Shown here: positions 1 through 64,000 of the stretch, in pieces | Numbering within the stretch: position 1 is the first letter of the stretch | Layout: each line of letters begins with the position of its first letter | Origin: Halorhabdus sp. BNX81 | GTDB taxonomy: Archaea > Halobacteriota > Halobacteria > Halobacteriales > Haloarculaceae | Length of the DNA: 64,000 bases | Reading direction: 5' to 3' | Assembly (NCBI RefSeq): GCF_029229925.1 | Contig: NZ_CP107254.1 | Coordinates: 2,294,001 to 2,358,000, forward strand | The notes under the pieces: generated by a model | The model's input: the letters and a program-made list of their open reading frames with translations, nothing else | What the model was told of the DNA's origin: nothing | Databases searched by the model: none | Program-made: the position numbers and the translations under genes

Positions 1-154
1 GCCGCGCGCCGTCGGAGATCCGAACGAACGGGGTCGGCTTCCCCCCGAGGGGGACCATCGTTTCGAGTGTGACCTGTGTGGCACCTTCGACGCGGAGGAT
101 CTGCCCCAACTCGAATGCCTCCGAGGGGATTGTGAGCTCGACGATGACACTCAT
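1..154 (-). CDS. Bat-like/HTH-10 transcriptional regulator, N-terminal fragment
   Basis: The gene starts with ATG at 154-152 and runs off the left edge, so about 51 residues are visible. They begin MSVIVELTIPSEAFELGQIL, which resembles the N-terminal sensor domain of haloarchaeal bacterio-opsin-activator-like (HTH-10) regulators. These proteins carry a C-terminal helix-turn-helix that lies outside this window. The family assignment rests only on the conserved N-terminus (known family pattern). The regulated genes cannot be inferred. The 246 bases between it and the next gene hold a 12-bp palindrome at 257-268 and nothing else I can support. Confidence 0.6.
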   Translation of the reverse strand, partial: MSVIVELTIPSEAFELGQILRVEGATQVTLETMVPLGGKPTPFVRISDGAR

Positions 155-256
155 GGGATATTCGCGTCTTCACTGGCAATACCGTTAAAGTCTCCCCGGT
201 AGCGACGTGCTCGCCGACGTTCGGGCATGATGCACCATGCTTTTCGGTAGTACTAT

Positions 257-268
257 CCCTCGCGAGGG
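257..268. repeat. 12-bp perfect palindrome
   Basis: CCCTCGCGAGGG lies about 100 bp upstream of the Bat-like regulator start and 130 bp upstream of the 63-aa gene. It could be a protein-binding site or a small hairpin. In GC-rich DNA a 12-bp palindrome can occur by chance, so the call is weak. Confidence 0.3.
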
Positions 269-400
269 GCTACCGGGTGGTACAGAGATGACAGTTGGGC
301 TGGCGAGATCCGCCAGTCAGGCGACGATCCATCGTGACGACCGGTTGCGGCGTCGCCGACCCGAATCGGTCGGCGACTTGCTGTCTTCTGTCCACCGATC

Positions 401-592
401 ATGAACCCCGATCTTCCCGACGACGAACTCACGAATTCCGAGGACTTCGAGCGGACGCTCGGGCGGGTACTGCTCTCGGCACTCGCCGGCGACGTCGACC
501 CGCGCGGATCCTGGGTGTACCGAACTGACGGGGCCGGCCCTGATCTAGAGGTCATGGTCGTCGAACTCGAAGGGCAAAGCGGGAGCGACTAG
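401..592 (+). CDS. Small acidic protein, function unknown
   Basis: This 63-residue protein (starts MNPDLPDDEL) is acidic, with a short core FERTLGRVLLSALAGDVDPRGSW that could form a helix. It has no membrane segment and no zinc ligands. Its amino-acid bias is typical of haloarchaeal cytosolic proteins, which supports coding. It sits about 125 bases upstream of the sensor kinase on the same strand and may be co-expressed with it. I do not recognise a function. Confidence 0.6.
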   Translation: MNPDLPDDELTNSEDFERTLGRVLLSALAGDVDPRGSWVYRTDGAGPDLEVMVVELEGQSGSD

Positions 593-717
593 CCGGTCCG
601 ATTCCCGGACAGCCGATCGGGCGCGCATGATTTCTGCCAGAGTTGACAGCCAATCTGTCTTTACTGCCATGGTGTGCCACCTGCTGTCTTCTTGCAATCG
701 GGCATCGGATCAAACGT

Positions 718-1857
718 ATGGGAAACACGCCAGTGGGCCATGAACGGGCCGAGCCGAGCGATGACGTGGCACCAGTCGCCCAGCGCCTCGTCGAGAGTAT
801 CGACTCACATGCCATATTCATGTTAGACAGCGACGGTGCGATCACGGAATGGCCGCCACCGGCGACAGCAATGTACGGCTACGACGCGGAAAGGGTACTC
901 GGCGAAGACGTGAGTAGCCTGTTCACTGACGGTGACGGGTCTGAAGCCGGCGATCCGCCGGACGGCTTCCTCGATGACGCGACCGAAGGGACCGTCGAGG
1001 TCGAGCACTGGCACGAACGCGCCGACGAATCCGTGTTCTGGGGAACGCTGACGCTATCGCCGCTTTCGGGCGACGACGAAGGGTTCGCAGCCATCAGTCA
1101 CGACGAGACGACGGCAAAGGAGTACGAGCGGATGCTCGAACGCCAGAACGACCGTCTCAAGGAGTTCACGGACATCCTCGCCCACGACCTCCGGAATCCC
1201 CTTTCTGTCATCGACGGAAACCTGGCACTCTACGAGGAGACCGGCGACGACGCCCACATCGAGACGATCAAGGAGACGACGGACCGGATGGCCCGCCTCG
1301 TCGAAGACTTGCTCCGGGTGGCCCGACAGGGGGATGTCGTCACCGACCCGGAACCGACCGACATCGGCGAAGTGGTCGAGAAGGCCAGACCGGTCGTCGA
1401 CACCACCGCCGGCGGGACCTTCGTCTATCACGAGGTCCCGACGGTGAGTGGCGACGCGGACAGGCTCTGTCAGCTGTTCGAGAACCTCTTCCGGAACGCC
1501 GTGGAACACAGTTCCACGAGCCCTGACTCGCAAGCTCGTCAGAACGCGGTCGAACACGGCTCGGCGAGCCCGGACACCCACACCGGAGGAGGAACACCGG
1601 GCAATAGCGGGACGGTGACGATCACCGTCGGACCGCTCGAAACCGGGTTCTACGTCGAGGACGACGGCCCCGGGATTCCGGACGAACAAAAAGAAGACGT
1701 CTTCGACCACGGGTTCACGACGAGTGGCGACGGCAGCGGCTACGGACTCTCGGTCGTCCGGACGATTGTCAACGCCCACGGGTGGGACATCCTGGTCACG
1801 GACAGCGACACCGGCGGTGCGCGCTTCGAGATCACCGGCATCGACTTTCTGGAGTGA
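718..1857 (+). CDS. PAS-domain sensor histidine kinase
   Basis: This 379-residue soluble kinase has an N-terminal PAS-like domain (about residues 20-120), then HisKA with the phospho-acceptor box HDLRNP (His156). A HATPase domain follows with the N-box (FENLFRNAVEH), DDGPGIP and a G2 box around SGYGLSVV. No transmembrane helix is visible, so it probably senses a cytoplasmic or redox signal. I chose ATG 718 because the upstream in-frame ATG at 643 adds 25 residues unlike a PAS N-terminus. The N-box is followed by a duplicated 16-residue unit (NAVEHSSTSPDS / NAVEHGSASPDT). No response regulator is adjacent, as is common for haloarchaeal orphan kinases. Confidence 0.85.
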   Translation: MGNTPVGHERAEPSDDVAPVAQRLVESIDSHAIFMLDSDGAITEWPPPATAMYGYDAERVLGEDVSSLFTDGDGSEAGDPPDGFLDDATEGTVEVEHWHERADESVFWGTLTLSPLSGDDEGFAAISHDETTAKEYERMLERQNDRLKEFTDILAHDLRNPLSVIDGNLALYEETGDDAHIETIKETTDRMARLVEDLLRVARQGDVVTDPEPTDIGEVVEKARPVVDTTAGGTFVYHEVPTVSGDADRLCQLFENLFRNAVEHSSTSPDSQARQNAVEHGSASPDTHTGGGTPGNSGTVTITVGPLETGFYVEDDGPGIPDEQKEDVFDHGFTTSGDGSGYGLSVVRTIVNAHGWDILVTDSDTGGARFEITGIDFLE

Positions 1858-1920
1858 CCGGGACGCGACGAGCGTCGACCGTGGTTGTTTAAGGTCCGCC
1901 CGTCCGCACCGGGAGACGTA

Positions 1921-2742
1921 ATGACTGTACCCAACGACTACGACGTCGAGGGCGAGGTGTGTGTGATCACCGGCGGGGCAGGCGTGCTGTGTTCGGAAAT
2001 GGCGATCGCGCTCGGTGAACAGGGCGCGACGGTCGTCGTACTCGACATCGATAGCGAGGGACTCGCCGAGGTCGCCGCGGCGCTTGAGGATGTCGACGCC
2101 GAGTACATGACACTGGAGGCGTCGGTGCTCGACCGGGCGGAACTGGACGCGGCGGCGGAGACGGTCGTCGACGAATACGGCCGGATCGACGTGCTCATCA
2201 ACGGCGCTGGCGGCAACAGCCCCGAGGCGACCACGGACGAGGAGACGGACTTCTTCGGGCTCGACGCCGCGGGCGTCGAGAACGTCTTCAATCTCAACTT
2301 CCTGGGGACGTTCCTGGCGTCCCAGGCCTTCGGCGAGTACATGGCCGAGCAGGGCGAGGGCCACATCCTCAACGTCTCCTCGATGAACGCCTTCACGCCG
2401 CTGACGAAGATCCCCGCCTATTCGGGGGCGAAAGCCGCCGTCTCGAACTTCACGGAGTGGCTGGCCGTCGACATGGCCCAGAATCACTCGCCAGACATCC
2501 GGGTCAATGCGATCGCGCCTGGCTTCCTGCTGACCGAGCAAAACCGCTATCTGTTGCTCGACGACGACGGCGATCTGACCGAGCGTGGCCAGCAGATCAT
2601 CGATCACACGCCCCAGGACCGCTTTGGCGACCCCGAGGACCTGCTCTCGACCGTGCTCTGGCTGATCGCCCCCGGCTCCGAGTTCGTCACCGGGGCCGTC
2701 ATCCCCATCGACGGCGGCTTTGCGGCGTTTAGTGGGGTTTAA
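1921..2742 (+). CDS. SDR oxidoreductase, D-mannonate oxidoreductase type
   Basis: This 273-residue short-chain dehydrogenase has the cofactor loop TGGAGVLC at residues 17-24, LINGAGG in place of NNAG, and the catalytic Tyr-x3-Lys pair at Tyr167/Lys171 (YSGAK). The segment SSMNAFTPLTKIPAYSGAK and the ending DGGFAAFSGV closely resemble the SDR-type D-mannonate oxidoreductase (YjmF/UxuB-like). That enzyme reversibly reduces D-fructuronate to D-mannonate in glucuronate breakdown. ATG 1921 gives the standard N-terminus; an in-frame ATG at 1885 would add 12 residues. The neighbours do not encode other uronate enzymes, so the substrate is inferred from family resemblance. Confidence 0.8.
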   Translation: MTVPNDYDVEGEVCVITGGAGVLCSEMAIALGEQGATVVVLDIDSEGLAEVAAALEDVDAEYMTLEASVLDRAELDAAAETVVDEYGRIDVLINGAGGNSPEATTDEETDFFGLDAAGVENVFNLNFLGTFLASQAFGEYMAEQGEGHILNVSSMNAFTPLTKIPAYSGAKAAVSNFTEWLAVDMAQNHSPDIRVNAIAPGFLLTEQNRYLLLDDDGDLTERGQQIIDHTPQDRFGDPEDLLSTVLWLIAPGSEFVTGAVIPIDGGFAAFSGV

Positions 2743-2814
2743 GGAGAGGGATTTGCGACGGGGCGAGATTTTGCAGTAGTGGTGAGATATGGATTTGGAT
2801 CGATTGAGACCACT

Positions 2815-2922
2815 CTGAAAGCCCTCCCCAGTTCCGGTCCCGCGACTCGTTGCGGTCCTCACTACGTTGCGGTCCTTACGTCGTCGAGGTTCCCGGAACT
2901 GACTCGCCCTTTCAGTCCACCA
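2815..2922 (+). repeat. Variable-arm palindromic element 1
   Basis: The element is bounded by CTGAAAG (2815-2821) and CTTTCAG (2909-2915), followed by TCCACCA. Inside them a 9-bp perfect inverted repeat (CAGTTCCGG 2829-2837, CCGGAACTG 2893-2901) encloses about 55 bases rich in CTACGTTGCGG-type sequence. The end sequences match those of the two elements at 7567-7832, but the arm sequence is unrelated. It fills the 283-base gap between the SDR and the restriction-methylase gene. It may be a non-autonomous mobile element or a structured transcript or terminator. Confidence 0.65.
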
Positions 2923-3025
2923 GGATTCGGCTGGATAGCCGTCAGAAAGGAGTTCTTTGACCGGCGCTTATCTGAACACCGCCGGACAGGCCTCCGTCAT
3001 CTATTTGTGGTTGCCAGCGGCCAGT

Positions 3026-6000
3026 ATGACCCATTCAATGAGTCAGGCGACCCTGTCCGACCGGCCGTACGTCAACTCGGCCCTGTTTTCGAGTCACTAT
3101 CTGGACGAGCGCGTGATCGAGCGCGAGGAGTGGGACTGCGACGAGGAAGCGCGGGAAGCGATGGAGCGCCTCCAGTCGCTCTACGATCTCGAGGGGGGCG
3201 TCGTCGACGGGTACGGCGAGGACGCCCTCGTCGACAACTGGATCGACGGGGTGCTCGACGTGCTCGGGTTCGGGACACAGAAGGAGGTTACCCTGCCGGA
3301 CGGTGACGGCTACGTCGACGAATTGCTGTTTGGCAGTTCGGCCGAGCGTCGCGAGGCCGCGAAGGTGAACCTCGACACGGACGACACGACGGACCTCTTT
3401 ACGCGCGGGGTCGGACTGGTCGAAGCCAAGCAGTGGGATGCCGACTTCACCGCGGAGTTCAGCGAGCGCCGGCCCTACCGCAACGCCTCCCACCAGATCA
3501 AACACTATCTGGAGAAGACGCCAGCGAACATCCAGTGGGGCGTGCTGACGAACGGCCGGAAGTGGCGGCTCTACGGGACCAAGGACTACGAGACCCAAAC
3601 CTACTTCGAGATCGACCTCCCCGAGATTCTTGAATCAGGTGATCTGGAGGCGTTCAAGTATTTCTACGTCTTCTTCCGGCCGGACGCCTTCCGGAAAACT
3701 GCCGGGACGACGTTTCTCGACGAAGTGCGCTCGGAGAGTGAGACTGCCTCCCAGGAACTCGGCGAGGACCTGCAGGACAACGTCTTCACGGCGTTGCGGG
3801 TGCTCGGGCGTGGGTTCGTCGAATCGAACGACATGGACATCGATCCCGACGACGAGGCGGCGCTTGCCGAACTCAAAGAGCAGTCGCTCGTGTTGCTCTA
3901 CCGGTTGATGTTCGTCCTCTACGCCGAGGCGCGCGAGCTAATCCACCCCGAGGAGCCGTCGACCCAGGACGAATACGAGGAGAACTTCAGTCTGGACGCG
4001 CTGCGCATGGAGATTCACGACGAGATCGGCGAGGTCGACGAGGGCTTCGAGTCGGCGTTCAGCGAGCACTCGACGACGATGTGGACTCGACTGGAGGACC
4101 TGTTCTCGCTGATCGACGAGGGCGAAGAGGACCTCGGGATTCCGGCGTACAACGGCGGGTTGTTCGATCACGACCAGCACGCGTTCCTGACGGACCACGA
4201 GGTGAGCAACCGGTATCTCGCGGAGGTGATCTACCGGCTGTCGACGACGGAGAACGACGACGGGCGGTACGTGCTGGCGGACTACGCCGACCTGGACACG
4301 CGCCACCTCGGCAGCGTCTACGAGGGCCTGCTGGAGCATCACTTCCGCATCGCGCCGGAGCAGTACGCCGCTGTCTCGGCGGACGGCGGGCAGGTCTGGA
4401 AGCCGGCCGGCGAGGTGACAGTCGCCGACGCGGTGGAGACGGTCCCCGAAGGTGGGCTGTACGTCGTCAACGACGAGGGCGAGCGTAAGGCGACGGGGGC
4501 GTACTACACGCCCGACTACGTGGTGACGTACATCGTCGAGGAGACGATCGGTCCCCTCGTGGCGGAGATTCACGAGGATCTGCAATCCCAGGGGTTCGAG
4601 CGCGGGACCCAGGAGTACATCGGGCCGTTCATCCGGCGGGTGACGGATCTGCAGATCCTCGATCCGGCGATGGGGAGCGGGCACTTTCTGACGCGGGCGA
4701 CGGAGTACCTCGCCAACGAGGTGATGGTGGAGGTCCGGGAGGTCGAATCGGCGATGGGCGTCGCCATCGACGAACAGCAGATGCGCCGGGACATCGCCAA
4801 GGAGTGCATCTACGGCGTGGACATCAACGGCATGGCCGTCGAACTCGCGAAGCTGTCGATGTGGCTGGAGACGCTGGCGACCGACCAGCCCCTGGCCTTT
4901 CTCGATCACCACCTCAAGGCCGGGAACTCCCTGGTGGGGTCGGACGTGACGGACGTGCTCAGCGAGGACGACGAGGAGGACGATAGCGGGCAGTTGACGC
5001 TGACGCAGGCCTTCGGTCGCGTGCGTCGGGACACCCTGGATCACGTGATGGACCTGATGGCGGACCTGCTGGCGATGGACAACGAGACCTTAGAGGACGT
5101 CCACTCGATGGAGGACCTCTACGAGCAGATCCAGGACGACCCACTCTACCGCCGGTTGTTCGAGTTGACGAACGTCCACACCGCCGAGCAGTTCGGGGTG
5201 GACGTGCCCGAGGACGCCTACGAGCAGATGGCCGACGCCATCGAGGACGAGGCGGAGTGGGACGAGATTCAAGGGGAAGACTGGTTCGAGGACGCCCAGG
5301 CGCTGGCCGACGAGCAGACCTTTTTCCACTGGGAACTCGAGTACCCCGGCGTGTTCTTCGACGAAGACGGGGAAGAGCGTGCGGACGCCGGGTTTGATGC
5401 GGTAATTGGGAATCCGCCATACATTAGGATCCATCGTGTTGGACACGATCTTACTGACTATCTATTTGACAGTTATGGCACTTGTTCAAATAAATCAGAC
5501 CTCTCAATCCCATTCTTGGAAAGAGGATTTAAATTAATCTCACAGAGAGGATTCACCGGCTATATTTCTACTTCACAGTGGGTTTCAACTGATTACGGAG
5601 AGAGCGTTCGATCCTTTATGTCCAACGGGAAAGTTGCTAAAGTCCTCGACTTTGGAACGTTACCTGTTTTCAAAGGGATCTCGACCTACCCTGCGATATT
5701 CATCTTGTCTGGTTCAGCATCAGAGAACATGGAGTATGCAAAAGTAGAGAATGAATCACAGTTGACTACCGACGCAATTGATCGCTTACAGTTTCGGAAA
5801 CTATCATATGAGAGATTTGATCGTGAGCCCTGGGTGTTTGATGGTCTTGACCTCCGAGCAACGATTTCAGAGAGATCGAAAACTGCTCCTCTCTCCTCTC
5901 TTGGAGAGTTCAAAATTGGCGCATTAACTGGGATGGACGACGTTTTCGTGGTTGATCAGGACACCATTGATGAGCATGATCTTGAAGAGGACTTGATTTT

Positions 6001-7324
6001 CCCATATGCATATCAAGGAGAAGAAATACAGCGATATGCGACTGTCGAACCTGATGAATTTGTTATTTATCCCTATTCCGAAGGCGACGATGGAGACAGT
6101 AAACTTCTCCCAGAACAGGTTTTAGAATCCGAATATCCAAATATCCACTCATACTTTGAGCGTCATAAACAAGATCTTCGAGAAAGGCAGGACTCTAGAA
6201 AGTTCTACGCAAAAGGTCCAGATTGGTATCGGTTCTTGCGACAGGGTCGTTTTGACTACATCACCCCGCCTAAGCTACTGATTAAAGGAGTCGCCACACA
6301 CTCTTGTGTTGGATTTCTTCCTGACGACACTCTTTTCAGCGGGGCAAACTGCCCCGGCCTTATATTAAACTCAGAGAATATATCTCAGGATATACTACTC
6401 GGCATATTGAATTCGAATCTTATCTCCGAGTATTTGGTTCAAGTATGTCCTGCAAAGATGCAGAACTATACTCGATTTAATGCGAATAACTTGAACGATA
6501 TTCCGATTGTTGTCCCAGAACAGGATGTTGCACTAGATATGAGTTCACATCTCTCAGAACAATCTCAGAAAACTCTTAAGGATCTTATCGGCTCCATGGA
6601 GACTTCGTTCTATGTTTCGATTGAGAGAGGGTCTGAGGAACTGCGTTCATTGAGAGATCAACTGATTTCGCTTAATCTCTCCCTCCTCGACCACCTCGGC
6701 TCCTACTCGGATGGCCCGACCCTCGCGGACGTGGGCCTCACCCAGCCGCCGGAGGGCGCGGCCGACTCGATCCTCACCCAGACCACCGAGGAGCGCCCGA
6801 ACCTCCGCGTCGGCGAGGCCACGGTCGTCCGGGAGTCGCCCACGGCGGTCGAGATCCGCCTCACAGCGCGGTACAAGCCGGACGATAGCGAGACGCGACC
6901 GGCGGGAGCGTCTCGTTCAGATCGAACGGGCGAAGCCCGTGAGATAGCTCATGAGACCGACCAGTGGGGCTACACCGAGACCGAGCCGTTGCCGGCGTTG
7001 CGGATTTCGGACCTCACCGCAGCGGAGGCGGACCTGCTCGAGCACTTCGTGCCCGTTGCCGTCGACGAGGCCGGTGGGTTCGCGGACTTCCGCGAGACCG
7101 CCACGAAGACCAACTCGCCCGTCGATCGCCTGCGAAAGCTGACGCTGCCCGCCGTCGATGACGTGCAGGCGGGGCTAGAGAGCTACGTCGAGACGAAGGA
7201 ACGCGCCGACGAACTGGAGGCGAAGCTCGAGCGCACCGACGACCTGATCGATGAAATTGTGTATGAGTTGTACGGGTTGACCGACGAGGAAATCAGGATC
7301 GTCGAAGAAGCGGTTGGGGAGTAG
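3026..7324 (+). CDS. Type IIG/BREX-like restriction-modification enzyme (fused nuclease-methyltransferase)
   Basis: This protein of about 1,430 residues has an N-terminal PD-(D/E)xK nuclease-like region (…GLVEAKQWDAD, about residue 130). A helical region, an N6-adenine methyltransferase domain (ATGAYYTPDYVV; motif I DPAMGSGHFL; motif IV NPPY near residue 800), and a C-terminal specificity region follow, then a coiled coil ending EEIRIVEEAVGE. This order fits Eco57I-like type IIG enzymes; PglX is an alternative. Bases about 5,400-6,680 are far more AT-rich than the flanks (37% against 70% GC in 60-base hand counts), starting at the NPPY motif. ATG 3026 lies about 22 bases after a TATA-like CTATTT, which fits a leaderless start; ATG 3038 is an alternative. 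Confidence 0.85.
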   Translation: MTHSMSQATLSDRPYVNSALFSSHYLDERVIEREEWDCDEEAREAMERLQSLYDLEGGVVDGYGEDALVDNWIDGVLDVLGFGTQKEVTLPDGDGYVDELLFGSSAERREAAKVNLDTDDTTDLFTRGVGLVEAKQWDADFTAEFSERRPYRNASHQIKHYLEKTPANIQWGVLTNGRKWRLYGTKDYETQTYFEIDLPEILESGDLEAFKYFYVFFRPDAFRKTAGTTFLDEVRSESETASQELGEDLQDNVFTALRVLGRGFVESNDMDIDPDDEAALAELKEQSLVLLYRLMFVLYAEARELIHPEEPSTQDEYEENFSLDALRMEIHDEIGEVDEGFESAFSEHSTTMWTRLEDLFSLIDEGEEDLGIPAYNGGLFDHDQHAFLTDHEVSNRYLAEVIYRLSTTENDDGRYVLADYADLDTRHLGSVYEGLLEHHFRIAPEQYAAVSADGGQVWKPAGEVTVADAVETVPEGGLYVVNDEGERKATGAYYTPDYVVTYIVEETIGPLVAEIHEDLQSQGFERGTQEYIGPFIRRVTDLQILDPAMGSGHFLTRATEYLANEVMVEVREVESAMGVAIDEQQMRRDIAKECIYGVDINGMAVELAKLSMWLETLATDQPLAFLDHHLKAGNSLVGSDVTDVLSEDDEEDDSGQLTLTQAFGRVRRDTLDHVMDLMADLLAMDNETLEDVHSMEDLYEQIQDDPLYRRLFELTNVHTAEQFGVDVPEDAYEQMADAIEDEAEWDEIQGEDWFEDAQALADEQTFFHWELEYPGVFFDEDGEERADAGFDAVIGNPPYIRIHRVGHDLTDYLFDSYGTCSNKSDLSIPFLERGFKLISQRGFTGYISTSQWVSTDYGESVRSFMSNGKVAKVLDFGTLPVFKGISTYPAIFILSGSASENMEYAKVENESQLTTDAIDRLQFRKLSYERFDREPWVFDGLDLRATISERSKTAPLSSLGEFKIGALTGMDDVFVVDQDTIDEHDLEEDLIFPYAYQGEEIQRYATVEPDEFVIYPYSEGDDGDSKLLPEQVLESEYPNIHSYFERHKQDLRERQDSRKFYAKGPDWYRFLRQGRFDYITPPKLLIKGVATHSCVGFLPDDTLFSGANCPGLILNSENISQDILLGILNSNLISEYLVQVCPAKMQNYTRFNANNLNDIPIVVPEQDVALDMSSHLSEQSQKTLKDLIGSMETSFYVSIERGSEELRSLRDQLISLNLSLLDHLGSYSDGPTLADVGLTQPPEGAADSILTQTTEERPNLRVGEATVVRESPTAVEIRLTARYKPDDSETRPAGASRSDRTGEAREIAHETDQWGYTETEPLPALRISDLTAAEADLLEHFVPVAVDEAGGFADFRETATKTNSPVDRLRKLTLPAVDDVQAGLESYVETKERADELEAKLERTDDLIDEIVYELYGLTDEEIRIVEEAVGE
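6888..6958 (+). repeat. Hairpin-rich in-frame insert inside the restriction-methylase gene
   Basis: Within the 3' part of the gene are consecutive inverted repeats: GAGACGC/GCGTCTC, ACGGGCGAAGCCCGT, and smaller ones. They encode the low-complexity string GASRSDRTGEAREIAHE between two well-behaved protein segments. The sequence style (GGGCGAAGCCC with a short loop) matches the intergenic hairpins near the tRNA genes, not the surrounding coding sequence. The reading frame stays open. Confidence 0.5.
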
Positions 7325-7404
7325 CATCAGCAGAGCGGAGTGAGGCTATTGCCGCCGAAAATATGACGTAAGTGCCATTAGAACCCACTACGTCGAATCT
7401 TCCA

Positions 7405-7530
7405 ATGTGTGAGACAGCCAGCGAGAAAGGGGATGAGATGGTTCAGGAGACTATCAACCAGGCTGTCGAAGACGTGAAAGCGCTCGACTTTGCGACGTTC
7501 GCAGAGGTCACAGAAGCGTTCCGCCGGTAG
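7405..7530 (+). CDS. Possible 41-residue protein or gene remnant
   Basis: ATG 7405 opens a 41-codon frame, MCETASEKGDEMVQ…ATFAEVTEAFRR. It is acidic, predicted helical and haloarchaeal in composition. It sits 80 bases after the restriction-methylase gene. It could be a small protein or the N-terminal stub of a longer gene cut off by the palindromic elements that follow. I recognise no domain. Confidence 0.35.
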   Translation: MCETASEKGDEMVQETINQAVEDVKALDFATFAEVTEAFRR

Positions 7531-7566
7531 AACCCAGTCCAAGTGAGAGCCAGGCCAGAGGATGCA

Positions 7567-7689
7567 AACAGCGTGAAAGCCCCGAGTCGTTCGAGTCGGG
7601 AGACTCGCTGCGCGCTTCCCTCACTACGTTCGGTCCAGTGCTTGCTTCGCCTGCCTTCCCCGAACGACTCGCCCCTTTCATTCCCACCC
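7567..7689 (+). repeat. Variable-arm palindromic element 2
   Basis: The left end is AACAGCGTGAAAGCCCC (7567-7583) and the right end CCCCTTTCATTCCCACCC (7672-7689). The internal arms GAGTCGTTCG (7584-7593) and CGAACGACTC (7661-7670) pair perfectly over 10 bp. The ends match elements 1 and 3 and the arms do not. It faces element 3 head to head across a 26-base spacer. Together with element 3 it accounts for most of the 7,531-7,922 non-coding stretch. Confidence 0.7.
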
Positions 7690-7715
7690 ATGTCAGCTGG
7701 TTAATCGGCCGACAC

Positions 7716-7832
7716 GGGTGGGAATGAAAGGGGCCGGCCGTCTGCGGGAACCCGGGCGAGACAAGCACCGCAGCAACGCGAGGAGCGCAGCGAGCCCCGG
7801 GACCGCAGACGGCCGGGGGCTTTCACGCTGTT
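7716..7832 (-). repeat. Variable-arm palindromic element 3
   Basis: This copy is inverted relative to element 2. Its end GGGTGGGAATGAAAGGGG (7716-7733) is the exact reverse complement of the right end of element 2 (18 bp). Its other end GGGGCTTTCACGCTGTT (7816-7832) is the exact reverse complement of the left end (17 bp). Its own internal arms CCGGCCGTCTGCGG (7734-7747) and CCGCAGACGGCCGG (7803-7816) pair over 14 bp and differ from those of elements 1 and 2. Confidence 0.7.
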
Positions 7833-7922
7833 CATGGCTGAAATAGCAGTGTCTCCGAACATCACCATATCTCACACCCCAATGAATTAAGCGATCCCCC
7901 TCACAACACGGAACCAGTCCAG

Positions 7923-8351
7923 ATGTCGGAACGCCTCCGAGACTTCGTCGCGGACGAACTCTGGCTGGCGATCGGTGCGCTCACGCTGGGAGTCATGATG
8001 CTGTTCGACACGGTCGAACTGGAAGCCCTCTCAGAAGTCTCGTTGATCCTCGGCTGGTTCGTGCTGACGCCCCTGTTTCTGTTCTGGGGTGAGGAAGTCG
8101 CGGCTGTACTCTTTTCGAGCGACGAGAGTGAATCCACAGATCAAAACGAGGCGGCGATCGAGCGGCTCAAGCGACGGTACGCGGAGGGCGAGATCGACGA
8201 GCGGGAGTTCGAACAGCGCCTCGATCGGCTGGTCGCGACTGAGGAAGGAGGTCCGACTGACTACGATGACCTGACGGCGAGCGATCGCTCCAGTGCGTCG
8301 ACCGGGGCGGATACACGCGACGGTGCCGAGCGAGAGCGCGAGCTGGAGTGA
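7923..8351 (+). CDS. SHOCT-domain membrane protein
   Basis: This 142-residue protein has two hydrophobic segments (about residues 13-32 and 38-60). A C-terminal SHOCT motif follows (AIERLKRRYAEGEIDEREFEQRLDRLV, about residues 76-102), then an acidic, Ser-rich tail. SHOCT is a short oligomerisation module often fused to membrane domains in haloarchaea. The gene begins right after the palindromic-element region. Its role is unknown; it is probably a small inner-membrane oligomer. Confidence 0.8.
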   Translation: MSERLRDFVADELWLAIGALTLGVMMLFDTVELEALSEVSLILGWFVLTPLFLFWGEEVAAVLFSSDESESTDQNEAAIERLKRRYAEGEIDEREFEQRLDRLVATEEGGPTDYDDLTASDRSSASTGADTRDGAERERELE

Positions 8352-8499
8352 GACGGACGAATCTCCAGGTATCCCACGACGGCAGTCGCTACTGAAGGCT
8401 GTTCGCGACGGGAATGGGACAACGCGGATATCAACTCCCTTGTCCTACGTCGCTTGAGAGAGCACATCGCGAAACACGCACTCCTTGGATATCGAACGT

Positions 8500-8700
8500 C
8501 CGCCGAGCGAAGCGAGGCGGTTCACTGCGACGGAGCGAAGCGACCGAGCAGGTGTTTTTGGTCCAGATTTTTGCGAGTCGAGCGGGACCGGAGGTCCCGC
8601 TGACCATGCGAACGGACGCTTCGCGTCCGTGAGCAGAAGGGGTTCCCGCAACGAGCCATCGGCTCGTGAGGAAACCCTCCGAAGTAAAAAGGTGGTATAG
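8500..8700. repeat. Hairpin-rich non-coding stretch beyond tRNA-Ile array
   Basis: The stretch has no convincing gene but several short perfect hairpins with 3-nt loops: AGCGGGACC/GGTCCCGCT (8581-8601) and ACGGACGC/GCGTCCGT (8612-8630, loop TTC). A nested stem with GGGTTCC…GGAAACCC also occurs (8640-8678). Runs of T (8554-8558, 8568-8572) and of A (8686-8690) flank the hairpin block. The hairpin style is the same as in the tRNA-Asn and tRNA-Arg arrays. Confidence 0.55.
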
Positions 8701-8857
8701 TGGGCCAAACCGGATTTGAACCGGAGCAAGACGTTCCGGGGACGCTCACTCCGTTCACGTCCCGGGCTGCGACTTGCAGGGTTCAAATCCGCTCGGATCA
8801 ACGAGTTCGCGCTCACAGGCTCGTCGCTACGCTCCTCGCATTGTTCGCGCAGAATAG
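8698..8857 (-). repeat. tRNA-Ile tail array: duplicated tRNA 3' end plus 81-nt element
   Basis: Bases 8698-8724 are an exact 27-nt copy of 8855-8881, the 3' end of the tRNA-Ile gene plus its flank. Between them lies an 81-nt element (8711-8791) with outer arms CGGATTTGAAC/GTTCAAATCCG, which reproduce the T-arm of this tRNA. Its core reads, on the tRNA strand, AAGTCGCAGCCCGGG … CCCCGGAACGTCTTGC. The core recurs next to tRNA-Asn and tRNA-Arg. The remaining bases 8792-8850 hold a direct repeat of GTTCGCGC. Confidence 0.75.
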
Positions 8858-8931
8858 TGGGCCAAACCGGATTTGAACCGGTAGCCTCCCGGTTATCAGC
8901 CGAGCGCTCAACCTGATTGAGCTATTGGCCC
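8858..8931 (-). tRNA. tRNA-Ile (GAT anticodon)
   Basis: The 74-nt cloverleaf starts GGGCCAATAGCTC. The acceptor GGGCCAA pairs with TTGGCCC, the anticodon loop is CTGATAA (GAT), the T-arm is CCGG-TTCAAAT-CCGG, and the discriminator is A. No intron is present and CCA is not encoded. It is transcribed leftward, and its 3' flank carries the duplicated tail array. No rRNA is adjacent, so this is a stand-alone isoleucine tRNA gene. Confidence 0.95.
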
Positions 8932-9011
8932 AGGTGAGCGCATCAAGGCGTACCGGAGGGCTACCATTAAGCGTTTCTTTTCGCTCCCGTCGTCACCCTC
9001 GTGGCTGGCGA

Positions 9012-9593
9012 TCACTCGGTGCGATCGTCCCCGTCCTCAACGTCGTCGAGGTCCTGGGCCTCACCGATGTCGCGGACCCCATCGTCCGTCGCGCCGCCGA
9101 TACCCCCGATCCCGCCGGGCCCACCGAATCCACCGGGACCGCTGGAATCACCGCCGACAGGGCCGTCCCCGTCGTCGTTCGGAAAGCCACCGACGTAGAC
9201 CGAGCCGGTGGCGAACCCGCCGGTCTTCTTTTCGAGGTAGGGCGTGACGACCCACTTCTTCAGTGCGAGGCGGACTGGATATCTGGTCGGCGGGATCACG
9301 AGGACGAAGCCGATCACGTCGGTCACCAGCCCGGGAGTCAACAGCAGCGCGCCGGCGATCAACAGGAGCGCGCCGTCGAGCAACTCGTCGGTCGGTGCCT
9401 CCCCCTGGAGGACCTTCCGCTGGATCTTCGCGATCGTGTGGCGGCCCTCCGCACGGACGAGCAACATGCCGATCAGTCCCGTCAGCACCACGAGCAACAC
9501 TGTCGGGACGGCACCCAGCTCACCGGCAACCACGACTAGCATCACCATGTCGACGAGAGGTATCAACAGCAGGAGCGCGATGATCCGGAGCAT
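9012..9593 (-). CDS. fxsA: FxsA family membrane protein
   Basis: This 193-residue protein begins MLRIIALLLLIPLVDMVML. Hydrophobic segments lie near residues 3-20, 28-45 and 70-100, with the typical FxsA feature of acidic/basic residues around LVRAEGRHTIAKIQRKVLQGE. The tail is Gly/Asp rich (GGFGGPGGIGGIGG) and should be disordered. FxsA in bacteria relieves phage exclusion; the archaeal role is unknown. I chose ATG 9593 because the upstream in-frame ATG adds nine non-conserved residues ahead of the first helix. It follows tRNA-Ile and is on the same strand as mptA. Confidence 0.85.
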   Translation of the reverse strand: MLRIIALLLLIPLVDMVMLVVVAGELGAVPTVLLVVLTGLIGMLLVRAEGRHTIAKIQRKVLQGEAPTDELLDGALLLIAGALLLTPGLVTDVIGFVLVIPPTRYPVRLALKKWVVTPYLEKKTGGFATGSVYVGGFPNDDGDGPVGGDSSGPGGFGGPGGIGGIGGATDDGVRDIGEAQDLDDVEDGDDRTE

Positions 9594-9650
9594 GCCGCCC
9601 CCTACCGGGCGGGGCCTCAAAACCCTTTTCGAGCGAGTGCGACTGCCGGA

Positions 9651-10649
9651 TTACCGGTCGCCGGAGCCGTTCGTCCGCCGGTCGACGCTGCCGGTCTCCG
9701 GATCGGGATTCCCACCGCTTGCGTCACCGTTGACCTCGTCGATGAGATCGGCGAAGCGGGCGACGCGCTCGGCGTGAGCGTTGTGCTGGTGGATCGACTC
9801 GTCGTTGGACTGCTCCATCCGAATGACAGCATCCGCGGGCAAGCCGGGGAACGTCTCGACGACGCCCTCGGCCAGCGACCGGACGCAGTCCTCGACAAAC
9901 TTGGCGTCGCTGTGGGCCTCGTAGGTCATGTGATCCTCGTCGGGTCGCTTCGCGAGGTTGTAGATGTGGGCGCTCATCGCATCGCGGGCGACCTCGATGA
10001 CGTCCCGAAGGTCAAGATCGGGTGCGCCGTCACTTTCGATGGTGAGCGTGGCGTGGCCGCGCTGGGAGTGGCCGGCCTGGGGGACTTCATCGAGGAATGT
10101 GTCGATAGTCTCTCGATCGACGTCGAGGTCGTTCAGCGTCTGGCGGGCGCGTGACTCACTCATTCCCTGTGAACAGGGACAGACCGTCATGCCGGTGACA
10201 CGCGCGCCGAGTTCCTCCCGAGTCCCCTCGTCGGTCGCGGTCGCGGAGGCGATGATGTCGGCAGTGCTCTGGGTCGGGCGGTCGCTTTCGGGCGTGCGCT
10301 CGCGGGTGACGTACTCGGCCTCCATGCGCACCTCGGCGCGGTCGGTGTAGTCGTGTTTCCCGAGGAGGCGCTCGGCGGCGTCACCACAGACGTCCTCGAC
10401 GCGATAGCCGGTGTTGTCGACGGCGGCTTCGAGCGTCTCGTCGATGACCTCCATGTTGCGACTCATGTCCGCCCCTTTCCGCCAGGTGGGGAGGTCGACG
10501 AAGACGTCGAACGTCGCCATCAGGACGATCGGTCGTCGGTCCTCGCGGTCGATCTCGACGAGTTTCTCGACACCGGTGACGCCGACGCGGTTGAGTCCGA
10601 CGGCGACCTCCGGACTGTTCGCCTGCACGTCCGGGAGTTGCTTGCTCAT
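9651..10649 (-). CDS. mptA: GTP cyclohydrolase MptA (GTP cyclohydrolase IV)
   Basis: This 332-residue enzyme makes 7,8-dihydroneopterin 2',3'-cyclic phosphate from GTP, the first step of archaeal (methano/tetrahydrofolate-type) pterin synthesis. It shows the FolE2/MptA signatures [12 protein letters not shown] (Cys-containing metal site), [12 protein letters not shown] and the C-terminal [21 protein letters not shown]. Length is normal for the family plus a short disordered tail. It is a single-gene unit about 60 bases upstream of fxsA on the same strand. The folate pathway link fits the SHMT and purine genes elsewhere in the window. Confidence 0.93.
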
Positions 10650-10752
10650 TCGGGTCGTCGTAGGGCTGAATCCCGGTTAGGGCTTTCGAAAGGGGTGGTG
10701 CTGGCCGCACTCCAAACGTACCGAAAACCGCGAGACTGAAGTCGGAAATCAC

Positions 10753-11769
10753 TCACTCGAGGTCGACGACGACTTTCCCCTGATGGTCACCACGATCGAC
10801 GTACCGATAGGCATCCCGGACCGCGTCGAACGCGAATACCCGATCGATAACGGGGTCCATCTCGGCCGTCTCCATGGCGGCGAGCATGCGGTCGAACATC
10901 GCGCGACTTCCCACGCCAGTGACACCCTCGACGTCGACGGCTTTCCCCAGGATCGGCCCCGGGTGGACCAGTCCGTCCTGCCCGGCGAGGACGCCGATGA
11001 GATGGACGTGCCCGCCGAAACCGACGGCCACCAGGGACTGTTCGAGCGTGCCCGGGCCGCCGACCTCGACGACGTGGTCGACGCCGCCGGTTGCCTCGGC
11101 GACGGCTTCGCCCCATTCGGGGGTCGACTCGTAGTTGATCGTCACGTCGGCACCGAGGTCGCGGGCCCGGTCGAGTTTCGCGTCGCTGGAGGAGGTGACG
11201 ACGGTGCGTGCGCCGTGCATCGTCGCGAACTGGAGCGCGAACGTCGAGACGCCGCCGGTTCCCAGCGCGAGGACCGTCTCGTCGGCACTGAGCCCGCCAT
11301 CCTCGATCAGCGCTCGCCACGCCGTCAGCCCCGCACACGAGAGTGCGGCACCGCCCGTATACGAGAGGTACTCCGGGAGGCGCGGCAGGCTCTCGGCGGG
11401 GAACGTGGCGTACTCGGCGAGGGCCCCGTCGACGTTCCCACCCGTCGTCCGCCGGGTCTTCTCGGGAGTCGCGGGGCCGTCGATCCAGTCGGGGGCAAAC
11501 GGCGTCGCGACGCGATCACCTTCCGAGAGGCGCTCGACCCCCTCGCCGACCGCGACGACCTCACCGGCCCCGTCGGAGAACGGGACGACCGGGAGACTCG
11601 CGCCGGGATACGCGAGGTCGGCGTTGGCGATCGCCAGATCGCGGTAGTTCAGCGACGCCGCGTGGATCCGGACGAGCGCCTCATCGGCGGCCGGGGTCGG
11701 CCGGTCGCGATCGACCTGCACGACACCCTCGTAGTCGGTATCGGGTTCAGTGACTTCGTAGGCTCGCAT
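10753..11769 (-). CDS. Zinc-type alcohol dehydrogenase / quinone oxidoreductase family protein
   Basis: This 338-residue medium-chain dehydrogenase has a GroES-like N-terminus (LNYRDLAIANADLAYPG, about 45-60) and a nucleotide-binding domain with VLALGTGGVSTFALQFA (about 166-182). It ends in a typical YRYVDRGDHQGKVVVDLE. The usual zinc ligand cysteines (GHE … CxxCxxC) are absent, so it looks like the NAD(P)-dependent, zinc-independent branch. The substrate cannot be told. It is monocistronic by spacing. Confidence 0.85.
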   Translation of the reverse strand: MRAYEVTEPDTDYEGVVQVDRDRPTPAADEALVRIHAASLNYRDLAIANADLAYPGASLPVVPFSDGAGEVVAVGEGVERLSEGDRVATPFAPDWIDGPATPEKTRRTTGGNVDGALAEYATFPAESLPRLPEYLSYTGGAALSCAGLTAWRALIEDGGLSADETVLALGTGGVSTFALQFATMHGARTVVTSSSDAKLDRARDLGADVTINYESTPEWGEAVAEATGGVDHVVEVGGPGTLEQSLVAVGFGGHVHLIGVLAGQDGLVHPGPILGKAVDVEGVTGVGSRAMFDRMLAAMETAEMDPVIDRVFAFDAVRDAYRYVDRGDHQGKVVVDLE

Positions 11770-11818
11770 CGGTCTCCGGAAGAAGGGGCGGTTCGTACTT
11801 GAGTCCTGTGCCGGGGAT

Positions 11819-12499
11819 TCAGGGGACGACGCCGACGGTCAGCAGCGTGCCGTGCTCGCGGAAGTGCTCGACCATCGCCTCGCGGGTCTTCCAGTCCTCG
11901 GTCGGAAACTCCGCGGCGGGCGGGATCTCGACCTCCTCGTCGGGGATCGCCTCCTGTTCGGCGACGTGAAACCCGGCCTCACGGAACGCCTCGCGGTACT
12001 CAGCCCGCGACCACCGGGTCATGGCGACGTCGACGTACTCGTCCCATTCGGCGGTGTGGGGGTTGTCCGCGACGTAGTCGACCGCACAGTAGAAGGTCCC
12101 GCCCGGGCGCAGGACGCGCCGGAGTTCCCGAAGCGCTTCGACGGGATCGGGGGCGTAGTAGATGGCCTCCATCGAGAAGGCGTGATCGACGCTGTCGGTC
12201 CCAAAGGGGAGATGTTGAAAGTCACCCACCAGGAACCCGACGGCCGCGTCGTCGGTGTACTCGCGGGCGTTGGTCGCCATTTGAGGCGAGCGGTCGAGCC
12301 CGTAGGCGCGCCCGGCCCCGCCGGCCGCCCGGAGCGCGCGGGCGGCGTAGCCGCTGCCACAGCCGAGATCGAGCACCACGTCGCCGTCCTCGACCGGCAT
12401 CCGACCGAGCGCGTGTTTGGCCGTGTGCCAGTGTCGTTGTTCCATCCCACGATCCTTCCCTGCCTCGGCCCACTCATCGAAGGCGTCGCCGACGCTCAT
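11819..12499 (-). CDS. Class I SAM-dependent methyltransferase
   Basis: The 226-residue protein has the Rossmann motif I VLDLGCGSGYAARALR (about 43-58), an acidic residue after strand 2 (YGLDRSPQM) and motif post-II GDFQHLPFGTDSVDHAFSMEAIYY. An LRRVLRPGGTFYCAVDY strand follows, typical of UbiE/small-molecule methyltransferases. ATG 12499 is preferred; two codons upstream is another ATG. The substrate is unknown. It is divergent from the ABC exporter genes, with a 138-base intergenic region. Confidence 0.85.
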   Translation of the reverse strand: MSVGDAFDEWAEAGKDRGMEQRHWHTAKHALGRMPVEDGDVVLDLGCGSGYAARALRAAGGAGRAYGLDRSPQMATNAREYTDDAAVGFLVGDFQHLPFGTDSVDHAFSMEAIYYAPDPVEALRELRRVLRPGGTFYCAVDYVADNPHTAEWDEYVDVAMTRWSRAEYREAFREAGFHVAEQEAIPDEEVEIPPAAEFPTEDWKTREAMVEHFREHGTLLTVGVVP

Positions 12500-12637
12500 A
12501 CGCACACTCGAAGCGCGATCGGCAAAACCCGTTCGTCTCGCGTCCTGATCGGGACCGGGACGTGTGGCCTTTCCCGGCCGTCCGTCGATGGGTATTTGGT
12601 GATTGAACGTTTACTCAACGGCGGACACACGACCCAT

Positions 12638-13693
12638 ATGGACACCATTCAGGTCCAGGATTTACGCAAGGAGTTCGAGTCGGTCACGGCCGTCGACGGC
12701 GTGTCCTTCGCCGTCGAGGACGGCGAGGTGTTCGGGCTACTCGGCCCCAACGGGGCAGGCAAGACCACGCTCATCAACATGCTGGTGACGTTGCTGGCCC
12801 CGACCGGCGGCACGGCGACAGTCGCCGGACACGACATCCACACTGAGCGAAACGCCGTCCGGGATAACCTCGGGATCGTCTTTCAGGAGCCGGCGCTCGA
12901 CGAGGAGCTAACCGGCGCGGAGAACCTGGCATTTCACGGCCGACTCTACGGGATGGACGCCGCGACGCGTCGCAAGCGGATCGACGAGGTGCTTGGCCTG
13001 GTCGGCCTCGACGCGGAGCGCGACGACCCGGTCGGGACCTACTCGGGAGGCATGAAGCGCCGGCTCGAAATCGGCCGCGGACTGCTCCACCGACCGACGG
13101 TCCTGTTTCTCGACGAGCCGACCGTCGGGCTCGACGCCCGGACGCGCCGGGACACCTGGGAGTACATTCAGAGACTCAACGAGGAATCGGGCGTCTCGAT
13201 CGTGATGACGACGCACTACATCGAAGAGGCCGAGAACCTGTGTGATCGCGTCGCCATCGTCGACGACGGCGAGATCGTGGCGATCGACACGCCGGGGACA
13301 CTCAAGGACGATCTCGGCGGTGACGTCGTGACGATGGACGTCACCGGGCCGGTCGACCAGCTTCTGGGCGAGCTCGGCACCCGCGAGTGGGTCGAAGACG
13401 CGACCCGGTCCGACGACAGCGTCCGCGTCGTCCTCGAACGTGGCGAGACTCGAATCGCCGACCTCGTCCGGATCGCCGACGACGCCGGGGTCACGATCGA
13501 CGCGATCGAACACCACGAGACGAGCCTGGAGGCGGTCTTCCTTGCGCTCACCGGGAACACCATCGCGGACGCCGAGGGCAACACCACCCAGGGCGCGGAT
13601 CCCACACTCGGGGACGGGGCCGATGGGCAACGGGTGACCGACCCCGCCGACATGCCCAACCAAGAACCAGTGCGGACGGAGAGTGACCGATGA
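12638..13693 (+). CDS. ABC transporter ATP-binding protein (DrrA-type exporter)
   Basis: This 351-residue ATPase has Walker A GPNGAGKT (about 36-43), the Q-loop FQEP, signature YSGGMKRRLEIG, Walker B VLFLDEP and an H-loop in TTHYIEEAE. After the nucleotide-binding domain, a C-terminal DrrA-like domain (about 225-310) and a disordered acidic tail follow. ATG 12638 lies about 25 bases after TTTACTC (TATA-like), consistent with a leaderless start. It pairs with the permease by an ATGA overlap. Such pairs export drugs, lipids or polysaccharide; the cargo is unknown. Confidence 0.92.
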   Translation: MDTIQVQDLRKEFESVTAVDGVSFAVEDGEVFGLLGPNGAGKTTLINMLVTLLAPTGGTATVAGHDIHTERNAVRDNLGIVFQEPALDEELTGAENLAFHGRLYGMDAATRRKRIDEVLGLVGLDAERDDPVGTYSGGMKRRLEIGRGLLHRPTVLFLDEPTVGLDARTRRDTWEYIQRLNEESGVSIVMTTHYIEEAENLCDRVAIVDDGEIVAIDTPGTLKDDLGGDVVTMDVTGPVDQLLGELGTREWVEDATRSDDSVRVVLERGETRIADLVRIADDAGVTIDAIEHHETSLEAVFLALTGNTIADAEGNTTQGADPTLGDGADGQRVTDPADMPNQEPVRTESDR

Positions 13694-14460
13694 ACCGCAT
13701 CGACCCGCGGAGCATCTACGCGCTGTGGCTGCGGGATGTCAAGCGCTTTCTCCGGACGCCCTCGCGGATCATCGGCTCGATCGCGCTGCCGCTGCTGTTT
13801 TTGCTGTTCCTGGGCACGGGCTTTAGCGGCGCGGCGATTCCCGGCCTTCCCGAAGACGTCGACTATCTTCAGTTCCTCGTCCCGGGGATGGTCGGCTTTA
13901 CGATGCTGTTCGGGGCCTCCTTCGCCGGGATGTCGATCCTCTCGGATCAGGAGGTCGGCTTTTTGAAGGAGATCCTCGTCGCGCCGGTGAGCCGGACGTC
14001 GATCGTTCTCGGGCGGACCGCCGGCGGGTCGACCACCGCGCTCGTCCAGGCGGTTCTCATCCTCGTGCTCGCGATCCCGCTGGGCTTCCGGCCAGTCAGC
14101 CTGCTCTCGTTGCCGCTGGCCGCCGCCTTTCTCGTCGGGATCGCAATCACGTTCGTCGGCTTCGGCATCGCGCTGGCCTCCCAGTTCAGCGACACCGAGG
14201 GGTTCGGACTCATCGTCAACTTCGTGATCTTCCCGCTGTTTTTCCTCTCGGGTGCGATGTTCCCGATCGACAGCCTCCCCGAGGTGATCCAGCCGCTGGC
14301 GTACCTCAACCCGCTGACCTACGGCGTCGACGGCCTCCGGGCGGTGCTGGTGGGGACCGCCGCGCGATCCGTCGCGATCGACGCCGGTGCCCTCCTCGTC
14401 TCTTCGGTCGTGATGGTGCAACTCGGCGCGGCGCTGTTCGAACGCGTCGAGTCAGTCTGA
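13690..14460 (+). CDS. ABC-2 type permease
   Basis: The 256-residue membrane protein has about six hydrophobic segments and the ABC-2 family features [15 protein letters not shown] (cytoplasmic loop) and [31 protein letters not shown] near the C-terminus. It starts four bases inside the upstream ATPase gene (ATGA), so translation is coupled and the two proteins form one exporter. Its end overlaps the convergent GIY-YIG gene by nine bases. Confidence 0.92.
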
Positions 14461-14724
14461 GTCGTGCGCGGTGTCGACGAGTGTCTCCTTGTCAGTACGC
14501 GACAGTTGCTTGATCTCGTATTCGCGTGACATCGCGGCCGATTTCGAGTCGAACCCCTCCAGATGGACGAGTTCGACCGGCGTTCGGCCACGAGTGTACT
14601 TCGCCCCCTCGCCGTCGTTGTGTTCGGCGACACGGCGCTCCGGGTCGGTCGTGTACCCCGTATAAAAGCTTCCGTCCGCACACGAAAGGACGTAGACGTA
14701 GTGGTCGGGGTCGGATCGCGTCAT
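14452..14724 (-). CDS. GIY-YIG domain nuclease (YhbQ/UPF0213-like)
   Basis: The 90-residue single-domain protein contains [18 protein letters not shown] (the GIY-YIG strand pair in the VYV…YTGYT form), then RRVAEHN and [12 protein letters not shown], and a Glu in REYEIKQL. This matches the small UPF0213/SLX1-like nucleases, whose bacterial members act on DNA or are implicated in repair. It overlaps the 3' end of the permease gene on the opposite strand. Confidence 0.88.
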
Positions 14725-14736
14725 CCGTCGACGCCC

Positions 14737-14886
14737 TCACAGTTCTGGCGCGCGTTCCCTGGCAGTCTCGGCGATGCCGGCCGTCGATGAACACGCGGGA
14801 CAGGCGCGCAATCGGCCGTCCGCGTCCGCGAACACCCGTTCGAACTGATCGGAGACGTGTGCGCCACAGTGATCGCACTCGGGCAT
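14737..14886 (-). CDS. Small zinc-ribbon protein (DUF7563-like)
   Basis: This 49-residue protein, MPECDHCGAHVSDQFERVFA…ACPACSSTAGIAETAR, has two CxxC knuckles (Cys4/Cys7 and Cys30/Cys33) that should bind one zinc ion. Haloarchaea carry many such tiny zinc-finger proteins; this pattern is close to the family named DUF7563. A similar 52-residue protein is at 17535-17693. The function is unknown. It lies 12 bases upstream of the GIY-YIG gene on the same strand, so the two may be co-transcribed. Confidence 0.8.
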   Translation of the reverse strand: MPECDHCGAHVSDQFERVFADADGRLRACPACSSTAGIAETARERAPEL

Positions 14887-14952
14887 GGGTGACTGTCGGG
14901 GGTGGTGACCGACGTGGTATGTAAGTCATCCACAAGCATGAACAGTGGGGTC

Positions 14953-15726
14953 TCAGGCGCGCTTGCCGCGAGCGGCGTCGAGTTGGCGGGCTATCAGGCC
15001 GGCCTGGGCACCGGCGGTGAAGCCGGCGTCGACGTTGACGGTCGTGAGTGCGGTACAGGACTGCAACATGCCGAGGGCGGCCGCCTCGCCGTCGCCACCC
15101 TGGCCGTACCCCGTCGAGACCGGGAGCCCGATCACTGGCACATCGACCAGGCCGGCGACGACGGTTGGCAGTGCGCCCTCCCGGCCGGCGGCGACGATGA
15201 TCACGTCGTGGGCCCGGATGTCATCGAGGCGATCGAGCAGGCGGGCGATGCCGGCGACGCCGACGTCGTCGATCCGGCCGACGCGGGCACCCATCTCGCC
15301 GACGATGGCGGCCGCCTCGCCGGCCGGGATCGCGTCGGAGGTCCCGGCGGTAACGATCCCGACATCGGCGTCGAGTCGCGGCGGCTCGAAGTCGGGGCTA
15401 TGGCCGACCACCACGTTCGAGCGCTCGCGCCAGCGGATCGTCGTGCCGGGGTGGTCCGCCGCCAGTCGACGGCGGATCGCCGCGACTTGTTCCCCCGTGA
15501 CGCGGGTGGCGATGACGCGGCCGGTCGTCTCGACGGCCGTCGCCGCGAGGGCGGCGACCTCGGCGGGCGTCTTGCCGTCGCCGAGGATCGCTTCCGGAAC
15601 GCCACCGCGGACCTCGCGTGCCGCGTCGAAGCGACCGCCGTCGTTGCTGGCATACCCGCGAAGTTCGGCTTCGGCCGCCTCGACGCTGATATCGCCGTCT
15701 TCGAGGGCTTCGAGGATCTCTCGCAT
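14953..15726 (-). CDS. larB: LarB, nickel-pincer nucleotide carboxylase
   Basis: This 257-residue protein begins MREILEALEDGDISVEAAEAEL. It has the PurE-like core GIVTAGTSDAIPAGEAA (about 122-138), AAGREGALPTVVAGLV and GLPVSTGYGQGGDGEAAALGMLQSC. LarB carboxylates and hydrolyses nicotinic acid adenine dinucleotide, the first step in making the nickel-pincer cofactor of lactate racemase. No larC, larE or larA is visible nearby. PurE/NCAIR mutase is unlikely because the N-terminal LarB extension is present. ATG 15726 was chosen over an ATG three codons earlier. Confidence 0.88.
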   Translation of the reverse strand: MREILEALEDGDISVEAAEAELRGYASNDGGRFDAAREVRGGVPEAILGDGKTPAEVAALAATAVETTGRVIATRVTGEQVAAIRRRLAADHPGTTIRWRERSNVVVGHSPDFEPPRLDADVGIVTAGTSDAIPAGEAAAIVGEMGARVGRIDDVGVAGIARLLDRLDDIRAHDVIIVAAGREGALPTVVAGLVDVPVIGLPVSTGYGQGGDGEAAALGMLQSCTALTTVNVDAGFTAGAQAGLIARQLDAARGKRA

Positions 15727-15875
15727 GCGACACATTCCGGGGCCAGGGTACTCTTAGGCATCGATTCCGTGTGCGGATCGCACACTCGACTGTCCCACAC
15801 GGAGTCCTCCTTTGACCTTCCAAGCGGGTCTCAAACCCGTCTAACCGTCCCGAGAGCGGGTAGAATTGGGAACGC

Positions 15876-15883
15876 TTATAAAT
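15876..15883 (+). promoter_or_regulatory. TATA box of the histone-fold-like gene
   Basis: TTATAAAT stands out in GC-rich DNA and is centred about 27 bases before ATG 15907. This is the spacing expected when transcription starts at or next to the start codon (leaderless mRNA). A purine-rich GGGAAC precedes it as a possible BRE. Confidence 0.75.
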
Positions 15884-15906
15884 GATCCTGTGGAACACAA
15901 CCCTGT

Positions 15907-16074
15907 ATGGCAGACCTAATCGTCAAAGCCGCCGTCAAGGAAGAGCTCGATGACATGAACGTTGCCTCGGACTTCTACGCTGCCCTCGACGACGAGGTCG
16001 AGGAGCTGCTCGCCGACGCAGCGCGACGTGCCGAGGAGAACGACCGCAAGACCGTCCAGCCGCGCGACCTGTAA
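15907..16074 (+). CDS. Small histone-fold-like protein (DUF1931-type)
   Basis: This 55-residue acidic protein, MADLIVKAAVKEELDDMNVA … LADAARRAEENDRKTVQPRDL, ends in a pattern like the last helices and loop of a histone fold (helix, then R-K-T-V-x-P-R-D-L). It is too short for a full histone and would need to dimerise. Haloarchaea carry a conserved family of this kind. It has a strong TATA box and is monocistronic. DNA binding is plausible but unproven. The doublet histone is 6 kb away. Confidence 0.7.
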   Translation: MADLIVKAAVKEELDDMNVASDFYAALDDEVEELLADAARRAEENDRKTVQPRDL

Positions 16075-16184
16075 GGTCGTCGCATTCGCGGTTTTCGTTT
16101 TCCGTGCCGAATGTCGGTAGTAGTCGCTGATGTCCGACGAGTACTGACGGACTCTTTTAGTGGCCACCCGACGATAAGTGTGAC

Positions 16185-17489
16185 ATGTTCGGAACGAGCG
16201 GTATCCGCGGGCCAGTCGGCGAGGACGTGACAGCCGAGCTGGCGCTTTCGGTGGGGCGAGCACTCGGTATCGACGCCGACCGCGTCGTCGTCGGTCGGGA
16301 TCCACGTGAGAGCGGCGAGTTGCTGCTGGACGCAGTAACGGCCGGATTGCGTGAATCAGGCACCGACGTGATCGACCTCGGCGTGGCGGCGACGCCGACC
16401 GTCGCGCGCGCCGTTCGTGGCGAGGATGGCGACGCCGGCGTCGTGATCACGGCCAGCCACAACCCGCCAGCGGACAACGGCATCAAGCTCTGGCAGCCGA
16501 CGACCCAGGCGTTCGATACGGCTCGACAGAATACTATCGCCGACCGGATCGAGTCCGAGGCGTTCGATCTCGTCGCGTGGGACGATCTGGGAACGCGACA
16601 TCGACGAGACGGCGCGGACGCCCACGTCGAGGCGATCCTCGACGCTGTCTCCGTCACCTCGCCGCCGGACGCCGTCGTCGATCTCGGCAACGGTGCCGGC
16701 GCGGTCAGCGTCGAGGCCCTCACCCAGATGGGGTGTGACGTCGAGACGCTCAACGCCCAGCCGGACGGGGCCTTCCCCGGCCGACCCAGCGAACCGACAG
16801 CCGAGAACTGTGAGTCCCTGACGGCGCTGGCTCGCGAGACTGGGCGACTCGGGATCGCCCACGACGGTGACGCCGATCGGCTGCGCGCCGTCACCGAAGA
16901 CGGCGAGTTCCTCAGCGGGGATACCCTGCTGGCGATTCTGGCGCGCGACGCGGCTGCCCCCGGCGAGACGGTCGCCGCCCCGGTCAACACCAGCCTGGCC
17001 GTCGACGATTACCTCGCGGCCGACGACATCGACGTCGTTCGCACACGGGTCGGCGACGTCTCCGTGGCCGAGCGGGCCAGTGAACCCGGCGTCGCGTTCG
17101 GCGGCGAACCCAGCGGCGCGTGGATCTGGCCCGCCCAGGCACTGTGTCCCGATGGCCCGCTCGCGGCCGCAAAACTGGTCGAGCTCGCGGCCGAGCGCCC
17201 GCTCGCCGATCGCGTTGACGACATCGAGGCGTACCCAATTCACCGGGACAGCGTCTCAGTGACGGAAAAAGGCAGAGTGATGGACCGCGTCCGGGAACGC
17301 GTCCACGACGACTACGACGACGTCACCACGCTTGATGGCGTCCGTGTGGATCTGGGGGACGCGTGGTTCCTGCTCAGAGCGAGTGGGACACAGCCCCTCA
17401 TCCGTATCACGGCCGAAGCGCGTGACCCGGAGCGCGCCAGCAGTGTCTTCGAAGAGGCGCGGGAGATCGTCACCCGAACCCAGGGATGA
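16185..17489 (+). CDS. glmM: Phosphohexomutase (phosphoglucosamine/phosphomannomutase)
   Basis: This 434-residue enzyme has the alpha-D-phosphohexomutase layout: N-terminal MFGTSGIRGPVG, phospho-serine loop TASHNPPADNG (about 87-97), metal loop DGDADRLRA (about 227-235), sugar-binding GGEPSGAW (about 306-313) and phosphate-binding RASGTQPLIRI. It interconverts hexose(amine) 1- and 6-phosphates for nucleotide-sugar synthesis, which feeds surface glycans. Haloarchaea have several paralogues, so glucosamine against mannose specificity is uncertain. A TATA-like CTTTTAGT lies about 30 bases upstream. Confidence 0.88.
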   Translation: MFGTSGIRGPVGEDVTAELALSVGRALGIDADRVVVGRDPRESGELLLDAVTAGLRESGTDVIDLGVAATPTVARAVRGEDGDAGVVITASHNPPADNGIKLWQPTTQAFDTARQNTIADRIESEAFDLVAWDDLGTRHRRDGADAHVEAILDAVSVTSPPDAVVDLGNGAGAVSVEALTQMGCDVETLNAQPDGAFPGRPSEPTAENCESLTALARETGRLGIAHDGDADRLRAVTEDGEFLSGDTLLAILARDAAAPGETVAAPVNTSLAVDDYLAADDIDVVRTRVGDVSVAERASEPGVAFGGEPSGAWIWPAQALCPDGPLAAAKLVELAAERPLADRVDDIEAYPIHRDSVSVTEKGRVMDRVRERVHDDYDDVTTLDGVRVDLGDAWFLLRASGTQPLIRITAEARDPERASSVFEEAREIVTRTQG

Positions 17490-17534
17490 GGGCACTGGGG
17501 GGACAGCGGGAACGCGGAACACGGACAGGAGGGC

Positions 17535-17693
17535 TTATCCGCGCCGGGTCGACCGCGCCTCCCGCACGTCGGCTCCGTCACGGATCTTGTCCTCGCACTG
17601 CGGACAGACCCGGGGCTGATCAACTCCGTTCGGCGTAAAAACGCGTGCGTATGCGGCGGTTACGAACGCACCGCAGTTCTGGCAATGCGGCAT
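17535..17693 (-). CDS. Small zinc-ribbon protein (DUF7563-like), second copy
   Basis: The 52-residue protein MPHCQNCGAFVTAAYARVFT…VCPQCEDKI has CxxCG near the N-terminus and CPxC near residue 32, the same spacing as the protein at 14737-14886. It should bind one zinc. The function is unknown; regulatory or RNA/protein binding roles have been suggested for such haloarchaeal mini-proteins. It stands alone between glmM and a convergent-strand gene. Confidence 0.78.
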   Translation of the reverse strand: MPHCQNCGAFVTAAYARVFTPNGVDQPRVCPQCEDKIRDGADVREARSTRRG

Positions 17694-17797
17694 ACGACTT
17701 GTTGTTTCTCACTCGTTCCCTTAACTGTTGGTGGTGTGATAGAAGTTACCAACCCTCACGATTTATCGTACTTTTCGGCCGTTCTTACCGGCTCTGC

Positions 17798-18376
17798 TCA
17801 AAACGAGGCCGTCATCGATCCATCAGTCTCCAGTTCGATGACGCCGTCGAACAGCGACCGGAACCGGTCGAGGCGATCTTCGTCGTGGACGCCGCGTGCG
17901 AGGTGGAACAACCCGACCGCGTCGTGCTCCCCGAGCAGTTCAAGCAATCGGTCGATAGCTGCCTCAGTCTGCTGTTCGTCAGCGTAGTACAGCATCTCTG
18001 TCAGGGAGTCGACACTGATGCGTCGCTTGCCGTCGTGATTCGACAGAAACTCCCGTGTCTCCGCGACGATCCCGTCGAAGTCATCGGGCGCAGAGACGTA
18101 TCGGACGTCGTCGCTCCGGCGGCGCGTGTACCCGCGCTCGACCGAAAGCGCGTCGAGGATCGTCGCCGTCGACTCGTCGACCTCGTAGTGTTCGATCTTC
18201 TGGGACACCTCGCGGGCAGTGGTCCGCGTCGAAACGACCAGGAAGTGATCGGTGTCGGTCGAGAGGAAATCAGTGTCGACGCGGTCGGTTTCTCCAGTGC
18301 TCGGGTGAATCAACAGAATGCCCGTCCCGCCCGGGACGGTCTCCGGCGCGCCGTCGATCGCCAGGGTGTAGTCCAT
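17798..18376 (-). CDS. Conserved haloarchaeal protein, RecA/KaiC-like fold without P-loop
   Basis: This 192-residue protein contains ETVPGGTGILLIHPSTGETDRV, where a KaiC-type protein would carry its Walker A loop, but the GKT is missing. Further on FLVVSTRTTAREVSQKI and GLFHLARGV resemble later strands of that fold. I infer a degenerate KaiC-like signalling protein; the haloarchaeal family is probably DUF7090. No signal peptide or membrane segment is seen. The downstream neighbour on the same strand is the zinc-ribbon gene, about 105 bases away. Confidence 0.55.
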   Translation of the reverse strand: MDYTLAIDGAPETVPGGTGILLIHPSTGETDRVDTDFLSTDTDHFLVVSTRTTAREVSQKIEHYEVDESTATILDALSVERGYTRRRSDDVRYVSAPDDFDGIVAETREFLSNHDGKRRISVDSLTEMLYYADEQQTEAAIDRLLELLGEHDAVGLFHLARGVHDEDRLDRFRSLFDGVIELETDGSMTASF

Positions 18377-18427
18377 CTCTGGCCGTTCTGGGGGCGGGGA
18401 TCGCCTTAAGGATGCTGTTCCCCGCGA

Positions 18428-18850
18428 TTAGAACACGCTGTCGGCAGTCGCCGCCCCGACGACGCTGAAGATCGCGCCGACGCTGACCACCCGGAGTGTG
18501 ATCTCGAATTGTTCGAGCAGAGACTCCCCTTGAAGGAACGACGCGGGCGCGTTAAGCAGGATCGCCAGCAGCGCCACCGAACCGAAAGCCACTGAGATAA
18601 GCGAGAGAAACCGAAGCGGCAGCCCGGCGACCTCCGCTTCCGAATCCGGGTCGCGGTCGTCGTCGGCCTGATAGAGCGCACCATAGCCAATCACGGCGAC
18701 GAGGACGGCCGTCGCCAGGGCGTGGACCCGCGTCATTCCCCGGGCCAACGTCCAGACCTCCTCGGTCACGACGAACGGCCCCGCCAACAGGAACCCACCC
18801 ACGATCTGCTGGGCTGTGTCTGCCAGTTTGTATCGCGGCGGTCCGACCAT
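18428..18850 (-). CDS. DUF2391 family integral membrane protein
   Basis: This 140-residue protein starts MVGPPRYKLADTAQQIVGGF. The KLADTAQQIVGGFLLAGPFVVTEEVW region is the DUF2391 hallmark. About four hydrophobic segments are present (near 15-35, 45-62, 80-102, 118-137). The function is unknown. The in-frame ATG four codons upstream (18862) is an alternative start. Its promoter side faces the tRNA-Asn tail array. Confidence 0.8.
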   Translation of the reverse strand: MVGPPRYKLADTAQQIVGGFLLAGPFVVTEEVWTLARGMTRVHALATAVLVAVIGYGALYQADDDRDPDSEAEVAGLPLRFLSLISVAFGSVALLAILLNAPASFLQGESLLEQFEITLRVVSVGAIFSVVGAATADSVF

Positions 18851-18901
18851 AGCTACGTGCACACGCCGTCCCGAGTTGAATCCGTCGCTCTCCGGAAGCC
18901 T

Positions 18902-19321
18902 GCCGCCAGGACTCGAACCGATGCAAGACGTTCCGGGTCACTCGCTGACGCTCGCTTCCCGGGCTGCGACTTCCGTGTTCGACCCTGGGGTACGCCGTCC
19001 TTGACGATAGCTATCGCTCGGCGATGAAACGCCTCGCAGAATCGTCAAGAGACGCCGTCCCGAGAACTGCGCAGCAGTTCTCGTGGGCCGGAAAATCGCT
19101 TCGCGATTTTACGCCGCCGTCAGAGCAAGCTCTGACGTGCCGTGAATTTCACAGAAATTCACGCCGCCGCCAGGACTCGAACCGATGCAAGACGGTCTTG
19201 CTCGTTCGCTGCGCTCACTGCGCGAGCTGCGACTTCCGTATTCGAGTCCTGGATGATCTCGTATTCACCGGCGACGATGCTCGGAGCAGACGCTCCTCGC
19301 GAGTTGTCGCCGGTAGAAGTA
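18902..19321 (-). repeat. tRNA-Asn tail array: hairpins, tRNA 3'-end copies and two 83-nt elements
   Basis: No gene is present in this 420-base stretch. Reading away from tRNA-Asn there is: a 9-bp-armed hairpin (19267-19314); an 83-nt element (19170-19252, arms CCAGGACTCGAA/TTCGAGTCCTGG); a copy of the tRNA 3' end (19161-19183, overlapping the element); hairpins 19141-19163, 19118-19137, 19092-19110, 19061-19083 and 19001-19048 with perfect 8-10-bp stems; and a second 83-nt element (18906-18988). Fragments ACGCCGYC, matching the tRNA acceptor end, sit between hairpins. Both elements contain the core seen at tRNA-Ile and tRNA-Arg. Confidence 0.8.
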
Positions 19322-19394
19322 CGCCGCCGCCAGGACTCGAACCTGGGACAACCACGTTAACAGCGTGGTGCTCTACCATCTGAGCTACGGCGGC
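19322..19394 (-). tRNA. tRNA-Asn (GTT anticodon)
   Basis: The 73-nt cloverleaf starts GCCGCCGTAGCTC. The acceptor GCCGCCG pairs with CGGCGGC, the anticodon loop is CTGTTAA (GTT), the T-arm is CCAGG-TTCGAGT-CCTGG, and the discriminator is G. No intron or encoded CCA is present. It is transcribed leftward into the tail array. The CCA-adding enzyme gene begins 115 bases away in the opposite direction. Confidence 0.95.
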
Positions 19395-19508
19395 AGACAC
19401 TCCAGGGTAATCGGAGTTATTTGATAGGGCTTTCGCTTTCGTCCGGTCGCCGGGTGGCGGTCGCGACGCATCGATACGCTTTCCCGTTCCTGCCGGTACG
19501 GTTTCTGT

Positions 19509-20861
19509 ATGTCTGAGGAGCTTACGGGCGTTCTCCAGGCGGTTCGACAGCGCGTCGAACCGACCGACGCCGAGCGGGAACGCCTCGACCGGGCGGCAAC
19601 GGAGGTGATCGACCGGGCCGAAGCGGCGCTCGAGGAGCAAGGCATCGACGGCGACGTCATGCTCGTCGGCTCCACCGCCCGAAACACCTGGATCGCCGGC
19701 GACCGCGACGTCGACGTCTTCGTCCGATTCCCACCCGACACTGAGCGCCAACGGCTCGAATCGGTCGGCCTCGACATCGGCCACGCAGTCCTCCCTGACG
19801 GCCACGAGGAATACGCCGAACACCCCTACGTCGTCGGGGAAGTCGACGGCTACGACGTCGATCTGGTCCCCTGCTACGACGTCGAGGATGCGACCGCGAT
19901 CCAGTCAGCCGTGGATCGCACGCCGTTTCACACCGAATATCTCCGGACCCGCCTCGACGACGACCTCGCCGACGATGTCCGGCTCTGTAAAGCCTTCCTC
20001 AAGGGAATCGGCGTCTACGGGAGCGACCTCCGAACCCAGGGGTTCTCGGGCTATTTGACCGAACTGCTGGTGCTGGAACACGACGGCTTCCGATCGCTGA
20101 TCGAGGCCGCGGCCGAATGGCACCCACCCGTCCGCTTCGATCCGGAAGATCACGGTACCGCCACGTTCGACGACGAACTCGTGGTCATCGACCCGACTGA
20201 TCCCGAGCGCAACGTCGCCGCGGCGCTGTCGACGGCGAACCTCGCCCGCTTTCAGCACTACGCCCGGGAGCTACTCGCCGAGCCACGTGGGTCACTGTTC
20301 GACCCATCCGAACCGGAACCGCTCGATCCGGTAGCAGTCCGGGCAGCCTTCGACGAGCGCGGGACCACACCCGTCGCACTCACGTTCGAAACGCCGGCTC
20401 TCGTCGAGGACGATCTCTACCCCCAACTCGAGAAGTCACTCGATGGGGTCGGCGGACTGCTCGATCGTCACGGCTTCGACGTGTTGCGATCGGCTGCCTT
20501 CGCCGACGAACGGGCCGTGCTCCTGTTTGAACTCGAAGTCGCCCAGCGACCGGCGATCGAGCGCCACGTCGGCCCACCGGTCCACGTTCGCGAGCACGCC
20601 GATGGCTTCTACGAGAAATACGCCGACACGGACGTCTACGGACCGTTCGTGAGCGACGATCGCTACGTCGTCGAGCGCGAGCGGGCCTACCGGACCGCGG
20701 CCGAGTTACTCGAAAGCGACGCGCTGTTCGATGTCGCACTCGGGACGGATGTCGAGAGTGCTCTCAAGACGGACCATACGGTGCTGATTGGGCCAGCCGT
20801 CGGCACACTCGCCGAGACTTTCGGGCGGGAACTCGCCGGCTATCTCGACCCGAAGCCCTGA
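19509..20861 (+). CDS. cca: CCA tRNA nucleotidyltransferase (class I, archaeal)
   Basis: This 450-residue enzyme adds or repairs the 3' CCA of tRNAs, which is needed because the tRNA genes here do not encode CCA. The nucleotidyltransferase motif GSTARNTWIAGDRDVDVF gives catalytic Asp67 and Asp69. The archaeal central domain has DLVPCYDV, and KAFLKGIGVYGSDLRTQGFSGYLTELL is diagnostic of the class I fold. Length is normal. It is monocistronic, divergent from tRNA-Asn, and its end overlaps the deacetylase gene tail to tail by 22 bases. Confidence 0.95.
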   Translation: MSEELTGVLQAVRQRVEPTDAERERLDRAATEVIDRAEAALEEQGIDGDVMLVGSTARNTWIAGDRDVDVFVRFPPDTERQRLESVGLDIGHAVLPDGHEEYAEHPYVVGEVDGYDVDLVPCYDVEDATAIQSAVDRTPFHTEYLRTRLDDDLADDVRLCKAFLKGIGVYGSDLRTQGFSGYLTELLVLEHDGFRSLIEAAAEWHPPVRFDPEDHGTATFDDELVVIDPTDPERNVAAALSTANLARFQHYARELLAEPRGSLFDPSEPEPLDPVAVRAAFDERGTTPVALTFETPALVEDDLYPQLEKSLDGVGGLLDRHGFDVLRSAAFADERAVLLFELEVAQRPAIERHVGPPVHVREHADGFYEKYADTDVYGPFVSDDRYVVERERAYRTAAELLESDALFDVALGTDVESALKTDHTVLIGPAVGTLAETFGRELAGYLDPKP

Positions 20862-21850
20862 TACACCAGCGAGTCGAGGACGTTCTGTCCCCCGTCGGTC
20901 GGCACTGCCTCGATCGACTCAGCCTCCGCACCATTGAGGACCTCGTGAATCTCCCGAACGCCGGCCGAGAGCGTTTCGAGCCCGTAGCCGCCTTCGAGAA
21001 CGAACGCCAGGCCAGCGCCGATGCGATCGGCGAGGTCGCGAAGTCGCCCGGCGAGAGCGCCGAATCCGACAGTCGAGACCAGCATCCGGGAGATCGGATC
21101 GTTCTCGTGGGCGTCGAAGCCGGCACTGGCAATGAGAAGGTCGGGATCGAACCCCTCGAACTCGGGAGCGACGACCTCGTCGTGGACGGCGAGGTAGTCG
21201 GCGTCGCCACACCCTGAGGGGAACGGGACGTTGAGCGTCCGGCCGCGCCCGGCGTCGGCCCCGGTTTCGCCAACGTCGCCCGTACCGGGATACAGTCCCT
21301 CCTCGTGGAACGATGCGTAGTAGACATCGCTGCGATCGTAGAAGATGTCCTGGGTCCCGTTGCCGTGGTGGACATCCCAGTCGAGGATTGCCACGCGGTC
21401 GACGTCCTCGCGGTTCAGAGCGTGCTCGGCCGCGACGGCGGCATTGTTCAGAAAACAGAAGCCCATCGCATCGTCTTCGACCGCGTGATGGCCCGGCGGC
21501 CGACCGAGCGAAAACGGAGTTTGGGCCCCATCGGCACCGTCCACTGCCTCGTCTGCAGCCCATGCGGCCAGCGTGGCGCTCGCCACCGCCGCGTCCCAGG
21601 TCGCCTCGACGGCGACGGTGTCGGCGTCCCAGTTGCCGCCACCGTTGGCACAGAACTGACGGACGTTTTCGAGATACTCGTGGTCGTGAACAGCCCAGAC
21701 GGCGTCGCGAGGAATGTCAGTTGCCGGAACGTATTCGACGTTGTCCGAATCAGCGAGGGTCCGTTTGATCGCGCGCAGTCGGTCGGGACTCTCCGGATGC
21801 CGACTGCCGGTGTCGTGTTCGAGGCAGATTTCGCGGTAACCAAACTTCAT
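20840..21850 (-). CDS. Histone deacetylase family protein (HdaI-like)
   Basis: This 336-residue zinc hydrolase shows the class II HDAC/acetoin-utilisation pattern: RPPGHHAVEDDAMGFCFLNNAA with the catalytic His pair, DWDVHHGNGTQDIFY with zinc ligands Asp and His, SAGFDAHENDP with the second Asp ligand, and LEGGYGLETL. It removes acetyl groups from protein lysines; the archaeal substrates are uncertain. It starts four bases inside the histone gene (ATGA overlap), so the histone and deacetylase are translationally coupled. The arrangement resembles the hstA/hdaI neighbourhood known in Haloferax. Confidence 0.93.
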   Translation of the reverse strand: MKFGYREICLEHDTGSRHPESPDRLRAIKRTLADSDNVEYVPATDIPRDAVWAVHDHEYLENVRQFCANGGGNWDADTVAVEATWDAAVASATLAAWAADEAVDGADGAQTPFSLGRPPGHHAVEDDAMGFCFLNNAAVAAEHALNREDVDRVAILDWDVHHGNGTQDIFYDRSDVYYASFHEEGLYPGTGDVGETGADAGRGRTLNVPFPSGCGDADYLAVHDEVVAPEFEGFDPDLLIASAGFDAHENDPISRMLVSTVGFGALAGRLRDLADRIGAGLAFVLEGGYGLETLSAGVREIHEVLNGAEAESIEAVPTDGGQNVLDSLVYQGFGSR

Positions 21851-22287
21851 TCAACGTAGTGTGTCAGTTGGGCGTAGAGTTCAACGTCCTCCGCCTTAAT
21901 CGTTCGGCGGCCGGCGTGCTCGGCGAGCAGCGCCGCCGCGGCCGCGACATCGTCGGCCTCGCGCTCCAGGATCGAGGCCAGCGCGATACGTGCATCCATC
22001 GCGACCCGATACCGGTCATCGATATCGAGGCGTGCGATGCGGTCGACCGGCGCGATCGGCAGTTCGAGTGCGTCCTTCTCCGGGACACCCTCGACGCCGA
22101 AATCGGTCGCCATCAGCGTCTTCCGTCCGTCGGCGTTGGCCGCCGCGGCGGCGTCGACGGACAGCGCCGCCCCCCGCGACTGGATGCGGCGGGTGAGGGC
22201 TTCGGTCGCTTCGGCGCTCACCCGCAGTCCGCCGGCGTTTCGCCGGATGATCGAATCGATAGGGGCAAACGGTAGCTCGACGCTCAT
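21847..22287 (-). CDS. Archaeal doublet histone
   Basis: The 146-residue protein fuses two histone folds: MSVELPFAPIDSIIRRNAGG … (about 1-70) and LELPIAPVDRIARLDIDDRY … GRRTIKAEDVELYAQ (about 76-146). Both start with the LPxAPxDRI/SI signature. As in other haloarchaea, it is acidic instead of basic, which suits high-salt cytoplasm. It may act more as a regulator than a bulk packager (family knowledge). It lies between the RPA gene and the deacetylase gene on one strand. ATG 22287 is chosen; an ATG three codons upstream is possible. Confidence 0.93.
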   Translation of the reverse strand: MSVELPFAPIDSIIRRNAGGLRVSAEATEALTRRIQSRGAALSVDAAAAANADGRKTLMATDFGVEGVPEKDALELPIAPVDRIARLDIDDRYRVAMDARIALASILEREADDVAAAAALLAEHAGRRTIKAEDVELYAQLTHYVE

Positions 22288-22341
22288 ACGCCACAAGCGG
22301 GCGGTTTCCGTCTTAAGCGTTTCCTCACGCCGCCGACGGAT

Positions 22342-23814
22342 CTAGAACAGTTCCTCGGCGTCGATCTCGCCATCGCGTCGTTGTCCCCGAATCGTAACTT
22401 CCTCGCCGAGCCGGACTGACTCGCCGGTGTCGACGGTGACGGTCTCCTCGCCATCGTCGAGGATCACCGGATCGCCCGTCTGGACGACGGTCCCCGTGAA
22501 CTCGACTGCTTCGGCGTCCCCGCCGGCATCACCCGTCGCATCTTCGTCCGCTGGTTTGCGCTCGCCTGCCTCGTCATCCGCTGTCTTCCCGCCAGCCCCG
22601 TCATCGGCGAACGCCGAGAGCCCGGTCGACGCGCTCGCGTCCTGGCCATTGCTGTCGCCCGCAGTGCCTGCATCGTCCGCGTCGGGCGTCGTCGCCATCG
22701 ACGCGCCGTCTTCGAGGACGACGACCGTCGAGCCCCATCCGGCCGAGGCCTCGAGGTCGTCCTGCCAGCCGTCCTGAATATCCACATCGGCACAGACGAC
22801 CTCGTCGCCCGGTGCGAGGTCGCGGTCGGCCTTCTCGCCCCACAGCGCCACCCGGATGTCGCCGGTGTCGTCCTGGATCCGGATGTTCTTGACCTGCCCC
22901 TCCGAGCCGTCGTCCCGATCGAACGTCCGTGTTGGATCGGTCGAGCGGACGACGCCGCCGATGTCGACCGTCTCCTCCAGCTCGACGGCGTCGATCGGCG
23001 TCGTCTCCGGGGCGTACTCGATATCGGCGTCGTCGAGTTCGTCGATCGCCCCCTCCTCGCCGACGTGAACCTCCAGATCGCCCTCGCGTTCCCGGACGTA
23101 GCCGTCGACGACCTCGACGGTCGCGCCGGCGTCGATCTCCGTCACGCGGTCGGCGCGCTCGTCCCACAGCGTTACCCGGACGCGGCCGGTCTCGTCGCCG
23201 ATCGAGAGATTCGCGACCCGTCCCTCCGAGCCGTCGTCGCGGTCGAACGTCCGCACCGGTTCGGTGTCGAGGACGACCCCCTCGACGGTGACGTTGGATT
23301 GCCCCATCGTGAGCGCATCGATGGTCTCGCCGTCACCGGGTTCGACGTCGATCGTCGCGTCGAGATCCTGTTCGGCCTGATCGACGCTGACCTCCAGGCC
23401 GTTGTAGCCCTCCTGCGGGCGACCCTTCACCCGGAGGACGTCGCCGACTTCGACTTCCCCCTCGTCGACGGCGACAGCTTCCCCATCCCAGAACGTCAGT
23501 CGGAGGCTGTCGGTCTCGTCGGCCGCCTCGACGTTGATCACGCGGCCGTCCTCGTCGTCGCCATCACGCTCGAAGGTCCGCAACTCGCCGATCGAGAGCA
23601 CCTTTGCCAGAAACCGGACCTCCTCCATGCCGGCCTGGACATCGGCGACCGTCTGGGCCTCGTTCTCGGTGAGTTCGTGGGCGATCAGCATCGCGGCCGT
23701 CTCCTCGTCGGCCAGTCCCCCCATCTGTTCGACCTTCTCCTCGACGGCTTCCCTGAAGTCCTCCTCGGAGACGTCGGCGTCGAGATCCGCGTATACGTCC
23801 TCTATCGCGCCCAT
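22342..23814 (-). CDS. rpaC: Replication protein A-type single-stranded DNA-binding protein
   Basis: This 490-residue protein has an N-terminal helical domain (about 1-65) and three OB folds in tandem. Two of them share the repeated phrase RTFDRDDGSEG (about residues 185 and 295). A low-complexity acidic linker (about 375-430) precedes a small C-terminal OB-like segment ending DAEELF. It binds ssDNA in replication and repair. Position next to histone and deacetylase and overall layout match Haloferax RpaC, hence the symbol. It is 54 bases upstream of the histone gene on the same strand, so it is probably the first gene of an operon. Confidence 0.88.
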   Translation of the reverse strand: MGAIEDVYADLDADVSEEDFREAVEEKVEQMGGLADEETAAMLIAHELTENEAQTVADVQAGMEEVRFLAKVLSIGELRTFERDGDDEDGRVINVEAADETDSLRLTFWDGEAVAVDEGEVEVGDVLRVKGRPQEGYNGLEVSVDQAEQDLDATIDVEPGDGETIDALTMGQSNVTVEGVVLDTEPVRTFDRDDGSEGRVANLSIGDETGRVRVTLWDERADRVTEIDAGATVEVVDGYVREREGDLEVHVGEEGAIDELDDADIEYAPETTPIDAVELEETVDIGGVVRSTDPTRTFDRDDGSEGQVKNIRIQDDTGDIRVALWGEKADRDLAPGDEVVCADVDIQDGWQDDLEASAGWGSTVVVLEDGASMATTPDADDAGTAGDSNGQDASASTGLSAFADDGAGGKTADDEAGERKPADEDATGDAGGDAEAVEFTGTVVQTGDPVILDDGEETVTVDTGESVRLGEEVTIRGQRRDGEIDAEELF

Positions 23815-24007
23815 CTGTCTACCGAGGCCAGGGTTGCGCTCCGTTTAAGCGTTGTCGTCGACAGTTCGACCCACCGCATTCGGGTGGTTCACTCGCGAAA
23901 TGGTGAACGGACATGATCGACGCTGGTCGCCCTCTCTGTTAAAAAGGTACGGTGAACCCACCGTCCGGACGGGTGTGGAGCCCCACCCTTTCGACGGGCG
24001 TGAAGCC

Positions 24008-24733
24008 TCACTCCTCGGGTGGCGCCGCACTCGAAGAGCCGTAGGCGGCACTCATACCGAAGCGGTCGCCGTGACTGATCGCAACCTCGGATGGAATGTC
24101 GTCCTCGAAGGAAAAGGTCGCCTCGTAGGGGATGTCCACGAGACACTGGCCGCCGACCCCGCCGTCCTCGCACTCCTCGCGGTCGACAGCGTCGACGGAC
24201 ACAGCGAGTCGTTCAGCGTCGGTGTCGTGGGAGACATCACCCAGCTGGGCGCGCTTACAGAGGTCGCTCCCGCGGCGGATCCCCTTGACGACGATCCGAC
24301 CCTCGTCGGGCTGGAATTCGACGTCGGCGTCGTCCTCGCCCTGGCCACATTTGGGTGCGTGTGAGGTGAACTGGAAGGTGACGCCGTTCATCTCGCCGCC
24401 CGCGGTCCAGGCCTGTTCGGCCGATCCGGAATCGGGCGTCGAAATCTCGTCCTCGTCGGGTGTCGACGTCGGGGACTCCCCGTTCGATCCAGTTGTCTCG
24501 TCTCCCTCCTCCGGCGTCGCGGTGGGGTCGTCGCCGGATTCGCCACCCTGGTCGTCGGTGGTGTTCGCGGGCGAATCAGTGGGCGAGGGAGTCCCGTCGG
24601 GATCTTCGCTCGGTTCGTCGGTCGGCGAATCGGTGTCGTCAGGGTTGTCGGTGCTCGCACCGCCGAGACAACCGGCGAGGAGACCGATCGCACCGGTCGA
24701 TGCGCCGATCTGGAGGAATCTGCGTCGGTTCAT
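24008..24733 (-). CDS. Tat-exported lipoprotein, function unknown
   Basis: This 241-residue protein starts MNRRRFLQIGASTGAIGLLAGC: a twin-arginine signal with lipobox LAGC (Cys at 22). About 85 residues of Thr/Ser/Pro/Asp linker follow, then a C-terminal domain with four cysteines (KCGQGEDDADVEF, SDLCKRAQLGDVSHD, EECEDGG, QCLVDIPYEATF). The domain resembles a recurrent haloarchaeal surface lipoprotein family of unknown role. It faces away from tRNA-Arg. The stretch 23815-24007 downstream holds nothing I can support. Confidence 0.82.
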   Translation of the reverse strand: MNRRRFLQIGASTGAIGLLAGCLGGASTDNPDDTDSPTDEPSEDPDGTPSPTDSPANTTDDQGGESGDDPTATPEEGDETTGSNGESPTSTPDEDEISTPDSGSAEQAWTAGGEMNGVTFQFTSHAPKCGQGEDDADVEFQPDEGRIVVKGIRRGSDLCKRAQLGDVSHDTDAERLAVSVDAVDREECEDGGVGGQCLVDIPYEATFSFEDDIPSEVAISHGDRFGMSAAYGSSSAAPPEE

Positions 24734-24776
24734 GTTCGTATGGAGGGACGAATGGGAAAAGGGCCTTCCGTAGGGT

Positions 24777-24790
24777 CAAACGAACGTTTG
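24777..24790 (-). promoter_or_regulatory. Palindrome upstream of the lipoprotein gene
   Basis: CAAACG-AA-CGTTTG is a perfect inverted repeat 44-57 bases before the lipoprotein start codon, where an activator or repressor could bind. It also lies about 70 bases before tRNA-Arg. No regulator is assigned. Confidence 0.4.
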
Positions 24791-24824
24791 TTCCGTCCGG
24801 CGGATGGGTCGGTGAATCGTAACC

Positions 24825-24834
24825 CCTTTATTTG
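24825..24834 (+). promoter_or_regulatory. TATA-like promoter of tRNA-Arg
   Basis: An AT-rich CCTTTATTTG centred about 27 bases before the first base of the tRNA is the expected archaeal TBP site. It indicates transcription starting at or near the mature 5' end. Confidence 0.6.
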
Positions 24835-24856
24835 CAACCGCGGTAGAGAGAGTCGA

Positions 24857-24929
24857 GTCCGGGTAGGGTAGTGGACTATCCTCTTGGCTTGCGGAGCCAG
24901 GGACCGGAGTTCAAATCTCCGTCCGGACG
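24857..24929 (+). tRNA. tRNA-Arg (GCG anticodon)
   Basis: The 73-nt cloverleaf begins GTCCGGGTAGGGTAG. The acceptor GTCCGGG pairs with TCCGGAC, the anticodon loop is TTGCGGA (GCG), the T-arm is CGGAG-TTCAAAT-CTCCG, and the discriminator is G. No intron is present and CCA is not encoded. The 3' flank carries an array of hairpins and partial copies of its own 3' end. Confidence 0.95.
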
Positions 24930-25245
24930 TTCACTCTTCGCGAGTGCTTCGCATTGCTCAGCACTCGCTCTGTGGTTCACGCCCGGACGTGCCCCACGCT
25001 CGCTTCGCTCGCGTGGGACTCCGTCCGGACGCTACATTTTCGCGGACCAAGATCGCGAGCGACTCCTATGTCGCTCGCCTCAGTCCGCGTTATGCGTCAA
25101 TGACGGAGATTTGAGCAGGGAAGTCACAGCCCGGGAAGCGAGCGTCGGGAGCGACCCGGAACGTCTTCACGAGTTCAAATCTCCGGTCGAACTCCGTTCG
25201 ACCGTGCTCAGCGCTCATTTCATTCGCGCTGAACTCCGTCCGGAC
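24930..25245 (+). repeat. tRNA-Arg tail array: hairpins, tRNA 3'-end copies and one 82-nt element
   Basis: Reading from the tRNA: hairpin GCGAGTGC/GCACTCGC (24940-24968); partial tRNA end CCGGACG (24983-24989); hairpin CCCACGC/GCGTGGG (24993-25017); 13-nt tRNA 3'-end copy CTCCGTCCGGACG (25019-25031); nested hairpins GCGGAC/GTCCGC and GCGAGCGAC/GTCGCTCGC (25042-25088); 82-nt element (25104-25185, arms CGGAGATTTGA/TCAAATCTCCG) with core GAAGTCACAGCCCGGG…CCCGGAACGTCTTC; hairpin GGTCGAA/TTCGACC (25185-25203); hairpin TCAGCGC/GCGCTGA (25208-25232); and another tRNA end copy CTCCGTCCGGAC (25234-25245). I see no gene in it. Confidence 0.8.
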
Positions 25246-25298
25246 ACGTTGGTTCCCGGGTTTATTTCTAAAACGGCGTGGAAGATCATGAACGCACA

Positions 25299-26297
25299 AT
25301 GGGTGAGCACTCAGCGTCGTCGGATTCGGACGGTGGAGACAGCCGGGTGAGAACCGCACGGGAGCGACCTCGGCGAGCAGTCGATCGGCGGACGGTCCTC
25401 GGGGCGATGGGGAGTGCAATCAGCGTGGGTGCGGCCGGCTGCAGCATGCTCGACGGGGGATCATCCCCGACTGACGCTACCGAGTCCGCGACGCCGACTG
25501 ACGGGAGTGATGCCCCGACGTCGCCCGAAGCCGCGAGTGCGGAACCGAATGGAGATTCCTGGGATCTGTCATGGAGCGACGAGTTCGACGGCGAGGAGAT
25601 CGACGAGGCGGTCTGGAGCTTCGAGACGGGGAACGGACACCCGGACGTGCCGGGCTGGGGCAACGAGGAGCCACAGTATTACCAGCGCGAGAACGCGTGG
25701 GTCGAGGACGACCATCTCGTCATCGAGGCCAGGGAGGAACACGTCGAAGACGACTACGGCGAGTACGACTACACGTCCAGCCGTTTGCACACACAGGGCA
25801 CTGTGGCAACGAAGTACGGCCGCGTCGACATCCGGGCACGGCTTCCACGCGGCCAGGGCATCTGGCCACGAATCTGGATGGTGGGGTCGGACGTTGCCTT
25901 CGCAGGCTGGCCCGATTGTGGCGAGATAGACATCCTGGAATTCCGCGGTGACGAACCCGAAACCGTTCGCGGGTTCGCCCAGGGTCCCGGCTACACGGGT
26001 GCCGACCGTCTCAGGGACAGCTACACCGTCGAGGAGGGGGCGTTAACCGACTCCACCCACGTGTTCTCGATCCGCTGGCAGTCCGACCGGATCGAGTGGT
26101 ACGTCGACGAAACCCAGTATCACACGGTGAGTCGCGAGACGGTCGAAGACGCCGGCCACGAGTGGGTCTTCGACACCCCCATGTACTTCGTCCTCGCCTT
26201 CGCCTGTGGCGGCGACCCGGCGAGCTATCCCGACGAGACCACACCGTTTCCACAGCGGCTGGAGGTCGATTACGTCCGCCACTACGAACGGGTGTGA
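25299..26297 (+). CDS. Secreted GH16 beta-glucanase (laminarinase-like) lipoprotein
   Basis: This 332-residue protein has a twin-arginine signal (DRRTVLGAMG) ending at a lipobox GAAGC, then a Ser/Thr/Pro linker and a GH16 domain from about residue 85. The catalytic motif is EIDILE: nucleophile Glu209, Asp211 and acid/base Glu214. Conserved aromatic residues (WPRIWMVG, RIEWYVDE) match beta-1,3-glucanases. It would hydrolyse beta-1,3(4)-glucans outside the cell while anchored to the membrane. ATG 25299 gives the shorter signal region; GTG 25278 is an alternative. It lies just past the tRNA-Arg tail array, with a TATA-like TTTATTTC at 25261. Confidence 0.9.
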   Translation: MGEHSASSDSDGGDSRVRTARERPRRAVDRRTVLGAMGSAISVGAAGCSMLDGGSSPTDATESATPTDGSDAPTSPEAASAEPNGDSWDLSWSDEFDGEEIDEAVWSFETGNGHPDVPGWGNEEPQYYQRENAWVEDDHLVIEAREEHVEDDYGEYDYTSSRLHTQGTVATKYGRVDIRARLPRGQGIWPRIWMVGSDVAFAGWPDCGEIDILEFRGDEPETVRGFAQGPGYTGADRLRDSYTVEEGALTDSTHVFSIRWQSDRIEWYVDETQYHTVSRETVEDAGHEWVFDTPMYFVLAFACGGDPASYPDETTPFPQRLEVDYVRHYERV

Positions 26298-26361
26298 CGA
26301 CACGGCGACCGTGTCGAGGCGGCGCGCCGTCGCTACGGGTCGAGTCGGTTCCGATACAGCG

Positions 26362-26451
26362 CTAGCCGGAGGGCAATGCCACCTCGTGCAACTCCCGGAT
26401 GCGATCGGCGTCGGCAGGGCGACACCGGCGGATCTCCAGTTCTTCAGGCAT
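26362..26451 (-). pseudogene. N-terminal stub of a GNAT acetyltransferase
   Basis: Twenty-nine codons, MPEELEIRRCRPADADRIRELHEVALPSG and then a stop, match the first strand and helix of GNAT N-acetyltransferases. The rest of the domain is missing. The ATG overlaps the end of the upstream SHMT gene, so the complete gene was probably translationally coupled to it. After the stop is an inverted repeat CGACACGG/CCGTGTCG (26298-26316). I infer truncation by deletion. Confidence 0.5.
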
Positions 26452-27688
26452 AGATGGGATGGGCTTCGGCGAGATCGGCCACAGTTTCGCGCGCTCGCTC
26501 GCGGACGCCCTCGTCGTCGGGCGCGTCACAGACGTCGGCGATGGCGTCCGCGAGTCGGCGGGTCGCCGCGGCGTCGAACCCGCGTGTCGTGATCGCCGGC
26601 GTGCCGATCCGGATGCCACTGGTGACCGTCGAGGATCGCTCCTCGCCGGGGACCGTCGACTTGTTCAGGACGAGACCGACGTCCTCCAGCGCGGTCTCGG
26701 CCACCGCACCGGTCAGCTCCGGATGGGTCTCCCGGAAGTCCACCAAGGCGAAGTGGACGTCAGTGCCGCCCGAGACGAGATCGAACCCACGGTCAGCGAG
26801 GCGGGCAGCGAGGGCACGAGCGTTCTCGATGGTTTGGGCGGCGTCGGCATCGAATTCGGGTTCGAGCGCCTCGCCAAACCCGGCGGCCTTCCCGGCGATA
26901 TTGTGCATCAGCGGGCCACCTTGCGTGCCGGGCATGACGGCCTGATCGATCGCGTCGGCGTACGCCTCGCCACAGAGGATCATCCCGCCGCGGCCGGCCC
27001 GGATGGTCTTGTGGGTCGAACCGGTGACCACGTCGGCAACGCCGACTGGGGTGGGGTGTTCGCCCGCCGCGACGAGCCCGGTGATGTGCGCGATGTCGGC
27101 AACGTGGACGGCGTCGACCGCCTCGGCGATGGCTTGCATGGCATCGAAGTCGACCTGGCGAGGATAGGCCGAATAGCCAGAGACCAGCAGGTCCGGATCG
27201 ACGGCCTCGGCACGCTCGCGGACGCGCTCGTGATCAAGGCGGCCCGTTTCCACGTCGACGCCGTAGTGGGCGACGTCGTAGACGTCATCGACCATGGTGT
27301 AGGGCTGGCCGTGGCTGAGGTGGCCGCCGTGGGAGAGCGAAAGCGAGAGGATCGCATCGCCGGGTTCGAGCAGCGCCTGGTAGGTTGCCAGATTCGCGCT
27401 GGTGCCGGAGTGGGGCTGGACGTTTGCGTGTTCGGCGTCGAAAAGGGCTCTGGCGCGGTCGATCGCCAGTTGCTCCACTTCGTCGGCGTACGCACAGCCC
27501 GCGTAGTAGCGGTCTCCGGGCGAGCCTTCGGCGTATTTGTTCGTCAGCACCGACCCCTGGGCGGCCAGAACGGCGTCGCTCGCGTAATTCTCGCTGGCGA
27601 TCAGCGAGAGCGTTTCCCGCTGGCGGTCGCGCTCGCCCGCCAGCGCCGCGGTCAACTCTTCGTCGACGGGAGTCAGGTCCGTCACCAT
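26444..27688 (-). CDS. glyA: Serine hydroxymethyltransferase
   Basis: This 414-residue PLP enzyme has SLIASENYASDAVLAAQGSVLTNKYAEG (about 28-55), PHSGTSANLA, the pyridoxal-lysine motif GSTHKTIRAGRGGMI (Lys about 224) and GGPLMHNIAGKAAGF. It interconverts serine and glycine with a one-carbon transfer to the archaeal folate carrier, matching mptA, purU and purine genes here. The motif reads KTIRAGRGG where the usual sequence is KTLRGPRGG, a mild deviation that could mark a paralogue. It is divergent from the CARF-like regulator. Confidence 0.88.
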   Translation of the reverse strand: MVTDLTPVDEELTAALAGERDRQRETLSLIASENYASDAVLAAQGSVLTNKYAEGSPGDRYYAGCAYADEVEQLAIDRARALFDAEHANVQPHSGTSANLATYQALLEPGDAILSLSLSHGGHLSHGQPYTMVDDVYDVAHYGVDVETGRLDHERVRERAEAVDPDLLVSGYSAYPRQVDFDAMQAIAEAVDAVHVADIAHITGLVAAGEHPTPVGVADVVTGSTHKTIRAGRGGMILCGEAYADAIDQAVMPGTQGGPLMHNIAGKAAGFGEALEPEFDADAAQTIENARALAARLADRGFDLVSGGTDVHFALVDFRETHPELTGAVAETALEDVGLVLNKSTVPGEERSSTVTSGIRIGTPAITTRGFDAAATRRLADAIADVCDAPDDEGVRERARETVADLAEAHPIYA

Positions 27689-27810
27689 ACGACTGGCTGC
27701 CCGTCGTACGGGGTTAAGCTCTTGGCAGTAATGCCGTTACAGACGTCACGATCATTACTGTGTCGTCATTATGTCACAGTCGTTAAGGGCGCACGGGGAG
27801 GAACACGAAC

Positions 27811-28533
27811 ATGGACGTTCCCGAGCGCGTGCACCTGATGCCAGTGGGGTACGAAAACGACCGGATCGCCCTGCCGGCCGAGCGACTGCGAGCCGATCGC
27901 GTCGTGCTCCTGCAATACGCCGACGAGACTGACCATCCCTCCTACGCCGACGTCGTTCGCGACCGCCTCGACGCGGCGGGGATCACCCACGAGACAGTCG
28001 CCTGTGACATCTTCGACCTCTACGATTCGATCGGGACCGTCGCCCGCCTTGCCAGCGAGTTCGAGGAAAGCGACGTCTACGTCAACCTCGCGTCCGGTTC
28101 GAAGGTGACGGCGATCGGCGGGATGATCGCCTGCATGGCCACCGGGGCCACGCCGTACTACGTCCGGGCGGAGCACTACGCCGCCGAGACCGACGGCGAT
28201 GTCGCGGAGGGGGTCGCCGAGATCGCGGAACTCCCGACCTATCCGATGGACAGCCCCGACCGCCAGCAGGTGGCCGTCATGGCTTTCCTCGACAGCGACG
28301 GCCCGGCCGCCAAACGCGACCTCATCGCCTTCGGCGAGGCTGAAGGCCTGCCGTTCGTCGAGGGCGGTGCCGACTCCCGAAAGGGCCAGTACCGACGGCT
28401 GGACGCCCGGATTCTCGACCCGCTCGAAGCGCGCGGATACGTCGACAGCGAACAGGCTGGCCGGACGACACGCGTCTCGCTGACCGACCGCGGCAGCGAC
28501 ACGCTTCGGGCGTTCCGCTATCTGATCGAATGA
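27811..28533 (+). CDS. CARF-like/wHTH transcriptional regulator (HFX_2341/DUF6293 family)
   Basis: This 240-residue protein has an N-terminal Rossmann-like CARF-type domain (VHLMPVGYENDRI; YVNLASGSKVTAIGGMIACM at about 90-110) and a C-terminal winged helix (ARILDPLEARGYVDS … TRVSLTDRG). CARF domains bind nucleotide signals, and this family is related to Csa3 regulators, but no CRISPR genes are visible here. A GGAGG 8 bases before ATG 27811 is a clear ribosome-binding site, unusual beside the many leaderless genes. The 122-base gap to the divergent glyA contains CTGTG…CACAG near 27757-27778, a possible operator. Confidence 0.82.
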   Translation: MDVPERVHLMPVGYENDRIALPAERLRADRVVLLQYADETDHPSYADVVRDRLDAAGITHETVACDIFDLYDSIGTVARLASEFEESDVYVNLASGSKVTAIGGMIACMATGATPYYVRAEHYAAETDGDVAEGVAEIAELPTYPMDSPDRQQVAVMAFLDSDGPAAKRDLIAFGEAEGLPFVEGGADSRKGQYRRLDARILDPLEARGYVDSEQAGRTTRVSLTDRGSDTLRAFRYLIE

Positions 28534-28584
28534 GCGATACGGACAGTCTGTCGGAGGGCCGGAGATGGGGCGTCAGCGGCGGAG

Positions 28585-29130
28585 TCAGGACAGGTCGATC
28601 GTCCGGTCCACGCTCTCACGGAGGGACAGTAGCACCTCGCGCTCGCGTCGGGACACCGGATTTTCGGTCCCGAGTTCGTCGCTGTCGAGGGCGTTGAGGA
28701 CGGCACAGTGGGCGGGCTCGCAGTAGTCAATCAGCAGCGCGGGATCGTTCGTCTCGTGCTGGAAGGGGATGGTCGCATCGTTGACGAACACCGCCCGTGG
28801 CCCCGGTGCGTTCTCGAACAATGTTCGGGCACGCTCCGCATTCTCGCGAGCCAGTGTGACAGCCTCCGCAGCCGAATCGGACGCCGCCCGGGGTGCGTGG
28901 GCGTCCAGGACGCCGTGCCAAACACCGTCAGGAATCTCGACGAAGCGGTCCAGCCGACCGCCGAGGATCCGCCCGTCGCGCTCGACTTCCGGCGCGAACT
29001 CCAGGACGACGACGCCGTCGGTGCCGTGACGGTCGAGCCAGTCACCCAGCGCCCGTGCCGTGGTTGCCGTCTTGCCGACCTGTGAGGGGCCGACCAGCAG
29101 CGTCGATCCCGACAGCGAGATGTCGGTCAT
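28585..29130 (-). CDS. P-loop ATPase coupled to the Nramp-like transporter
   Basis: This 181-residue protein has a clear Walker A, LVGPSQVGKTATT (Gly14-Thr21), a candidate Walker B near VVVLEFAPE (about 40-48) and AVFVNDATIP further on. It resembles KaiC/RecA-like or zeta-like small ATPases, but I cannot assign a family. It overlaps the end of the transporter gene by four bases (ATGA), so the two are translated together. It may gate or regulate the transporter. Confidence 0.7.
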   Translation of the reverse strand: MTDISLSGSTLLVGPSQVGKTATTARALGDWLDRHGTDGVVVLEFAPEVERDGRILGGRLDRFVEIPDGVWHGVLDAHAPRAASDSAAEAVTLARENAERARTLFENAPGPRAVFVNDATIPFQHETNDPALLIDYCEPAHCAVLNALDSDELGTENPVSRREREVLLSLRESVDRTIDLS

Positions 29131-30470
29131 GGGACAGTGCCGGCGACCCGTTCCTGGAAGAACTTCACGAGCAGCCCGAGAGTCGCGATCGAAAGGATCA
29201 CGCCGAAGGAAAGCACCGCGGCGGTGAGGACGTCAACATTCCCGGCGGTCGCTTCACGGAAGAACTCGATGGTGGCCGTTTCACGGAGGAAGTTCGCGGC
29301 GAGCCCGCCGGTGACGCCGAGCAGTGCGAGTCCGGCGAGGTTCGCGGCGAGGGAATTCACCCGCGGGACCGCCCCGGAGTTCAGCAGATAGAGGACCACC
29401 GCGATCGCAAAGGGCGTCCCGACGGTACCGATCGCGAGGACGAGCACCAGTTGCCCGAGTACCTCGCCGCCGATGAACGCGCCGGGGGCCGACAGCAGGG
29501 CGAAGGCGGCGAGCAGTCCACGGTAGCGCGAGTCCTCGACAGTCGTCCCCCAGCCGAGTTTGTCCGCCAGCAGGAACGGCGGGACGATGGTGTTGCCGCC
29601 GAGCGTCGAGACGGCCGCACCGCCGAGGCCGAGCAGGAACAGCACCTCGGCGCGCTCGCCGACCAGCGGACCCAGCGCCTCGGCCGCCCCGACGGTCGAG
29701 AGGTTCGGGTCCGAGAGGACACTCGCCGTCACGAGGAAGATCGCCACGCTGTAGATGCCGAAGGCCACGAGCATCGAGATCCCGACGTCGAAAGTCGCCA
29801 GATCGTACTCGTCGGCCGTCCACTCGCGGGCGCGCATCGTGTAGGAGTGCATCGTGATCAGCGTGATGTGGACCGCGCCGCCCAGCACGCCGGCGGCCAC
29901 GGCCGCGCTGCCGCCGGGGACCGACGGGACGAGTCCGCGCGCCGCCGCGGCGGGGTCGATCGGCACGACGAAGACGCTCGCGACGAACGCGAGCACGACG
30001 GCGCTGACCAGCACCTTCGCGAAGAGTTCGACGAAGCGGTAGCCGCTCCCAGCCAATCCGACGGCGAGGATCACCGCCCAGATGATCCCCCAGATCCCGG
30101 CATCCAGCCCAGTGATCGTCGCCGAGACGGATGCGACGGTGTTCATGATCACCAACTGGGCGACGCCGGCGGCGATCACCGCGTCGAGAACCAGGATCCA
30201 CGCCCAGGAAGTCCCGAGGTGGTCCTCGACGACGCCGACGATCCCGCGCTCGGTCAGCAGGCCGAGTCGCATCGCGAGGTACTGCGCGAACGCACCGGCG
30301 AATGCAGAGAGCACGACCACCCACAGCAGGTCGTAGCCATATCCCGCGCCGGCGGCGATCAGACTCGCCATCGTCGCCGGCCCGGCAGCGATCGCCCCAG
30401 CGACCCATGACGGCCCCATCTCCCGGAGATGGGATCTGACAGTGCCACTCGTGTCTCTCGATGTTGCCAT
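29127..30470 (-). CDS. Nramp-related membrane transporter with altered metal site
   Basis: This 447-residue protein has about eleven hydrophobic segments in the Nramp (SLC11) arrangement. TM1 reads AGAIAAGPATMASLIAAGAG where canonical Nramp has a DPGN motif, and the TM6 region reads LITMHSYTMR instead of the MPHN-type motif. It should therefore be a divergent Nramp-related carrier whose substrate is not assured to be Mn2+/Fe2+. A palindrome lies between its TATA box and start codon, and it is followed by an overlapping P-loop ATPase gene. Confidence 0.78.
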   Translation of the reverse strand: MATSRDTSGTVRSHLREMGPSWVAGAIAAGPATMASLIAAGAGYGYDLLWVVVLSAFAGAFAQYLAMRLGLLTERGIVGVVEDHLGTSWAWILVLDAVIAAGVAQLVIMNTVASVSATITGLDAGIWGIIWAVILAVGLAGSGYRFVELFAKVLVSAVVLAFVASVFVVPIDPAAAARGLVPSVPGGSAAVAAGVLGGAVHITLITMHSYTMRAREWTADEYDLATFDVGISMLVAFGIYSVAIFLVTASVLSDPNLSTVGAAEALGPLVGERAEVLFLLGLGGAAVSTLGGNTIVPPFLLADKLGWGTTVEDSRYRGLLAAFALLSAPGAFIGGEVLGQLVLVLAIGTVGTPFAIAVVLYLLNSGAVPRVNSLAANLAGLALLGVTGGLAANFLRETATIEFFREATAGNVDVLTAAVLSFGVILSIATLGLLVKFFQERVAGTVP

Positions 30471-30481
30471 AATCGAGTGAT

Positions 30482-30504
30482 ACCACTAGGTGGTTATAAC
30501 CGTA
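30482..30504 (-). promoter_or_regulatory. Operator-like inverted repeat and TATA box of the Nramp-like gene
   Basis: On the minus strand a TATA-like GGTTATAACC (30492-30501) lies about 27 bases before ATG 30470. The inverted repeat ACCAC-TAG-GTGGT (30482-30494) overlaps its downstream edge, where a bound repressor would block transcription start. A metal-responsive repressor (DtxR/MntR type) is one possibility. Confidence 0.55.
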
Positions 30505-30567
30505 GCGGCTTCCGTATCGAGAGACAACAGCGGAACAGATCGGTCTACAGAACTGTGAACTCGGCCC

Positions 30568-32121
30568 TCACTCCATGTACCCGAGTTGCTGGAGGCGGTC
30601 GGCGACTTCCTCGCCGGCCTCACCGCGTCCCCCCTCGTCGATCCGGATCGGCTCGCGGCGACTCCAGTCGGGATCGCCGACGACGATCGGCAGCACCTCG
30701 CCAGTCATGTCGTGGGGGACGTCACACCCGGCCGCGACCAGCAGCGTCGGGGCCATGTCGAGAATGCTGATCCGGTCGAGTTGCCCGCTGGCGGTGAAGT
30801 CCGGGCCGTTCGCGAGGAAGATGCCGTGGCGGGTGTTCTCGGCCGCCCAGCGGTCCGGGCCGGCCGTGATCTCGCCGCCGCCGACGCCGTCGTTGACGTG
30901 GACGCCCGGGCGCATGTCGAGGACGATCTCCGGACCTTCTTCGACGTACGGCCCGGAATAGACGTGCTCGCCACGATAGACGCCGTCGAACAGCGGCCCC
31001 TCGCTGTCCTCGACTGCTTTGAGGTCCGCCATCAGCGACTCGCGGACCGATGCGTCGTCGAAGGCGGGGTTGAGATAGATCGGTCCCTGCCCGCTCGCGA
31101 CGGCCTTCGTCCGGTCGAGGTCGATCGCTTCGAGCTTGCGATCGCGCTTGAGTCCCGCCTGCTGGGGCACGAGTGCCTGGAGGCGTTCGGGGACGACCGT
31201 GGCAAGGATGTCGACGATCCCGAGGCGCTTGGCCACGCCGAGGGCGGTCTCCCGATCGAGGCCGACCCGCCGGAGGACATCGTCGACCGTCGCCGTCCGG
31301 GCCTGATAGCCGTGCTCGGCGAGCCACTCGTTGACGTAGAACTCCGTCGTGGTGGGGGCGCTGCCGTGGTCGGACATGAGGACGACGTTGAGGTCGTCGA
31401 TGTCCGCCAGGCGACCGAGGTACTCGTCGACGAGTTGCCACGCCCGATGGGTCGGTTCCGCGTCCCAGAAGAAGTGATGGAGGACGTTGAGATAGAACAG
31501 CGTGACGTGGACGAAATCACGCTCGCGCTCCTCGAGCAGCCACAGCGCGACTTCGAAGCGCATTTCGAGAACGTCGAGGATCGCCTCGACCTCGGCCCCA
31601 CGTTCGTCGTTGCTCGAGAGCAGGGGGTCCGGGTGGACCTGGTAGTCGAAGCGCGATTCGATCTCGGATTCGAGTTCCGGCGGGTGAGTGTAGCCGCCCG
31701 AGATCGAGCGGTACTCGCCCTCGACGGCGTCGGGACCGCCGGCGACGATCGACGCGTCGTCGATCTCTCGTGGCGGGTACATCGTCGGCATGTTGACGAC
31801 ACCCGTCGATTGGCCGTCAGCCGCGAGATAGTCCCAGAGTTCGGCGGTGTGGTAGTCGCTGCCGTCGGCGACGGTGATCTCGCCGGCCGCGAGGTCGACG
31901 TGCTCGAACCAGAAGACACCGAACCCGCCAGGGTCCTTTCCCGCGGAGTAGCACTTCCAGTTCGGGAAGGTCACGGGCGGGAGACAGCTCTCGGTCTCGG
32001 CCCACGAGCCCGAATCCCGGAGTGCGGCGAGGTTCGGGAGGTCGCCGGCATCGATCCAGGGGTCGAGCAGCCGCCAGCTCGCGCCGTCGAGGCCGACGAC
32101 GACGGTCCGATTGCCGGGCAT
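30568..32121 (-). CDS. Alkaline-phosphatase-superfamily hydrolase (nucleotide pyrophosphatase type)
   Basis: This 517-residue protein begins VVVGLDGASWRLLDPWI with metal ligand Asp12, then PPVTFPNW with the nucleophile Thr51, and later VVLMSDHGSAP with the second metal site. This is the phosphodiesterase/nucleotide pyrophosphatase pattern of the AlkP superfamily. In haloarchaea such proteins often sit among glycosyltransferase genes, and glycan genes follow here on the opposite strand. The substrate (phospholipid, nucleotide sugar or dolichyl phosphate) is unknown. No signal peptide is visible. Confidence 0.82.
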   Translation of the reverse strand: MPGNRTVVVGLDGASWRLLDPWIDAGDLPNLAALRDSGSWAETESCLPPVTFPNWKCYSAGKDPGGFGVFWFEHVDLAAGEITVADGSDYHTAELWDYLAADGQSTGVVNMPTMYPPREIDDASIVAGGPDAVEGEYRSISGGYTHPPELESEIESRFDYQVHPDPLLSSNDERGAEVEAILDVLEMRFEVALWLLEERERDFVHVTLFYLNVLHHFFWDAEPTHRAWQLVDEYLGRLADIDDLNVVLMSDHGSAPTTTEFYVNEWLAEHGYQARTATVDDVLRRVGLDRETALGVAKRLGIVDILATVVPERLQALVPQQAGLKRDRKLEAIDLDRTKAVASGQGPIYLNPAFDDASVRESLMADLKAVEDSEGPLFDGVYRGEHVYSGPYVEEGPEIVLDMRPGVHVNDGVGGGEITAGPDRWAAENTRHGIFLANGPDFTASGQLDRISILDMAPTLLVAAGCDVPHDMTGEVLPIVVGDPDWSRREPIRIDEGGRGEAGEEVADRLQQLGYME

Positions 32122-32252
32122 TGTCTCGCGGGACGCGGGCGAACCACTAGTGGGTTTCGAAGGATCCGCCGGTATGGTGCGTTATCAACGATGCGCCCGT
32201 GTGATGCGCCGGGAACGATACGCCTAAGTGATCGCACGGAGGCGATCCTACC

Positions 32253-32933
32253 GTGCGAACGGTCGCCGTCATCCCCGCGTACAACGAACGTGAGACGATC
32301 GAGTCTGTCGTCGACGGGACGAGTCGTCACGTCGAGGAGGTCGTCGTAGTCGACGACGGTTCGACGGACGGGACACCCCAGCTCGCCCGGCAAGTGGGTG
32401 CGACGGTGATCGAACACGTCTACAACACGGGCGTCGGTGGCGCAGTCCGGACGGGCTACCGGTACGCCATCCGGAACGACTTCGACTTCGTCGTGCAGGT
32501 CGATGCGGACGGCCAGCACGACCCCGAAGAGATTCCACGGCTGCTCTCGGTGGCCGAGGACGCGGACATGGTGATCGGCAGCCGGTATCTCAACGAGAGT
32601 TTCCAGGAGTATTCGTGGCTCCGAGACCTCGGGATCCGGTCGTTTACGGCGGTCGTCAACGTCCTGGGCGGCGTCAACGTCACGGACGTCACGAGCGGGT
32701 TCCGCGTCTATCGTGTCACCGCCTTGGAACGGTTGTTGCATCGCTCGGACAAACACTGGGCGGTCGAACAGACCCTGGAGGCCGCCAGACGCGAGATGGA
32801 CATCCGGGAGGTCTCGATCGCGATGCCGACCCGGGAGACGGGGTCCTCGCAGTTCACAGTCGAGACCTTTGCACTCTACCCGCTGCGCATGACCGACGCC
32901 ATCCTCCGGGTCCTGCTTTTTCGAGATTCATGA
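32253..32933 (+). CDS. Family 2 glycosyltransferase (dolichyl-phosphate mannose synthase-like)
   Basis: The 226-residue enzyme has a GT-A fold: IPAYNERETI (about 7-16), VVVDDGSTDGT (about 33-43) and the DxD-type DADGQHDPEE (about 86-95). The acceptor region DVTSGFRVYRV follows. It lacks the C-terminal membrane helices of larger GT2 proteins. It would load a sugar from a nucleotide donor onto a polyprenyl phosphate or glycan. The start is GTG 32253. It ends in an ATGA overlap with the DUF2304 gene. Confidence 0.88.
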   Translation: MRTVAVIPAYNERETIESVVDGTSRHVEEVVVVDDGSTDGTPQLARQVGATVIEHVYNTGVGGAVRTGYRYAIRNDFDFVVQVDADGQHDPEEIPRLLSVAEDADMVIGSRYLNESFQEYSWLRDLGIRSFTAVVNVLGGVNVTDVTSGFRVYRVTALERLLHRSDKHWAVEQTLEAARREMDIREVSIAMPTRETGSSQFTVETFALYPLRMTDAILRVLLFRDS

Positions 32934-33280
32934 CCTATAGCCTCGTCAACGTCCTCGCCGTGCTCGTGGGAGTCGCCTTCCTCTGGAACGCCTATCGCCT
33001 CGTCGATCGCGGCCGGGAGGATCTTGCCATCCTCGCACTGTCGCTCGTCCTGGGCGGTGGGTTGATCTTCGTCGCGGCCTTCCCGAACACCTTCGAGGTC
33101 GTCGCGACGGTGCTGGGTCTCGAATGGAAGGCCCGGGCGATGCTGGTGCTCTCGAACCTGACGCTGTTCGTGGTCGTGACGTATCTGTTCGATCGCCTCG
33201 GCCGGCTCGCGGAGCGCGTCTCGACGCTCAACGAGGAGCTGAGCCTGCTCCGGGCCGAACTCGACGAGCGCGATGACTGA
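32930..33280 (+). CDS. DUF2304 family membrane protein
   Basis: This 116-residue protein, MTYSLVNVLAVLVGVAFLWN…, has about three hydrophobic segments (5-22, 35-55, 68-88) and a coiled-coil tail (LAERVSTLNEELSLLRAELDER). DUF2304 proteins regularly follow GT2 genes in prokaryotic glycan clusters, as here, and may anchor the soluble transferase to the membrane. It overlaps the glycosyltransferase at ATGA and the deacetylase at ATGACTGA. Confidence 0.85.
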   Translation: MTYSLVNVLAVLVGVAFLWNAYRLVDRGREDLAILALSLVLGGGLIFVAAFPNTFEVVATVLGLEWKARAMLVLSNLTLFVVVTYLFDRLGRLAERVSTLNEELSLLRAELDERDD

Positions 33281-34130
33281 CCGGCGGGCGGTCCTCTCGA
33301 TCGACGTGGAACTGTTCTCCCAGACGCCCGCGTACCGTAACGCCAACGGCTCTGCTGAGAGGGAGGGGATCGGTTTCGACGGCCTTTCGTTCCTCAGGGA
33401 CGCACTCGCCGAACACGACGCGCGATCGACGGGCTTCATCGTCAGCGAACTCGCCGACTCCCATCCCGGGGCGATCCGGGCGTTCGCCGACGCCGGCCAC
33501 GAAATCGGTTCACATACGCATACCCATCGGCTGCTGTCAGCTCTCGACCCGGCAACGCAGCGCGAGGAGATCGAGCGTTCACGGAAGATGCTGATCGAAA
33601 CGACCGGCCGGGATGTCCATGGCTTTCGCGCCCCCGCGTTCGATCTGGCCGACGATCACTTCGAAGTGCTCGCGCAAGCGGGCTACACCTACGATTCGAG
33701 TATCGTTTCGAGTCGGGCGATCCCGGGCTGGTACGGCGGCGAGTACGACGTCCATCGACCGACGCCGGCCACGGGGATCGACGCCGACGCACCCGCGGAT
33801 ATGCGGGAACTACCGGTCAGCGTCATGCCCGGGCTGCGGCTGCCACTGACCGGGACGTGGCTCCGGTTTTTCGGCCCGCGATATACGATCCTGGGAATGC
33901 GATGGCTGGCCCGCCGCGGAATCACGCCGATCCTGTACGTCCACCCCTGGGAGTGCGTGGAGTTGCCCGACGTCGAGGGCGTCCCCTCGCGAGTATACTG
34001 GCACACCGGGGCGTGGATGCGCCGGGCCATCGAGCGGATTCTGTCGAGCGACTTCCGGTTCGTTTCGGCCCGTGAGGTTGTGGAGAGTGGGGCAGGCGAA
34101 GATGGACCCAAAGCCGACGGTGGTGAGTGA
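33273..34130 (+). CDS. Polysaccharide deacetylase (CE4 family)
   Basis: The 285-residue protein begins VLSIDVELF, with metal ligand Asp in the NodB domain. GHEIGSHTHTHRLL (about 75-88) gives the His pair, and FRAPAFDL follows with the substrate loop. RRGITPILYVHPWE gives the catalytic His near the C-terminal half. It removes acetyl groups from N-acetylated sugars. It starts eight bases inside the DUF2304 gene, so the four consecutive plus-strand genes form one operon. No signal peptide is visible, so it probably acts on cytoplasmic lipid-linked sugars. Confidence 0.88.
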   Translation: MTDRRAVLSIDVELFSQTPAYRNANGSAEREGIGFDGLSFLRDALAEHDARSTGFIVSELADSHPGAIRAFADAGHEIGSHTHTHRLLSALDPATQREEIERSRKMLIETTGRDVHGFRAPAFDLADDHFEVLAQAGYTYDSSIVSSRAIPGWYGGEYDVHRPTPATGIDADAPADMRELPVSVMPGLRLPLTGTWLRFFGPRYTILGMRWLARRGITPILYVHPWECVELPDVEGVPSRVYWHTGAWMRRAIERILSSDFRFVSAREVVESGAGEDGPKADGGE

Positions 34131-35166
34131 TGTGACCGAAAGTCAACTCCGCGACATGGCCGTCACGCTCGCGCAGTACGTGATTGCGCTCGTCGCTCTC
34201 GCGTGGGCGGCCTCACAGACTGATCCCGCCGAAGCGGCGTCGTTGCTCGCCGGCCTCGATCCGCTCACGGCGCTGGCGCTGCTCGCTGTGACCGTCCTCG
34301 GGCTGCTCGCGCGTTTCGACACGTGGGCGGCGACGCTTGCCCCGATCCAGCCGACCGACCGCCGGACAGCCGGGCGCGTCGACCTGATCGTCAACTTTGT
34401 CAACCAGCTCCTCCCGTCGCGGTTGACGGGCCGACTCGCCGCGCCGTTCGTCCTCCGGAGCAAGCTAGGGATCTCCTACGCCGACGCGACCGCCGTCTCC
34501 GGCGTCCACACGGCACTGTACGCAGTGCTGTACGGGGCGGTCGCGACCGTCGGGCTCGCCTTGGCCGTCGGGCGCCTCTCGATCGGTCTCGCTACCGTCC
34601 TCGCGCTCTCGATCGCGCTCTATCTGCTGGCCGGGGCGGTCGTCCTCGCCGCCGGGACGAACCTCGAACGGCTGGACTGGGTGTTCGGCGGCGTGACGCG
34701 CTTGCTCGGCTATCTCCCGAAGGTCGGCGATCGACTCGCTGCCCAGGCCGAAGACGCAGTCTCGTTCACGGCCGACGCGACGGTCGCGTTCCGGAGGATC
34801 GCCCTCGATCCGGGCGTCTGGGTCCGGTACACCGCCGGCTGGGTCGTGGCGATGGTGCTCGCACCCGGCGCGCGTGTCCTGTTGCTGTTGGCCGGCTTCG
34901 GCGTCGCCTTCGAACCCGCCGCGCTCGTCCCACTCTACCTCGTGATGGCCTACAGCGTGACGCTGTTGCCGCTGACGCCCGGCGGGTTCGGCGTGACAGA
35001 AGCGACGACGACGGCGGTCTTCGTCGCGCTCGGCGTCCCGAGTGCGGCGATCGTCCCCGTCGTCTTCGTTGACCGCTTCCTCGGCGTCTACCTCCCGGCG
35101 CTCGCCGGGTGGTATCCCGCCCTCGGGATCGATCGGGCGTCGCTCCGGAGTGGCGAAGAAGGGTGA
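34102..35166 (+). CDS. Flippase-like membrane protein (LPG synthase TM region family)
   Basis: This 354-residue integral membrane protein has about eight hydrophobic segments. It carries the UPF0104 features RVDLIVNFVNQLLPSRLTGR (about 95-114) and a C-terminal TPGGFGVTEATTTAVFVALG (about 295-315). Related domains form the C-terminal half of AglD-type glycosyltransferases and MprF. It probably moves a lipid-linked sugar or lipid across the membrane. ATG 34102 overlaps the end of the deacetylase gene; GTG or ATG alternatives nearby are possible. It closes the plus-strand glycan operon. Confidence 0.85.
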   Translation: MDPKPTVVSDVTESQLRDMAVTLAQYVIALVALAWAASQTDPAEAASLLAGLDPLTALALLAVTVLGLLARFDTWAATLAPIQPTDRRTAGRVDLIVNFVNQLLPSRLTGRLAAPFVLRSKLGISYADATAVSGVHTALYAVLYGAVATVGLALAVGRLSIGLATVLALSIALYLLAGAVVLAAGTNLERLDWVFGGVTRLLGYLPKVGDRLAAQAEDAVSFTADATVAFRRIALDPGVWVRYTAGWVVAMVLAPGARVLLLLAGFGVAFEPAALVPLYLVMAYSVTLLPLTPGGFGVTEATTTAVFVALGVPSAAIVPVVFVDRFLGVYLPALAGWYPALGIDRASLRSGEEG

Positions 35167-35185
35167 CGCGGTCGGGGACCGGCAC

Positions 35186-36946
35186 TCAGAACGGTGGCCC
35201 ACGGTCCGACCGACACTCGCCAGTCGACTGGAGGATCACCGTGAACTGATTGGGCTGGAGTTCCTGTTCGTCGCCGTGCTGATCGACCTGCGGGACGATC
35301 CCGTATGGAAGCAGTTCGAGCAGTGACCCGGGCGTCGGTCGCTGTGGGACGTACGCGGGCGGTCGCGACCCGAACTCCGTGACGATCTCGTAACTGTAGT
35401 TACCGTCGAGTAGCCCCCGGATGTACGCCTGTCGCCGTGGCGAGTTCCGGAGGTAGGTGTCGTCGAGATACACCAGGTCGCGATAGGTCAGCATGATGTA
35501 CTCGGGACAGGCGGTGAACTCGCCTTCCCGGTAGGTCACGGTCGCACCGTGCGGGACAGCGGTGTCCTGGAAGTGCCACCGATAGGACTCGATCGTCTCG
35601 TTGTCCCCGACGCGGTCGTCCATCCATGCGGCAGCCTGGTCGCGTGGCATGTCGGCATACCCCGCGACGCCGACGCCGGCGTAGACGCCTGAGGAGATCA
35701 CTAGGCCGACCGTGAGGACGCGGGCGACAGTTTGCCGACGGTCGCGCAGCCGGACGAGCCAGGTTGCGACGAGGATCGCGAGCAACGGGAACGTCGGCAG
35801 GAGGTGGTGGACACGGAAGTCGTGCCAGGGGACGTACAGCGCCAGGAATCCGCCGACCCCGGCCAGGACGAGCAATGTCCCCGCGTTCGCGCGACGGCGA
35901 CCGGCGCGGACGAGGGCGGCGACGACGCCAGCGACACTCGCGGCGAACAGCGGGAGGCCAAGGCCACTGAAGTAGCCACGGGCGAACCACCACCACACCG
36001 GCGCAGTCGGTCCGTGTGGGCTTCCCGGGCGGCTGATGGAATGGCCGCCGATCCGGCTAAGAACCGGTTCGAACGCGCCGACGAGCGTCGTCGGGAGCCC
36101 GACCACGATGGCAAGCACGCCAAGCGCCCCACCGATCCCGATCAATCGCGGACGGTACAGCGATGCCGACCAGTCGTCGCTCCCGCGGGCACGAAGCAGG
36201 TGGGCGACCACGATCAACCCGATCACGGGGGCGGTCGTGAGTTTGAACGCCATCGCGACGCCGCCGGTCGCGCTCGCGCCGTAGAACGTCCACGTCTCCC
36301 CCGATCTGACGTACCAGATCAGCAGATAGAGAGCGATCAACAGGAAAAACAGCGCCGGCATATCCTCGCCGCCCTCGTGGGCGATCGTGAGAAACCCGAA
36401 GGTCAACGTCAACAAAAGCGCCGCGAGCCGGCCGGTCGACCGGTCGGCGATCGTCGTCGCGATCCGGTAGGTGAGATAGACCGAGCCGATCGCAAAGGCG
36501 ACATTGAACAGCCGGATCAGCCCGATGTAGCCGGTCCAGAACCACGCCGGAATCCCGTCCCAGGTCGGGAAGTGACCGAAGTCCCAGCTGATCTGGACGG
36601 GGCCCATGATCGCATCGAGGGTGCCGGTCAGGACTGCAACGGCAATCATCGGAATGAGGGCCAGTCCGAACAGGTAAAACGTCGCCCCGAACGGGACCCG
36701 ACCCCACGCGACGCCCTCCTTGAGTCCCTCGTAGCTCGGATCGGCGACGACCGACCGGAAGGCGACGAGGGGATCGAGCGCCCGGCTCCACTCGTCTCTG
36801 GTAGCGACGTTCGGGAGCCGGTGCCAGAACCAAAAGCCCGACAGCACCGCCGCCAGGATGAGCACGGCAGGGAGATACGGGTCCGTCCGAAGGTCGTCGA
36901 GGACGCGGGCTTTCGCCCGGCCGAGCAGTGCGCGAACGGGGACCAT
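35186..36946 (-). CDS. GT39/ArnT-like membrane glycosyltransferase
   Basis: The 586-residue protein starts with a short cytoplasmic piece and a helix (LPAVLILAAVLSGFWFW). An extracytoplasmic loop with acidic residues NVATRDEWSRALDP follows (the GT39/PMT DE-type catalytic loop, about 46-59), then many hydrophobic segments and a soluble C-terminal domain. These enzymes use polyprenyl-phosphate sugars to glycosylate exported acceptors. It converges on the flippase gene from the opposite strand, belongs functionally to the same glycan cluster, and has its own promoter side near 36,950. Confidence 0.83.
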   Translation of the reverse strand: MVPVRALLGRAKARVLDDLRTDPYLPAVLILAAVLSGFWFWHRLPNVATRDEWSRALDPLVAFRSVVADPSYEGLKEGVAWGRVPFGATFYLFGLALIPMIAVAVLTGTLDAIMGPVQISWDFGHFPTWDGIPAWFWTGYIGLIRLFNVAFAIGSVYLTYRIATTIADRSTGRLAALLLTLTFGFLTIAHEGGEDMPALFFLLIALYLLIWYVRSGETWTFYGASATGGVAMAFKLTTAPVIGLIVVAHLLRARGSDDWSASLYRPRLIGIGGALGVLAIVVGLPTTLVGAFEPVLSRIGGHSISRPGSPHGPTAPVWWWFARGYFSGLGLPLFAASVAGVVAALVRAGRRRANAGTLLVLAGVGGFLALYVPWHDFRVHHLLPTFPLLAILVATWLVRLRDRRQTVARVLTVGLVISSGVYAGVGVAGYADMPRDQAAAWMDDRVGDNETIESYRWHFQDTAVPHGATVTYREGEFTACPEYIMLTYRDLVYLDDTYLRNSPRRQAYIRGLLDGNYSYEIVTEFGSRPPAYVPQRPTPGSLLELLPYGIVPQVDQHGDEQELQPNQFTVILQSTGECRSDRGPPF

Positions 36947-37070
36947 CTACCGGCCCTTTCCCCGAAGTGTGCAAAAATCTGTCTGACTCGGGCAGCCGGG
37001 AGGGCTGCCATCAGTCGGGCACGGGACTGCAGACAGAGGCGTTTTGTCGGAGCAGGCCCGAACGAAGCGC

Positions 37071-37685
37071 ATGGACGCCGCTTTGCGGGCCGGGATCGCG
37101 CTCTACAACGCCGGGTACTATCGGATCACCCACGATGCCTGGGAAGCGCCGTGGATCGGGATGGGAGGCCGCCAGGAGCCGAAGGACTTCCTCCAGGGAC
37201 TCATCCAGTTCACCGTCGCGATCCACCACGCTACCGTCGACAACGAATCCGGCGCTCGCAAACTCGCCGGCCGCGCACAGACGTATCTGGAGGGGTATCC
37301 GGAGGAGTACCAGGGCGTGAACCTCGTCCCCGTGCGGGAGTACCTCGCTGCACTCGAAGCCGACCCCGCTCACGTCGAGGACACCGACCCGCCGACGATG
37401 ACCCACCACGGCGAGGGGGTCGAGCTGACCGATCTGGACTTCGAAGAGACGACGCTGGCTGCCGACGCGATCGCCGAGGTCGAGGGCGACGAGGACCTGC
37501 TGGACGCAGCGATCGAGTACGCCGAAGCCGACCTTGAGGCCGGCGACGAGGGCAGTCAGTTCGTTACGTTCGTCTTCGATTACGTCCGGAGCCCGGACGA
37601 TCGGGGGATCATCCGGCAACGACTGAGCGAGCACGTCGACCGGCGGGAAAGTCGGGAAGCGGACGTCGAGGGACTGTTCGAGTGA
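37071..37685 (+). CDS. DUF309 domain protein
   Basis: The 204-residue protein starts MDAALRAGIALYNAGYYRITHDAWE, the DUF309 signature (ALYNAGxYxxxHDxWE). The conserved second half of that domain is around KDFLQGLIQFTVAIHHA. An acidic C-terminal half follows. The family is helical and of unknown function; a metal or ligand site in the HDAWE helix is possible. ATG 37071 gives the conserved N-terminus; an in-frame start nine codons upstream is less likely. Confidence 0.85.
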   Translation: MDAALRAGIALYNAGYYRITHDAWEAPWIGMGGRQEPKDFLQGLIQFTVAIHHATVDNESGARKLAGRAQTYLEGYPEEYQGVNLVPVREYLAALEADPAHVEDTDPPTMTHHGEGVELTDLDFEETTLAADAIAEVEGDEDLLDAAIEYAEADLEAGDEGSQFVTFVFDYVRSPDDRGIIRQRLSEHVDRRESREADVEGLFE

Positions 37686-37729
37686 GGTAAGTCACCGCCG
37701 GAAAAATCGAGCCGCCCGCCACCGGCGCG

Positions 37730-38149
37730 TCAGTACGCCGGCCGCTGGGCGCGGATGGTCGAGGCGAGTTGCTGTTCCTCGTCGGCGATGAGTTCCGTCA
37801 GGTCGTCGGCAGTGACGATCCCGGCGAGTTCCGCCCCGTCGATGACCGGCAGTCGACGGACGCCGCTCTCGCTCATCAGGTTCGTCGCCTCGTAGAACCC
37901 GGCGTCTGCCTCGATCGTCTCGAGGTCCTCCGTCATGACGTCCGCGGCCGTCGTTTCAGTCCGGTCGCGTTGCTTGCCGAGCACACGGATGGCAAGATCA
38001 CGGTCCGTGACGATTCCGACCGGTGTGTCGTCGTCGGTGATGACGACGCTGCCGACGTCTTCGGCATCCATCCGACCGGCGAGTTCGGTGACCGGCGTCT
38101 CCGGCTGTGCTGTGACTACGTCGCTTCGGGCGAGGTCTGTTACTGGCAT
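37730..38149 (-). CDS. CBS-pair domain protein
   Basis: This 139-residue protein is made of two CBS motifs (about 7-60 and 68-125): VGSVVITDDDTPVGIVTDRDLA, then VRRLPVIDGAELAGIVTADDL. Stand-alone CBS pairs bind adenine nucleotides and act as energy sensors. Its upstream DNA has an AT-rich ATAAT-AGTTC-ATTAT inverted repeat (38185-38199) that may be both promoter and operator. It is next to purQ but has its own promoter region. Confidence 0.9.
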   Translation of the reverse strand: MPVTDLARSDVVTAQPETPVTELAGRMDAEDVGSVVITDDDTPVGIVTDRDLAIRVLGKQRDRTETTAADVMTEDLETIEADAGFYEATNLMSESGVRRLPVIDGAELAGIVTADDLTELIADEEQQLASTIRAQRPAY

Positions 38150-38273
38150 GTGGGCACCCCGTTAGATGTTCAGCCGGCACCAACATAATAGTTCATTATA
38201 TTTTTCGGAGGGAAAGACTGCGGAGAGAGACGAATCAGCGCCTTAGAACCTCCCGAAGACGAGCGGAAACCGA

Positions 38274-38948
38274 TCAGGCGAACCCGGAAAGGACGCCGCG
38301 CCCGTCTGTCCCGCCGATGTCGGCGAGGGCCATCCGTTCGGGATGGGGCATCATGACGGCGACGTGATCGGACTCACCGGTGACGCCCGCGACGGCGTGT
38401 TTCGAACCGTTGGGGTTGGCCTCGGGCGAGACGTTCCCCTCGGCGTCACAGTACCGGAACAGAATCCGATCCTCGGACTCCAGGGCGTCGAGGCGATCGT
38501 CGCTGATCTCGAAGCGGCCCTCGCCGTGGGCGATCGGTAGCTCGATGACCTCGCCTTCCTCGTACTGACTCGTCCAGGGCGTCTCGCTATTCTCGACGCG
38601 GAGGTGGACGTGCTCACACTGGAAGCGCGCGCTCTCGTTGGTGGTGAACGCGCCAGGGGTGAGGGAGGCCTCACACCCGATCTGGGCTCCGTTGCAGATC
38701 CCCAGCACGGGCGTGCCATCGTCGGCGGCCGCCCGAACCTCGGCCATGATCGGCGAGTGGGCCGCCATCGCGCCCGCCCGGAGGAAGTCGCCATACGAGA
38801 ACCCGCCGGGGAGGACGATCCCCTCGGCATCGTCCGGCAGGTCATCCTCGTGCCAGACGAGTTCGGCCGCGACGCCGACGGACTCCAGGGCCTGGACGGT
38901 GTCTCGATCGCAGTTGCTCCCGCCGAACTGAATGACGGCGACGGTCAT
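38274..38948 (-). CDS. purQ: Phosphoribosylformylglycinamidine synthase subunit PurQ
   Basis: The 224-residue class I glutamine amidotransferase has the nucleophile elbow LGICNGAQIG (Cys85) and catalytic His/Glu in MMPHPERM near the C-terminus, with PGGFSYGDFLRAGA. It provides ammonia to PurL in step four of purine synthesis. It begins four bases inside purS (ATGA), the usual purSQ arrangement. purL is not in the window. Confidence 0.95.
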   Translation of the reverse strand: MTVAVIQFGGSNCDRDTVQALESVGVAAELVWHEDDLPDDAEGIVLPGGFSYGDFLRAGAMAAHSPIMAEVRAAADDGTPVLGICNGAQIGCEASLTPGAFTTNESARFQCEHVHLRVENSETPWTSQYEEGEVIELPIAHGEGRFEISDDRLDALESEDRILFRYCDAEGNVSPEANPNGSKHAVAGVTGESDHVAVMMPHPERMALADIGGTDGRGVLSGFA

Positions 38949-39196
38949 TGGTCCTCGATCGCAACCTCGTAGTCGTGGATGGTCGGATTCGCGAGCAGGC
39001 GCTCGGCCATCGCCTCGACGCGGTCTCTGGCCGCCTCGCTGTCGGCTGCCTCCAGATCGATCTCGAAGCGGTCGGCCGCGCGAAGGGCATCGAGCTCGAA
39101 GCCGAGCCGTTCGAGCGCCTCCCGGGTCGTCTCCGCCTCGGGATCGAGCACCCCCTGCTTGAGCTTGACGGTCACGGTCGCGGTATAGGTACTCAT
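38945..39196 (-). CDS. purS: Phosphoribosylformylglycinamidine synthase subunit PurS
   Basis: The 83-residue protein MSTYTATVTVKLKQGVLDPEAETT … NPTIHDYEVAIED is a standard PurS, the small dimeric subunit that joins PurQ to PurL. ATG 39196 was chosen because the upstream in-frame ATG (39217) adds seven residues ahead of the conserved start. It leads the purS-purQ operon, and its upstream region is shared with the divergent hydrogenase operon. Confidence 0.93.
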   Translation of the reverse strand: MSTYTATVTVKLKQGVLDPEAETTREALERLGFELDALRAADRFEIDLEAADSEAARDRVEAMAERLLANPTIHDYEVAIEDQ

Positions 39197-39265
39197 CGGG
39201 TGAAACGCGGATGTCATCCGCGAAAACTCTTGTGACTCACGTCAGCCGGGGTCTACCACAACAGA

Positions 39266-39284
39266 ATCACATACATATTGTGAT
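39266..39284. promoter_or_regulatory. Inverted repeat between purS and the hydrogenase operon
   Basis: ATCACA-TACATAT-TGTGAT has perfect 6-bp arms and lies 70 bases before purS and about 107 bases before the first hydrogenase gene. The shape resembles a dimeric winged-helix (CRP/FNR-type or Bat-like) site. It could tie hydrogenase expression to redox or carbon state (inference). Confidence 0.5.
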
Positions 39285-39349
39285 ATGATCGGACGTGCCT
39301 GCTCTTCCTTCCCGATTTTTCACGACGGAAACCAAATATCTACAATCGA

Positions 39350-39382
39350 GACAAGCTTTATTGGCTAGAATATCGTATTTTT
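39350..39382 (+). promoter_or_regulatory. Promoter region of the hydrogenase operon
   Basis: The DNA before ATG 39391 is AT-rich for about 60 bases. It contains CTTTATTGG (39355-39363) and TATTTTTAA (39375-39383), either of which could be the TATA box. The first is about 30 bases from the start codon and would give a leaderless or near-leaderless mRNA. Confidence 0.5.
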
Positions 39383-39390
39383 AACCCGAA

Positions 39391-39741
39391 ATGGTGATTG
39401 ATATCCTTCTCGCACCACCGCTCGCATTTGCTATCTTTCTTCTTATAGGTCTGGGTATTGATGATGTGGGTGACCGGATCGCATCCGACCGCGAGAAGAC
39501 GGACGATGAGTTTCGGACGGCGTGGGCCAGCGGTGAGGAACCGCCGAGCAGCCAGGGACAGCCGCGATATCGGCTCTATCACGTCGGGATCGGCTTTACG
39601 ATCATTCACGTTGCCGTCTTGCTCGTCGCCACGATCCCGCTTGACGCGAACGGGGCGTTGCTGGGCGTGCCGCTGCTCGCTGTCGTCGGGTTGGCGCTGT
39701 TTGCGATCGTCGAAGCGGGTCGACCACAACCAGGGAGATAA
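39391..39741 (+). CDS. NuoA-like three-helix membrane subunit of the hydrogenase
   Basis: This 116-residue protein has a hydrophobic N-terminal helix (about 5-23), a long charged loop (28-60) and two further helices (about 63-82 and 88-108). That is the topology of NuoA/ND3. The sequence similarity is too weak to be sure, and the position as first gene of a Nuo-like cluster is the main support. It would sit in the membrane arm near the NuoH-like subunit. The spacing to the next gene is five bases. Confidence 0.55.
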   Translation: MVIDILLAPPLAFAIFLLIGLGIDDVGDRIASDREKTDDEFRTAWASGEEPPSSQGQPRYRLYHVGIGFTIIHVAVLLVATIPLDANGALLGVPLLAVVGLALFAIVEAGRPQPGR

Positions 39742-39746
39742 CACAC

Positions 39747-40322
39747 ATGGGACGGATCACCGACTGGGCGCGGAACCGATCGCCGTGGATACTCCACCTG
39801 AACTGCGGGAGTTGCAACGGCTGTGACATCGAGACGCTGGACGCGCTGATGCCCAGATACGACATCGAGCGCTTCGGCATCCAGCAGAAGGACACGCCCC
39901 GGCACGCCGACATCCTCGTCGCCACGGGGCCGGTGACCAAACAGATGGCTCCCCGGCTGAAGCGCATCTACGAGCAGATGCCCGAGCCGAAGCTGGTGAT
40001 CGCCGCCGGGTCGTGTGCCGCGACTGGCGGCGTCTTCCAGGACTGCTACAACTGCCACGAGGGCATCGACGACGTGATTCCCGTCGATATGTACATCCCC
40101 GGGTGTCCGATCTCGCCCGAGACGCTGATCGACGGGATCGTCACACTGCTAGAAGAGGCTGGCCAGGAGGCCAAAGCCGAGCGCCTCGCCGAGAACAAAC
40201 CCGAGATCGTCGAAGAAAGCAACCGTATCGACGGGACTGTTCCGACTGAAGCGACAGACCAGCAAGCAACTGACCCGGAGACACAGGAGGGATCGGATGA
40301 CGCCGAGCCAGCTGAAGCGTAG
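39747..40322 (+). CDS. [NiFe] hydrogenase small subunit (NuoB-like, group 4)
   Basis: The 191-residue protein carries the proximal [4Fe-4S] cluster ligands: CGSCNGC (Cys20/23/26), GSCAATGG (Cys90) and PGCPISP (Cys120). It has the single-cluster architecture of EchC/MbhJ/HycG. Cys100 and Cys103 (QDCYNC) match the extra pair common in energy-converting hydrogenases. The C-terminal 50 residues are acidic and probably disordered. It hands electrons from the ferredoxin-like subunit to the NiFe site. It overlaps the next gene by 26 bases. Confidence 0.92.
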   Translation: MGRITDWARNRSPWILHLNCGSCNGCDIETLDALMPRYDIERFGIQQKDTPRHADILVATGPVTKQMAPRLKRIYEQMPEPKLVIAAGSCAATGGVFQDCYNCHEGIDDVIPVDMYIPGCPISPETLIDGIVTLLEEAGQEAKAERLAENKPEIVEESNRIDGTVPTEATDQQATDPETQEGSDDAEPAEA

Positions 40323-40770
40323 GCTCGACGACGAACTGTCCGGCCTCATCGCCGCCTCGACGGCACACGGCGACGGTCGCCTGGAGTTCGCCCTCGCAGA
40401 CCGCAGCGACCTGGTCGATGCAGTCACGACGCTGCAGGAACTGGGCATCACCCACCTCGTCACGATCACCGGCGTCGACGCCGGCGACGAGATCGAGGTG
40501 CTGTATCACTTCCTCAAGTACGGCGAGTACGACGACGGCAATCTGGGTGAGGGCGTCGAACTCACGATCCGAGCGACCGTCCCGAAGGACGATCCCACGA
40601 TCGCGACGCTCACCGACGTCCTCCCCGGCGCGACGCTGTACGAGCGGGAACTCATGGACATGCTCGGCGTCGAGGTCACGGGCCATCCGAACCCCGAGAA
40701 ACTCTTACTGGCCGACGACTTCGACGGCGGGCCGCCGCTGCGAGCTGAGAACCTGGAGGTGAGCGACTGA
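40297..40770 (+). CDS. NuoC-like hydrogenase subunit
   Basis: This 157-residue protein matches the 30-kDa (NuoC/EchD/HycE N-terminal) family: a small alpha/beta domain with ITHLVTITGVDAGDEIEVLYHF (about 50-71). The family signature near ATLYERELMDMLGVEVTGHPNPEKLLL (about 117-143) follows, where ERExxDMxG and the HPxPxxL are diagnostic. It supports the interface between small and large subunits. Its start lies inside the NuoB-like gene in another frame, and its stop shares one base with the start of the large subunit. Confidence 0.9.
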   Translation: MTPSQLKRRLDDELSGLIAASTAHGDGRLEFALADRSDLVDAVTTLQELGITHLVTITGVDAGDEIEVLYHFLKYGEYDDGNLGEGVELTIRATVPKDDPTIATLTDVLPGATLYERELMDMLGVEVTGHPNPEKLLLADDFDGGPPLRAENLEVSD

Positions 40771-42026
40771 TGTCCGAAGACGTCTCAGGCACGGAAATTC
40801 CGGTCGGTCCCCAGCACCCCTCGCTGAAGGAACCTGCGAACTTCACGCTGACCGTCGACGGCGAGGTCATCACCGGGGCCGATCTCAAACTGTCGTACAA
40901 CCACCGCGGGATCGAACAGGCCGTCCTCTCGAAAAGCTATCTGGAGAACATCTATCTGCTCGAACGCATCTGTGGCATCTGTTCACACGCCCATACGTCT
41001 TCGTTTGTGATCGGCGTCGAGGACCTCCTCGATCTCGATGTCCCCCGGCGGGCGAACTACATCCGGACGCTGATCGGCGAACTCGAGCGCATCCACAGCC
41101 ACATGCTCTGGCTGGGGGTCGCGGGCCACGAGATCGGCTTCGACACCCTCTGGCAGTACGCCTGGCGCGACCGCGAGATCGTGCTGGACCTCTTAGAGGA
41201 GATCACGGGCAACCGGATCCACTACTCGATCAACACGATCGGCGGCGTCCGCCAGGATCTCACAGCGGAGCAACGCGAGACCGTCCTCGAAAAGATGGAC
41301 GAACTCGAGGAGCGCATCGACTTCTACCTCGAGACGGTCCCCAACGAGGAGACGGTTCGGATGCGGTGTGAAGACGTCGGCACCGTCTCGACCGAACTCG
41401 CCCGGGAGTACTGTGCGGCCGGGCCGGTCGGGCGCGCCTCGGGACTCCCTGTCGACGTTCGCAAGGACGCTCCCTACGCTGCCTACGACGAGCTGGACTT
41501 CGACGTCATCACGGAGACGGCGGGGGACCTGCTGGCACGCACGACGGTTCGGATCCGCGAGATCGCCGAGAGCATCTCGATCATCCGCCAGGCCGCCGCG
41601 GATATTCCAGACGGGGATCTCAAGGCCAGCCCGAAGCCGGTCCAGGCGCTGCTGGCACAGATCCCCGAGGGCGACGTCGTCAGCCGCTACGAGGCTCCGC
41701 GCGGCGAACTCATCTACTACATTCGGGCCGATGGCACTGACACGCCCGAGCGCGTCCACATCCGGGTGCCGACGCTCGCCAACTGGCCGACCGTCGTCGA
41801 AGCCTTACGCGGGAGTTACATCGCCGACACGCCGATCGTCGTCGCCGGGATCGACCCCTGTATCAGCTGTACCTCCCGGATCGGCGTCGAGACCGACGGC
41901 AGCCACGGCGGCGAGGACTCGTTCAACCTCGAGGAATTGCGTGAGTACGGCATGGAATGGTACGACGAGCGCGCCGAGGGTGGCGTGACGGGCGACTCGG
42001 AAATCGATCGGGGTGACCGACCGTGA
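40770..42026 (+). CDS. [NiFe] hydrogenase large subunit (NuoD-like, group 4)
   Basis: This 418-residue catalytic subunit has the N-terminal nickel pair RICGICSH (Cys68, Cys71) and the C-terminal pair DPCISCTSR (Cys364, Cys367). All four Ni ligands are present, which separates it from complex I NuoD, where they are lost. Between them is SYNHRGIEQ and the helical scaffold. Fifty-one residues follow the last cysteine, consistent with a C-terminal peptide or extension; a maturation protease is encoded 1.4 kb away. It would reduce protons to H2 or oxidise H2. Overlap with the next gene is GTGA. Confidence 0.94.
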   Translation: MSEDVSGTEIPVGPQHPSLKEPANFTLTVDGEVITGADLKLSYNHRGIEQAVLSKSYLENIYLLERICGICSHAHTSSFVIGVEDLLDLDVPRRANYIRTLIGELERIHSHMLWLGVAGHEIGFDTLWQYAWRDREIVLDLLEEITGNRIHYSINTIGGVRQDLTAEQRETVLEKMDELEERIDFYLETVPNEETVRMRCEDVGTVSTELAREYCAAGPVGRASGLPVDVRKDAPYAAYDELDFDVITETAGDLLARTTVRIREIAESISIIRQAAADIPDGDLKASPKPVQALLAQIPEGDVVSRYEAPRGELIYYIRADGTDTPERVHIRVPTLANWPTVVEALRGSYIADTPIVVAGIDPCISCTSRIGVETDGSHGGEDSFNLEELREYGMEWYDERAEGGVTGDSEIDRGDRP

Positions 42027-43009
42027 GCCTCGAGATCGACCTCGCGACCGGGTTGCTCTACCTGCTTGTGTTCCCCGGCTTTGCGTTCCTGTTCACCTAC
42101 GCGCTGGCCGCCGAATACGTCGACCGGAAGCTCTACGCCCGCCTCCAGAACCGCGTGGGGCCGCCGCCGCTGCAGCCGCTGGCGGACTTCCTGAAGCTAC
42201 TGGCCAAGGAGTCGGCCGTCCCCGAGAACGCGACCGAACGGATCTACCGGGCCGCGCCATTGACGGGGCTGGCGGGCGTGTTGACCGCGATGCTGTACAT
42301 CCCCGTCTGGAGCGAGACGGCGGCGATGTCCTTCGAAGGCGATCTGGTCGTCGTCCTCTTTTTGCTCTCGTTGCCGTCGTTCTCGCTGTTCTTCGGCGGG
42401 TGGTACTCCGGGAACGTCTTCAGCCAGGTCGGGACCACCCGGACGATCACGCAGCTGTTTGGCTACGAGATCCCGTTCTTCCTCGCGTGCTTCGCCCCGG
42501 CGGTCGCCGCGGGGACGCTCGAACTGTCGAGCATCGTCGCCTTCGTCGGGTCGAACCCGCTGCACATGCTCGTCTTCGCCCCGGCGTTCGTCATCGGGCT
42601 GCTCTCGTTGCAGGCCAAACTCGAGCGCATCCCCTTCGACGCGCCGGAGGCCGAGTCCGAACTCGCGACCGGGGCACTCGCGGAGTACTCCGGCCGGAAA
42701 CTCGCGCTGTTCCGACTCACGAAGGACGTCGAACTCGTCGTCGGCGCGGCACTGCTGTCGGCGCTGTTCCTCGGCGGTCCCTACCCGGTCGGATCGATCG
42801 AGGGGATCGCCGGGGCCGCGCTCGGGATCGCGGTCTTCCTCGTGAAGACGCTCGCGATCGTGACCATCCTCTCGATACTCAGGGGCGTGCTCGCGCGCCT
42901 CCGGATCGAACAGGTCGTCGACGTGTTCTATCGGTGGCTCGTGCCGATCGGACTGGTCCAGATCGGCATCGTGCTCGCGGTCGGGCTGTACGCGGAGGGA
43001 CTCCTATGA
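42023..43009 (+). CDS. NuoH-like membrane anchor subunit of the hydrogenase
   Basis: This 328-residue membrane protein has about eight helices and the family landmarks EYVDRKLYARLQNRVGPPPLQPLADFLKLLAKE (first cytoplasmic loop), KLERIPFDAPEAESELATGALAEYSG (second loop) and repeated charged residues in the membrane. It matches NuoH/EchB/HycD and joins the soluble hydrogenase arm to the ion-pumping part. The start is GTG 42023, within the end of the large subunit gene. It ends in an ATGA overlap with the ferredoxin-like gene. Confidence 0.93.
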   Translation: MSLEIDLATGLLYLLVFPGFAFLFTYALAAEYVDRKLYARLQNRVGPPPLQPLADFLKLLAKESAVPENATERIYRAAPLTGLAGVLTAMLYIPVWSETAAMSFEGDLVVVLFLLSLPSFSLFFGGWYSGNVFSQVGTTRTITQLFGYEIPFFLACFAPAVAAGTLELSSIVAFVGSNPLHMLVFAPAFVIGLLSLQAKLERIPFDAPEAESELATGALAEYSGRKLALFRLTKDVELVVGAALLSALFLGGPYPVGSIEGIAGAALGIAVFLVKTLAIVTILSILRGVLARLRIEQVVDVFYRWLVPIGLVQIGIVLAVGLYAEGLL

Positions 43010-43365
43010 GCTTACCAGGCAAACTCCTCCCCGAGGCGCTGAAAACCCTCGGGAAAGACCGGGCGACCGTATCGTACCCCAAAGACAAGCGGACGCTCCC
43101 CGAGCGCTTCCGGGGGGCCGTCGAGTTCGATCCCGACCCCTGTACTGGGTGTGGGATGTGTGAACGCCACTGTGCCGCCGACGCGATCGTCGTCGGGACC
43201 GACGACGACGGCAACGTCACCTGGGCGTACGACGTGGCCAAATGCATGTTCTGTGGGCAATGTGAGGAATCCTGCCCGACCGACGCGATCGTGATGGGCA
43301 AGGACTTCGAGCTCGCGGACGGAGACCGAGAGTCCTTCACGGAATCCTACACCTTCGAACGGTGA
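43006..43365 (+). CDS. NuoI-like 2[4Fe-4S] ferredoxin subunit of the hydrogenase
   Basis: The 119-residue protein has two four-Cys cluster motifs: CTGCGMCERHC (about 47-57) and CMFCGQCEESCP (about 80-91). It is the electron-entry polyferredoxin of group 4 hydrogenases (EchF/HycF/MbhN-like) and would take electrons from reduced ferredoxin. It is the last gene of the first block. Fifteen bases after its stop the maturation-protease gene converges from the other strand. Confidence 0.93.
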   Translation: MSLPGKLLPEALKTLGKDRATVSYPKDKRTLPERFRGAVEFDPDPCTGCGMCERHCAADAIVVGTDDDGNVTWAYDVAKCMFCGQCEESCPTDAIVMGKDFELADGDRESFTESYTFER

Positions 43366-43379
43366 CGGGTGGCACCCGT

Positions 43380-43853
43380 CTACTGAGTAGCGCCGAGCAC
43401 ATCGCTCAATTCCGCCACCAGATCGTCGAGTCGCTGCTGGACCGCCGACGACAGGTCCGTCCCGAATTCGATCCGGGCCGGTTCGACGCCAAATAACGCC
43501 ACGTCGGCGTCCATCTCGCGAGTGAGAAAGGTTTCCAACATCGCCGGGGTTGACTTATGCGACGAAAAGGACTCGCCACCGAGGTCGTCGGACTCGATCC
43601 ACTTCGAGTCGCCGGGGTCGCCGCCGAAAGCGATAGCGTCGACCAGGACGATCCAATCGGGTTCGAACCGACGGATCACGCCCGTCTGATTCTCGGGCGC
43701 GACGCCGCCCTCGATCACGCGGAGTCGGTCGGCCCCGATCCCGTCGAGTCGACGGACAACTTCGAGGCCGACCGCGTCGTCGCCGCGGAGTTCCGAACCC
43801 ATGCCGACGAGAGCGACGCGATCGGCGGCGTCGATTTGCGGTGGCGTCGTCAC
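43380..43853 (-). CDS. Hydrogenase maturation protease (M52/HycI family)
   Basis: The 157-residue protein has VALVGMGSELRGDDAVG (about 13-29; Glu and Asp nickel ligands), VLVDAIAFGGDPG (about 70-82) and SSHKSTPAMLETF (His about 98), the three landmarks of peptidase M52. Such proteases cut the C-terminus of the large subunit after nickel insertion. Its place inside the hydrogenase cluster, and the 51-residue tail of the large subunit, fit that role. It is on the opposite strand from the subunit genes. Confidence 0.88.
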   Translation of the reverse strand: MTTPPQIDAADRVALVGMGSELRGDDAVGLEVVRRLDGIGADRLRVIEGGVAPENQTGVIRRFEPDWIVLVDAIAFGGDPGDSKWIESDDLGGESFSSHKSTPAMLETFLTREMDADVALFGVEPARIEFGTDLSSAVQQRLDDLVAELSDVLGATQ

Positions 43854-44122
43854 AGGTCCAGACAGGACGCCAACCGTCTAAAGCGACTCGTTCAGGATGG
43901 ACGTTGGTCTCCGGGATGCAGGCGATCGGCGAGCCGATCACGGTCGGGAGCAAAAATGTACGATTCAGCCCCTGGCATCCGAATTAAGTCGAATGATTCA
44001 AGAAGTATTCGCCGGAAAACCCACGGTATGTCTGTGATTGCTCGAACGCGACCCGTTCGTCCGGGCCGATACGCGAACGGGGCGAGCGGTGTGCATCGAA
44101 AACGCTCGCCGGGAGGACAACC
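43854..44122 (+). other. 269-base spacer between hydrogenase blocks
   Basis: The spacer separates the protease start (minus strand) from the antiporter-subunit operon (plus strand), so both promoters must be here. AT-rich GAATTAAGTCGAATGATTC (43981-43999) is the best promoter candidate and contains GAAT/ATTC arms. A 32-codon frame (44028-44126, MSVIARTRPVRPGRYANG…) ends on the GTGA start of the next gene. It has an atypically basic composition and may not be a real protein. Confidence 0.4.
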
Positions 44123-45613
44123 GTGAGCGAGACGGCGCTTGCGGTAGTCCCACTGGTCGCCCTGTTCGCGGGCATCTTCGCGACGTACCTGGTCGGGCGA
44201 GTCAATCACGACCGGACGACCGAGGCGACTGGCATCGTCGCGGTCGCGTCGCTGCTCGTCGCGCTCGGGGCGACCTGGACGCTGTGGACGACGTCGCTTC
44301 CAGTCGCATACGCGCTCGGCGGGTCCGGCGTGGGCATCCAGGTCACGGCCCTCAGCATCTTCCTGTCGGTCGTGGCGTGCCTGCTCGGGCTGGCCGTCGC
44401 GGTCTATGCGATGGCCGGGACGGACGACGAGGGGGCGACCGAACTCTACTATCCACTCGTGCTGGCGGCGGTCGCCGGCGTCGTCGGCATCGGGGTTGCG
44501 GCGGATCTGTTCTCGCTGTACGTCTTCTTCGAGGTGATGGCCGTGTCGACCTACGCGCTGGTCCCCTTCGCTGTCTCCCGGGCGAGTGCCGTCGAAGCCG
44601 GCTTCAAGTACGTCGTGTTGAACACAGTCGGCTCGCTGCTGGCCATTTTCGGTGTGTCGCTGGTGTATGCCGAGACCGGCGGCACACTCGCCTTTGACCC
44701 GGTCGCGGACGCACTGTCGGGCACAACGGAGGTCGCGACCGCCGCCGTGCTCTTCCTGGTCGTCGGTTTCGGCGTGAAGGCCGCGATCGTCCCGCTCCAT
44801 ACGTGGGTGCCGGACGCCTACGCCGAGTCGCCCGCCAGTGCGAGCGCGTTACTCGCCGGCCTGGCGACGCCGGCCGCCGCCGTGGCGATGGTGAAGGCGC
44901 TGTCGGTGTTCCCGGGCACGGTCCCGGTCGGCTTGCTGCTGGTCGTCTTCGGCGCGATCACGATGACCGTCGGGAACTTCCTCGCGCTGGGCCAGCGCGA
45001 CCTCAAGCGGCTGCTCGCCTATTCGTCGATCCCCCACGTCGGCTACGTCATCTTCGGCTTCGGGATCGGTTTTTACGGCGACTTTGGCGTCGCGGTCGAT
45101 GGTGCACTCTTTCACGTCCTCGCCAACGCCCTCATGAAGGGCGGAGCCTTCCTCGCTGTCGGTGCGATCGGCTACCGGCTCGCGAGTGGGGACGTTGCGA
45201 ATCCGCGCCACCTCGACGATCTCGCCGGGATCGGCTACCGGATGCCGGTCGCCGCCGGCGCGATCGCGGTCGCGGTGCTGGCGCTGGCCGGCGTCCCGCC
45301 GCTGGCGGGCTTCTGGGGCAAACTCCTCATCGTGGTCGGTGGCGCGGAGGTGTCCGGCTGGCTCGGCGTCTCCCTGGCCTTGCTCGTGATCGGCAACTCG
45401 TTTCTCTCGCTGGGGTATTACCTCCCGGTTCTCCGGAGTCTCTTCGCCAGCCCGGACGATGCCGTGGGTTCGGCCGCTCGGACGCCGACGCTGCTGGCGC
45501 TCCCGATTCTGGCATTGACTGCCGGAACAATTCTGCTCGGGATCGTTCCCTCGGTCGGGTTCGACCTCGTTGAGCCGGCCACTGACGTCCTGCTCTCGGG
45601 GGTGATGCCATGA
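44123..45613 (+). CDS. NuoN/MrpD-like proton- or Na+-translocating subunit
   Basis: The 496-residue protein has about fourteen helices of the complex I antiporter family. YVFFEVMAVSTYAL (about 132-145) places the conserved Glu in TM5, FGVKAAIVPLHTWVPDAYAESPASASALLAG (about 216-246) gives the conserved Lys and HxWxPDA, and QRDLKRLLAYSSIPHVGYV the TM12-like Lys. It should carry one ion channel of the hydrogenase membrane arm. The start is GTG 44123 and the gene overlaps the NuoJ-like gene by four bases. Confidence 0.92.
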   Translation: MSETALAVVPLVALFAGIFATYLVGRVNHDRTTEATGIVAVASLLVALGATWTLWTTSLPVAYALGGSGVGIQVTALSIFLSVVACLLGLAVAVYAMAGTDDEGATELYYPLVLAAVAGVVGIGVAADLFSLYVFFEVMAVSTYALVPFAVSRASAVEAGFKYVVLNTVGSLLAIFGVSLVYAETGGTLAFDPVADALSGTTEVATAAVLFLVVGFGVKAAIVPLHTWVPDAYAESPASASALLAGLATPAAAVAMVKALSVFPGTVPVGLLLVVFGAITMTVGNFLALGQRDLKRLLAYSSIPHVGYVIFGFGIGFYGDFGVAVDGALFHVLANALMKGGAFLAVGAIGYRLASGDVANPRHLDDLAGIGYRMPVAAGAIAVAVLALAGVPPLAGFWGKLLIVVGGAEVSGWLGVSLALLVIGNSFLSLGYYLPVLRSLFASPDDAVGSAARTPTLLALPILALTAGTILLGIVPSVGFDLVEPATDVLLSGVMP

Positions 45614-46158
45614 CGGCGCTGACGACGGCGGCGCTCGTGGCGACGGTCGGCCTCGCGCTCTCCGCGGTCGCCGCCCGGGACTTCCTCGTCTCGATCCTCT
45701 CGCTGTCGGGCGCAAGCGTCGCGCTTGCGGTGTACTTCTATCTGGCCGGTGCGCCGATCGCGGCCGTCTTCGAGGCGGTCGTGGCCGCCGGGCTGGTAAC
45801 GGTCCTCTTTTTGTTGATGATCAGCCTGACCGACGCCGAGACCGCCACGCTGATCGACCAGCGCAAACTGCCGATCGTCGGGCTCGCACTGGGCGCGTTA
45901 CTCGGCGTCGGCCTGGTCGTCTGGGGCCTGCTTGGCAGGCTCTCGTCCGGCGGGGGAAGCGAGATGGAACTCGCCGAGGCGCTGTGGAGCCGCCGGTCGA
46001 TCGACCTGCTCGCGGTGACCGTCCTGCTGTTCGTCGGCGTGCTCGGCATCATCCGCCTCACCGCCGAACGCTTCGACGCGACTGATCGGGCCGTCACGAG
46101 TGAAGGAACCCCGATCGGGCGGGGCAGAGAATCCGAGAACACGGAGGGAGAATCATGA
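45610..46158 (+). CDS. NuoJ-like membrane subunit
   Basis: This 182-residue protein has five hydrophobic segments. It starts in the NuoJ manner (helix, then SAVAARDFLVSILSLSGASVALAVYFYLAGAPIAAVFEAVVAAGLVTVLFLLM). The FEAVVAAGLVTVLFLLM stretch corresponds to TM3 of NuoJ/MrpB-MbhC, which carries a pi-bulge. An acidic tail follows. It lies between the NuoN- and NuoK-like genes with ATGA overlaps on both sides, so these genes form one operon. Confidence 0.85.
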   Translation: MTALTTAALVATVGLALSAVAARDFLVSILSLSGASVALAVYFYLAGAPIAAVFEAVVAAGLVTVLFLLMISLTDAETATLIDQRKLPIVGLALGALLGVGLVVWGLLGRLSSGGGSEMELAEALWSRRSIDLLAVTVLLFVGVLGIIRLTAERFDATDRAVTSEGTPIGRGRESENTEGES

Positions 46159-46439
46159 CTGCACTCGCCTACGGCGTGGCGATCGCGCTACTTGTCCTGG
46201 GTCTGGCGGCAGTCCTCAGCGGGGCCAACGCGGTGAAGACGCTGATCGGGATCGAGATCGCCTCGAAGGGCGTGCTCGTGAACTTCGTCGCGACCGATCC
46301 GGCCGGCAGCCAGGGGATCGTGATCCTGTTGATCCTGATCGACGCCATCGTCGTCGCCGTCCTGCTGGGGCTGGTCGTTGCGGTGTATCGCCAGTACGGA
46401 ACCCTCGATATGGACGCACTCGGGAGGTTAACATGGTAA
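46155..46439 (+). CDS. NuoK-like membrane subunit
   Basis: The 94-residue protein has three helices: 5-25, 30-48 and 60-84. The second contains the conserved Glu (LIGIEIASKGVLVNFVA), and the third carries an acidic residue (ILLILIDAIVVAVLLGLVVAVYR). This is the NuoK/MrpC/MbhG pattern, which supplies buried charges to the central ion axis. It overlaps its neighbours at both ends. Confidence 0.9.
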   Translation: MTALAYGVAIALLVLGLAAVLSGANAVKTLIGIEIASKGVLVNFVATDPAGSQGIVILLILIDAIVVAVLLGLVVAVYRQYGTLDMDALGRLTW

Positions 46440-48313
46440 CGAATCGACGGACACTGCTCGCATCGACACCCGGTCTGCTCGTCGCCGGTGCACTGGCGCT
46501 GGCAGTCGCGCTGGTGGGACCAGGACTCGAAACGCCCGCCATGCTGGCGCTCGGGGCGGTCGCCCTGCCGTTCGTCGGGGCGGCACTGTTGCCGTACGTC
46601 GCCGTCGCCGGTGATCGAATCCGGAACGCGGTCGCTGTCGGCGTCGGCGTCGTCACCGCGATGCTGACGCTATCGCTGATTCCGCGAGCGCTATCTGGCG
46701 AGCCATCGACCGTCCACTACGACCTGAGGTGGGTGCCCGCCATCGACGTCTCCTTTGGCCTGTATCTGGACGTCCTCGGCGTGATGATGGCGACCATCGC
46801 GGGTGTCGTCGGCGCGCTCGCGCTGGTCTTCTCGACGCGCTTCATGGAACGCGAGGGCGGGCTCACGCGCTACTACGTGCTGACCCTGCTGTTCGTCGGC
46901 GGGATGATCGGCTTCGCGCTGACCGACAGCCTCGTCGCGCTGTACGTCTTCTGGGAGGTCCTCGGGCTGTGTTCGTTTGGCCTGATCGCCTTCTGGCTCG
47001 AAGACGACGCCTCCTTCGCGGCGGGCGTAAAGGCGTTCGTCACGACCCGTTTCGGCGACATCGGCCTGCTGGCCGGGATCGCCACCCTGTACGTCGGCGG
47101 CGGGACATTCTCGATCCGTGGGCTGATCGACCAGGCGGCCGCGGGCGCACTGCCGGAGTGGACGCTCGCGGCCGCTGGCGGGCTGTTCATCGTCGCGGCC
47201 GTCGGGAAGTCCGCGCAGTTCCCCTTACACGTCTGGCTGCCGGACGCGATGGAGGCCCCGACCACCAGCACGGCGCTGATCCACGCCGCCTGTATGGTCA
47301 ACGCCGGCCTCTATCTCCTGCTCCGGACGCGACCCATCTTCGACGGAGTGGCGTGGTGGACGACCGCCGTGCTCGCCATCGGGACGATTACGGCCTTCCT
47401 CGCGGCCGTGCTCGCGACCGTCGAGAACGACTTCAAGCGGGCGCTTGCGTACTGTACGATCAGCCAGCTCGGGTACGTCACGGCGGCCATCGGACTGGCC
47501 GGCGGGGTCCTGCCGGCGACCGCCCACGTCCTGAGTCACTCGATCTTCAAGGCGCTACTCTTTCTCGCTGCGGGGTCGGTCATCTTCGCGCTGGGCGGCA
47601 CCGTCCACAAGCACGTCGACATGTACGAGTTTCGCGGCGTGGGGAACCGCCGGCAGATGCCGATAACCAACGTCGCCTTTCTGGTGGGGATTCTCGGCTT
47701 GATCGGCGTGCCCGGGTTCAACGGCTTCTGGAGCAAGGAGTACATCTTCGCCACGGCGATGGACGGGAGTCCGATCGAGATGGCGGCCTTCGTCGTGCTC
47801 GCGATCACGGCCGTGCTGACGGTCGTCTACTCGTTGCGGATCTACTATCTGATGTTCCTCGGCGAGCCGAGCGAGTCTGTCACCGAATCGCCACTGGCGA
47901 TGACTGGCCCGCTTTCGATCCTGGCTGGCCTCACGCTCACCTCGTGGCTCGCGATCGGCCCGCTCTCGGAGGCCCTGAAGACGTACTTCCCCGGCGCTGA
48001 CGTTCACGGCTATACGATCATGGAATTCGTCGAGCACACGCTCACCGTCCAGACACTGGCGCTGACCGCCGGGATCCTGGGCGTCGGCTATCTCGGCTTC
48101 CACTTCCGGCAGTCGATCAACGACGCCGCCCCCGAGAGCCTGCTGTCGGTGCTCGCGCTGGGCTACGGCTTCGACGCCGTCTACGAACGATGCGTCGCGG
48201 CCTACCGCTGGTGGTGTGCCCGGACGCGGGTCATCCAGACTGGCGACCTCAACTACAACGTCGTCGGCATCGTGGTGGCGCTGGTGATCGGCGCGGTCGT
48301 GCTGGCAATATGA
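46433..48313 (+). CDS. NuoL-like antiporter subunit
   Basis: The 626-residue protein is the largest membrane subunit. It has an N-terminal core of about fourteen helices with DSLVALYVFWEVLGLCSFGLIAFW (TM5 Glu), VGKSAQFPLHVWLPDAMEAPTTSTALIHAA (TM7-8 Lys and HxWLPDAM) and VENDFKRALAYCTISQLGYV (Lys). Extra C-terminal helices follow, as in NuoL/MrpA. A long lateral helix is possible but not clear from sequence. ATG 46433 overlaps the end of the NuoK-like gene. It ends the hydrogenase cluster; a T-rich TCGTCTTTT follows. Confidence 0.92.
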   Translation: MVTNRRTLLASTPGLLVAGALALAVALVGPGLETPAMLALGAVALPFVGAALLPYVAVAGDRIRNAVAVGVGVVTAMLTLSLIPRALSGEPSTVHYDLRWVPAIDVSFGLYLDVLGVMMATIAGVVGALALVFSTRFMEREGGLTRYYVLTLLFVGGMIGFALTDSLVALYVFWEVLGLCSFGLIAFWLEDDASFAAGVKAFVTTRFGDIGLLAGIATLYVGGGTFSIRGLIDQAAAGALPEWTLAAAGGLFIVAAVGKSAQFPLHVWLPDAMEAPTTSTALIHAACMVNAGLYLLLRTRPIFDGVAWWTTAVLAIGTITAFLAAVLATVENDFKRALAYCTISQLGYVTAAIGLAGGVLPATAHVLSHSIFKALLFLAAGSVIFALGGTVHKHVDMYEFRGVGNRRQMPITNVAFLVGILGLIGVPGFNGFWSKEYIFATAMDGSPIEMAAFVVLAITAVLTVVYSLRIYYLMFLGEPSESVTESPLAMTGPLSILAGLTLTSWLAIGPLSEALKTYFPGADVHGYTIMEFVEHTLTVQTLALTAGILGVGYLGFHFRQSINDAAPESLLSVLALGYGFDAVYERCVAAYRWWCARTRVIQTGDLNYNVVGIVVALVIGAVVLAI

Positions 48314-48373
48314 TCTGATTTCGTCTTTTCCGTCGCACTCGTTGATCGAAGACGGACCAGTCTTTTACGGACA

Positions 48374-49903
48374 TTACGAGACATCCTCGACGTACTCACC
48401 GATGCCGCCAGTCATCGCGATCTCTGCGGGATCGAGATCGACGTCGAGTTCGTTTGCCAGTGTCTGGAACTGTCGCTTCTCGTCAGTGCCGATTTCACCC
48501 TTTGCGGCCGCGACCTGGGCTGCCAGCGCGAGAACTGCCTCCCTGGCCGGCCGCGTTAACAGTGCCGATAGCCCGTCGGTAGCGGCCTCAAGCGAGCCAT
48601 CCCGCTCGGCCGCCGACTGGATCCGGGACTCGATCTCGTCGGCATCGTACTCGGGGAAGGTTTCGAGGACAGTATCCCGAATCACGGCTGCCTCGGATTG
48701 CGAGGGAGTCCCGTCGGCCAACATGACTCGGCAACCGACCTCGATCAATGCATCGACGAGCAGCTCGTCGCCAGTGTTTTCTTCAGGATCGAAATCCGCC
48801 CGATCGGTGAGCCAGTCCCGGGGGAGACCGGACTCGGCCAGCGCGGTCGCGAGTGCGTCAGTCGGCCCGCGGTTGTACAGGCTCCGACCGAGATTCCAGA
48901 CGATCAAGAACGGGTTGACCAGAAACGTCGTGATGCTCCACCAGCCCGTGACCATCGTCTTGGCCGCCGTCCGGCGAAGCCGACTCGACACGCAATCGTG
49001 ACAGCCAACCACCCGGATCGAGCGCCAGCGGTATAGCAACACCAACCCGGTGAGTTGGTACGCTCGGGTCCCCTCCTCGATGGGGCGTTCGCCGCAGTGT
49101 GGGCACGGGATGTTCACGGCCACGGCGTCGTCGGGAGCAGTGACATCCTCGGTCTGGGCCGGATGCTCGGCGTCGTACTTCGAAACAGTGCCACAGGCGT
49201 GACACCGTTCGTGACCTGGGTCCCCGATTGCGCCACACGACTGACAGCGGATTCCATAATCCCCTTCGTACGGTTCGTCGCCGAACAATCGACGGAGACG
49301 TTCGGGCCACAGCGGCGGGACGCGACGGGAAGACTGTACGTAGTAGGGCTGGCAGATGTACGAACCAATACCGAACAGGATCGGAAACATCGCCACGAGG
49401 GCCACCCCCTCCGTCGAATCCAGGAAGCGACTGATCACGTCGGTGCCGACAGCCGCCAGATAGAGGAAGTAAAACCCGATGGCTGCAAGGACCGGAACGG
49501 CACCTGTGGCGGGGACCAGCGCCGTCCGGGGGAACCGCCAGGCGATGGTGGCCAGGCCGACACCGAGTCCGGCACCGACGGCAATACCAGCCAACGGCGA
49601 CCAGATCAATCCCAGGAAAACCCCGACGCCGAGACCGAAGCCCCCGGCCGTGACGAGGGAGCCACCTCTCGGATGATATCGGGCCGCAGCGACTCCCCCG
49701 ACCGTACCGACGAGCCCACTGGCTACCACTCCGTATCCCGATGCGGCGACGACGCCAAGGAGCGACCCGCCGGCGAAACCGGCGAGGCCAGCCATCACTG
49801 TCCGGTAGTTGTAGAACGCGACGTACCCGAGCGCGATAGCGGAACAAATGGCAATTGTCAGACCGATCGTCCCGAGGGCGGCCAGGATCTCAATAACGAG
49901 CAT
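48374..49903 (-). CDS. Membrane protein with zinc ribbons and TerB-like domain
   Basis: The 509-residue protein starts with a Gly-rich set of about six helices (1-180). A CxxC zinc ribbon follows (CQSCGAIGDPGHERCHACG, about 219-237), then a second ribbon (CPHCGERPIEEG and a later CHDC, about 268-305) and two more helices. A C-terminal helical domain (about 370-500) has the TerB pattern VLADGTPSQSEAAVIRD … AKGEIGTDEKRQFQTLA. TerB modules bind metals and appear in stress and surface-signalling proteins. The function is unknown. It is convergent with the NuoL-like gene. Confidence 0.75.
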   Translation of the reverse strand: MLVIEILAALGTIGLTIAICSAIALGYVAFYNYRTVMAGLAGFAGGSLLGVVAASGYGVVASGLVGTVGGVAAARYHPRGGSLVTAGGFGLGVGVFLGLIWSPLAGIAVGAGLGVGLATIAWRFPRTALVPATGAVPVLAAIGFYFLYLAAVGTDVISRFLDSTEGVALVAMFPILFGIGSYICQPYYVQSSRRVPPLWPERLRRLFGDEPYEGDYGIRCQSCGAIGDPGHERCHACGTVSKYDAEHPAQTEDVTAPDDAVAVNIPCPHCGERPIEEGTRAYQLTGLVLLYRWRSIRVVGCHDCVSSRLRRTAAKTMVTGWWSITTFLVNPFLIVWNLGRSLYNRGPTDALATALAESGLPRDWLTDRADFDPEENTGDELLVDALIEVGCRVMLADGTPSQSEAAVIRDTVLETFPEYDADEIESRIQSAAERDGSLEAATDGLSALLTRPAREAVLALAAQVAAAKGEIGTDEKRQFQTLANELDVDLDPAEIAMTGGIGEYVEDVS

Positions 49904-50132
49904 AAACTGTTAAATCAGATGTCTCCGTAGTAAATATTATGATCTCGTTACAATATCAGCTGGACTGTTCGGGAATCGATCAGTGTCTTCAGTTCTGAGC
50001 GTCTCGGCCGAGTTCCGAACACTCCCGGATACGACAGACATCGCGACCACCGCCGGTCAGCCGGAAAGCGCACCCTTTTTGCTCGCGTGGGCGCCATAGC
50101 GTGACAATGATCGCCAGCACGCGACTCGCGAG

Positions 50133-51095
50133 GTGGTGGCCGTGACCCGTGAGTTCACCGAGATTACTGTGGTCGGCGACGACGAGACGGGGCTGATCGC
50201 GAACGTCACGTCGTTGCTGTTCGAGCGCGGTGTCAACATCGAGGATCTGGATCAGGCGGTCCGGGAGGGCGTCTTCCGGATGACCACGATGGTCGACACC
50301 AGCGAGATGATCGTCACCGAGGAAACGCTCCGGAACGATCTCCAGGATCTCGCGGCGGAACTCGACGTCGACATTACGGTCCGGTTCCCGAAAGATAGAG
50401 AGACCCAGAGCATCGCCGTCCTCGTCACGAAGGAAAGTCACTGTCTGGAGGCGATCTTCGAGGCCTGGGCGAGCGGCAATCTGGGCGCGGACGTCGAGGT
50501 CGTCATCGGCAATCATCCCGACCTCCAGCCCCTCGCCGAGAAATACGAGGTGCCCTTCCACGACATCGGCGACGAGAAGGGCACGCCCGACGAGGACGAA
50601 CTGCTGGACTTGCTTGCGGAGTACGACACTGACCTGATCGTCCTCGCGCGGTACATGCGCATCCTCAGCCCGGACGTCGTCTTCCGATACGAGAACCGAA
50701 TCATCAACGTCCACCCGTCGCTGCTGCCCTCCTTCCCCGGTGCCTCGGCGTACATGCAGGCCATCGAGGAGGGCGTCCGGATCGCGGGCGTCACCGCACA
50801 CTACGTGACGACTGACCTCGATCAGGGGCCGGTCATCACCCAGCGGGTGTTCAACGTCCCGCCGGAGGCCACCGAGGAAGAACTCCAGGAGATCGGCCAG
50901 CCCCTGGAGGCCGAGGCGCTACTCGAGGCGATCGACCTCCATCTCAACGACGAGATCTACGTCCACCGCGGCCGGACTCGGCTCCGGGAGCCGGAGGAGA
51001 CCGACGCCCAGCTCGGCGCGCCCGAGCAACTCGACGATCTCAATCCCGACCGGCCGATCGATGGGCTGGGCGAGATCGTCAGCGAGGGCGAGTGA
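50133..51095 (+). CDS. purU: Formyltetrahydrofolate deformylase-like protein (PurU)
   Basis: The 320-residue protein has an N-terminal ACT domain (ITVVGDDETGLIANVTSLLFERGVNIEDL, about 8-36). A formyltransferase-type domain follows with the active-site stretch NVHPSLLPSFPGASAYMQAIEEGVRIAGVTAHYVTTDLDQGP (about 203-244). It releases formate from 10-formyl folate, balancing one-carbon units with SHMT and purine synthesis. About 50 residues beyond the usual C-terminus are Glu/Asp rich. The start is one of three closely spaced GTGs (50133, 50136, 50142). Confidence 0.88.
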   Translation: MVAVTREFTEITVVGDDETGLIANVTSLLFERGVNIEDLDQAVREGVFRMTTMVDTSEMIVTEETLRNDLQDLAAELDVDITVRFPKDRETQSIAVLVTKESHCLEAIFEAWASGNLGADVEVVIGNHPDLQPLAEKYEVPFHDIGDEKGTPDEDELLDLLAEYDTDLIVLARYMRILSPDVVFRYENRIINVHPSLLPSFPGASAYMQAIEEGVRIAGVTAHYVTTDLDQGPVITQRVFNVPPEATEEELQEIGQPLEAEALLEAIDLHLNDEIYVHRGRTRLREPEETDAQLGAPEQLDDLNPDRPIDGLGEIVSEGE

Positions 51096-51106
51096 ACGAA
51101 GTGAAC

Positions 51107-51214
51107 GAGCCCTCGGAATGAACGAACGGGGAACGAAACGACCCGCGAGCAGCGAGGGCGACCGCAGGGAGCCCTCGGAGTAAGCGAGCGGGGAACGAAG
51201 TGACCCGCGAGCGA
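51107..51214 (+). repeat. Degenerate 62-bp tandem repeat after purU
   Basis: GAGCCCTCGG opens units at 51107 and 51169. Each continues with a purine-rich GCGAGCGGGGAACGAA…ACCCGCGAGC block with substitutions. The repeat starts a few bases after the purU stop. It may act as a transcript end or be a decayed palindromic element. The rest of the 51096-51297 gap is an inverted GACAGCC/GGCTGTC (51238-51258). Confidence 0.5.
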
Positions 51215-51297
51215 GGCGGACGATGTGAAATCACGGGACAGCCGGCCGCGATGGCTGTCCGGGGAGCAAAGACGAAGAAGGCGGAGCGGATGTTCCG

Positions 51298-51519
51298 TTA
51301 TTCGAGGCCGAGATCGGCCAGCGAGTGGGTGTGCTGCCATGCACCGGCGACAGCGTCCACGTCGAAGGTGAGAACGCCGTCAGTGAGTTCGAGCCGGACG
51401 GACTCGTCGTCGATCTCCGTGTCGTGGAGGTGGAGCTCAAGCGGCTGACCGAAGTCCGCGACTGCAACCATCAGTTCACCGTTCGCTTCGAGTTTTTCCT
51501 GGAGTTCATCAGCGTCCAT
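51298..51519 (-). CDS. Small conserved haloarchaeal protein, function unknown
   Basis: This 73-residue protein, MDADELQEKLEANGELMVAVADFGQPLELHLHDTEI…, starts with an amphipathic helix followed by alternating beta-strand-like segments (ELMVAVAD, LELHLHDTEI, VRLELTDGVLTFDV). It is acidic and has no zinc ligands or membrane segments. The composition strongly supports coding. I do not recognise its function. ATG 51519 gives a natural start; 15 more in-frame codons upstream are hydrophobic and unlike the rest. Confidence 0.65.
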   Translation of the reverse strand: MDADELQEKLEANGELMVAVADFGQPLELHLHDTEIDDESVRLELTDGVLTFDVDAVAGAWQHTHSLADLGLE

Positions 51520-51701
51520 GATTCGTTTTAGAGGTACGGGAAACAGGCCCAAAAAGATTGCCATACGTCGGATTGAGCCCCGCCAAACGCCGAAGATTCG
51601 TAGAAATTTTCGTGGTATTTGTTTTTGGCTCGCCTAAAAAGAGGCAGAGTCGGCTCCTTCTGGAAGGGCTAAACCCCGCTGGTGCTGTAGCTGACATAGT
51701 C

Positions 51702-51803
51702 ATGCAAGTAACGCACTACGACACGTGCCAGGAGTGTGGCAGTGACCTCGAATCCCCGACGAGCTACCGGCGTCACGCCTACTGTTCGGGCTGTCAGAAC
51801 TAG
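51702..51803 (+). CDS. Tiny zinc-binding protein (33 residues)
   Basis: The peptide MQVTHYDTCQECGSDLESPTSYRRHAYCSGCQN has two CxxC pairs (Cys9/Cys12 and Cys28/Cys31), enough to bind one zinc. It belongs in style to the many haloarchaeal mini zinc-finger proteins. A longer in-frame start at 51558 exists, but its extra N-terminal residues are basic and unlike haloarchaeal proteins. It sits alone between a minus-strand gene and purC. Confidence 0.65.
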   Translation: MQVTHYDTCQECGSDLESPTSYRRHAYCSGCQN

Positions 51804-51872
51804 GAGGGCATCGATACCGCTGGCGCTGCCGGCAATGAATTACGGCTGTGAACCAGCTGAGAGCGTCCCCGC

Positions 51873-52901
51873 CTAGAGACTTCGGGCCGCGTCGATCGCG
51901 TCGTCGATGGACGGCGCATCGAAGACTGCCTGGTCGAGATACGCGTTCGTGCCGGCACAGTAGAGATCACGCGCGACGTCGATCACGTGCTGGTCGAGCG
52001 GTTCGGGCTCGCGATCGCACAGCGACTTCCAGTCGGCGATCCCCGCCTCGCTCGCCCGCGTTTTGGCTTCGCCGACGGCCTCGACCCATGCTGACTGCGT
52101 CCGCTTGTGGTACTGCCGGATGACCTCCTTGCTGACCTCCTGGCCGTCGTAGGAAAAGCGATTCTCGTCGAAGGTCCCCACGACGTCGGCGACGCGGATC
52201 TCCCCTTCGTAGTAGAGACACTCGATCTTGCCGTCCTCGTGGACGAACCCTGCCTCCACAGCCTGGCGGTTGAGCAGGTCGTTGACCTCGCGGGCGACCG
52301 ATTCGAGGTCGGCGACGTTCGCACGGCCGGCGATCCGGTCGGCCTCCGCACGGGAGAGATACCGGTCTTGCTCCTCGTACTTCGTCGAGAACTCGACGAC
52401 GGGTTCCGGTAACTCGACGGGCTCCTCGGGCCAGGACTCCCGGTCGAGGCCGTGGTCTTCGGGTTCGGATCGCTTTCGCAGACTGGATCCGACGGGGACG
52501 GTATTGCGAAAGACGATTTCGAGGGGGATCAGGTAGTTCTCGCCCGCCGCGTCGTGATAGGCGTCGTAGTCGTAGCCGTCGCCGTCGTGGGGCAGATCGG
52601 GCACCTGCGTCAACTCGATCGCCATTTCGCGAGGTTGCTCGCCCACGTCGATCGCCGTCTCGATTGACACCGGCTCGCCATCGACGACGACACCCTCGTA
52701 GTGGGTGGGGATTCCGTCGTCCTCCAGGGCCTCGAAGTTGGCTGCGCCCATCGTACACAGCGCGGCCCCTTTCTGTGGGATTTCATCGGGCATCTTCCCC
52801 CAGTCGAACACCGAGTAGTCGTCGGTGAAGACGAACGCGCCCCGACCAAGGTCGGTCGCGGTCGGCTCGTCGTCGATCCGGAATTCCTTGACGCTGGTCA
52901 T
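51873..52901 (-). CDS. purC: SAICAR synthase (PurC)
   Basis: This 342-residue enzyme joins aspartate to CAIR with ATP in purine synthesis. It shows [23 protein letters not shown] (about 24-46), the family's D-x-x-S-x-x-D substrate loop in haloarchaeal form, [28 protein letters not shown] and [10 protein letters not shown]. It is somewhat longer than bacterial PurC, as usual in haloarchaea. ATG 52901 is the first conserved start. It is divergent from the AAA ATPase gene. Confidence 0.93.
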
Positions 52902-53027
52902 TGAGTCGGCGTTTCGGGCCGGCGACCTTAGAGGTTGCACATTACGACAAAAGCGGCTGTGGCCGACCGACGAACGCCTGGCCGTCTTCGAGTGGCTTAT
53001 GTCGCTTGCGCTACAAAGTTCCCGGAG

Positions 53028-54377
53028 ATGAGCGAACCGGAACGCGACGTCGTGGAGTTCGTCCTCACGACGGACGTCTACTCCGAGCGAGAGGATCTCG
53101 AACCGGACGATCTGCCGTCGATCTATCGGACCGTCTTCTGGGAAAACGGCACGATCGAGCGGCCACTCGTCCCGACCGTCGAGGCCACCAGTGAAGCGGC
53201 CGACGTCGAGGATCCCTGGGAAACCGTCTCGGGACTGATGTTTACCAGTCACGACGACTTCTCCGAGGAGATCAAACTCACCGACCGTGACATGGCCAAG
53301 GAGTGGCTACAGAAGCGAATCGAGCCCGACGAACTCCTCGAAAACCCGACGCTGGCGTCGATCTTCGAGGACGAATTCGACGAGGTCAGCTACGAGAAGG
53401 CCCGTGAACAGGTCAGACCGGCCCGCGCCGACCGGGCCTGGATCGACAGCCTGCTCGACGAGTACTTCGAGGACGAGGAGGAAGAGGAGATGCTCGACCT
53501 CGTGGACATCCGCGCGCCCGAGGAGGTCGACATGCGCCTGGACGATCTCGTGCTCACCGAGGACCAGGAGGGCGAGATCAACAAACTCGTCAAGGCGATC
53601 GAGCACCGCGATTACCTCGCGCGGATCGGCCTCCGGGAGATCGGCAAGCTCCTGTTCGTCGGGCCGCCGGGGACCGGCAAGACCAGCGTCGCCCGGGCCT
53701 TGGCCCACGAGCTCGACCTGCCCTTTGTCGAGGTCAAGCTGTCGATGATAACCTCCCAGTACCTGGGCGAGACGGCCAAGAACGTCGAGAAGACCTTCGA
53801 GGTCGCCAGGCGGCTCTCGCCGTGTATCCTCTTCATGGACGAGTTCGACTTCGTCGCCAAGACCCGCGCCAGCGACGAGCACGCCGCGATCAAGCGCGCG
53901 GTCAACACCCTGCTGAAGTCGATCGACGAGATCAGCCTCATCCAGGACGACGTCCTGTTGATCGGCGCGACCAACCATCCCGACCAGCTCGACGCGGCGG
54001 CCTGGCGGCGCTTCGACGAGATCGTCAACTTCCCCAAGCCAGACACGGGGATGCGCGCCGACATCCTGCAGGTCGTCACTCGCGACATGGAGATCGACGA
54101 CTACGATCCGGGAGAACTCGCCGGGATGACCGAGGGGCTGACCGGCAGCGACCTCCGGCTTGTCCTCCGGGAGGCCGTCCTGAACGCGTTGACCGAGGAG
54201 CGGACCACGCTCACACAGGAGGACCTGGTCAATGCGGTCGCGAACTTCGAGGAGCGTGACAATCTCAAGAACCTCGACATGATCGAGGGCGATCACGACG
54301 CGCTGGTCGCGGGCGGGACGCCGAGTGCGGACGGCGGAGAGGACCACGGTCACGACCACAGCCACTCGGACGACTGA
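53028..54377 (+). CDS. AAA+ ATPase with His-rich tail
   Basis: The 449-residue protein has an N-terminal acidic domain (about 1-165) and one AAA+ module. That module has Walker [10 protein letters not shown] (about 209-217), Walker [13 protein letters not shown], sensor 1 GATNHP, an Arg finger region and the C-terminal helical lid. The tail ends [10 protein letters not shown], a possible metal-binding or low-complexity end. It resembles single-ring Cdc48/PAN-like unfoldases, but the partner is unknown. A TATA-like GGCTTATG lies about 33 bases before ATG 53028. Confidence 0.87.
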
Positions 54378-54414
54378 GAGCTCAGGCGGTCGTGACGGAG
54401 TCGCTTCCAATACC

Positions 54415-55221
54415 CTACTGATTCCAGGGGGCGAAATCGGGGTCGATGACGCGGTGTTCCCGATCGATGGCATCGATCGCCGCGATGTCTTCGTCGTCGA
54501 GAGACAGCTCGAACGCTTCCAGATTAGCCGCCAGATGCTCGCGGCTGCTGGCTTTCGGGATCGGGACGACGTGCTCTTTCGCGTCGAGCCACGCGAGGCT
54601 GACCGCGGCCGGGGAGACGCCGTGTTTCTCGGCGATCTCACGGATCGTCGGGTCCTCGAACACTTCGCCCTGGGCGAGCGGCGAGTACGCGACCAGCCAG
54701 TGGTCGTGCTCGCGGGCGTCCTCCCGAAGGCGGTCCTGCTGGAGCAGCGGGTGACACTCGACCTGGTGGGCAGTGATCGGGACGTCCAGAATCTCCCGGG
54801 CCTCCTCGAGCAACTCCGGCGTGAAATTCGACAAGCCAATATTCTTGATCGTGCCTTCGTCGTGGAGTTGTTCGAGGGCAGCGAGCGTCTCTTCGGCGTC
54901 GTAGGTGTGGGTCGGCCAGTGGACGTACAGGAGATCGAGGGAGTCAGTCCCGAGCCGATCGAGACTCGCCGTCGTCGACTCGATGAGGTCCTCGCGGGCG
55001 AGATTTTCGGGATCGACTTTACTCGCGAGGAAAACGGCATCACGATCGACCGACGAAGTGGCGATCCCCTCGCCGACGTACTGTTCGTTGTCGTATCCCT
55101 GGGCCGTATCGACGTGACGATATCCGACATCGAGCGCCGTCCGGACGTTCTCGACCCACTGCTCGCGGTTTTCGTCCGAGTAGGTGCCGAGACCGGGGAC
55201 TGGCAATGTAGCAGGTGGCAT
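54415..55221 (-). CDS. Aldo/keto reductase
   Basis: This 268-residue TIM-barrel oxidoreductase has ALDVGYRHVDTAQGYDNEQYVGEGI (Asp and Tyr of the active site, about 29-53), LASKVDPENL (catalytic Lys) and LLYVHWPTHTYD (His). IGLSNF follows, then NADPH-binding VVPIPKASSREHLAANL near the C-terminus. It reduces aldehydes or sugar ketones; the substrate is unknown. ATG 55221 gives the usual short N-terminus; an in-frame start 34 codons upstream is unlikely. Confidence 0.92.
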   Translation of the reverse strand: MPPATLPVPGLGTYSDENREQWVENVRTALDVGYRHVDTAQGYDNEQYVGEGIATSSVDRDAVFLASKVDPENLAREDLIESTTASLDRLGTDSLDLLYVHWPTHTYDAEETLAALEQLHDEGTIKNIGLSNFTPELLEEAREILDVPITAHQVECHPLLQQDRLREDAREHDHWLVAYSPLAQGEVFEDPTIREIAEKHGVSPAAVSLAWLDAKEHVVPIPKASSREHLAANLEAFELSLDDEDIAAIDAIDREHRVIDPDFAPWNQ

Positions 55222-55355
55222 CGGCCTGAATTGGCGGCCCGTCGGTTTCGGTCTGGCGGTCGCGACGGGGACAGCGTGTCGCCGACGGTCCAACCGGCGA
55301 GCGTTGCCCACCGGGACCGTCACATCCTTAGCCGACCGCCGCTACGCTCCCGTCG

Positions 55356-56234
55356 ATGGAAGTCACGCTGCTCGGGACCGGCGATACGACCGGGACGCCG
55401 ACGGTCGGATGTGGGTGTGACGTCTGTGAGCAGGCGCGCGATCCCGATGACGCCCTCCGTGAGCAGTTGCGCGACCGCGGTGTCGAGGTCGGCGATCGTG
55501 GCGTCGAGCGGACCCGCTTTTCGGTCCACGTCCGCAACGAGCGCACCGACGAGACGCTGCTGATCGACGCGAGTCCCGACTTCCGGACCCAGTTCCTCCG
55601 GGAAGACCTCGACGCTCCCGACGCCGCGGTGATCTCCCACATCCACTTCGACCACCTCGACGGGCTGGGCAACTTCTATCGGCTGACGCGGGACATGCCA
55701 GTCTACGCAGCCGGCGAGGTTGACCCCGCGACCGGGCAAAGCGTCGCCCAGAGCGTCCGCGAGCGCTACGACTACCTCGACGTGATCGACGTCAAGGCTC
55801 GCGATCCATTCGAATCGTTCCGGGTCGCCGGCCTCGACGTCACGCTCGTCCCCGTCGATCACCCGCCGCTTGCGTGTTACGGCCTCGTGGTCGAGGATCC
55901 CGAGACGGGCACGAAGCTCTCGCTGTCGGGTGATACGAGTTACGAGGTCCCGCAAGCGAGTCGGGACGCCCTCGCCGGGGCCGACCTGTTGCTCGTCGAC
56001 GGCATCCTCCCGGCCGATCGGTGTGATACCCACCCGGCCGGCGGGTCACACCACGACGACGGGGGGGTCCCGATGACCTACGGGAGCAAGCACATGACCA
56101 TCGAGGGGGCGACGCGGTTCGGCGAGGAACTCGACGCCGGCGAGTTGCGGATCGTCCACCTCTCGCACTACCTACCGGTCGAGACGGCCTTCGACGCGCC
56201 GCTTGCTGTCGACGGCGAGCGGTTCGTGCTGTGA
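55356..56234 (+). CDS. Metallo-beta-lactamase-fold phosphodiesterase (PhnP-like)
   Basis: The 292-residue protein starts MEVTLLGTGDTTGTPTVGCGCDVC, where the Cys cluster matches the PhnP zinc knuckle. It has the metal motif ISHIHFDHLDGL (about 91-102), later SLSGDTSYE (Asp) and LSHYLP (His). PhnP hydrolyses cyclic ribose phosphates; other members cleave phosphodiesters in lipid or RNA precursors. No phosphonate genes are visible. Its last eight codons (VDGERFVL stop) form the first unit of a 32-bp tandem repeat that continues downstream. Confidence 0.85.
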   Translation: MEVTLLGTGDTTGTPTVGCGCDVCEQARDPDDALREQLRDRGVEVGDRGVERTRFSVHVRNERTDETLLIDASPDFRTQFLREDLDAPDAAVISHIHFDHLDGLGNFYRLTRDMPVYAAGEVDPATGQSVAQSVRERYDYLDVIDVKARDPFESFRVAGLDVTLVPVDHPPLACYGLVVEDPETGTKLSLSGDTSYEVPQASRDALAGADLLLVDGILPADRCDTHPAGGSHHDDGGVPMTYGSKHMTIEGATRFGEELDAGELRIVHLSHYLPVETAFDAPLAVDGERFVL

Positions 56235-56335
56235 GAGTGGTCGACGGGGAGCGATTCGTGCTGTGAGAGTGGTCGACGGGGAGCGATTCGTGCTGTGAGA
56301 GTGGTCGACGGGGAGCGATTCGTGCTGTGAGAGTA
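56208..56335 (+). repeat. 32-bp tandem repeat, four units, copying the 3' end of the PhnP-like gene
   Basis: Units start GTCGACGG at 56208, 56240, 56272 and 56304. The first encodes the end of the protein and its stop codon. The next three are identical to each other, differ from the first at two positions (GGC to GGG, CGG to CGA), and each repeats the stop codon. Because 32 is not a multiple of three, the reading frame shifts between units. The last unit breaks off in TATTTGA. Confidence 0.9.
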
Positions 56336-56399
56336 TTTGACGAGACGGAGTCCCGACGGGTCCGCAGCTACGGCCACCGCAACGTTCGAGATGCCGATC

Positions 56400-56753
56400 T
56401 TATTGAGAGAGTTGCCCGTTGACGAATCCGTTCACCTGGTGGAGGAGGTCGAGCAGTTCGCTGTCGGCAGCGACACGATATCGCTGCGGTGATGAATCCG
56501 CGACGGGTTCGAGGACCTCGAGTGCGCGAAGCAACTCCAGGTGGGTGTATACCGACTGGCGGCTGACACCGGCTTCGGTGGCGAGTTCCGACTTCGTAAA
56601 TTCGCGTCCCGGGAGCGCGTCCATCAGTGCGTCGAGGATGTAGCCAACGCTCTCGTTCTGTACGATGATCCGCCACCCGCTGGGATACTCGTCGCGCAGT
56701 TCGTCCATCGAGGGTATTTCTGTTGTCTTGTCTGGGGGCTGCTGGCTCGACAT
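56400..56753 (-). CDS. Winged-helix transcriptional regulator
   Basis: This 117-residue protein has an extended N-terminus (MSSQQPPDKTTEIPSMDELRDEYPSGWRIIVQNE). A winged helix-turn-helix follows (ALMDALPGREFTKSELATEAGVSRQSVYTHLELLRALEVLEPV, about 42-85), with a wing SPQRYRVAADSE. It is a typical haloarchaeal DNA-binding regulator. It is divergent from the 103-residue gene, and a palindrome between them is a likely autoregulatory site. An ATG eight codons upstream (56777) is an alternative. Confidence 0.85.
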   Translation of the reverse strand: MSSQQPPDKTTEIPSMDELRDEYPSGWRIIVQNESVGYILDALMDALPGREFTKSELATEAGVSRQSVYTHLELLRALEVLEPVADSSPQRYRVAADSELLDLLHQVNGFVNGQLSQ

Positions 56754-56802
56754 GGTGTGTTCCCGTTGTCTCAACAATCATGTCGCCGGGTGTTAAATCT
56801 GT

Positions 56803-56818
56803 TGGACACTCATGTCCA
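56803..56818. promoter_or_regulatory. Operator-like palindrome between divergent genes
   Basis: TGGACA-CTCA-TGTCCA has perfect 6-bp arms. It lies 16 bases upstream of the TATA box of the rightward gene and 50 bases from the start of the leftward regulator. This is the natural spot for control by that regulator. Confidence 0.6.
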
Positions 56819-56833
56819 TCAGAACTGAGCGAG

Positions 56834-56841
56834 TATAAATA
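56834..56841 (+). promoter_or_regulatory. TATA box of the 103-residue gene
   Basis: TATAAATA is centred about 27 bases before ATG 56865, giving a leaderless mRNA. It is the strongest TATA consensus in this part of the window. Confidence 0.75.
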
Positions 56842-56864
56842 GGAAAGCGAGACAGTGTAGGCAA

Positions 56865-57176
56865 ATGACAGACCCACGGGCGAGATTCGTCTGGAAATTA
56901 GCTCGCCGGCATTCGTGGGGGTCGCCGATACCGGCCCGGCAATTGATCCGGCTGGTGGCGGGGTCAGCGGACCACGACGAATTGGCAACCGTACTCGAAG
57001 AGGACGTCCTCGAGCTCCCGTTCGTCGTCCGATCCCCCAATGGAATCCATATCCCGAACGGACAGGATGCCCACGTCGCCGCGGCGAACTGGTTACGGGA
57101 GAATACGGAACTTGACGATTTCAAGATCAGTGCGACGCTATCGCGCCTGCCGGCGGACTGGCCAGTCAGAAAATGA
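56865..57176 (+). CDS. Conserved haloarchaeal protein, function unknown
   Basis: The 103-residue protein MTDPRARFVWKLARRHSWGSPIPARQLI… looks mainly helical, with ANWLRENTELDDFKISATLSRLPADW in the C-terminal half. Its N-terminus is more basic than usual for a haloarchaeal cytosolic protein, so nucleic-acid contact is possible. No motif is recognised. It has its own strong TATA box and an operator-like palindrome, so it is probably a target of the divergent winged-helix regulator. Confidence 0.65.
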   Translation: MTDPRARFVWKLARRHSWGSPIPARQLIRLVAGSADHDELATVLEEDVLELPFVVRSPNGIHIPNGQDAHVAAANWLRENTELDDFKISATLSRLPADWPVRK

Positions 57177-57223
57177 CCGTCACCGACGCCCAACATCTAT
57201 GTGCTGGCGGGCGAAGGGCCGGC

Positions 57224-57436
57224 ATGGACCTCGATCCGGCGTCGTTGAGTGATGTTCCGGCGGAGAACCCAGCCGTTGCAGTCGCGATCAGTGCCGTGGT
57301 CGCCACGGTCGTCTACCTCGCGATCCAGTTGGTGATGGACGGCACGGTCGACCTCGTCGAAACAGCGGCGTTCGTCATCGTTTTCACCGGGGTCTACGCC
57401 GCATTCCTCTACCTGCGACGGGAAATTGCGGAGTGA
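57224..57436 (+). CDS. Small two-helix membrane protein
   Basis: The 70-residue protein has an acidic N-terminus (MDLDPASLSDVPAENP) and two hydrophobic helices (about 18-37 and 47-64), then a short basic end LRREIAE. It may form part of a small membrane complex. It follows the 103-residue gene. An ATG at 57173 overlapping that gene's stop (ATGA) is in frame and would add 17 residues, so the start is uncertain. Confidence 0.65.
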   Translation: MDLDPASLSDVPAENPAVAVAISAVVATVVYLAIQLVMDGTVDLVETAAFVIVFTGVYAAFLYLRREIAE

Positions 57437-57454
57437 GAACACAGAACGGGTGGC

Positions 57455-58423
57455 CTACTCGAAGCGATCGAGACCGACCTGCCGGCGCTGTCGGCCGGCC
57501 GGATCGCGGACCCAGGGCGACTGCGAATCGCGGACGGACTCGACGTCGACCGCCGGCGGTTCGGCGGACTCGTAGCCCGGGCAGGACTCCCCGCAGTCCT
57601 CGACAGGGTTGACGATCCGGTCGTGATAGGCGCAGTACGGCACCGTGGCTGCCGGTTCAGCACCGTCGGGGTCACACCGGGTACACGCCGGCCAGGCGAA
57701 GGTCCGCCAGCCCTTGCCGTAGGCCCGCTCGGCGATGCGTCGGCGGGCGCGGGCCTTCGCCGCGGGATCGACCGGCTGGACGGTGGCCTGCCCGGCCTCG
57801 CGTTCGATCAACTCGAGGCCCCACTCGTCGGTCGGGAGCGTCGTCGGTTCCCGGAGAACTTCGCGCTCGCCGGTGTCGGGGTCGAACCGCCAGATCCCGA
57901 CTTCATCGGGAAGGCGATTGCGGTGTGCGCCGGTGACGTGGGAGGCCGTCGCCAGAATGACTTCGTCGAAGAGGCCGAGCGAAACGTCGATCCGGAGTTG
58001 GGTCTGGAGGTCGCCCGGCCGGTCGAGGTCGGGCTTGTTCTCGATGCCGAGAAGGCGGTCGAACCACCGCTCGGGATACCGGGCGACCTGCCGGACGTAC
58101 CGATCCCCGTTCCGGCGCTCGGACTCGAAGAAGGCGGTCTCGACCGCCCGGTCGGCGATCCGATGGCGCTCGTCGGGCCGGCGGTCGGGGAAAACGTCCC
58201 GAAGCGGTCTGGCCTGACCGGGGCCGACCGGCGCGTCGATGGCTGCCGGCGGAATGGTCTCGTCGGTGATCGCGGCTCGCTGGTCGAACTCGGGGCCTGG
58301 GTCGATGGTCACGATATCCGCGATCCGCCGGCCGTGAACGTGCGCGCCGAGCTGACGGGCGAGCAGGCGCTTGCCGTCCTCCAGGGCTCCACACAGCGCG
58401 AGTTCGAAACCGTACTCCCGCAC
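57455..58423 (-). CDS. DUF5787 family protein, PD-(D/E)xK nuclease-like
   Basis: This 322-residue haloarchaeal protein begins VREYGFELALCGALE with a GTG start; ATG 58456 would add 11 residues. It contains RYVRQVARYPERWFDRLLGIENKPDL (about 125-150), where I-E-N-K resembles the catalytic ExK of PD-(D/E)xK nucleases. The C-terminal half has a four-Cys zinc site (CTRCDPDGAEPAATVPYCAYHD … CGESCPGYE). The family is not characterised. I infer a nuclease fold; activity is unproven. Confidence 0.72.
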   Translation of the reverse strand: MREYGFELALCGALEDGKRLLARQLGAHVHGRRIADIVTIDPGPEFDQRAAITDETIPPAAIDAPVGPGQARPLRDVFPDRRPDERHRIADRAVETAFFESERRNGDRYVRQVARYPERWFDRLLGIENKPDLDRPGDLQTQLRIDVSLGLFDEVILATASHVTGAHRNRLPDEVGIWRFDPDTGEREVLREPTTLPTDEWGLELIEREAGQATVQPVDPAAKARARRRIAERAYGKGWRTFAWPACTRCDPDGAEPAATVPYCAYHDRIVNPVEDCGESCPGYESAEPPAVDVESVRDSQSPWVRDPAGRQRRQVGLDRFE

Positions 58424-58550
58424 GGGTGACTTTCGGGTGGCGAGGCACAAGAGCATCTCGGCCGGCGAGGCCGGACGGGGCTGGCGGTGGTGTGCCAGCC
58501 AGCTATCACCGGGCAGTAGCGTTTTACCGCCCGACGCCGATCCGCGTCAC

Positions 58551-59102
58551 ATGGCCACAGTACTCGCGGTCGGGGTGATCGAGACAATGATCGAATCGTT
58601 CCAGGCGGACATCATCGGCGCGGTCCCACGGGCGCTCTCCGGGCTGGTGTTTCTCACGGTCGCGTACGTCGGGATCAAGCTCGTCACGACAGTCGTCCGG
58701 TCGGTCCTCGAACGGGTCTACCCCGCCGATCAGCGGCTCATCGTCGACTTCCTCCTGCTCGTCGTGGGGACGTTCCTGTGGTTCGGGGCCGGGTTGGCGC
58801 TGCTCAACGTCCTCGGCCTGGGGAACGTCGCGGCGAGTCTCGGGACTGCCGCCGGGTTCATCGGGCTGGGTGTCTCGTATGCGCTCTCGAACATGATCGC
58901 CGACACCGTCGCCGGCGTCTACCTGCTCAAGGACCCGGACTTCAACAAGGGCGACACCGTGACGACCGCCTCGACGACGGGGACTGTCACGGACATCGGC
59001 CTCCGGAAGAGTCGGCTCCGGACCGACGACGGGTTGGTCGTCCTCGCCAACCGCAACGTCGAGTCCGGTTGGACGTACCGATCTGGCCCCGACAAGGAGT
59101 GA
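58551..59102 (+). CDS. MscS-family mechanosensitive channel (small form)
   Basis: The 183-residue protein has three helices (about 28-50, 63-85, 88-112). The last is the pore-type helix GNVAASLGTAAGFIGLGVSYALSNMIADTVAG, rich in Gly/Ala. The MscS beta domain follows (FNKGDTVTTASTTGTVTDIGLRKSRLRTDDGLVVLANRNV). It lacks the C-terminal cage domain of full MscS. It would release solutes under hypo-osmotic shock, relevant to a halophile. It is divergent from the DUF5787 gene. Confidence 0.88.
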   Translation: MATVLAVGVIETMIESFQADIIGAVPRALSGLVFLTVAYVGIKLVTTVVRSVLERVYPADQRLIVDFLLLVVGTFLWFGAGLALLNVLGLGNVAASLGTAAGFIGLGVSYALSNMIADTVAGVYLLKDPDFNKGDTVTTASTTGTVTDIGLRKSRLRTDDGLVVLANRNVESGWTYRSGPDKE

Positions 59103-59185
59103 GGGGGCAGCTTTCGGGCGCTTCGTGACGGCGATTTCGAAGTGACGAATTTCCCGCTGCGCCGGACCAGCGGGCCGAGAACAGT

Positions 59186-59193
59186 ACCTTTAT
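59186..59193 (+). promoter_or_regulatory. TATA box of the aIF2-gamma operon
   Basis: CCTTTATG at 59186-59193 predicts transcription starting near 59215. That excludes the in-frame ATG at 59192 as a start and supports ATG 59234 for aIF2-gamma, which has GGAG directly before it. Confidence 0.6.
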
Positions 59194-59233
59194 GACTGCC
59201 AGGCGGGAAAGATCGGTCACGATTACTCTGGAG

Positions 59234-60469
59234 ATGACAGGAAACAACGGACACCCGGAGGTGAACATCGGACTCGTCGGGCACGTCGACCACGGGAAGA
59301 CGACGCTCGTCGAGGCTCTCAGCGGGGAGTGGACGGATCAGCACTCTGAGGAGATGAAACGCGGGATTTCGATCCGGCTGGGATACGCCGACGCGACGTT
59401 CCGGCGCTGTCCGGAGTGTGAGGACTCCGCGGCGTACACCGTCGCCGAGGAGTGTCCCGAACACGACGTCGAGACCGACGTCCTACGGACGGTCTCGTTC
59501 GTCGATGCGCCCGGCCACGAGACGCTGATGGCGACGATGCTCGCCGGCGCGGCCATCATGGACGGGGCCGTCCTGGTCATCTCGGCGACCGAAGACGTCC
59601 CGCAGGCACAGACCGAGGAGCACCTGATGGCGCTTGACATCATCGGGATCGACAACATCGTCGTCGCCCAGAACAAGGTCGATCTGGTCGACGCCGACCA
59701 AGCGCGACGGAACTACGAGCAGATTCAGGAGTTCATCGACGGGACCGTCGCCGAGGACGCACCGATCGTCCCGATCAGTGCGGGCCAGAACGTCAACATG
59801 GACCTGCTCATCGAGGCCGTCGAGGAGGAGATCCCGACGGAGGACCGGGATCTCGATGCCGATGCCGAGATGCTCGTCGCCCGGAGTTTCGACATCAACC
59901 GCCCGGGGACGACCTGGGACTCGCTGTCGGGCGGCGTGCTGGGCGGGAGTCTCGCCCAGGGCAGCCTCGAAGCCGACGACGAGATCGAACTCCGACCTGG
60001 CCGCGAAGTCGAGGAGGGCGGCCAGACGGAGTGGCGACCGGTCACGACGACGGTCCGGTCGCTGCAGGCCGGCGGCGAGGGCGTCGATGAGGTGACGCCC
60101 GGCGGGCTATTGGGCGTCGGGACGGGACTCGATCCCTCGCTGACGAAGGGTGACGCGCTGGCGGGCCAGATCGCCGGCCCGCCCGGCACGCTCCCCCCAG
60201 TCCAGGAGGAGTTCACGATGGACATCCAGTTGCTCGACCGGATCGTCGCCGAGGACACCGACGAAGTCGAGGAGATCTCGACGGGCGAGCCGCTCATGCT
60301 CACGATCGGGACGGCGACGACCGTCGGGTCGGTCACGAGTGCCCGCGACGGCGAGGCCGAAGTGGCGCTGAAACGGCCGGTGTGTGCCCGCGAAGGGGCG
60401 AAGATCGCGATCAATCGCCGGATCGGCGCACGCTGGCGGCTGATCGGCGTCGGGACGCTCCGTGAATGA
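59234..60469 (+). CDS. eif2g: Translation initiation factor aIF2 subunit gamma
   Basis: This 411-residue GTPase delivers initiator Met-tRNA to the ribosome. G1 is GHVDHGKT (16-23), switch 1 has [12 protein letters not shown], the zinc knuckle is CPEC … C, G3 is DAPGH, and G4 NKVD. Two beta-barrel domains follow ([42 protein letters not shown]). Length is normal. It starts the conserved operon with PIN, Rpo7, Spt4 and dephospho-CoA kinase genes; the next gene overlaps at ATGA. Confidence 0.95.
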
Positions 60470-60840
60470 CTGCGGTGCTTGATACCAACGCACTGATGAT
60501 GCCGGTCGAATGTAACGTCCGCGTCTTCGAGGAACTCGATCGGGTGATCGGCGAGACGGACCTGGTCGTCCCCGAATCCGTCGTGGCGGAACTCGATCGG
60601 TTGTCCGACGGTGGCGGCGAGGAGGCGACGGCGGCGAGCGTCGGTCGCGACCTCGTCGAGCGGTGTCGGGTCGTCGATCACGACGCGACAAACGCCGACG
60701 ATGCGGTGCTGGAACTCGCCCGCGAATTAGAGGCTTACGCGGTCACCAACGACGGGCCGCTCCGCGAGGCTCTCCTCGCTGCGGACGTTCCAGTAATTGG
60801 TTTAAGGGGCCGGAACAAACTCGCGATCACTCAACCATAA
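60466..60840 (+). CDS. PIN-domain nuclease (Fcf1/Nob1-like)
   Basis: The 124-residue protein has the PIN acidic pattern: VLDTNALM (Asp6), SVVAELDRL (Glu about 44), DDAVLELA (Asp about 83) and [10 protein letters not shown] (Asp about 100). The metal-dependent RNase fold fits rRNA processing, because this gene regularly sits between aIF2-gamma and Rpo7 in archaea. No antitoxin gene is adjacent, so a toxin role is unlikely. Confidence 0.9.
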
Positions 60841-60841
60841 C

Positions 60842-61411
60842 ATGTACAAACGGGTTCGATTGCGCGACACGGTCGAGGTACCGCCCGAGCATCTGGCAGA
60901 CGTGACGCCGGGGCTCGTGAAACGACTGCTACAGGAGAAACTCGAAGGCCGCATGGACGAGGATGTCGGCAGCATCGTCAGCGTCACGGAGGTCCACGAC
61001 ATCGGCGAGGGGGCGGTCGTCCCCAACGAGCCCGGCGTCTACTACGTGGCCGAGTTCGACGCCCTCACCTTCGATCCCCAGATGCAGGAGGTCGTCGACG
61101 GCGAGGTCGTCGAGGTCGTCAACTTCGGCGCGTTCGTCGGGATCGGCCCGGTCGACGGACTCCTCCACGTCTCTCAGATCTCCGACGAGTACCTGGCCTA
61201 CGATGGCGAAAACCAGCAACTCGCCTCCCGGGATTCCAACCGGACGCTCACGGTCGGGGACTCGGTGCGCGCCCGGATCGTCACCAAGTCCATCGACGAG
61301 CGCAACCCGCGGGATTCGAAGATCGGTCTGACGGCCAAGCAGGTCGGCCTGGGCAAACACGGCTGGCTCGACGAGGAGCGCAAGGCACGCGCGGAGACGG
61401 GTGAGAGCTGA
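60842..61411 (+). CDS. rpo7: RNA polymerase subunit Rpo7 (RpoE')
   Basis: The 189-residue subunit has the N-terminal RNP-like tip domain (MYKRVRLRDTVEVPPEHLAD) and a C-terminal S1 fold (VVDGEVVEVVNFGAFVGIGPVDGLLHVSQIS, about 77-107). It forms the stalk with Rpo4 and contacts nascent RNA. The gene starts one base after the PIN gene stop and shares its last base with the Spt4 start. The TTTAAGG at 60800 inside the PIN gene could be an internal promoter. Confidence 0.95.
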   Translation: MYKRVRLRDTVEVPPEHLADVTPGLVKRLLQEKLEGRMDEDVGSIVSVTEVHDIGEGAVVPNEPGVYYVAEFDALTFDPQMQEVVDGEVVEVVNFGAFVGIGPVDGLLHVSQISDEYLAYDGENQQLASRDSNRTLTVGDSVRARIVTKSIDERNPRDSKIGLTAKQVGLGKHGWLDEERKARAETGES

Positions 61412-61608
61412 TGGCCGATCGGTACGTCTGCCGGGAGTGTCATCGGGTGCAGGACAACCCGGAGGCCGACGTCTGCCAGGGCTGTGGGTCGAGTTCGCTC
61501 ACCGAAGACTGGGCCGGCTACGTCATCATCACCCACCCCGAGGAGAGCGAGATCGCCGCGGAGATGGAAGTCACCGAACCCGGCAAGTACGCGCTGAAGG
61601 TTCGATAG
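61411..61608 (+). CDS. spt4: Transcription elongation factor Spt4 (RpoE'')
   Basis: The 65-residue protein has a four-Cys zinc site (CRECHRVQDNPEADVCQGCG, Cys8/11 and 25/28), then TEDWAGYVIITHPEESEIA. This is the standard archaeal Spt4 that pairs with Spt5 NGN to keep RNA polymerase processive. It is encoded directly after Rpo7, the classic arrangement. Confidence 0.95.
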   Translation: MADRYVCRECHRVQDNPEADVCQGCGSSSLTEDWAGYVIITHPEESEIAAEMEVTEPGKYALKVR

Positions 61609-61611
61609 ACC

Positions 61612-62223
61612 GTGTCGGAGGAGCCATCGACGCCGCCTGCGGGCGAGTCGGCCGACCTGGAGGGAGAGATCGTTCTCTCCCTGCCCGAGTCCCAACGAAG
61701 TGCGCTGAAAGACCCCTTTGGCCCCGTTTTCACGGACGCCGAGTCGTTGCTGGCGCAGGCGGGCGACCCCCTGATCGCGGTCGGTGACATCGTCACCTAT
61801 CATCTGCTCGAGGCGGGCCGACCGCCGGACGTGTCACTGATCGACGAGCGAACCGAACGGAGTGCCGTCGATGCCGAGATCAGAGAGCGGATCGTCGGCT
61901 GTGATCCGGGCGAGGACTGGTACGACCACCGGATTCACATCGAGAACCCGCCCGGAACGTTGACCGCTGGCCTGCTTGAAGCACTGGTCGAGGCACTCAG
62001 CCGCGAGAAACCGTCGACCATCGTCGTTGTCGACGGCGAAGAGGATCTCGCGACAGTGCCGGCAATGGTGCTCACCCCGCCCGGTGGAAGCGTCGTCTAT
62101 GGCCAGCCGGGCGAGGGCATGGTCCACGTCGCCGTCGACGCGGAGATGGCCGACCGTGCGCGGTCGATCCTCTCGCGGATGGACGGCGATCACGACCGGG
62201 CGTTCGAGTTACTCGGCGTCTAG
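61612..62223 (+). CDS. GTP-dependent dephospho-CoA kinase (DUF359)
   Basis: This 203-residue enzyme matches the archaeal DUF359 family shown to phosphorylate dephospho-CoA with GTP, the last step of CoA synthesis. Landmarks are LKDPFGPVFTD (about 34-44), LIAVGDIVTYHLLEAGRPPDVSLIDERTER (about 54-84) and TIVVVDGEEDLATVPAMVLTPPGGSVVYGQPGEGMV. The start is GTG 61612, three bases after the Spt4 stop. It is the last gene of the operon. Confidence 0.92.
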   Translation: MSEEPSTPPAGESADLEGEIVLSLPESQRSALKDPFGPVFTDAESLLAQAGDPLIAVGDIVTYHLLEAGRPPDVSLIDERTERSAVDAEIRERIVGCDPGEDWYDHRIHIENPPGTLTAGLLEALVEALSREKPSTIVVVDGEEDLATVPAMVLTPPGGSVVYGQPGEGMVHVAVDAEMADRARSILSRMDGDHDRAFELLGV

Positions 62224-62244
62224 ACCGGACACGGGGACCGACGA

Positions 62245-63672
62245 CTAGGCCTCGAAGTGCCTGACGCCGTGAAACTCGAAGCGTGCGCCCCCGTCCTCGT
62301 TGTCAGTGAGTTCGATCGTCCAGTTGTGGGCGTCGGCAATGGTCGCGATGAGCGCCAGTCCAAGCGTCGAGGTATCCGACCCCGAAAGGCCCGGCTGAAA
62401 GACCGCCTCGTGCTGGTCGGCCGGGATGCCGATGCCGTCGTCGGCCACAAAGAACCCCTCGTCGTCGGACAGCGCACCGACCGTGATCGTGATGTCGTCG
62501 GTTCCGTCACGGCCATGTTCGATCGCGTTTGCAAACAGGTGATCGAGCAACAGCCGAAGTCGACCGGGATCGACGTAGATCCTCGCGTCGGTCGATACCT
62601 GGAGTGTCGCACCGTCGCATTCGTGGTTCGCCCAGACGTCCCGGGCGATTTCAGCGAGGGGGACGTGATCGAGATCCGTCGCGGGTTCGCCCTGCCGCAT
62701 CACGGTGATGATGTCGGCGACGAGAGCGTCGATACGATCGAGTGCGCGCTCGACGGCGGCGAACTGATCGGTCTCGTCGGTTTCCCGGGCGACCTCCAGC
62801 CGGCCCATCGCCACCGAAAGCGGGTTCCTGATGTCGTGACTCACCATCGTCGCGAGGCGTCTGAGCCGCTCGTTTTGTCGCTGTAATTGGCGTTCGTACT
62901 GCTTGCGCTCGGTGATGTCCTGGGTCACGCCGACGGTTCCGACGATCGCCCCGTTCCGGTCGTACCAGGGGACTTTCGTCGACATGACGGTCGTTCCGAC
63001 GCCGTGCTCCCCATATGACGCCTGGACGCGCTGCTCGACGGACTCACCGGTCTCGATGACAGCCTGTTGGTCCTCGGTACTCTCGGCGGCGAGCCCAGAC
63101 GAGTACAGGTCGAAGTCAGTCTTCCCGACGATGTCGTCCGGATGGTGGTGACGCTTTCCCTCCGGGTTCTCGATGTACGGCGGGCCGATCATGTCGAGCA
63201 ACGCATCGCTGACAGCGACGTGGCGACCCTTGCGGTCCTTGACGTACACCGACATCGGGACGTTCGCGAGCAGCGAGTCGAGTATCGACTGCTCACGGCG
63301 AGTCGTGACGTGTTCGTCCACGAGGGATGCGAGTTCCGAAAGCAACTCGACGCGGTCGACGTCCGGCGGCACCGTGAACTGACTCGTCGCCCCGTCGGGA
63401 GCCACCGCATCCAGCGCCGGCAGTTGCCCGACGGTGACGACGATGATCGGGACCGAGCCGACGCGATCCTGGATCTCGTCGATCCACCTGCTAACATCGG
63501 TGTCCGTGTCTGTTTCGACGACGACACAGTCGACCGATACCCCATCGGCTGCCGCCGAGCGAACAGTCTCCCAGGACCGGAGGACGAACGGGCGGTCGGA
63601 CCCGTTCCACCGCTCTACCAGTGTCTCGGCAGCCGGCCCACGATAACCCACGACTGGCGCGTCGTTCAGCAC
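62245..63672 (-). CDS. Receiver-like/PAS sensor histidine kinase
   Basis: The 475-residue kinase has a degenerate receiver-like domain (about 1-115; VDCVVVETDTDTDVSRWIDEI, VPIIVVTV) and a PAS domain (about 128-255, ending TVGVTQDITERK). HisKA with MVSHDIRNPLSVA (His about 284) and HATPase (LLLDHLFANAIEHG, DDGIGIP, GLALIATIADAH) follow. It is soluble. It converges on the dephospho-CoA kinase gene and has no partner regulator in view. The 328 bases to its right hold AT-rich palindromes and no gene I can support. Confidence 0.88.
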   Translation of the reverse strand: MLNDAPVVGYRGPAAETLVERWNGSDRPFVLRSWETVRSAAADGVSVDCVVVETDTDTDVSRWIDEIQDRVGSVPIIVVTVGQLPALDAVAPDGATSQFTVPPDVDRVELLSELASLVDEHVTTRREQSILDSLLANVPMSVYVKDRKGRHVAVSDALLDMIGPPYIENPEGKRHHHPDDIVGKTDFDLYSSGLAAESTEDQQAVIETGESVEQRVQASYGEHGVGTTVMSTKVPWYDRNGAIVGTVGVTQDITERKQYERQLQRQNERLRRLATMVSHDIRNPLSVAMGRLEVARETDETDQFAAVERALDRIDALVADIITVMRQGEPATDLDHVPLAEIARDVWANHECDGATLQVSTDARIYVDPGRLRLLLDHLFANAIEHGRDGTDDITITVGALSDDEGFFVADDGIGIPADQHEAVFQPGLSGSDTSTLGLALIATIADAHNWTIELTDNEDGGARFEFHGVRHFEA

Positions 63673-63834
63673 CGACGTAGCGGATGACAGGACACCACCA
63701 CCTGATTACCAACTGTAGTGTAGGTCCCTGTTTAACCCTTCTGGCAGGATTGCGTGGGTCGGGGGCTGATATTGTGACATGGGAACGACCGGCGACACGA
63801 AAGTGACCCAAATATACGGGGATATCGGTTCAAG

Positions 63835-63911
63835 GATGCATCACGAAAACATGAATAAAAAAGTCCGTGATGCATTCCGGCCTTGTCGATAAAGAAGTCG
63901 TGATGCATCAC
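63835..63911. repeat. Repeated GTGATGCATCAC palindromes
   Basis: GATGCATCAC (63835-63844), GTGATGCAT (63867-63875) and the full 12-bp palindrome GTGATGCATCAC (63900-63911) occur within 77 AT-rich bases at the right edge. The spacing (about 33 bases apart, three helical turns) suggests cooperative protein binding upstream of a gene, either the kinase at 63672 or one beyond the window. Confidence 0.6.
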
Positions 63912-64000
63912 GAGATCGGTCACAGGCCGTTTTCACGCGCTGGGAATAGCGCTGTCATTTACTATCGTTAGGATCCCTTCTCCCGGTGTGAACCGAATCG

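Follow-up and report, generated by a model that had tools for sequence, protein, structure and literature searches.

Hairpin repeats flanking a restriction-modification gene of Halorhabdus sp. BNX81 apparently belong to a large mobile repeat family of salt-loving archaea

The window analysed here, a 64-kb stretch of the Halorhabdus sp. BNX81 genome, carries a gene for an Eco57I-family restriction-modification (R-M) protein, with one hairpin repeat (E1) upstream of it and two (E2 and E3) downstream (Table 1). The start of the gene was chosen as the ATG at 3026; a longer open reading frame with a TTG start begins at 2957, within the IS6-type MITE that surrounds E1. The sequence-only reading had placed three palindromes at these sites, which was borne out: their extents are now set, and a covariance model (R1) searched over the 64 kb found exactly E1-E3 (E values, best first, of 5e-30, 2.8e-24, and 4.5e-22). 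Because E1-E3 were among the training sequences of R1, the independent evidence consists of copies found elsewhere. The arm lengths of 9 and 14 bp given in that reading were right, whereas the length of 10 bp given for E2 was wrong and is corrected to 11 bp. It had lacked the placement of E3 on the minus strand, through which E2 and E3 converge as an inverted pair, and the position of E1 as the body of an IS6-type MITE. Folding of each strand of E1-E3 as single-stranded DNA beat every, or almost every, shuffle in five of six cases (z -2.4 to -5.0); the minus strand of E2 was unremarkable (z -1.3, with 22 of 200 shuffles equally good).

Table 1. Features of the R-M locus and its flanking repeats (positions in the window).
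Feature	Position	Strand	Details
IS6-type MITE around E1, 209 bp	2775-2983	+	alignment with 12 sibling copies
E1 hairpin	2816-2914	+	foot TGAAAGCCC/CCCTTTCA; covariance model match 79.3 bits
E1 arms CAGTTCCGG/CCGGAACTG	2829-2837 and 2893-2901		9 bp, perfectly paired
E1 right-hand conserved tag GTCCACCAGGAT	2915-2926	+	class KTCCRCCAGG
Eco57I-family R-M protein gene	3026-7324	+	Pfam Eco57I (E 2.8e-34), TaqI_C, N6_Mtase
Outer flank motif ACAGCG of the E2/E3 pair, here CAAACAGCG	7567-7573	+	consensus nnAACAGCR before left foot
E2 hairpin	7574-7680	+	covariance model match 105.1 bits
E2 arms CGAGTCGTTCG/CGAACGACTCG	7583-7593 and 7661-7671		11 bp, perfectly paired
Palindrome of the E2/E3 inner flanks, arms	7664-7702 and 7703-7741		
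E2/E3 pair centre, 44 bp	7681-7724	n/a	TTCCCACCC..GGGTGGGAA palindrome from two right-hand tags
E3 hairpin	7725-7825	- (opposite to E2)	covariance model match 86.4 bits
E3 arms CCGGCCGTCTGCGG/CCGCAGACGGCCGG	7734-7747 and 7803-7816		14 bp, perfectly paired
Outer flank motif, E3 side, CGCTGTT	7826-7832	-	reverse complement AACAGCG

The end pattern TGAAAG..CTTTCA at the right spacing gave 18 matches per strand in the whole genome, against four for a reversed-pattern control, and is also present in many relatives. A total of 208 copies of the hairpin family were collected. The covariance model R1, which was built from 46 diverse copies, found 34 matches in the 2.83-Mb genome of Halorhabdus sp. BNX81 itself and, among 59 related haloarchaeal genomes, detected the family in 42, the richest of which has at least 64 copies. 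In a phylum-wide sample, all matches of the model fell inside one order, the same as that of the source genome. Halosimplex, Haloarcula, Haloglomus, Natrinema, and Natronorubrum are among the named hosts, and similar sequence is present on 39 haloarchaeal plasmid records. E1-E3 are thus members of a large, apparently undescribed family of mobile hairpin repeats restricted to salt-loving archaea; no account of it turned up in the literature searched (most subscription papers lay outside the search). A virus origin gained no support, as the end pattern was absent from viral contigs and did not occur in phage records. The left flanks have a period-3 composition, but the idea that they are coding was likewise unsupported, since stop codons are about as common there as in other frames.

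The units are 99-107 bp long in the window and about 100-110 bp in the family, and consist of a conserved foot (TGAAAGCCC..CCCTTTCA), paired arms of nearly free sequence, a moderately conserved core, and, to the right of the foot, the tag KTCC(C)RCC. Two end classes were recognized, TGAAAGCCCC..GCCCCTTTCA-KTCCCRCCC and TGAAAGCCCT..CGCCCTTTCA-KTCCRCCAGG, and a second core type (ACATATCC..GGATAG) is combined with the same ends. Over the 208 copies, the consensus nnAACAGCR lies upstream of the left foot. About 48 of the 51 copies that lack a partner keep the right-hand tag, which is therefore not accounted for by pairing between partners. A CCC/CCC internal loop sits between foot and arm and is never closed; this also holds for copies in the source genome that were found without requiring the loop. 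Conserved ends with a variable yet pairing middle are likewise a feature of integron attC sites, a resemblance only. Shortened or truncated copies exist (L040, L265). Nested palindromes were observed in the loops of five copies (L262, L331, L332, L334, L335), e.g., GGAGGTCGGCGTCGCCGACCTCC, and another palindromic segment, CCAGAAAACTTCGTATTCTGGTCGCCCGAAAATCTTCGATTTTCGCAGG, recurs to the right of L048 and L065 and lies inside L262 as well. Upstream of several copies (L086, L087, L170, L179, L215, and others), the left end and left arm are tandemly duplicated in units of about 32-64 bp.

In a set of 87 non-redundant copies, in-register pairing over a run of 12 arm positions reaches 75-92% (expected, 35-63%), and further inward the covariation persists in weaker form. 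In the 46-copy alignment, double changes occur at all ten modelled arm pairs, and 131 double-changed cells were counted, versus 40.2 ± 4.7 in shuffles (none of 500 reached 131) and only 20-30 after sliding the partner arm; the shuffles disregard the relatedness of the copies, whereas the slid-partner control retains it. The arms therefore covary strongly, and the proposal made from the three window copies, that pairing is kept while the bases change, holds over dozens of non-redundant copies. The accompanying statement that the arms are unrelated between copies needs to be softened, as they are not wholly private and related arms turn up in other copies.

Signs of both selection for structure and palindrome-making copying are present in the data. 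According to the latter explanation, there is little selection on the hairpin itself, and templated copying, by template switching or repair in an extruded hairpin, rewrites one arm from the other and so turns a mutation in one arm into a matched pair. It is favoured by the arms diverging faster than the core (mean identity 0.50-0.56 vs. 0.72-0.73) and by 21 independent copy pairs with near-identical cores, in which the cores diverge by 3.4% and 38 double and 22 one-sided arm changes were counted; 17 of the double changes are transversion-type. Isolated transversion-type double changes are also present in close relatives, which hints at templating. Arm changes follow two regimes, either a few point changes or six to nine double changes with almost no core change; the second may reflect conversion of the core between copies, in which case the block changes would not speak for copying of the arms. 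The CCC/CCC loop stays open although it is paired on both sides, which argues that a structure is being kept, and some inner mismatches look kept as well (T.T in GGTCC/GGTCC, by inspection). Furthermore, isolated mispairs are biased on the plus strand (29 A.C vs. 6 G.T), a bias that copying does not predict and that suggests either that the complementary strand folds as a single strand or that mutation is strand-biased. Palindrome rewriting with little selection is considered an unlikely explanation, and we hold equally doubtful a variant in which hairpin-specific copying renews the arms in matched pairs or blocks without altering foot, tag, and core, every copy acquires a stem of its own in this way, and R-M genes are exchanged across the repeats as borders. 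The family is abundant and its signature unusual, since the arms outpace the core in divergence and remain complementary; it offers natural material for investigating selection and templated DNA copying as alternative sources of compensatory stem changes.

The strand bias of the mispairs is as in RNA, and the copies are largely intergenic (117 of 136), both of which would suit a structured RNA or transcription terminator whose hairpins act in transcripts, for instance at the 3' ends of genes. However, terminators or attenuators are disfavoured by a gene context close to that of the background: convergent, divergent, and codirectional sites number 24, 28, and 57, against 46, 61, and 151 in the background of a home-made gene caller, convergent sites (24 of 109, vs. 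46 of 258 background gaps) are without clear excess, and the orientation at codirectional sites (24 to 33) is without clear bias. In addition, opposite hairpins adjoin each other in pairs, the G.T cells are few for an RNA stem, and no Rfam match reached the gathering score. The role at transcription ends raised by the sequence-only reading is weakened by these results, and a function in transcripts appears very unlikely. Matches to Rfam microRNA hairpins were discarded, because they fell short of the gathering scores and appear to reflect hairpins in general.

E1 and its siblings share boundaries far outside the hairpin, which delimit an element of about 210 bp with 17-bp inverted ends similar in sequence to GGYRGTGTTCAGATAAG. 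The left terminal repeat at E1 is degenerate (AGTAGTGGTGAGATA), and the right one (CTTATCTGAACACCGCC) is intact. In a sister species (G005), a 697-bp element with the same ends encodes an IS6-family transposase, and it is by this element that the terminal repeats around E1 are recognized as IS6-type; the E1 MITE itself, at 209 bp, is too short for a transposase. Perfect 8-bp target duplications were found in several sibling copies and variants, and none is visible at E1. Paired copies occur in IS6-type MITEs as well, such as the one at 2518072-2518302 of the source genome, where ATTCTTTC was read from the alignment on either side. The flanks of E2/E3 showed no IS6-type terminal repeats, and scanning 25 bare pairs at many offsets gave no convincing target duplication; therefore, we only infer that E2/E3 were mobile by the IS6 route. 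About 16 perfect IS6-type end motifs remain in the source genome, in which no match to an IS6 transposase gene was detected. In one 130-bp MITE (L265), the hairpin is reduced to TGAAAGCCCTCGCCCTTTCA, by either a deletion between CTCGCC repeats or descent from a site that never had a hairpin.

The layout of E2/E3, a convergent pair 44 bp apart whose inner flanks make up a further palindrome, is found in many genomes, and other pairs have the same spacing and a covarying first central pair. In the 25 bare pairs, nnAACAGCR forms an outer inverted repeat. Since the outermost and central base pairs of pairs also covary, a pair could, as far as its sequence indicates, form a four-way junction with its C runs paired. 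One intergenic site in the genus, which adjoins a gene that we take from its sequence to encode V-ATPase subunit D, holds a pair in three species and lacks it in four; the carriers differ from one another by an inversion of the pair and in one hairpin. In another sister species (G004), an E2-type arm lies at the E3 end of the window's own site, an apparent inversion, and in L099 and L227 the interior is inverted inside fixed ends. These inversions and hairpin swaps were presumably produced by recombination.

Alignment of the R-M locus to G004 revealed homology that runs up to 2983, the last base of the MITE, and resumes at 7816, within the outer end of E3. In G004 the two repeats enclose, between these edges, the gene for a different Eco57I-family R-M protein, with 23% identity over 431 residues. 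The repeats, which flank the R-M gene on both sides as had been claimed, thus coincide with the edges of the R-M difference, and may, judging from this one comparison, have caused it. That the repeat ends coincide with the break-points of this difference suggests a possible route for the exchange of defence genes among haloarchaea.

Most simply, the family can be read as a REP/BIME-like mosaic mobile repeat of haloarchaea; probably the hairpin is constrained at the DNA level and the repeat has spread, at least in part, by IS6-type MITEs. IS6 transposases acting in trans would move IS6-type MITEs that have the units as their body, either one unit, as at E1, or two in a convergent pair. Once inserted, such elements would lose their IS6 ends by decay, so that bare pairs like E2/E3 remain; copies would then recombine, inverting pairs, swapping hairpins, and possibly exchanging neighbours such as the R-M gene. 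Complementarity of the arms would persist because of a need for the hairpin, most likely in single-stranded or cruciform DNA, because of arm-templated repair, or both. A purely structural role does not explain why the core is also conserved.

Bacterial REP/BIME/REPIN elements are similar in being intergenic multi-copy palindromes with a conserved tag, inverted pairs, and a mosaic, recombining organization (PMC3116915, PMC3733652). In contrast to them, the haloarchaeal family has longer units, far more variable arms, and no GTAG/CGTC tag, and its copy number is not tied to a Y1 (RAYT) transposase. REP-like movement in which a Y1 (RAYT/IS200-type) transposase works on hairpins of single-stranded DNA would agree with the one-sided conserved tag beside the hairpin, the inverted pairs, the bare pairs without target duplications, and the strand-biased mispairs. 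However, the source genome has no Y1 transposase, copy number did not follow the Y1 count over the 59 relatives (Spearman -0.12, p 0.38), and several genomes with 44 to at least 64 copies carry no Y1. Y1-driven movement is weakened by these counts and seems highly improbable, though a different HUH enzyme could be involved. For the mosaic mobile repeat, the likeness to IS6-family MITEs lies in the IS6-type inverted ends of E1 and some pairs, the 8-bp target duplications of siblings, and a transposase acting in trans, whereas the body is not a deleted IS6 element and the repeats are present on plasmids and in bare pairs as well.

The nearest description located in the literature is that of the small mobile repeats SMR-A and the "SwitchRepeats" of Haloquadratum walsbyi (PMC3119063). 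SMR-A elements are likewise haloarchaeal, about 110 bp long, and multi-copy, with inverted ends and, as in the bare pairs, no target duplication (PMC3119063). Their reported targets are palindromes of IS605-type elements and of PATEs (PMC3119063); nothing of the kind was noticed at the loci inspected here. The comparison with SMR-A, to which HqIRS42, HqIRS43, and HqIRS55 belong, was made at the level of these described traits.

On seven haloarchaeal plasmids (L310, L311, L312, L313, L315, L316, and L319; ~2450-3130), the hairpin adjoins a conserved non-coding region of about 500 bp. This region, one copy of which was tested and had no Rfam match, precedes a gene encoding an RPA-like OB-fold protein.

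What the first reader, a model, noticed from the sequence alone, without database searches (positions are those of the whole stretch)
5395..6685. Sharp AT-rich block inside the restriction-methylase gene, starting at the NPPY motif
GC falls from about 70% (4321-4380) to about 37% (5461-5520) at the codons of catalytic motif IV. It returns to host-like near 6,680, where codons for LNLSLLDHLGSY resume normal usage. The block covers the target-recognition region. This fits replacement of specificity by recombination from a lower-GC donor while the conserved shells stay, which would change the DNA site recognised.
Basis: partly seen in the sequence, partly recalled or inferred. Interest (0 to 1): 0.7.

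Follow-up and report, generated by a model that had tools for sequence, protein, structure and literature searches.

The report
Swappable AT-rich specificity module in haloarchaea
A DNA-cutting defence enzyme of a salt-loving archaeon carries a sharply AT-rich central segment that sets which DNA word it recognises; across many relatives this segment is swapped freely between otherwise conserved enzymes and stays AT-rich whatever the host, so it is not the mark of one recent foreign donor.

Summary
The block runs from motif IV (NPPY) to the end of an HsdS-like target-recognition domain (TRD).

Replacement by recombination is strongly supported. Congeneric shells are 84-93% identical, TRDs only 27-31%. 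Over 136 genes, shell and TRD similarity are uncorrelated (Mantel r -0.009). One pair shows a clean cassette swap.

The "lower-GC donor" half does not hold as stated. The block is AT-rich in 134 of 140 relatives. Its GC3 (mean 0.45) is unrelated to host GC3 (r -0.006), while the C-terminal shell tracks the host. The nearest TRDs lie in other haloarchaeal copies of the enzyme. Haloarchaeal HsdS subunits are also AT-rich; nine bacterial homologues mostly are not.

So: an ordinary specificity-swapping enzyme with an unexplained, order-wide compositional decoupling. An AT-rich TRD reservoir or escape from the haloarchaeal GC-raising force remain open.

The parts
3038..7324 (+). Type IIG-like restriction-modification gene, 1428 aa from the start MSQATLSDRPY (open frame from 2957)
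   Evidence: Open frame 2957-7324; relatives begin at a similar MSQATL start; Eco57I, N6_Mtase and TaqI_C Pfam hits; PADLOC DrmMI and REase_MTase_IIG hits
3317..3496 (+). N-terminal PD-(D/E)xK-like nuclease residues D121, E156, K158, Q180
   Evidence: D121, K158 and Q180 in 141 of 141 aligned genes, E/D at 156 in 141 of 141; weak HSDR_N and MmeI_N hits
4661..4687 (+). Methyltransferase motif I, DPAMGSGHF
   Evidence: DPAMGS invariant in 141 of 141 aligned genes
5411..5422 (+). Methyltransferase motif IV, NPPY, just inside the left edge of the block
   Evidence: NPP in 141 of 141 aligned genes; GC3 change-point at 5393
5393..6676 (+). AT-rich exchangeable cassette: second half of the methyltransferase fold plus the target-recognition domain
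   Evidence: GC3 0.40 against 0.88; 27-31% identity to congeners against 84-93% in shells; DNA homology to G004 ends at 5425 and resumes at 6689
5849..6661 (+). S-subunit-like target-recognition fold inside the cassette
   Evidence: Model residues 466-736 (protein 965-1235) align to Esub1 (8vsq, Z 11.4, rmsd 2.9, 164 aligned); type I S subunit 1ydx aligns from model residue 473 (Z 10.7, rmsd 4.8); Pfam TaqI_C at residues 1019-1184
6677..7321 (+). Conserved C-terminal shell with a long helix, host-like codon usage
   Evidence: GC3 0.84; conservation rises again at residue 1240; long helix in the model at protein residues 1400-1438

Best explanation
The gene encodes a haloarchaeal type IIG-like enzyme (nuclease, adenine methyltransferase and target-recognition domain in one chain). 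Its centre is an exchangeable specificity cassette: the second half of the methyltransferase fold from motif IV, plus an S-subunit-like TRD. Cassettes are swapped between copies of the enzyme by homologous recombination, with crossovers in the conserved stretch ending in GFDAVIGNPPY on the left and at the start of the C-terminal shell on the right (junctions and swap shown by comparison; recombination route, enzymology and changed site inferred). Its AT-richness is a standing property of the haloarchaeal TRD pool, kept in nearly every relative whatever the host's composition, not the mark of one recent low-GC donor. Why the pool is AT-rich (separate reservoir, or escape from the GC-raising force) is not settled.
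For: GC3 step at residues 813 and 1240. Congeners 84-86% (N) against 27-31% (TRD). Among 14 pairs with N shells at least 95% identical, TRD median identity is 28.6% and one exceeds 50%. L218/L220: mostly over 90% DNA identity in the N shell, 19-44% in the block, 89-99% after it. L101/L216: shells 45% identical, TRD 68%, rising just after NPPY and falling at the C shell. Mantel N-TRD r -0.009 (199 permutations, p 0.67), N-C r 0.41 (p 0.005), 136 rows. TRD data reject the three-Halorhabdus clade (AU p 1e-7); shell data reject window+L130+L131 (p 8e-6). Block GC3 more than 0.1 below its own N shell in 134 of 140; unrelated to host-shell GC3 (r -0.006), while the C shell tracks it (r 0.62). TRD GC3 below that of flanking genes in 19 of 20 loci. 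HsdS 0.47 against HsdM 0.74, lower by over 0.1 in 26 of 27. Fold: BseCI, CamA and BrxX over MTase plus TRD, S subunits over the TRD.
Against: No methylome or activity data, so a changed recognition site is inferred. Window plus G004 alone as a TRD clade is not rejected (AU p 0.106), and long branches are present. Some genes have host-like TRDs (L251/L253, L223, L210, L139; 5 of 140 differ by under 0.05). HsdS GC3 partly follows its HsdM (r 0.50). Two of nine bacterial homologues also step down: Thermus 0.93 to 0.68, R. leguminosarum 0.69 to 0.56. The right edge is softer than the left across the family, and 31 of 139 C shells are over 0.2 below their N shell themselves.
Confidence: 0.82

Rival explanations
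1. The block was imported recently from a specific lower-GC donor and has not yet ameliorated.
For: Both GC3 edges are sharp. The five lowest-contrast genes include two pairs whose TRD and shell diverged together (L251/L253, L139/L210), as expected if long-resident TRDs drift to host composition.
Against: AT-richness is family-wide (134 of 140). Nearest TRDs (43-49% identical) are in other haloarchaeal copies, not in a known low-GC genome. For 14 of 17 pairs of TRDs that look co-inherited with their shells, silent divergence is so high that relaxation to shell GC would need an ancestral GC4 under 0.25 or an impossible one (11 of 17 at the lower bound of divergence; pairs overlap). Two halovirus homologues have GC3 0.65-0.68 in this region.
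Confidence: 0.15
2. TRDs circulate in a separate AT-rich reservoir of haloarchaeal mobile DNA (islands, plasmids, low-GC halophiles) and are drawn from it repeatedly.
For: TRD GC3 does not depend on the host. HsdS modules share the value, 0.47. The own genome has other AT-rich genes (GC3 0.33-0.47). Several relatives sit in regions of 51-55% GC.
Against: TRDs are lower in GC3 than flanking genes even in those regions (19 of 20 loci). No viral contig with a relative was found, and the two annotated halovirus enzymes measured are not that AT-rich.
Confidence: 0.4
3. TRDs sit at their own compositional balance in place: the force that lifts haloarchaeal GC above the mutational equilibrium is weak on segments with no homologous partner.
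For: Mutational equilibrium is about 20% GC in Halobacterium salinarum (PMC9997560, passages); TRD GC3 of 0.45 lies between that and the shells. Putatively co-inherited TRD pairs stay AT-rich at high silent divergence.
Against: L251/L253, L139/L210, L223 have host-like TRDs. Most bacterial homologues show no step. The putative co-inherited pairs could be separate imports.
Confidence: 0.35
4. The block is AT-rich because of the amino acids it must encode.
For: None found.
Against: Expected GC3 from shell codon usage is 0.87 in the window and 0.78 over 141 genes; observed 0.40 and 0.45.
Confidence: 0.02
5. The cassette switches within this genome (inverton or silent cassettes).
For: Related loci show inverted halves with an integrase-family gene (L141), extra 3' fragments and contig ends clustered in the block.
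Against: Only one match to the gene is in this genome, and no inverted repeats bracket the block.
Confidence: 0.04

Closest known systems
Domain movement of TRDs in Helicobacter pylori Type I and III systems (PMC3983042, passages read; PMC3077401, search listing only)
   Same: Target-recognition segments move between otherwise conserved specificity genes by recombination at flanking conserved sequence and change methylation motifs.
   Different: Here in single-chain haloarchaeal enzymes across many genera, with a strong, host-independent AT-rich composition of the moving segment; the term 'GC content' does not occur in the text of PMC3983042.
Eco57I/MmeI-type type IIG enzymes
   Same: One chain with a PD-(D/E)xK-like N terminus, adenine methyltransferase and C-terminal TRD; MmeI (5hr4, Z 17.0, rmsd 4.2) and BpuSI (3s1s, Z 15.1, rmsd 12.3) align to the model.
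   Different: Two of the three MmeI Pfam domains are below cut-off; activity untested.
DISARM DrmMI and BREX PglX methyltransferases
   Same: Best PADLOC model is DrmMI (E 7.5e-103, residues 496-1185); BrxX/PglX fold similarity Z 17-18.
   Different: No drm or brx gene was recognised among the open frames of window 1-14000 (read by eye); NCBIfam PglX scores are far below cut-off.

Membership tests
Type IIG restriction-modification enzyme | Nuclease, methyltransferase and TRD in one polypeptide | tested here: met
   D121/(E,D)156/K158/Q180 and motifs I and IV conserved in 141 of 141; TaqI_C TRD; MTase plus TRD fold. The nuclease fold itself was not modelled
Type IIG restriction-modification enzyme | Cleaves unmodified and methylates its site | not testable with these tools
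   No biochemical or methylome data
DISARM (DrmMI) | Adjacent drmA/drmB/drmD genes | tested here: inconclusive
   Open frames of 100 aa or more within 1-14000 were read by eye and none looked like SNF2, DrmA or DrmB; no profile search of the neighbours was made
BREX PglX | Score over NCBIfam cut-off for PglX | tested here: not met
   113 bits against 400 (BREX-2), 107 against 500 (BREX-1), 53 against 900 (BREX-6)
TRD cassette exchange (domain movement type) | Near-identical flanks with unrelated centres | tested here: met
   L218/L220 and others; 14 shell pairs at 95% or more, TRD median 28.6%
TRD cassette exchange (domain movement type) | Same TRD in otherwise divergent shells | tested here: met
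   L101/L216: N 45%, TRD 68%, C 50%
Phase-variable (invertible) specificity system | Alternative TRD copies with inverted repeats in the same genome | tested here: not met
   One match to the gene in the genome; no inverted repeats bracketing the block

The most novel reading that the evidence does not exclude
TRDs in haloarchaea are segments without homologous partners, shut out of the recombination-linked force (GC-biased conversion or selection through recombination) that holds haloarchaeal genes at high GC; they have relaxed part of the way toward the AT-rich mutational equilibrium. They would be a natural, repeated, within-gene control showing that high GC in these archaea depends on homologous exchange.
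Probability: 0.2. Interest if true: 0.8.

Novelty: new variant of a known kind. Interest (0 to 1): 0.56.

Why it matters
TRD swapping is known, but a swapped module whose silent-site composition is independent of the host, order-wide, with the same AT-richness in a second system type (HsdS), is a strong regularity. It gives a cheap marker for specificity cassettes in GC-rich haloarchaea, warns against reading AT-rich TRDs as recent low-GC imports, and offers a within-gene contrast for asking what keeps haloarchaeal genomes GC-rich. No paper describing it was found in the open library (search listings, most papers not opened; subscription papers are mostly not held).

Tried and rejected
Polarising silent substitutions with an outgroup: outgroups are saturated, the direction merely mirrors outgroup composition, so it is uninformative and not used. 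The first form of the saturation test was too lenient; one search replaced it with the ancestral GC required. Its 17 pairs are those of the 19 with an AT-rich TRD (L139/L210 and L251/L253 left out); they share members and were chosen for similar shell and TRD identity, so it is suggestive, not decisive.

Viral contigs: neither the TRD nor the N shell found a relative. A first AlphaFold job with 3 sequences was poor (pLDDT 36); the second with 70 was usable (80.5). The promoter/terminator scan gave nothing above chance. Coding constraint was rejected. Switching inside this genome was rejected. The methylome paper on Halorhabdus sp. SVX81 (PMC11001535, passages) reports strong methylation without a motif; whether the window is that strain could not be told.

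Rows dropped: one search kept 141 distinct frames (window included) of at least 1150 aa whose shell match ran from query position 120 or below to 740 or above, out of 182 sources read (window and L020-L040, L100-L139, L141-L260); broken genes and duplicates fell out. The loci were chosen by me, mostly those with open frames over 1300 aa, and the match lists were themselves cut short. In one search two of 11 bacterial loci fetched (L295, L301; split genes) were not measured, and 27 of 30 HsdS loci had a recognisable HsdM tail. In one search the Mantel test used 136 of 141 rows. Tree tests used 27 rows.
Full report
What was checked. The open frame 2957-7324 gives a 1455-residue reading; relatives start at a similar MSQATL, which puts the likely start at 3038 (1428 aa). 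Residue numbers here follow the 2957 frame. The genus is Halorhabdus by inference: G003 contig C4 and the named Halorhabdus salina FL145 contig NZ_JACDNP010000012.1 have the same length, 63710, and G003 is of the window's genus.

The observation. The GC3 change-point is residues 813-1240, nt 5393-6676, 0.40 inside against 0.88 outside; log-likelihood gain 169. The block contains the lowest-GC stretch of the window and such stretches are rare in the genome: 0.44% of 1284-base windows in a 400-kb sample are at or below 43% GC. Codon usage, not amino acids, is responsible (expected GC3 0.87).

What the block is. Pfam places Eco57I at 616-905 and TaqI_C at 1019-1184. The nuclease residues D121, E/D156, K158, Q180 and motifs I and IV are kept in 141 of 141 aligned genes; that these four are the PD-(D/E)xK site is my assignment from the motif. 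An AlphaFold model of residues 500-1455 (70 sequences, pLDDT 80.5, pTM 0.65) matches M.BseCI (Z 25.4, rmsd 2.8, 409 aligned), CamA (Z about 25), BrxX/PglX (Z 17-18), MmeI (Z 17.0) and BpuSI (Z 15.1, rmsd 12.3). Its residues 466-736, protein 965-1235, align to Esub1 (8vsq, Z 11.4, rmsd 2.9, 164 aligned); S subunits of type I enzymes align from model residue 469-473 into the C-terminal helices (1ydx Z 10.7, rmsd 4.8; 2y7c Z 10.7, rmsd 8.0). So the block is the second half of the methyltransferase fold from motif IV plus a TRD with an S-subunit-like fold, ending where the TRD ends. Family conservation drops at residue 820, is lowest from 920 to 1240 and recovers at 1240.

Exchange. The congeners G004 and G003 have N shells of 86% and 84% and C shells of 93% and 87%, but block identities of 27% and 31% (15% for G003's C-terminal piece). 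DNA homology with G004 covers 2991-5425 and 6689-7337 and, apart from one 83-base match, nothing else in the flanks compared; the gene is broken in G004 and lies across contig ends in G003. Closest block relatives are L130 (47-49%) and L131 (43-48%), from two other families, one with a shell only 44-45% identical. In 14 shell pairs at 95% or more, TRD identity has median 28.6%, and one pair exceeds 50%. L218/L220 shows near-identical DNA, then an unrelated block, then near-identical DNA, and both blocks are AT-rich. L101/L216 shows the converse: a similar TRD in shells 45% alike. Mantel correlations are -0.009 (N-TRD) and 0.41 (N-C), 136 rows. Trees conflict: TRD data reject the three-Halorhabdus clade (AU p 1e-7) although window plus G004 alone is not rejected (p 0.106); shell data reject window+L130+L131 (p 8e-6).

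Composition. Over 140 relatives the N-shell GC3 is 0.79 (sd 0.10), the block 0.45 (sd 0.10), the C shell 0.69 (139 rows). The block is more than 0.1 lower than its own N shell in 134 of 140, more than 0.2 lower in 117, and less than 0.05 lower in 5. Block GC3 is unrelated to N-shell GC3 (r -0.006, slope -0.006), while the C shell follows it (r 0.62, slope 1.1). The mean profile drops over about 20 codons before NPPY and recovers over about 100 codons after position 1241. TRD GC3 is below that of flanking genes in 19 of 20 loci, including loci in regions of 51-55% GC. HsdS of haloarchaea has GC3 0.47 against 0.74 for the adjacent HsdM, more than 0.1 lower in 26 of 27, though partly correlated (r 0.50). 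Of nine bacterial homologues seven step down by 0.06 or less, Thermus by 0.25, R. leguminosarum by 0.13; two halovirus enzymes step by 0.06 and 0.01.

What that means. A single recent low-GC donor cannot explain a family-wide, host-independent low GC in TRDs that are unrelated to each other. Two readings remain. In one, TRDs come repeatedly from an AT-rich reservoir. In the other, they hold their own balance because the force that keeps haloarchaeal genes GC-rich is weak on them; mutation accumulation puts the mutational equilibrium of Halobacterium salinarum near 20% GC (PMC9997560, passages). For the second: in 14 of 17 pairs of TRDs that look co-inherited, silent divergence is too high for simple relaxation toward shell GC from a plausible start (11 of 17 at the lower bound). 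For the first: pairs L251/L253 and L139/L210, in which TRD and shell diverged together, have host-like TRDs, as expected if residence raises GC; and the pairs overlap and were picked for similar divergence. I cannot decide between them.

Verdict. The enzyme is a member of a known kind, and cassette exchange is a known mechanism (PMC3983042, passages). The order-wide decoupling of TRD composition from the host is the part I did not find described (open library only). The surveys of haloarchaeal and archaeal RM systems read in passages (PMC6471742; PMC10609329) do not use the term GC content.

Noticed in passing
G003, G379, G355, G426, G332, G298, G364 (two), G155, G115, G222 (L109, L142-L149, L153, L155): Draft-genome contig ends cluster in the AT-rich block: 11 there against 3 in the nearly twice longer N shell (hand count, binomial p 0.0012; counted after the pattern was seen). 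Could be IS insertions, repeated TRDs or mixed cultures.
   Followed up: partly
L141 (G412): 3382-5481 minus, 5712-6998 plus, 7002-9005 plus: The gene is split into inverted halves (N part forward, TRD plus C part reverse) with a phage-integrase-family frame between them.
   Followed up: partly
L151:3945-5060 minus: An IS66-family transposase frame lies inside the block region of the gene in G217; annotated plasmid copies in Haloarcula and Halobacterium also carry transposases within the match.
   Followed up: no
L119:6802-7355 and 11374-11586; L033:13038-13127; L038; L037; L141:1903-2163; L159:649-849: Extra copies of the gene's 3' end lie downstream or alone (three in L119), as if whole genes were repeatedly replaced or lost at these places.
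   Followed up: no
window:8697-8724 and 8854-8881: A perfect 28-base repeat of the 3' part of tRNA-Ile (8857-8931, minus), like an integrase attachment-site duplication.
   Followed up: no
L319:2464-8519 (own genome, near 2.12 Mb): Another strongly AT-rich island (down to 40% GC) with an 804-aa pentapeptide-repeat and ion-channel-like frame and unknown genes.
   Followed up: partly

Follow-up and report, generated by a model that had tools for sequence, protein, structure and literature searches.

Short gene-free units carrying copies of the tRNA 3' end lie behind many tRNA genes of Halorhabdus and probably reflect serial integration

The window analyzed here is a stretch of 64,000 nt from Halorhabdus sp. 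BNX81 (NZ_CP107254.1, positions 2,294,001 to 2,358,000), whose genome (the home genome, G000) is a single contig of 2.83 Mb. The gene for tRNA-Asn lies on the minus strand and is followed by an array of hairpins that forms its 3' tail (Table 1). Its divergent neighbor on the plus strand (19509-20861) is a gene for a CCA-adding enzyme, with Pfam CCA-adding and tRNA nucleotidyltransferase domains. An Rfam search of the window reports three tRNAs only, and the tail matches no Rfam family above the gathering score.

A first-pass annotation had described this array as compact hairpins separated by fragments of the acceptor stem, and both are real and far above chance: the array stretch folds with a z-score of -7.15, none of 100 dinucleotide shuffles folds as well, and perfect hairpins are abundant in tRNA tails generally (see below). 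Acceptor fragments of the form GRCGGCGT are present across the tail, with ACGCCGTCC at 18863, 18992, and 19052, and ACGCCGCC at 19111, 19162, and 19321. Overlooked at that stage were two 20- to 23-nt copies of the tRNA that span its T-loop to its 3' end, and two large hairpins (hairpins B), one preceding each copy. Hairpin B is imperfect, and is built from the T-arm; the T-arm in reverse complement (the inverted T-arm) forms its left side, and the T-arm copy itself forms its right side. The copied piece thus does contain the acceptor fragment, as had been proposed, but the full copy corresponds to tRNA nucleotides 53 to 73 and not to the acceptor alone.

Table 1. Features of the tRNA-Asn tail and of related tRNA loci (window coordinates unless stated otherwise)
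Feature	Position	Strand	Remarks
tRNA-Asn(GTT)	19322..19394	-	nt 53-73 are the repeated segment
Unit 1, 160 bp	19161..19320	-	hairpin A, hairpin B, and copy of tRNA nt 53-73; borders uncertain inside the 23-bp repeat
Hairpin A of unit 1	19267..19314	-	9-bp arms, 30-nt loop
Hairpin B of unit 1	19170..19252	-	inverted T-arm, AGTCGCAG core, apical hairpin, CGTCT, T-arm copy
Copy 1 of tRNA 3' end	19161..19183	-	22/22 over 22 nt
Small hairpin pair h1/h2	19118..19163	-	followed by acceptor fragment
Perfect hairpin	19141..19163		10 bp, 3-nt loop
Perfect hairpin	19118..19137		8-9 bp
Small hairpin pair h3/h4	19061..19110	-	followed by acceptor fragment
Perfect hairpin	19092..19110		8 bp, 3-nt loop
Perfect hairpin	19061..19083		10 bp, 3-nt loop
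Long-loop hairpin, A-like	19000..19049	-	9-bp arms; in front of second hairpin B
Hairpin B of old distal unit	18906..18990	-	read from sequence
Copy 2 of tRNA 3' end	18900..18919	-	decayed, 19/22
Hairpin B and copy behind tRNA-Ile (8857-8931)	8710..8791	-	unit missing in G004
Hairpin B and copy behind tRNA-Arg(GCG) (24857-24929)	25106..25183	+	
tRNA-Val(GAC) element region	C1:2620200-2629600		outside the window

Comparison with close relatives, proposed at the outset, found stepwise presence and absence within the tail. In G006, a genome of the same genus, the tRNA-Asn tail starts directly with the sequence that in the home genome comes after unit 1, so that exactly the 160-bp unit 1 is missing; there is a 23-base overlap of the flanks at the tRNA end, and with the 160 bp omitted the two genomes agree at 448 of 460 positions, free of gaps. 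The small hairpins behave differently from what had been supposed, in that the h1/h2 and h3/h4 pairs come and go independently of each other (compared by eye in the tRNA-Asn tails of seven genomes of the genus, G000 to G006, and of G008, which belongs to another genus). The suggestion that each event adds one hairpin is not borne out, since unit 1 has two large hairpins and the small ones are present or absent as pairs. The small hairpins, noted at first for stem sequences of their own, are partly old and shared: the h3/h4 pair is also found behind tRNA-Asn of G008. The distal hairpin B element is also found behind tRNA-Asn in the same-genus genome G004 (98% over 88 nt). We note that the stems of the small hairpins (19061-19110 and its relatives) are conserved between species and that their 3-nt loops differ in nearly every species.

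The tRNA-Asn array is not an isolated case. A BLAST search of the home genome with the array finds five other places, all of them behind tRNA genes (Arg, Lys, Tyr, Ile, and Leu), and we examined the sequences downstream of the 41 Rfam-model tRNAs of the home genome and of 42 each in G006 and G004. At least one copy of the 3' end of the adjacent tRNA (80% or more of 21 to 22 nt) is present in 23 of the 41 home tails, compared with 3.4% of tail-query pairs when other tRNAs serve as queries and with none of the 41 upstream regions (200 nt). When a tail is called from either a direct copy or an inverted/direct T-arm pair, tails are present at 28/41 tRNAs in the home genome, 20/42 in G006, and 25/42 in G004; the set of tailed tRNAs differs between sister species, and 13 of the 41 home tRNAs have none. 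Tails are always on the tRNA strand and are closely matched to their own tRNA, which is best or joint best for 77 of 87 T-loop-like segments (those with a best tRNA match of 15/20 or more), the other 10 having no tRNA above 17/20. The inverted T-arm is less specific (own tRNA, 29/41; other queries, 39%) because many tRNAs share a T-arm. The tRNA-Ser(CGA) gene, present in G006 and G004, is absent among the 41 Rfam tRNAs of the home genome. Behind the tRNA-Ile tail unit, positions 8580-8660 of the window contain more perfect triloop hairpins, of 8 and 9 bp. In the tails of Val(TAC), Gly(TCC), Glu(CTC), and Ala(CGC), the copies are split between T-stem and acceptor part by groups of perfect hairpins, which gives the impression that the copies are themselves targets of another type of insert.

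The borders of the repeated segment are sharp. Across 74 copies, 52 of them perfect, identity to the own tRNA is 0.92 to 1.00 at every position from G53 to nucleotide 73, and outside it is 0.84 one base before, 0.46 two bases before, and 0.53 one base after. The repeat is therefore nucleotides 53 to 73, from the start of the T-loop at GTTC to the discriminator base, without CCA. A uniform search of the home genome, G006, and G004 yielded 27 filled/empty comparisons, which cover 20 tRNA loci and include some units scored against two genomes; the length differences are 61 to 432 bp. In 20 of the 27, the break is between -3 and +8 relative to the tRNA end. Among the other seven, two (Gly-CCC against G004, and Ala-CGC) have aligned stretches that overlap the tRNA end, which makes them ambiguous, and five lie 47 to 115 nt from it. 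Empty sites run on into the old flank with one copy of nucleotides 53 to 73, and the units come with a 21-nt duplication. A unit behind tRNA-Pro(GGG) is present in the home genome and in G004 and missing in G006, a pattern that suggests loss; identity values do not settle which of G006 and G004 is closer. Units of approximately 110 to 190 bp are thus present or absent at the tRNA 3' end in relatives, alone or several together, and each includes a copy of nucleotides 53 to 73 of its tRNA and a T-arm/inverted-T-arm hairpin around a variable apical hairpin.

Such units are widespread in the Halobacteria. The pattern AGTCGCAGC..CGTCT..GTTCRAA is present in 286 of 391 genomes of the class and in 70 of 86 genera, and the same pattern reversed, as a control, is present in 0 of the 391 genomes. 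A stricter pattern finds at least 80 loci in named genomes, and those listed are haloarchaeal or halobacterial by title in 77 cases and bacterial in 3. Among the loci listed, 70 of 83 pattern matches have a same-strand tRNA no more than 900 nt upstream, with a perfect 21-nt copy of that tRNA in 49 of the 70 matches listed. These core patterns were modeled on units already observed and cover only that core type, and others exist: the loops of 81 B hairpins from the three genomes include 36 of a CAG type, 13 of a CGCGC type, and 32 others. Units are common to different tRNAs and genera, with conserved flanks around the variable apical hairpin. The core pattern also has matches in seven stretches of viral contigs, none with an inverted T-arm or a tRNA, and these were taken as chance; a distant BLAST of the array against phages and plasmids gave no match, so that these searches of phages, plasmids, and viral contigs yielded no true unit.

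Larger elements occupy the same position. Behind tRNA-Val(GAC) of the home genome is a 9.3-kb element with ParB-like, DNA methyltransferase, primase-like, and Phage_integrase genes, the far end of which is a copy of the tRNA 3' end (22/22, starting at G53). Beyond this copy is a unit with hairpin A and hairpin B, resembling the G006 tail that lies directly behind the same tRNA (79% over 251 nt), and the element has displaced this old unit from its place beside the tRNA. A PF00589 search of the home genome gave two genes only, both outside the window; with no PF00589 match in the window, no integron integrase adjoins the array. L163, L165, and L215, three loci from named genomes, each have a tyrosine recombinase gene approximately 90 to 210 nt from a displaced tail unit, with no tRNA within the slice examined; at L163 it is the 3' part of the gene that lies there, the L163 and L165 enzymes were assigned by reading their translations, and that of L215 is 41% identical to the tRNA-Val integrase. 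Tyrosine-recombinase elements therefore land between a tRNA and its tail, and one of them duplicates the same nucleotides as the units. Reading the ends of these larger elements (tRNA-Val, L163, L165, and L215) revealed no inverted T-arm, and integrase relatives in viral contigs, at two loci, have no T-arm match in either. We also considered whether the units are collapsed larger elements, and rejected this, as the ends of the tRNA-Val element are unlike hairpins A or B.

We consider it likely that the tails arise by site-specific integration, one after another, of non-coding miniature elements at the 3' ends of tRNAs, with a tyrosine recombinase supplied in trans. This agrees with the initial proposal of serial insertion at the tRNA end with a copy left by each event, and is supported by the borders at nucleotides 53 and 73, the own-tRNA match, the filled/empty comparisons including the Asn site, the units common to different tRNAs and genera, the tRNA-Val element with its identical footprint, and the recombinases near the L163, L165, and L215 units. 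The enzyme would cross over near G53/T54 of the T-loop, although a crossover at nucleotides 73/74 instead may be envisaged; no filled/empty pair with differing nucleotides 54 to 73 was found. An incoming unit would bring nucleotides 54 to 73 with it, which would leave the tRNA intact and shift the old 3' end to the far side of the unit. Repetition would stack the units, presumably with the newest beside the tRNA, and recombination between the 21-nt repeats could remove them. The units are too short to encode a recombinase, and they could at most be non-autonomous. Several observations fit serial integration poorly: no unit encodes a recombinase and the genome has only two PF00589 genes, the larger elements lack the inverted T-arm, true units are missing from the phages, plasmids, and viral contigs searched, double-stranded circles of approximately 110 bp would be strained, and the matching of one core to many tRNAs is unexplained. 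Losses by homologous recombination would also give the same empty sites.

The folded shape of hairpin B raises a further possibility, that it serves as an attC-like site recombined as a folded single strand, in which the inverted T-arm would rebuild a double-stranded recombinase site and the tRNA T-loop would be the docking site. Its likeness to attC is presumed from general resemblance and not from an attC model. Of 85 folded hairpins, 38 have a larger 3' side and 2 a larger 5' side in the internal loop beside the T-arm helix; in 22 the two sides are equal, and the remaining 23 have a loop of more than 5 nt on one side. Such an asymmetry would come naturally to a single strand that folds. The conservation of the flanks around an apical hairpin that varies, the preference for G-T over A-C in the T-arm helix (see below), and the start of the repeat at GTTC point the same way. 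However, no integron integrase was found and no gene cassettes were seen, the apical stems of B hairpins show no strand preference, and the tRNA-Val element of the same genome has no inverted arm. We regard this as possible but doubtful, and it would refine serial integration by a recombinase rather than exclude it. In its fullest form, which we view with the same reserve, haloarchaeal tRNA genes would be gene-less integron-like docking sites at which a tyrosine recombinase captures, at G53/T54, single-strand hairpins with an inverted target T-arm, and at most tRNA genes the tRNA-tuned units would form an ordered record of such captures.

A different explanation is that the tails are functional RNA trailers, co-transcribed with the tRNA, whose hairpins and T-arm mimics control tRNA 3' processing, stability, or level, with selection keeping the match; the constant tRNA strand and the own-tRNA match accord with this. 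In the 450 nt behind 125 tRNAs of the three genomes there are 160 perfect hairpins of at least 8 bp, compared with 19 in a similar length 600 to 1,050 nt downstream and 6 in one block-shuffled set. Imperfect tail hairpins are few (4 have a single G-T, 2 a single A-C, and 12 a different mismatch), whereas the region 600 to 1,050 nt downstream has 4 G-T, 7 A-C, and 19 other mismatches beside its 19 perfect hairpins. Among orthologous hairpins, compared in both directions so that events are counted more than once, both members are altered in 73 stem pairs that form a different Watson-Crick pair and in 17 that no longer pair, and single changes comprise 27 G-T, 33 A-C, and 64 others. Stem pairing is thus maintained, without the wobble preference expected for RNA. 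The paired changes would suit RNA trailers, but the near absence of wobble pairs, the balance of single changes, the many tail-less tRNAs with a tailed set that differs between sister species, and the lack of an Rfam family would not. The earlier idea of RNase P- or RNase Z-type punctuation similarly finds no support in stems that nearly lack wobble pairs and whose changes do not favor G-T over A-C. The T-arm helix is the exception, with G-T to A-C ratios of 53:11 in the genus set and 58:18 in the class set, concentrated at few positions; G-T pairs were rejected as proof of RNA function because the apical stems and orthologous changes do not share this excess, and from the T-arm helix alone the tails may have some RNA role. 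A kink-turn in hairpin A and a bulge-helix-bulge (splicing) motif in the copies are further conceivable readings. Overall, RNA trailers are an improbable account of the tails.

Near-perfect palindromes and concerted stem changes could also come from local slippage or template switching, in which fold-back synthesis at the tRNA end makes both the inverted and the direct copies and keeps the palindromes perfect without any mobile element, and copies that match the adjacent tRNA would follow. As the origin of the units this is very unlikely: a core common to different tRNAs and many genera is something that de novo copying cannot give, and the empty sites run into old flank with one copy of nucleotides 53 to 73. 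Such processes may nonetheless keep the stems perfect and the arms matched.

The tRNA genes of the home genome bear tens of very small units that match their targets, and sister species differ in these units. If serial integration is correct, these would be the smallest tRNA-directed integrative elements known to us, each tRNA would retain its past insertions in order, and the units would make it possible to test, in a natural system, whether folded single strands serve recombinases other than in integrons. Both tRNA annotation and provirus searches based on repeats can be misled by the units.

Mobile DNA is well known to land at tRNA genes, and to our knowledge the mobile elements found there carry genes. 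At one locus of Escherichia coli, tyrT/rtT, tandem repeats lie behind a tRNA, each with a piece of the tRNA 3' end; the haloarchaeal tails differ in involving many tRNAs, own-tRNA copies, and inverted T-arm hairpins. Archaeal tRNA-targeted integrative elements, as presented in the part of the account available, use tyrosine recombinases, encode their own integrase, bear genes, and are kilobases long (PMC8371274). The units resemble them in the 3'-end target, the restoration of an intact tRNA, and the 3'-end repeat on the far side, and differ in being approximately 110 to 190 bp, gene-free, and at most tRNA genes. The far-side direct repeat and a precise empty site in relatives (where loss is not separated from gain) are both found for the units, but an integrase of their own is not found in these inserts of 61 to 432 bp; the tRNA-Val integrative element of the home genome shares their footprint of nucleotides 53 to 73. 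Integron cassette arrays and their attC sites, as far as the excerpted text describes them, similarly have tandem units at one docking site, a variable apical part, and asymmetric loops (PMC9668308), whereas no integron integrase or cassette genes are found here and the arms copy the neighboring tRNA; the text of that archaeal integron paper mentions neither Halobact-, haloarchae-, nor tRNA. The PATEs and small mobile repeats of Haloquadratum walsbyi are, in the portion of the report available, likewise short, non-coding, palindrome-bearing, and haloarchaeal, but PATEs and SMR-A are reported to lack target duplication (PMC3119063); the units lie at tRNA genes with a 21-nt duplication, and the Haloquadratum elements are not described there in that portion. 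In Methanopyrus kandleri, a palindromic motif lies just downstream of about half of the tRNA genes (PMC5217627), also placing palindromes behind many tRNA genes of an archaeon, but according to the available extract it is short and belongs to a single species, with no tRNA-end copy and no arrays. No published account of such haloarchaeal tRNA tails was found in the sources covered, which mostly exclude subscription journals, such that an earlier description is possible. tRNA-directed integration as such is already well known.

Follow-up and report, generated by a model that had tools for sequence, protein, structure and literature searches.

Hairpin stacks with spare tRNA tails at haloarchaeal tRNA genes appear to be an undescribed kind of miniature mobile DNA

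Why should the end of a tRNA gene be repeated, more than once, in the DNA behind it? The question is raised by the tRNA-Arg(GCG) gene at 24857-24929 (+) of a 64,000-nucleotide stretch of the Halorhabdus sp. BNX81 genome, here called the window. The gene is recognised by ARAGORN and by Rfam (tRNA, E = 3.9e-9), and its positions ~52-73 are the recurring segment. The initial annotation had noticed that the last 13 nt of this tRNA reappear downstream, and CTCCGTCCGGACG is indeed found at 24917-24929, within the gene, and at 25019-25031. A further copy that it placed at 25234-25245 comprises the first 12 nt of CTCCGTCCGGACG; the next base is A, not G. The shorter tail pieces it reported near 24983 and 25192 are present, as are hairpins between the tail copies. 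Two elements were overlooked: an antisense copy of the T-arm, GACGGAGATTTGA, at 25102-25114, and a second sense copy, GAGTTCAAATCTCCG, at 25171-25185.

The array consists of units on the same strand as the tRNA. The one next to the gene (24930-25031, +) is of an acceptor type: a hairpin, an antisense-like piece of the acceptor end (24980-24989), another hairpin and the sense tail copy at 25019-25031; it was delimited by its repeats, and the module tracks the host's acceptor variant in other genera. Then follows a T-arm unit. Its hairpin 1 and spacer (25032-25101, +) were assigned from the sequence and by comparison with other units; its antisense T-arm copy (25102-25116, +) forms inverted repeat I2 with the tRNA (13/13 nt over 25102-25114). 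The conserved core (25104-25185, +), which comprises the antisense arm, a body with AGTCACAG...AACGTCT and the sense arm, is matched by our covariance model R1 with E = 1.5e-12 (G000:C1:2319104-2319185, G000 being the Halorhabdus genome). The sense tail copy begins at 25171-25185, is broken by an insert of two hairpins and resumes at 25234-25245 (25171-25245, +; repeats D1, D2 and D4).

The insert that splits this copy lies at 25186-25233. Split sense tail copies are also seen in the same genome at Val-tac (L027), Gln-ttg (L022), Ala-cgc (L011) and Asp (L020), and further at Gly-tcc (L009), Pro-ggg (L041) and Glu-ctc (L032). The splits are often near the 3' side of the T-stem, and the insert is about two hairpins long with a few tRNA bases repeated; this looks like a second type of insertion, which would target the copies themselves. 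The neighbourhood of the array has one GH16 and one SHMT gene; directly behind the array comes the former, a glycosyl hydrolase family 16 gene at 25278-26297 (+; PF00722, E = 2.6e-21).

Units of this kind also stand behind the two remaining tRNAs of the window, Ile and Asn. The unit behind tRNA-Ile (8709-8793, -) is the best R1 match of the genome (E = 6.2e-21). Behind tRNA-Asn lies a 160-nt unit (19161-19320, -; R1 match at 19170-19252), which is missing at the orthologous site of a congener (G050), with flanks identical at 44/44 bases; a second unit of this array is found at 18906-18988 (-; R1 E = 5.2e-9). The initial annotation had called the Arg and Asn sequences unrelated, which was wrong: the core is common to both and to tRNA-Ile, and the Arg and Asn arrays are therefore related beyond their likeness of plan. 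Arrays at different tRNAs share a conserved unit, and it is mainly the arms that differ, each matching its host tRNA. A dispersed repeat with GCAAAAANCTGGACCAAAAAC occurs at 8554-8574 (-) of the window and at 14 other places in the genome. By eye, it closes several tRNA arrays (Ile, Arg-tct, Pro-tgg, Pro-ggg); its pattern gives 15 genome matches at up to 3 mismatches versus 1 for the reversed pattern, and many of them are away from tRNAs.

The phenomenon extends over the whole genome, a single contig of 2.83 Mb in which Rfam recognises 41 tRNA genes. We counted as an own-tail copy any exact match of at least 12 nt to a tRNA's own last 24 nt, not more than 500 nt downstream. Such copies follow 27 of the 41 tRNAs, and 19 of 42 in the congener; the same test upstream yielded 0/41 and 0/42, respectively. 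The tails of other tRNAs matched in the same flanks in 9.6% of 1568 tests (8.0% of 1644 in the congener), and order-1 Markov sequences gave a tail match in 0.1% of 2050 (0 of 2100). Among control tRNAs, which were part of each genome's set, 1 of 30 had an own-tail copy (G128 0/8, G014 0/7, G167 0/7, G173 1/8); the single match may be explained by neighbouring tRNA genes at some loci of G173. The comparison proposed in the initial annotation was thus run in reduced form, on two genomes with all tRNAs found and on parts of four control genomes, and the excess was confirmed. A tRNA-Pro(CGG) gene (L066, G000:C1:504656-504731) is absent from the Rfam list of 41 and was recovered by ARAGORN, and its own unit reflects the gene's unusual T-arm, GATTCGAATTCGCG.

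The units have a common plan. From the tRNA outward, hairpin 1 is followed by an antisense copy of tRNA positions ~52-63, a hairpin body and a sense copy of ~52-73. The sense copy ends at the discriminator base 73, where the next unit starts. Hairpin 1 often has a short top on a stem that contains two G-A mismatches. In a common type of body, AGTCGCAG...AACGTCT flanks a variable hairpin; other body types occur. A second kind of unit uses the acceptor end only, and behind tRNA-Arg it tracks the host's acceptor variant across other genera. With about 115-171 nt, the units are too short for any gene. Rfam, scanned with 24800-25400, returned the tRNA itself as the only significant match; the unit stayed below the curated thresholds.

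In genomes drawn from the class, R1 finds the unit in 141 of 145, representing 56 of 58 genera, with 2 to at least 32 matches per matching genome. Four class genomes (G014, G054, G060, G128) gave no R1 match. Two of them, G014 and G060, belong to genera in which other members bear units, and genomes of this kind should help in the search for the enzyme. When 294 genomes were drawn from the phylum, 53 matched, and the tally by order covers these matching genomes: 52 belong to the same order, and one weak match (G382, E = 0.0018) lies outside. A named example is Halobacterium sp. CBA1126, with a unit behind tRNA-Arg(CCG); from this and from the sequence itself the class is taken to be Halobacteria. 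The Halorhabdus genome itself has 43 matches. All 30 that were retrieved lie behind a tRNA on the same strand, with 69-375 nt between the tRNA and the middle of the match; five matches at E 0.2-0.74 are away from listed tRNAs. The best matches in other genomes lie behind a same-strand tRNA in 23 of 29 cases. The others have their peculiarities: at a contig edge (L077) the unit is, by coordinates, 46 nt behind tRNA-Ile; two units (L075, L091) follow intron-containing tRNA calls and one (L098) a tRNA broken by N; at L089 and L100 no intact tRNA stands in front, and at L100 a tRNA-Val tail fragment precedes the unit.

How do the units get there? Of 64 viral contigs picked by a pattern scan as possible carriers, none was confirmed by R1. 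A blastn search of 24857-25250 against plasmids gave no match. Units without a gene, and without a match in these viral and plasmid searches, count against a mobile cassette. More can be learned from the congener. We inspected 19 of 41 pairs of orthologous tRNA loci, chosen for apparent difference, and nine of these are clean: a block directly after the tRNA ends in a tail copy, and the shorter locus continues without it, agreeing with the longer one at 43 or 44 of 44 bases around the junction. Seven blocks are single units (Asn 160 nt, Arg-gcg 134, Thr-ggt 157, Gly-gcc 171, Glu-ctc 115, Arg-ccg 130, Pro-tgg 127) and two are double (Met 245 nt, Ser-tga 233 nt). Pro-ggg, Lys-ctt and Gly-tcc show a similar pattern with flanks of 36-41 of 44; the remaining seven pairs are not clean. 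Every clean difference adjoins the tRNA, between it and the older array, and either congener may be the longer one. The repeated tail segment is mostly 20-24 nt long, lengths of 0-1 in some pairs being an artefact of ARAGORN ending one base off.

Where the strands might be exchanged is suggested by three clues. At Thr-ggt and Gly-gcc, tRNA and distal copy are in agreement to the right of the T-loop and differ immediately to its left. In a survey of 136 tRNAs, 70 copies were exact over 54-73; where a copy is perfect bar one inserted base, the insertion falls at positions 56-59 in 4 of 4 cases, only four events in all. The third clue comes from another genome (G046). There, tRNA-Val(CAC) lacks the array beside it; ~50.6 kb downstream, 23 nt of its tail are repeated exactly and an orphan unit is found, and the gene beside this distal copy encodes a phage-integrase domain (PF00589, E = 1.1e-9). 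An integrase island of ~51 kb has thus used the same site and displaced the unit. Taken together, the three clues speak for the T-loop as the place and for site-specific recombination as the process, and it is established that tRNA ends suit tyrosine recombinases (PMC8371274). Behind tRNA-Val(GAC) of the Halorhabdus genome, a second tail copy such as an island would leave was looked for, and none was found. The orphan unit (L100 / L266, G046:C1 near 974800) is followed by several copies of a ~26-nt direct repeat, CCCAACCTCAATCAGCCTGTAAGT.

The explanation we favour, with slightly better than even confidence, is that the arrays are stacks of gene-less, tRNA-specific mobile cassettes that were integrated one after another at the tRNA end; a recombinase that is centred on the T-loop and acts on a folded strand is the probable agent. 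The cassette would consist of hairpin 1, the antisense T-arm, the hairpin body, and the T-arm with the acceptor 3' strand up to host base 73. A new one would enter precisely where the tRNA gene ends on its 3' side and leave the tRNA intact, while the older tail copy and cassettes are displaced outward, so that the array would grow from the tRNA side. The tail could be brought by the cassette or duplicated from the target. A putative tyrosine recombinase would act in trans and recognise the folded tRNA-sense strand in the way of an integron integrase, with strand exchange in the T-loop, and each site would have seen gain rather than loss. That a shared process works on tRNA 3' ends, as the initial annotation had supposed, is supported by the genome-wide tail counts, the class-wide distribution and the precise insertion differences between congeners.

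The fit between unit and host was measured at 55 of 59 loci (L042-L100) that were found by the model and not selected by their own tRNA; L077, L089, L098 and L100, for which the expected place yielded no tRNA assignment, were left aside. The host's acceptor part (11 nt) is found after the middle of the match with 0.71 mean mismatches versus 3.59 for permuted tRNAs, the host tail of 22 nt with 2.09 versus 7.05. For the antisense arm the mismatches to the own tRNA sum up to 126, versus a mean of 206 and a minimum of 181 in 2000 permutations. For single units the own tRNA was best or tied in 23 of 55; the arm of one unit is often indecisive because T-arms are very alike. The similarity of bodies at different tRNAs reaches 95%, whereas the arms follow the host; the set is biased, units having been chosen for at most 2 mismatches to their own arm, and one of its 33 Halorhabdus units (at tRNA-His) looks like a chance match. 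The arm is followed by CAG in 16 of 17 tRNA-Arg(GCG) units across genera (from 16 of 30 loci), versus 2 of 62 units at other tRNAs in the two congeners. Arms and their neighbours thus form tRNA-specific lineages, between which hairpins seem to be exchanged. Recopying of the arms from the target at each insertion, or tRNA-specific lineages with exchanged hairpins, would explain the data equally well.

These data bear on the idea that a Cas1-like integrase, an IS200/IS605-type transposase or a reverse transcriptase inserts a hairpin element and thereby duplicates ~22 nt of the tail. Such an enzyme would account for growth beside the tRNA and for a repeated segment that is mostly 20-24 nt long, strand-specific folded hairpins would suit it, and hairpins common to several tRNAs carry arms that fit the host in 18 of 20 comparisons, with 2 ties, in the selection-biased set. 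The neighbours of the arms, however, are tRNA-specific across genera, which suits arms that are carried in, and to the left of the T-loop a copy may depart from the tRNA sequence. We consider target duplication rather unlikely. The mobile cassettes have their own difficulty here: since the arms at tRNA-Arg(GCG) are, across genera, a lineage specific to this tRNA, movement between tRNAs requires a change of arm or an exchange of hairpins, which the cassette model does not explain in detail.

Could the units instead be functional structured RNAs, cotranscribed with the tRNA, that work as a regulator, a guide or a processed trailer and whose antisense arm pairs with the tRNA or the downstream copy? 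They certainly have structure. In 16 aligned units, arm and inner stem are paired in 92.7% of cells versus 81.4% in shuffles, and 31 cells are changed on both sides versus 10.6 in shuffled alignments; the structure was set by hand from the same 16 sequences, and misframed units were excluded. The GNA-loop motif of the bodies is found 58/65 times on the tRNA-sense strand and 2/65 times on the opposite one, with a shuffled mean of 15.9, an asymmetry which suggests that one strand, DNA or RNA, is read in folded form, and which speaks for folded mobile cassettes as well. RNase Z would cut tRNA precursors at base 73, precisely where the tail copies stop, and the presence of units in almost all class genomes would also befit a function. 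A functional RNA is, however, difficult to reconcile with 14 of 41 Halorhabdus tRNAs that lack tail copies and with four class genomes that lack a match. Moreover, whole units differ between congeners at many loci, and the distal tail copies are frequently degraded or split. Such a function is unlikely.

Unequal crossing-over between tail copies, which offer ~22 nt of homology, could also duplicate units locally in tandem, and gene conversion between arrays could follow. Ten inserts were compared with the rest of their own array and with loci up to L170. Four of them (Thr-ggt, Ser-tga, Asn, Gly-gcc) also resemble their own array, well above shuffled sequence, which counts against a purely foreign origin. 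The Pro-tgg insert, in contrast, is no closer to its own array than shuffled sequence is, but close to a Met unit (94% over 68 nt) and to a Leu-tag unit (93% over 58 nt); that of Lys-ctt is no closer to its own array than the best shuffle and matches units elsewhere. The Arg-ccg insert matches a Lys-ttt unit (94% over 54 nt), the Gly-gcc insert an Asp unit (80% over 123 nt), and the Arg-gcg insert a unit that another genus has behind its own tRNA-Arg(GCG) (85% over 112 nt). As clean differences, in addition, always adjoin the tRNA, tandem duplication is highly doubtful. Precise ends and foreign relatedness favour gain over loss, which a comparison of two congeners cannot separate at a given locus. 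Chance matches, finally, have a negligible probability: palindromes are common in these GC-rich flanks, yet the upstream, Markov, other-tail and control-genome tests and the R1 matches throughout the class contradict this idea.

From serially added cassettes one may go a step further, to a class-wide haloarchaeal system in which tRNA genes would serve as capture sites, gene-less cassettes that fold as single strands would bring a spare tail and stack serially at most kinds of tRNA, and a dedicated enzyme would act in trans. This extension is tentative, and we give it somewhat less than even credence. If true, haloarchaeal tRNA loci would be growing records of insertion in nearly every genome of the class, and an insertion enzyme hitherto unknown would be exposed. 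Nature would be seen to have a way of inserting DNA next to tRNA genes without a scar, and the long-debated preference of mobile elements for tRNA ends could be studied in a clear setting. The units would also provide fine-scale strain markers, since those adjacent to the tRNA differ between congeners. In the open-access literature we found nothing on tRNA-tail cassette arrays, most subscription papers lying outside the search.

Among known systems, integron cassettes are added serially at a fixed site and have an imperfect hairpin with inverted outer arms, a variable tip and a strand-specific structure. The units, with their putative serial addition, inverted outer arms, variable tip and strand specificity, have a fold that may be analogous. 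Unlike integron cassettes, the units have no open reading frame, their fixed site is a tRNA gene, and there are many sites per genome. CRISPR arrays grow beside a leader with a repeated segment, and casposons can target tRNA ends. The units would share growth beside a fixed end with a repeated segment and, with casposons, the targeting of tRNA ends; the parts between the tail copies, however, have a structured core in common and are not unrelated spacers, which sets them apart from CRISPR arrays.

Integrative elements that target tRNAs by tyrosine recombinases insert in the 3' part of the gene, restore an intact tRNA and leave a tail copy at their far end, as the relevant sections of PMC8371274 and, for Haloquadratum GI3, of PMC3119063 describe. 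In the nine clean pairs the units are likewise bounded by the intact tRNA on one side and by a repeat of its tail on the other, and the G046 island uses the same segment as the units. The difference is one of size and content: these elements, in the same sections (PMC8371274, PMC3119063), measure kilobases and bear genes, whereas the units have 115-171 nt and none. The units further differ by the antisense T-arm, the conserved hairpins and the many copies stacked behind many tRNAs of a genome.

Of the small elements in the literature, SMR-A and PATE of Haloquadratum come closest, to judge from the passages of PMC3119063 devoted to them. According to these, SMR-A and PATE are gene-less mobile repeats of ~110 bp, tied to palindromes and of unknown mobiliser, and SMR-A target the palindromes of IS605-type elements without target duplication (PMC3119063). 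Our units share with them that they are small, gene-less, haloarchaeal and linked to palindromes. Unlike SMR-A, as far as the latter are characterised in those passages (PMC3119063), they sit at tRNA ends, and each has a tail copy of 20-24 nt.
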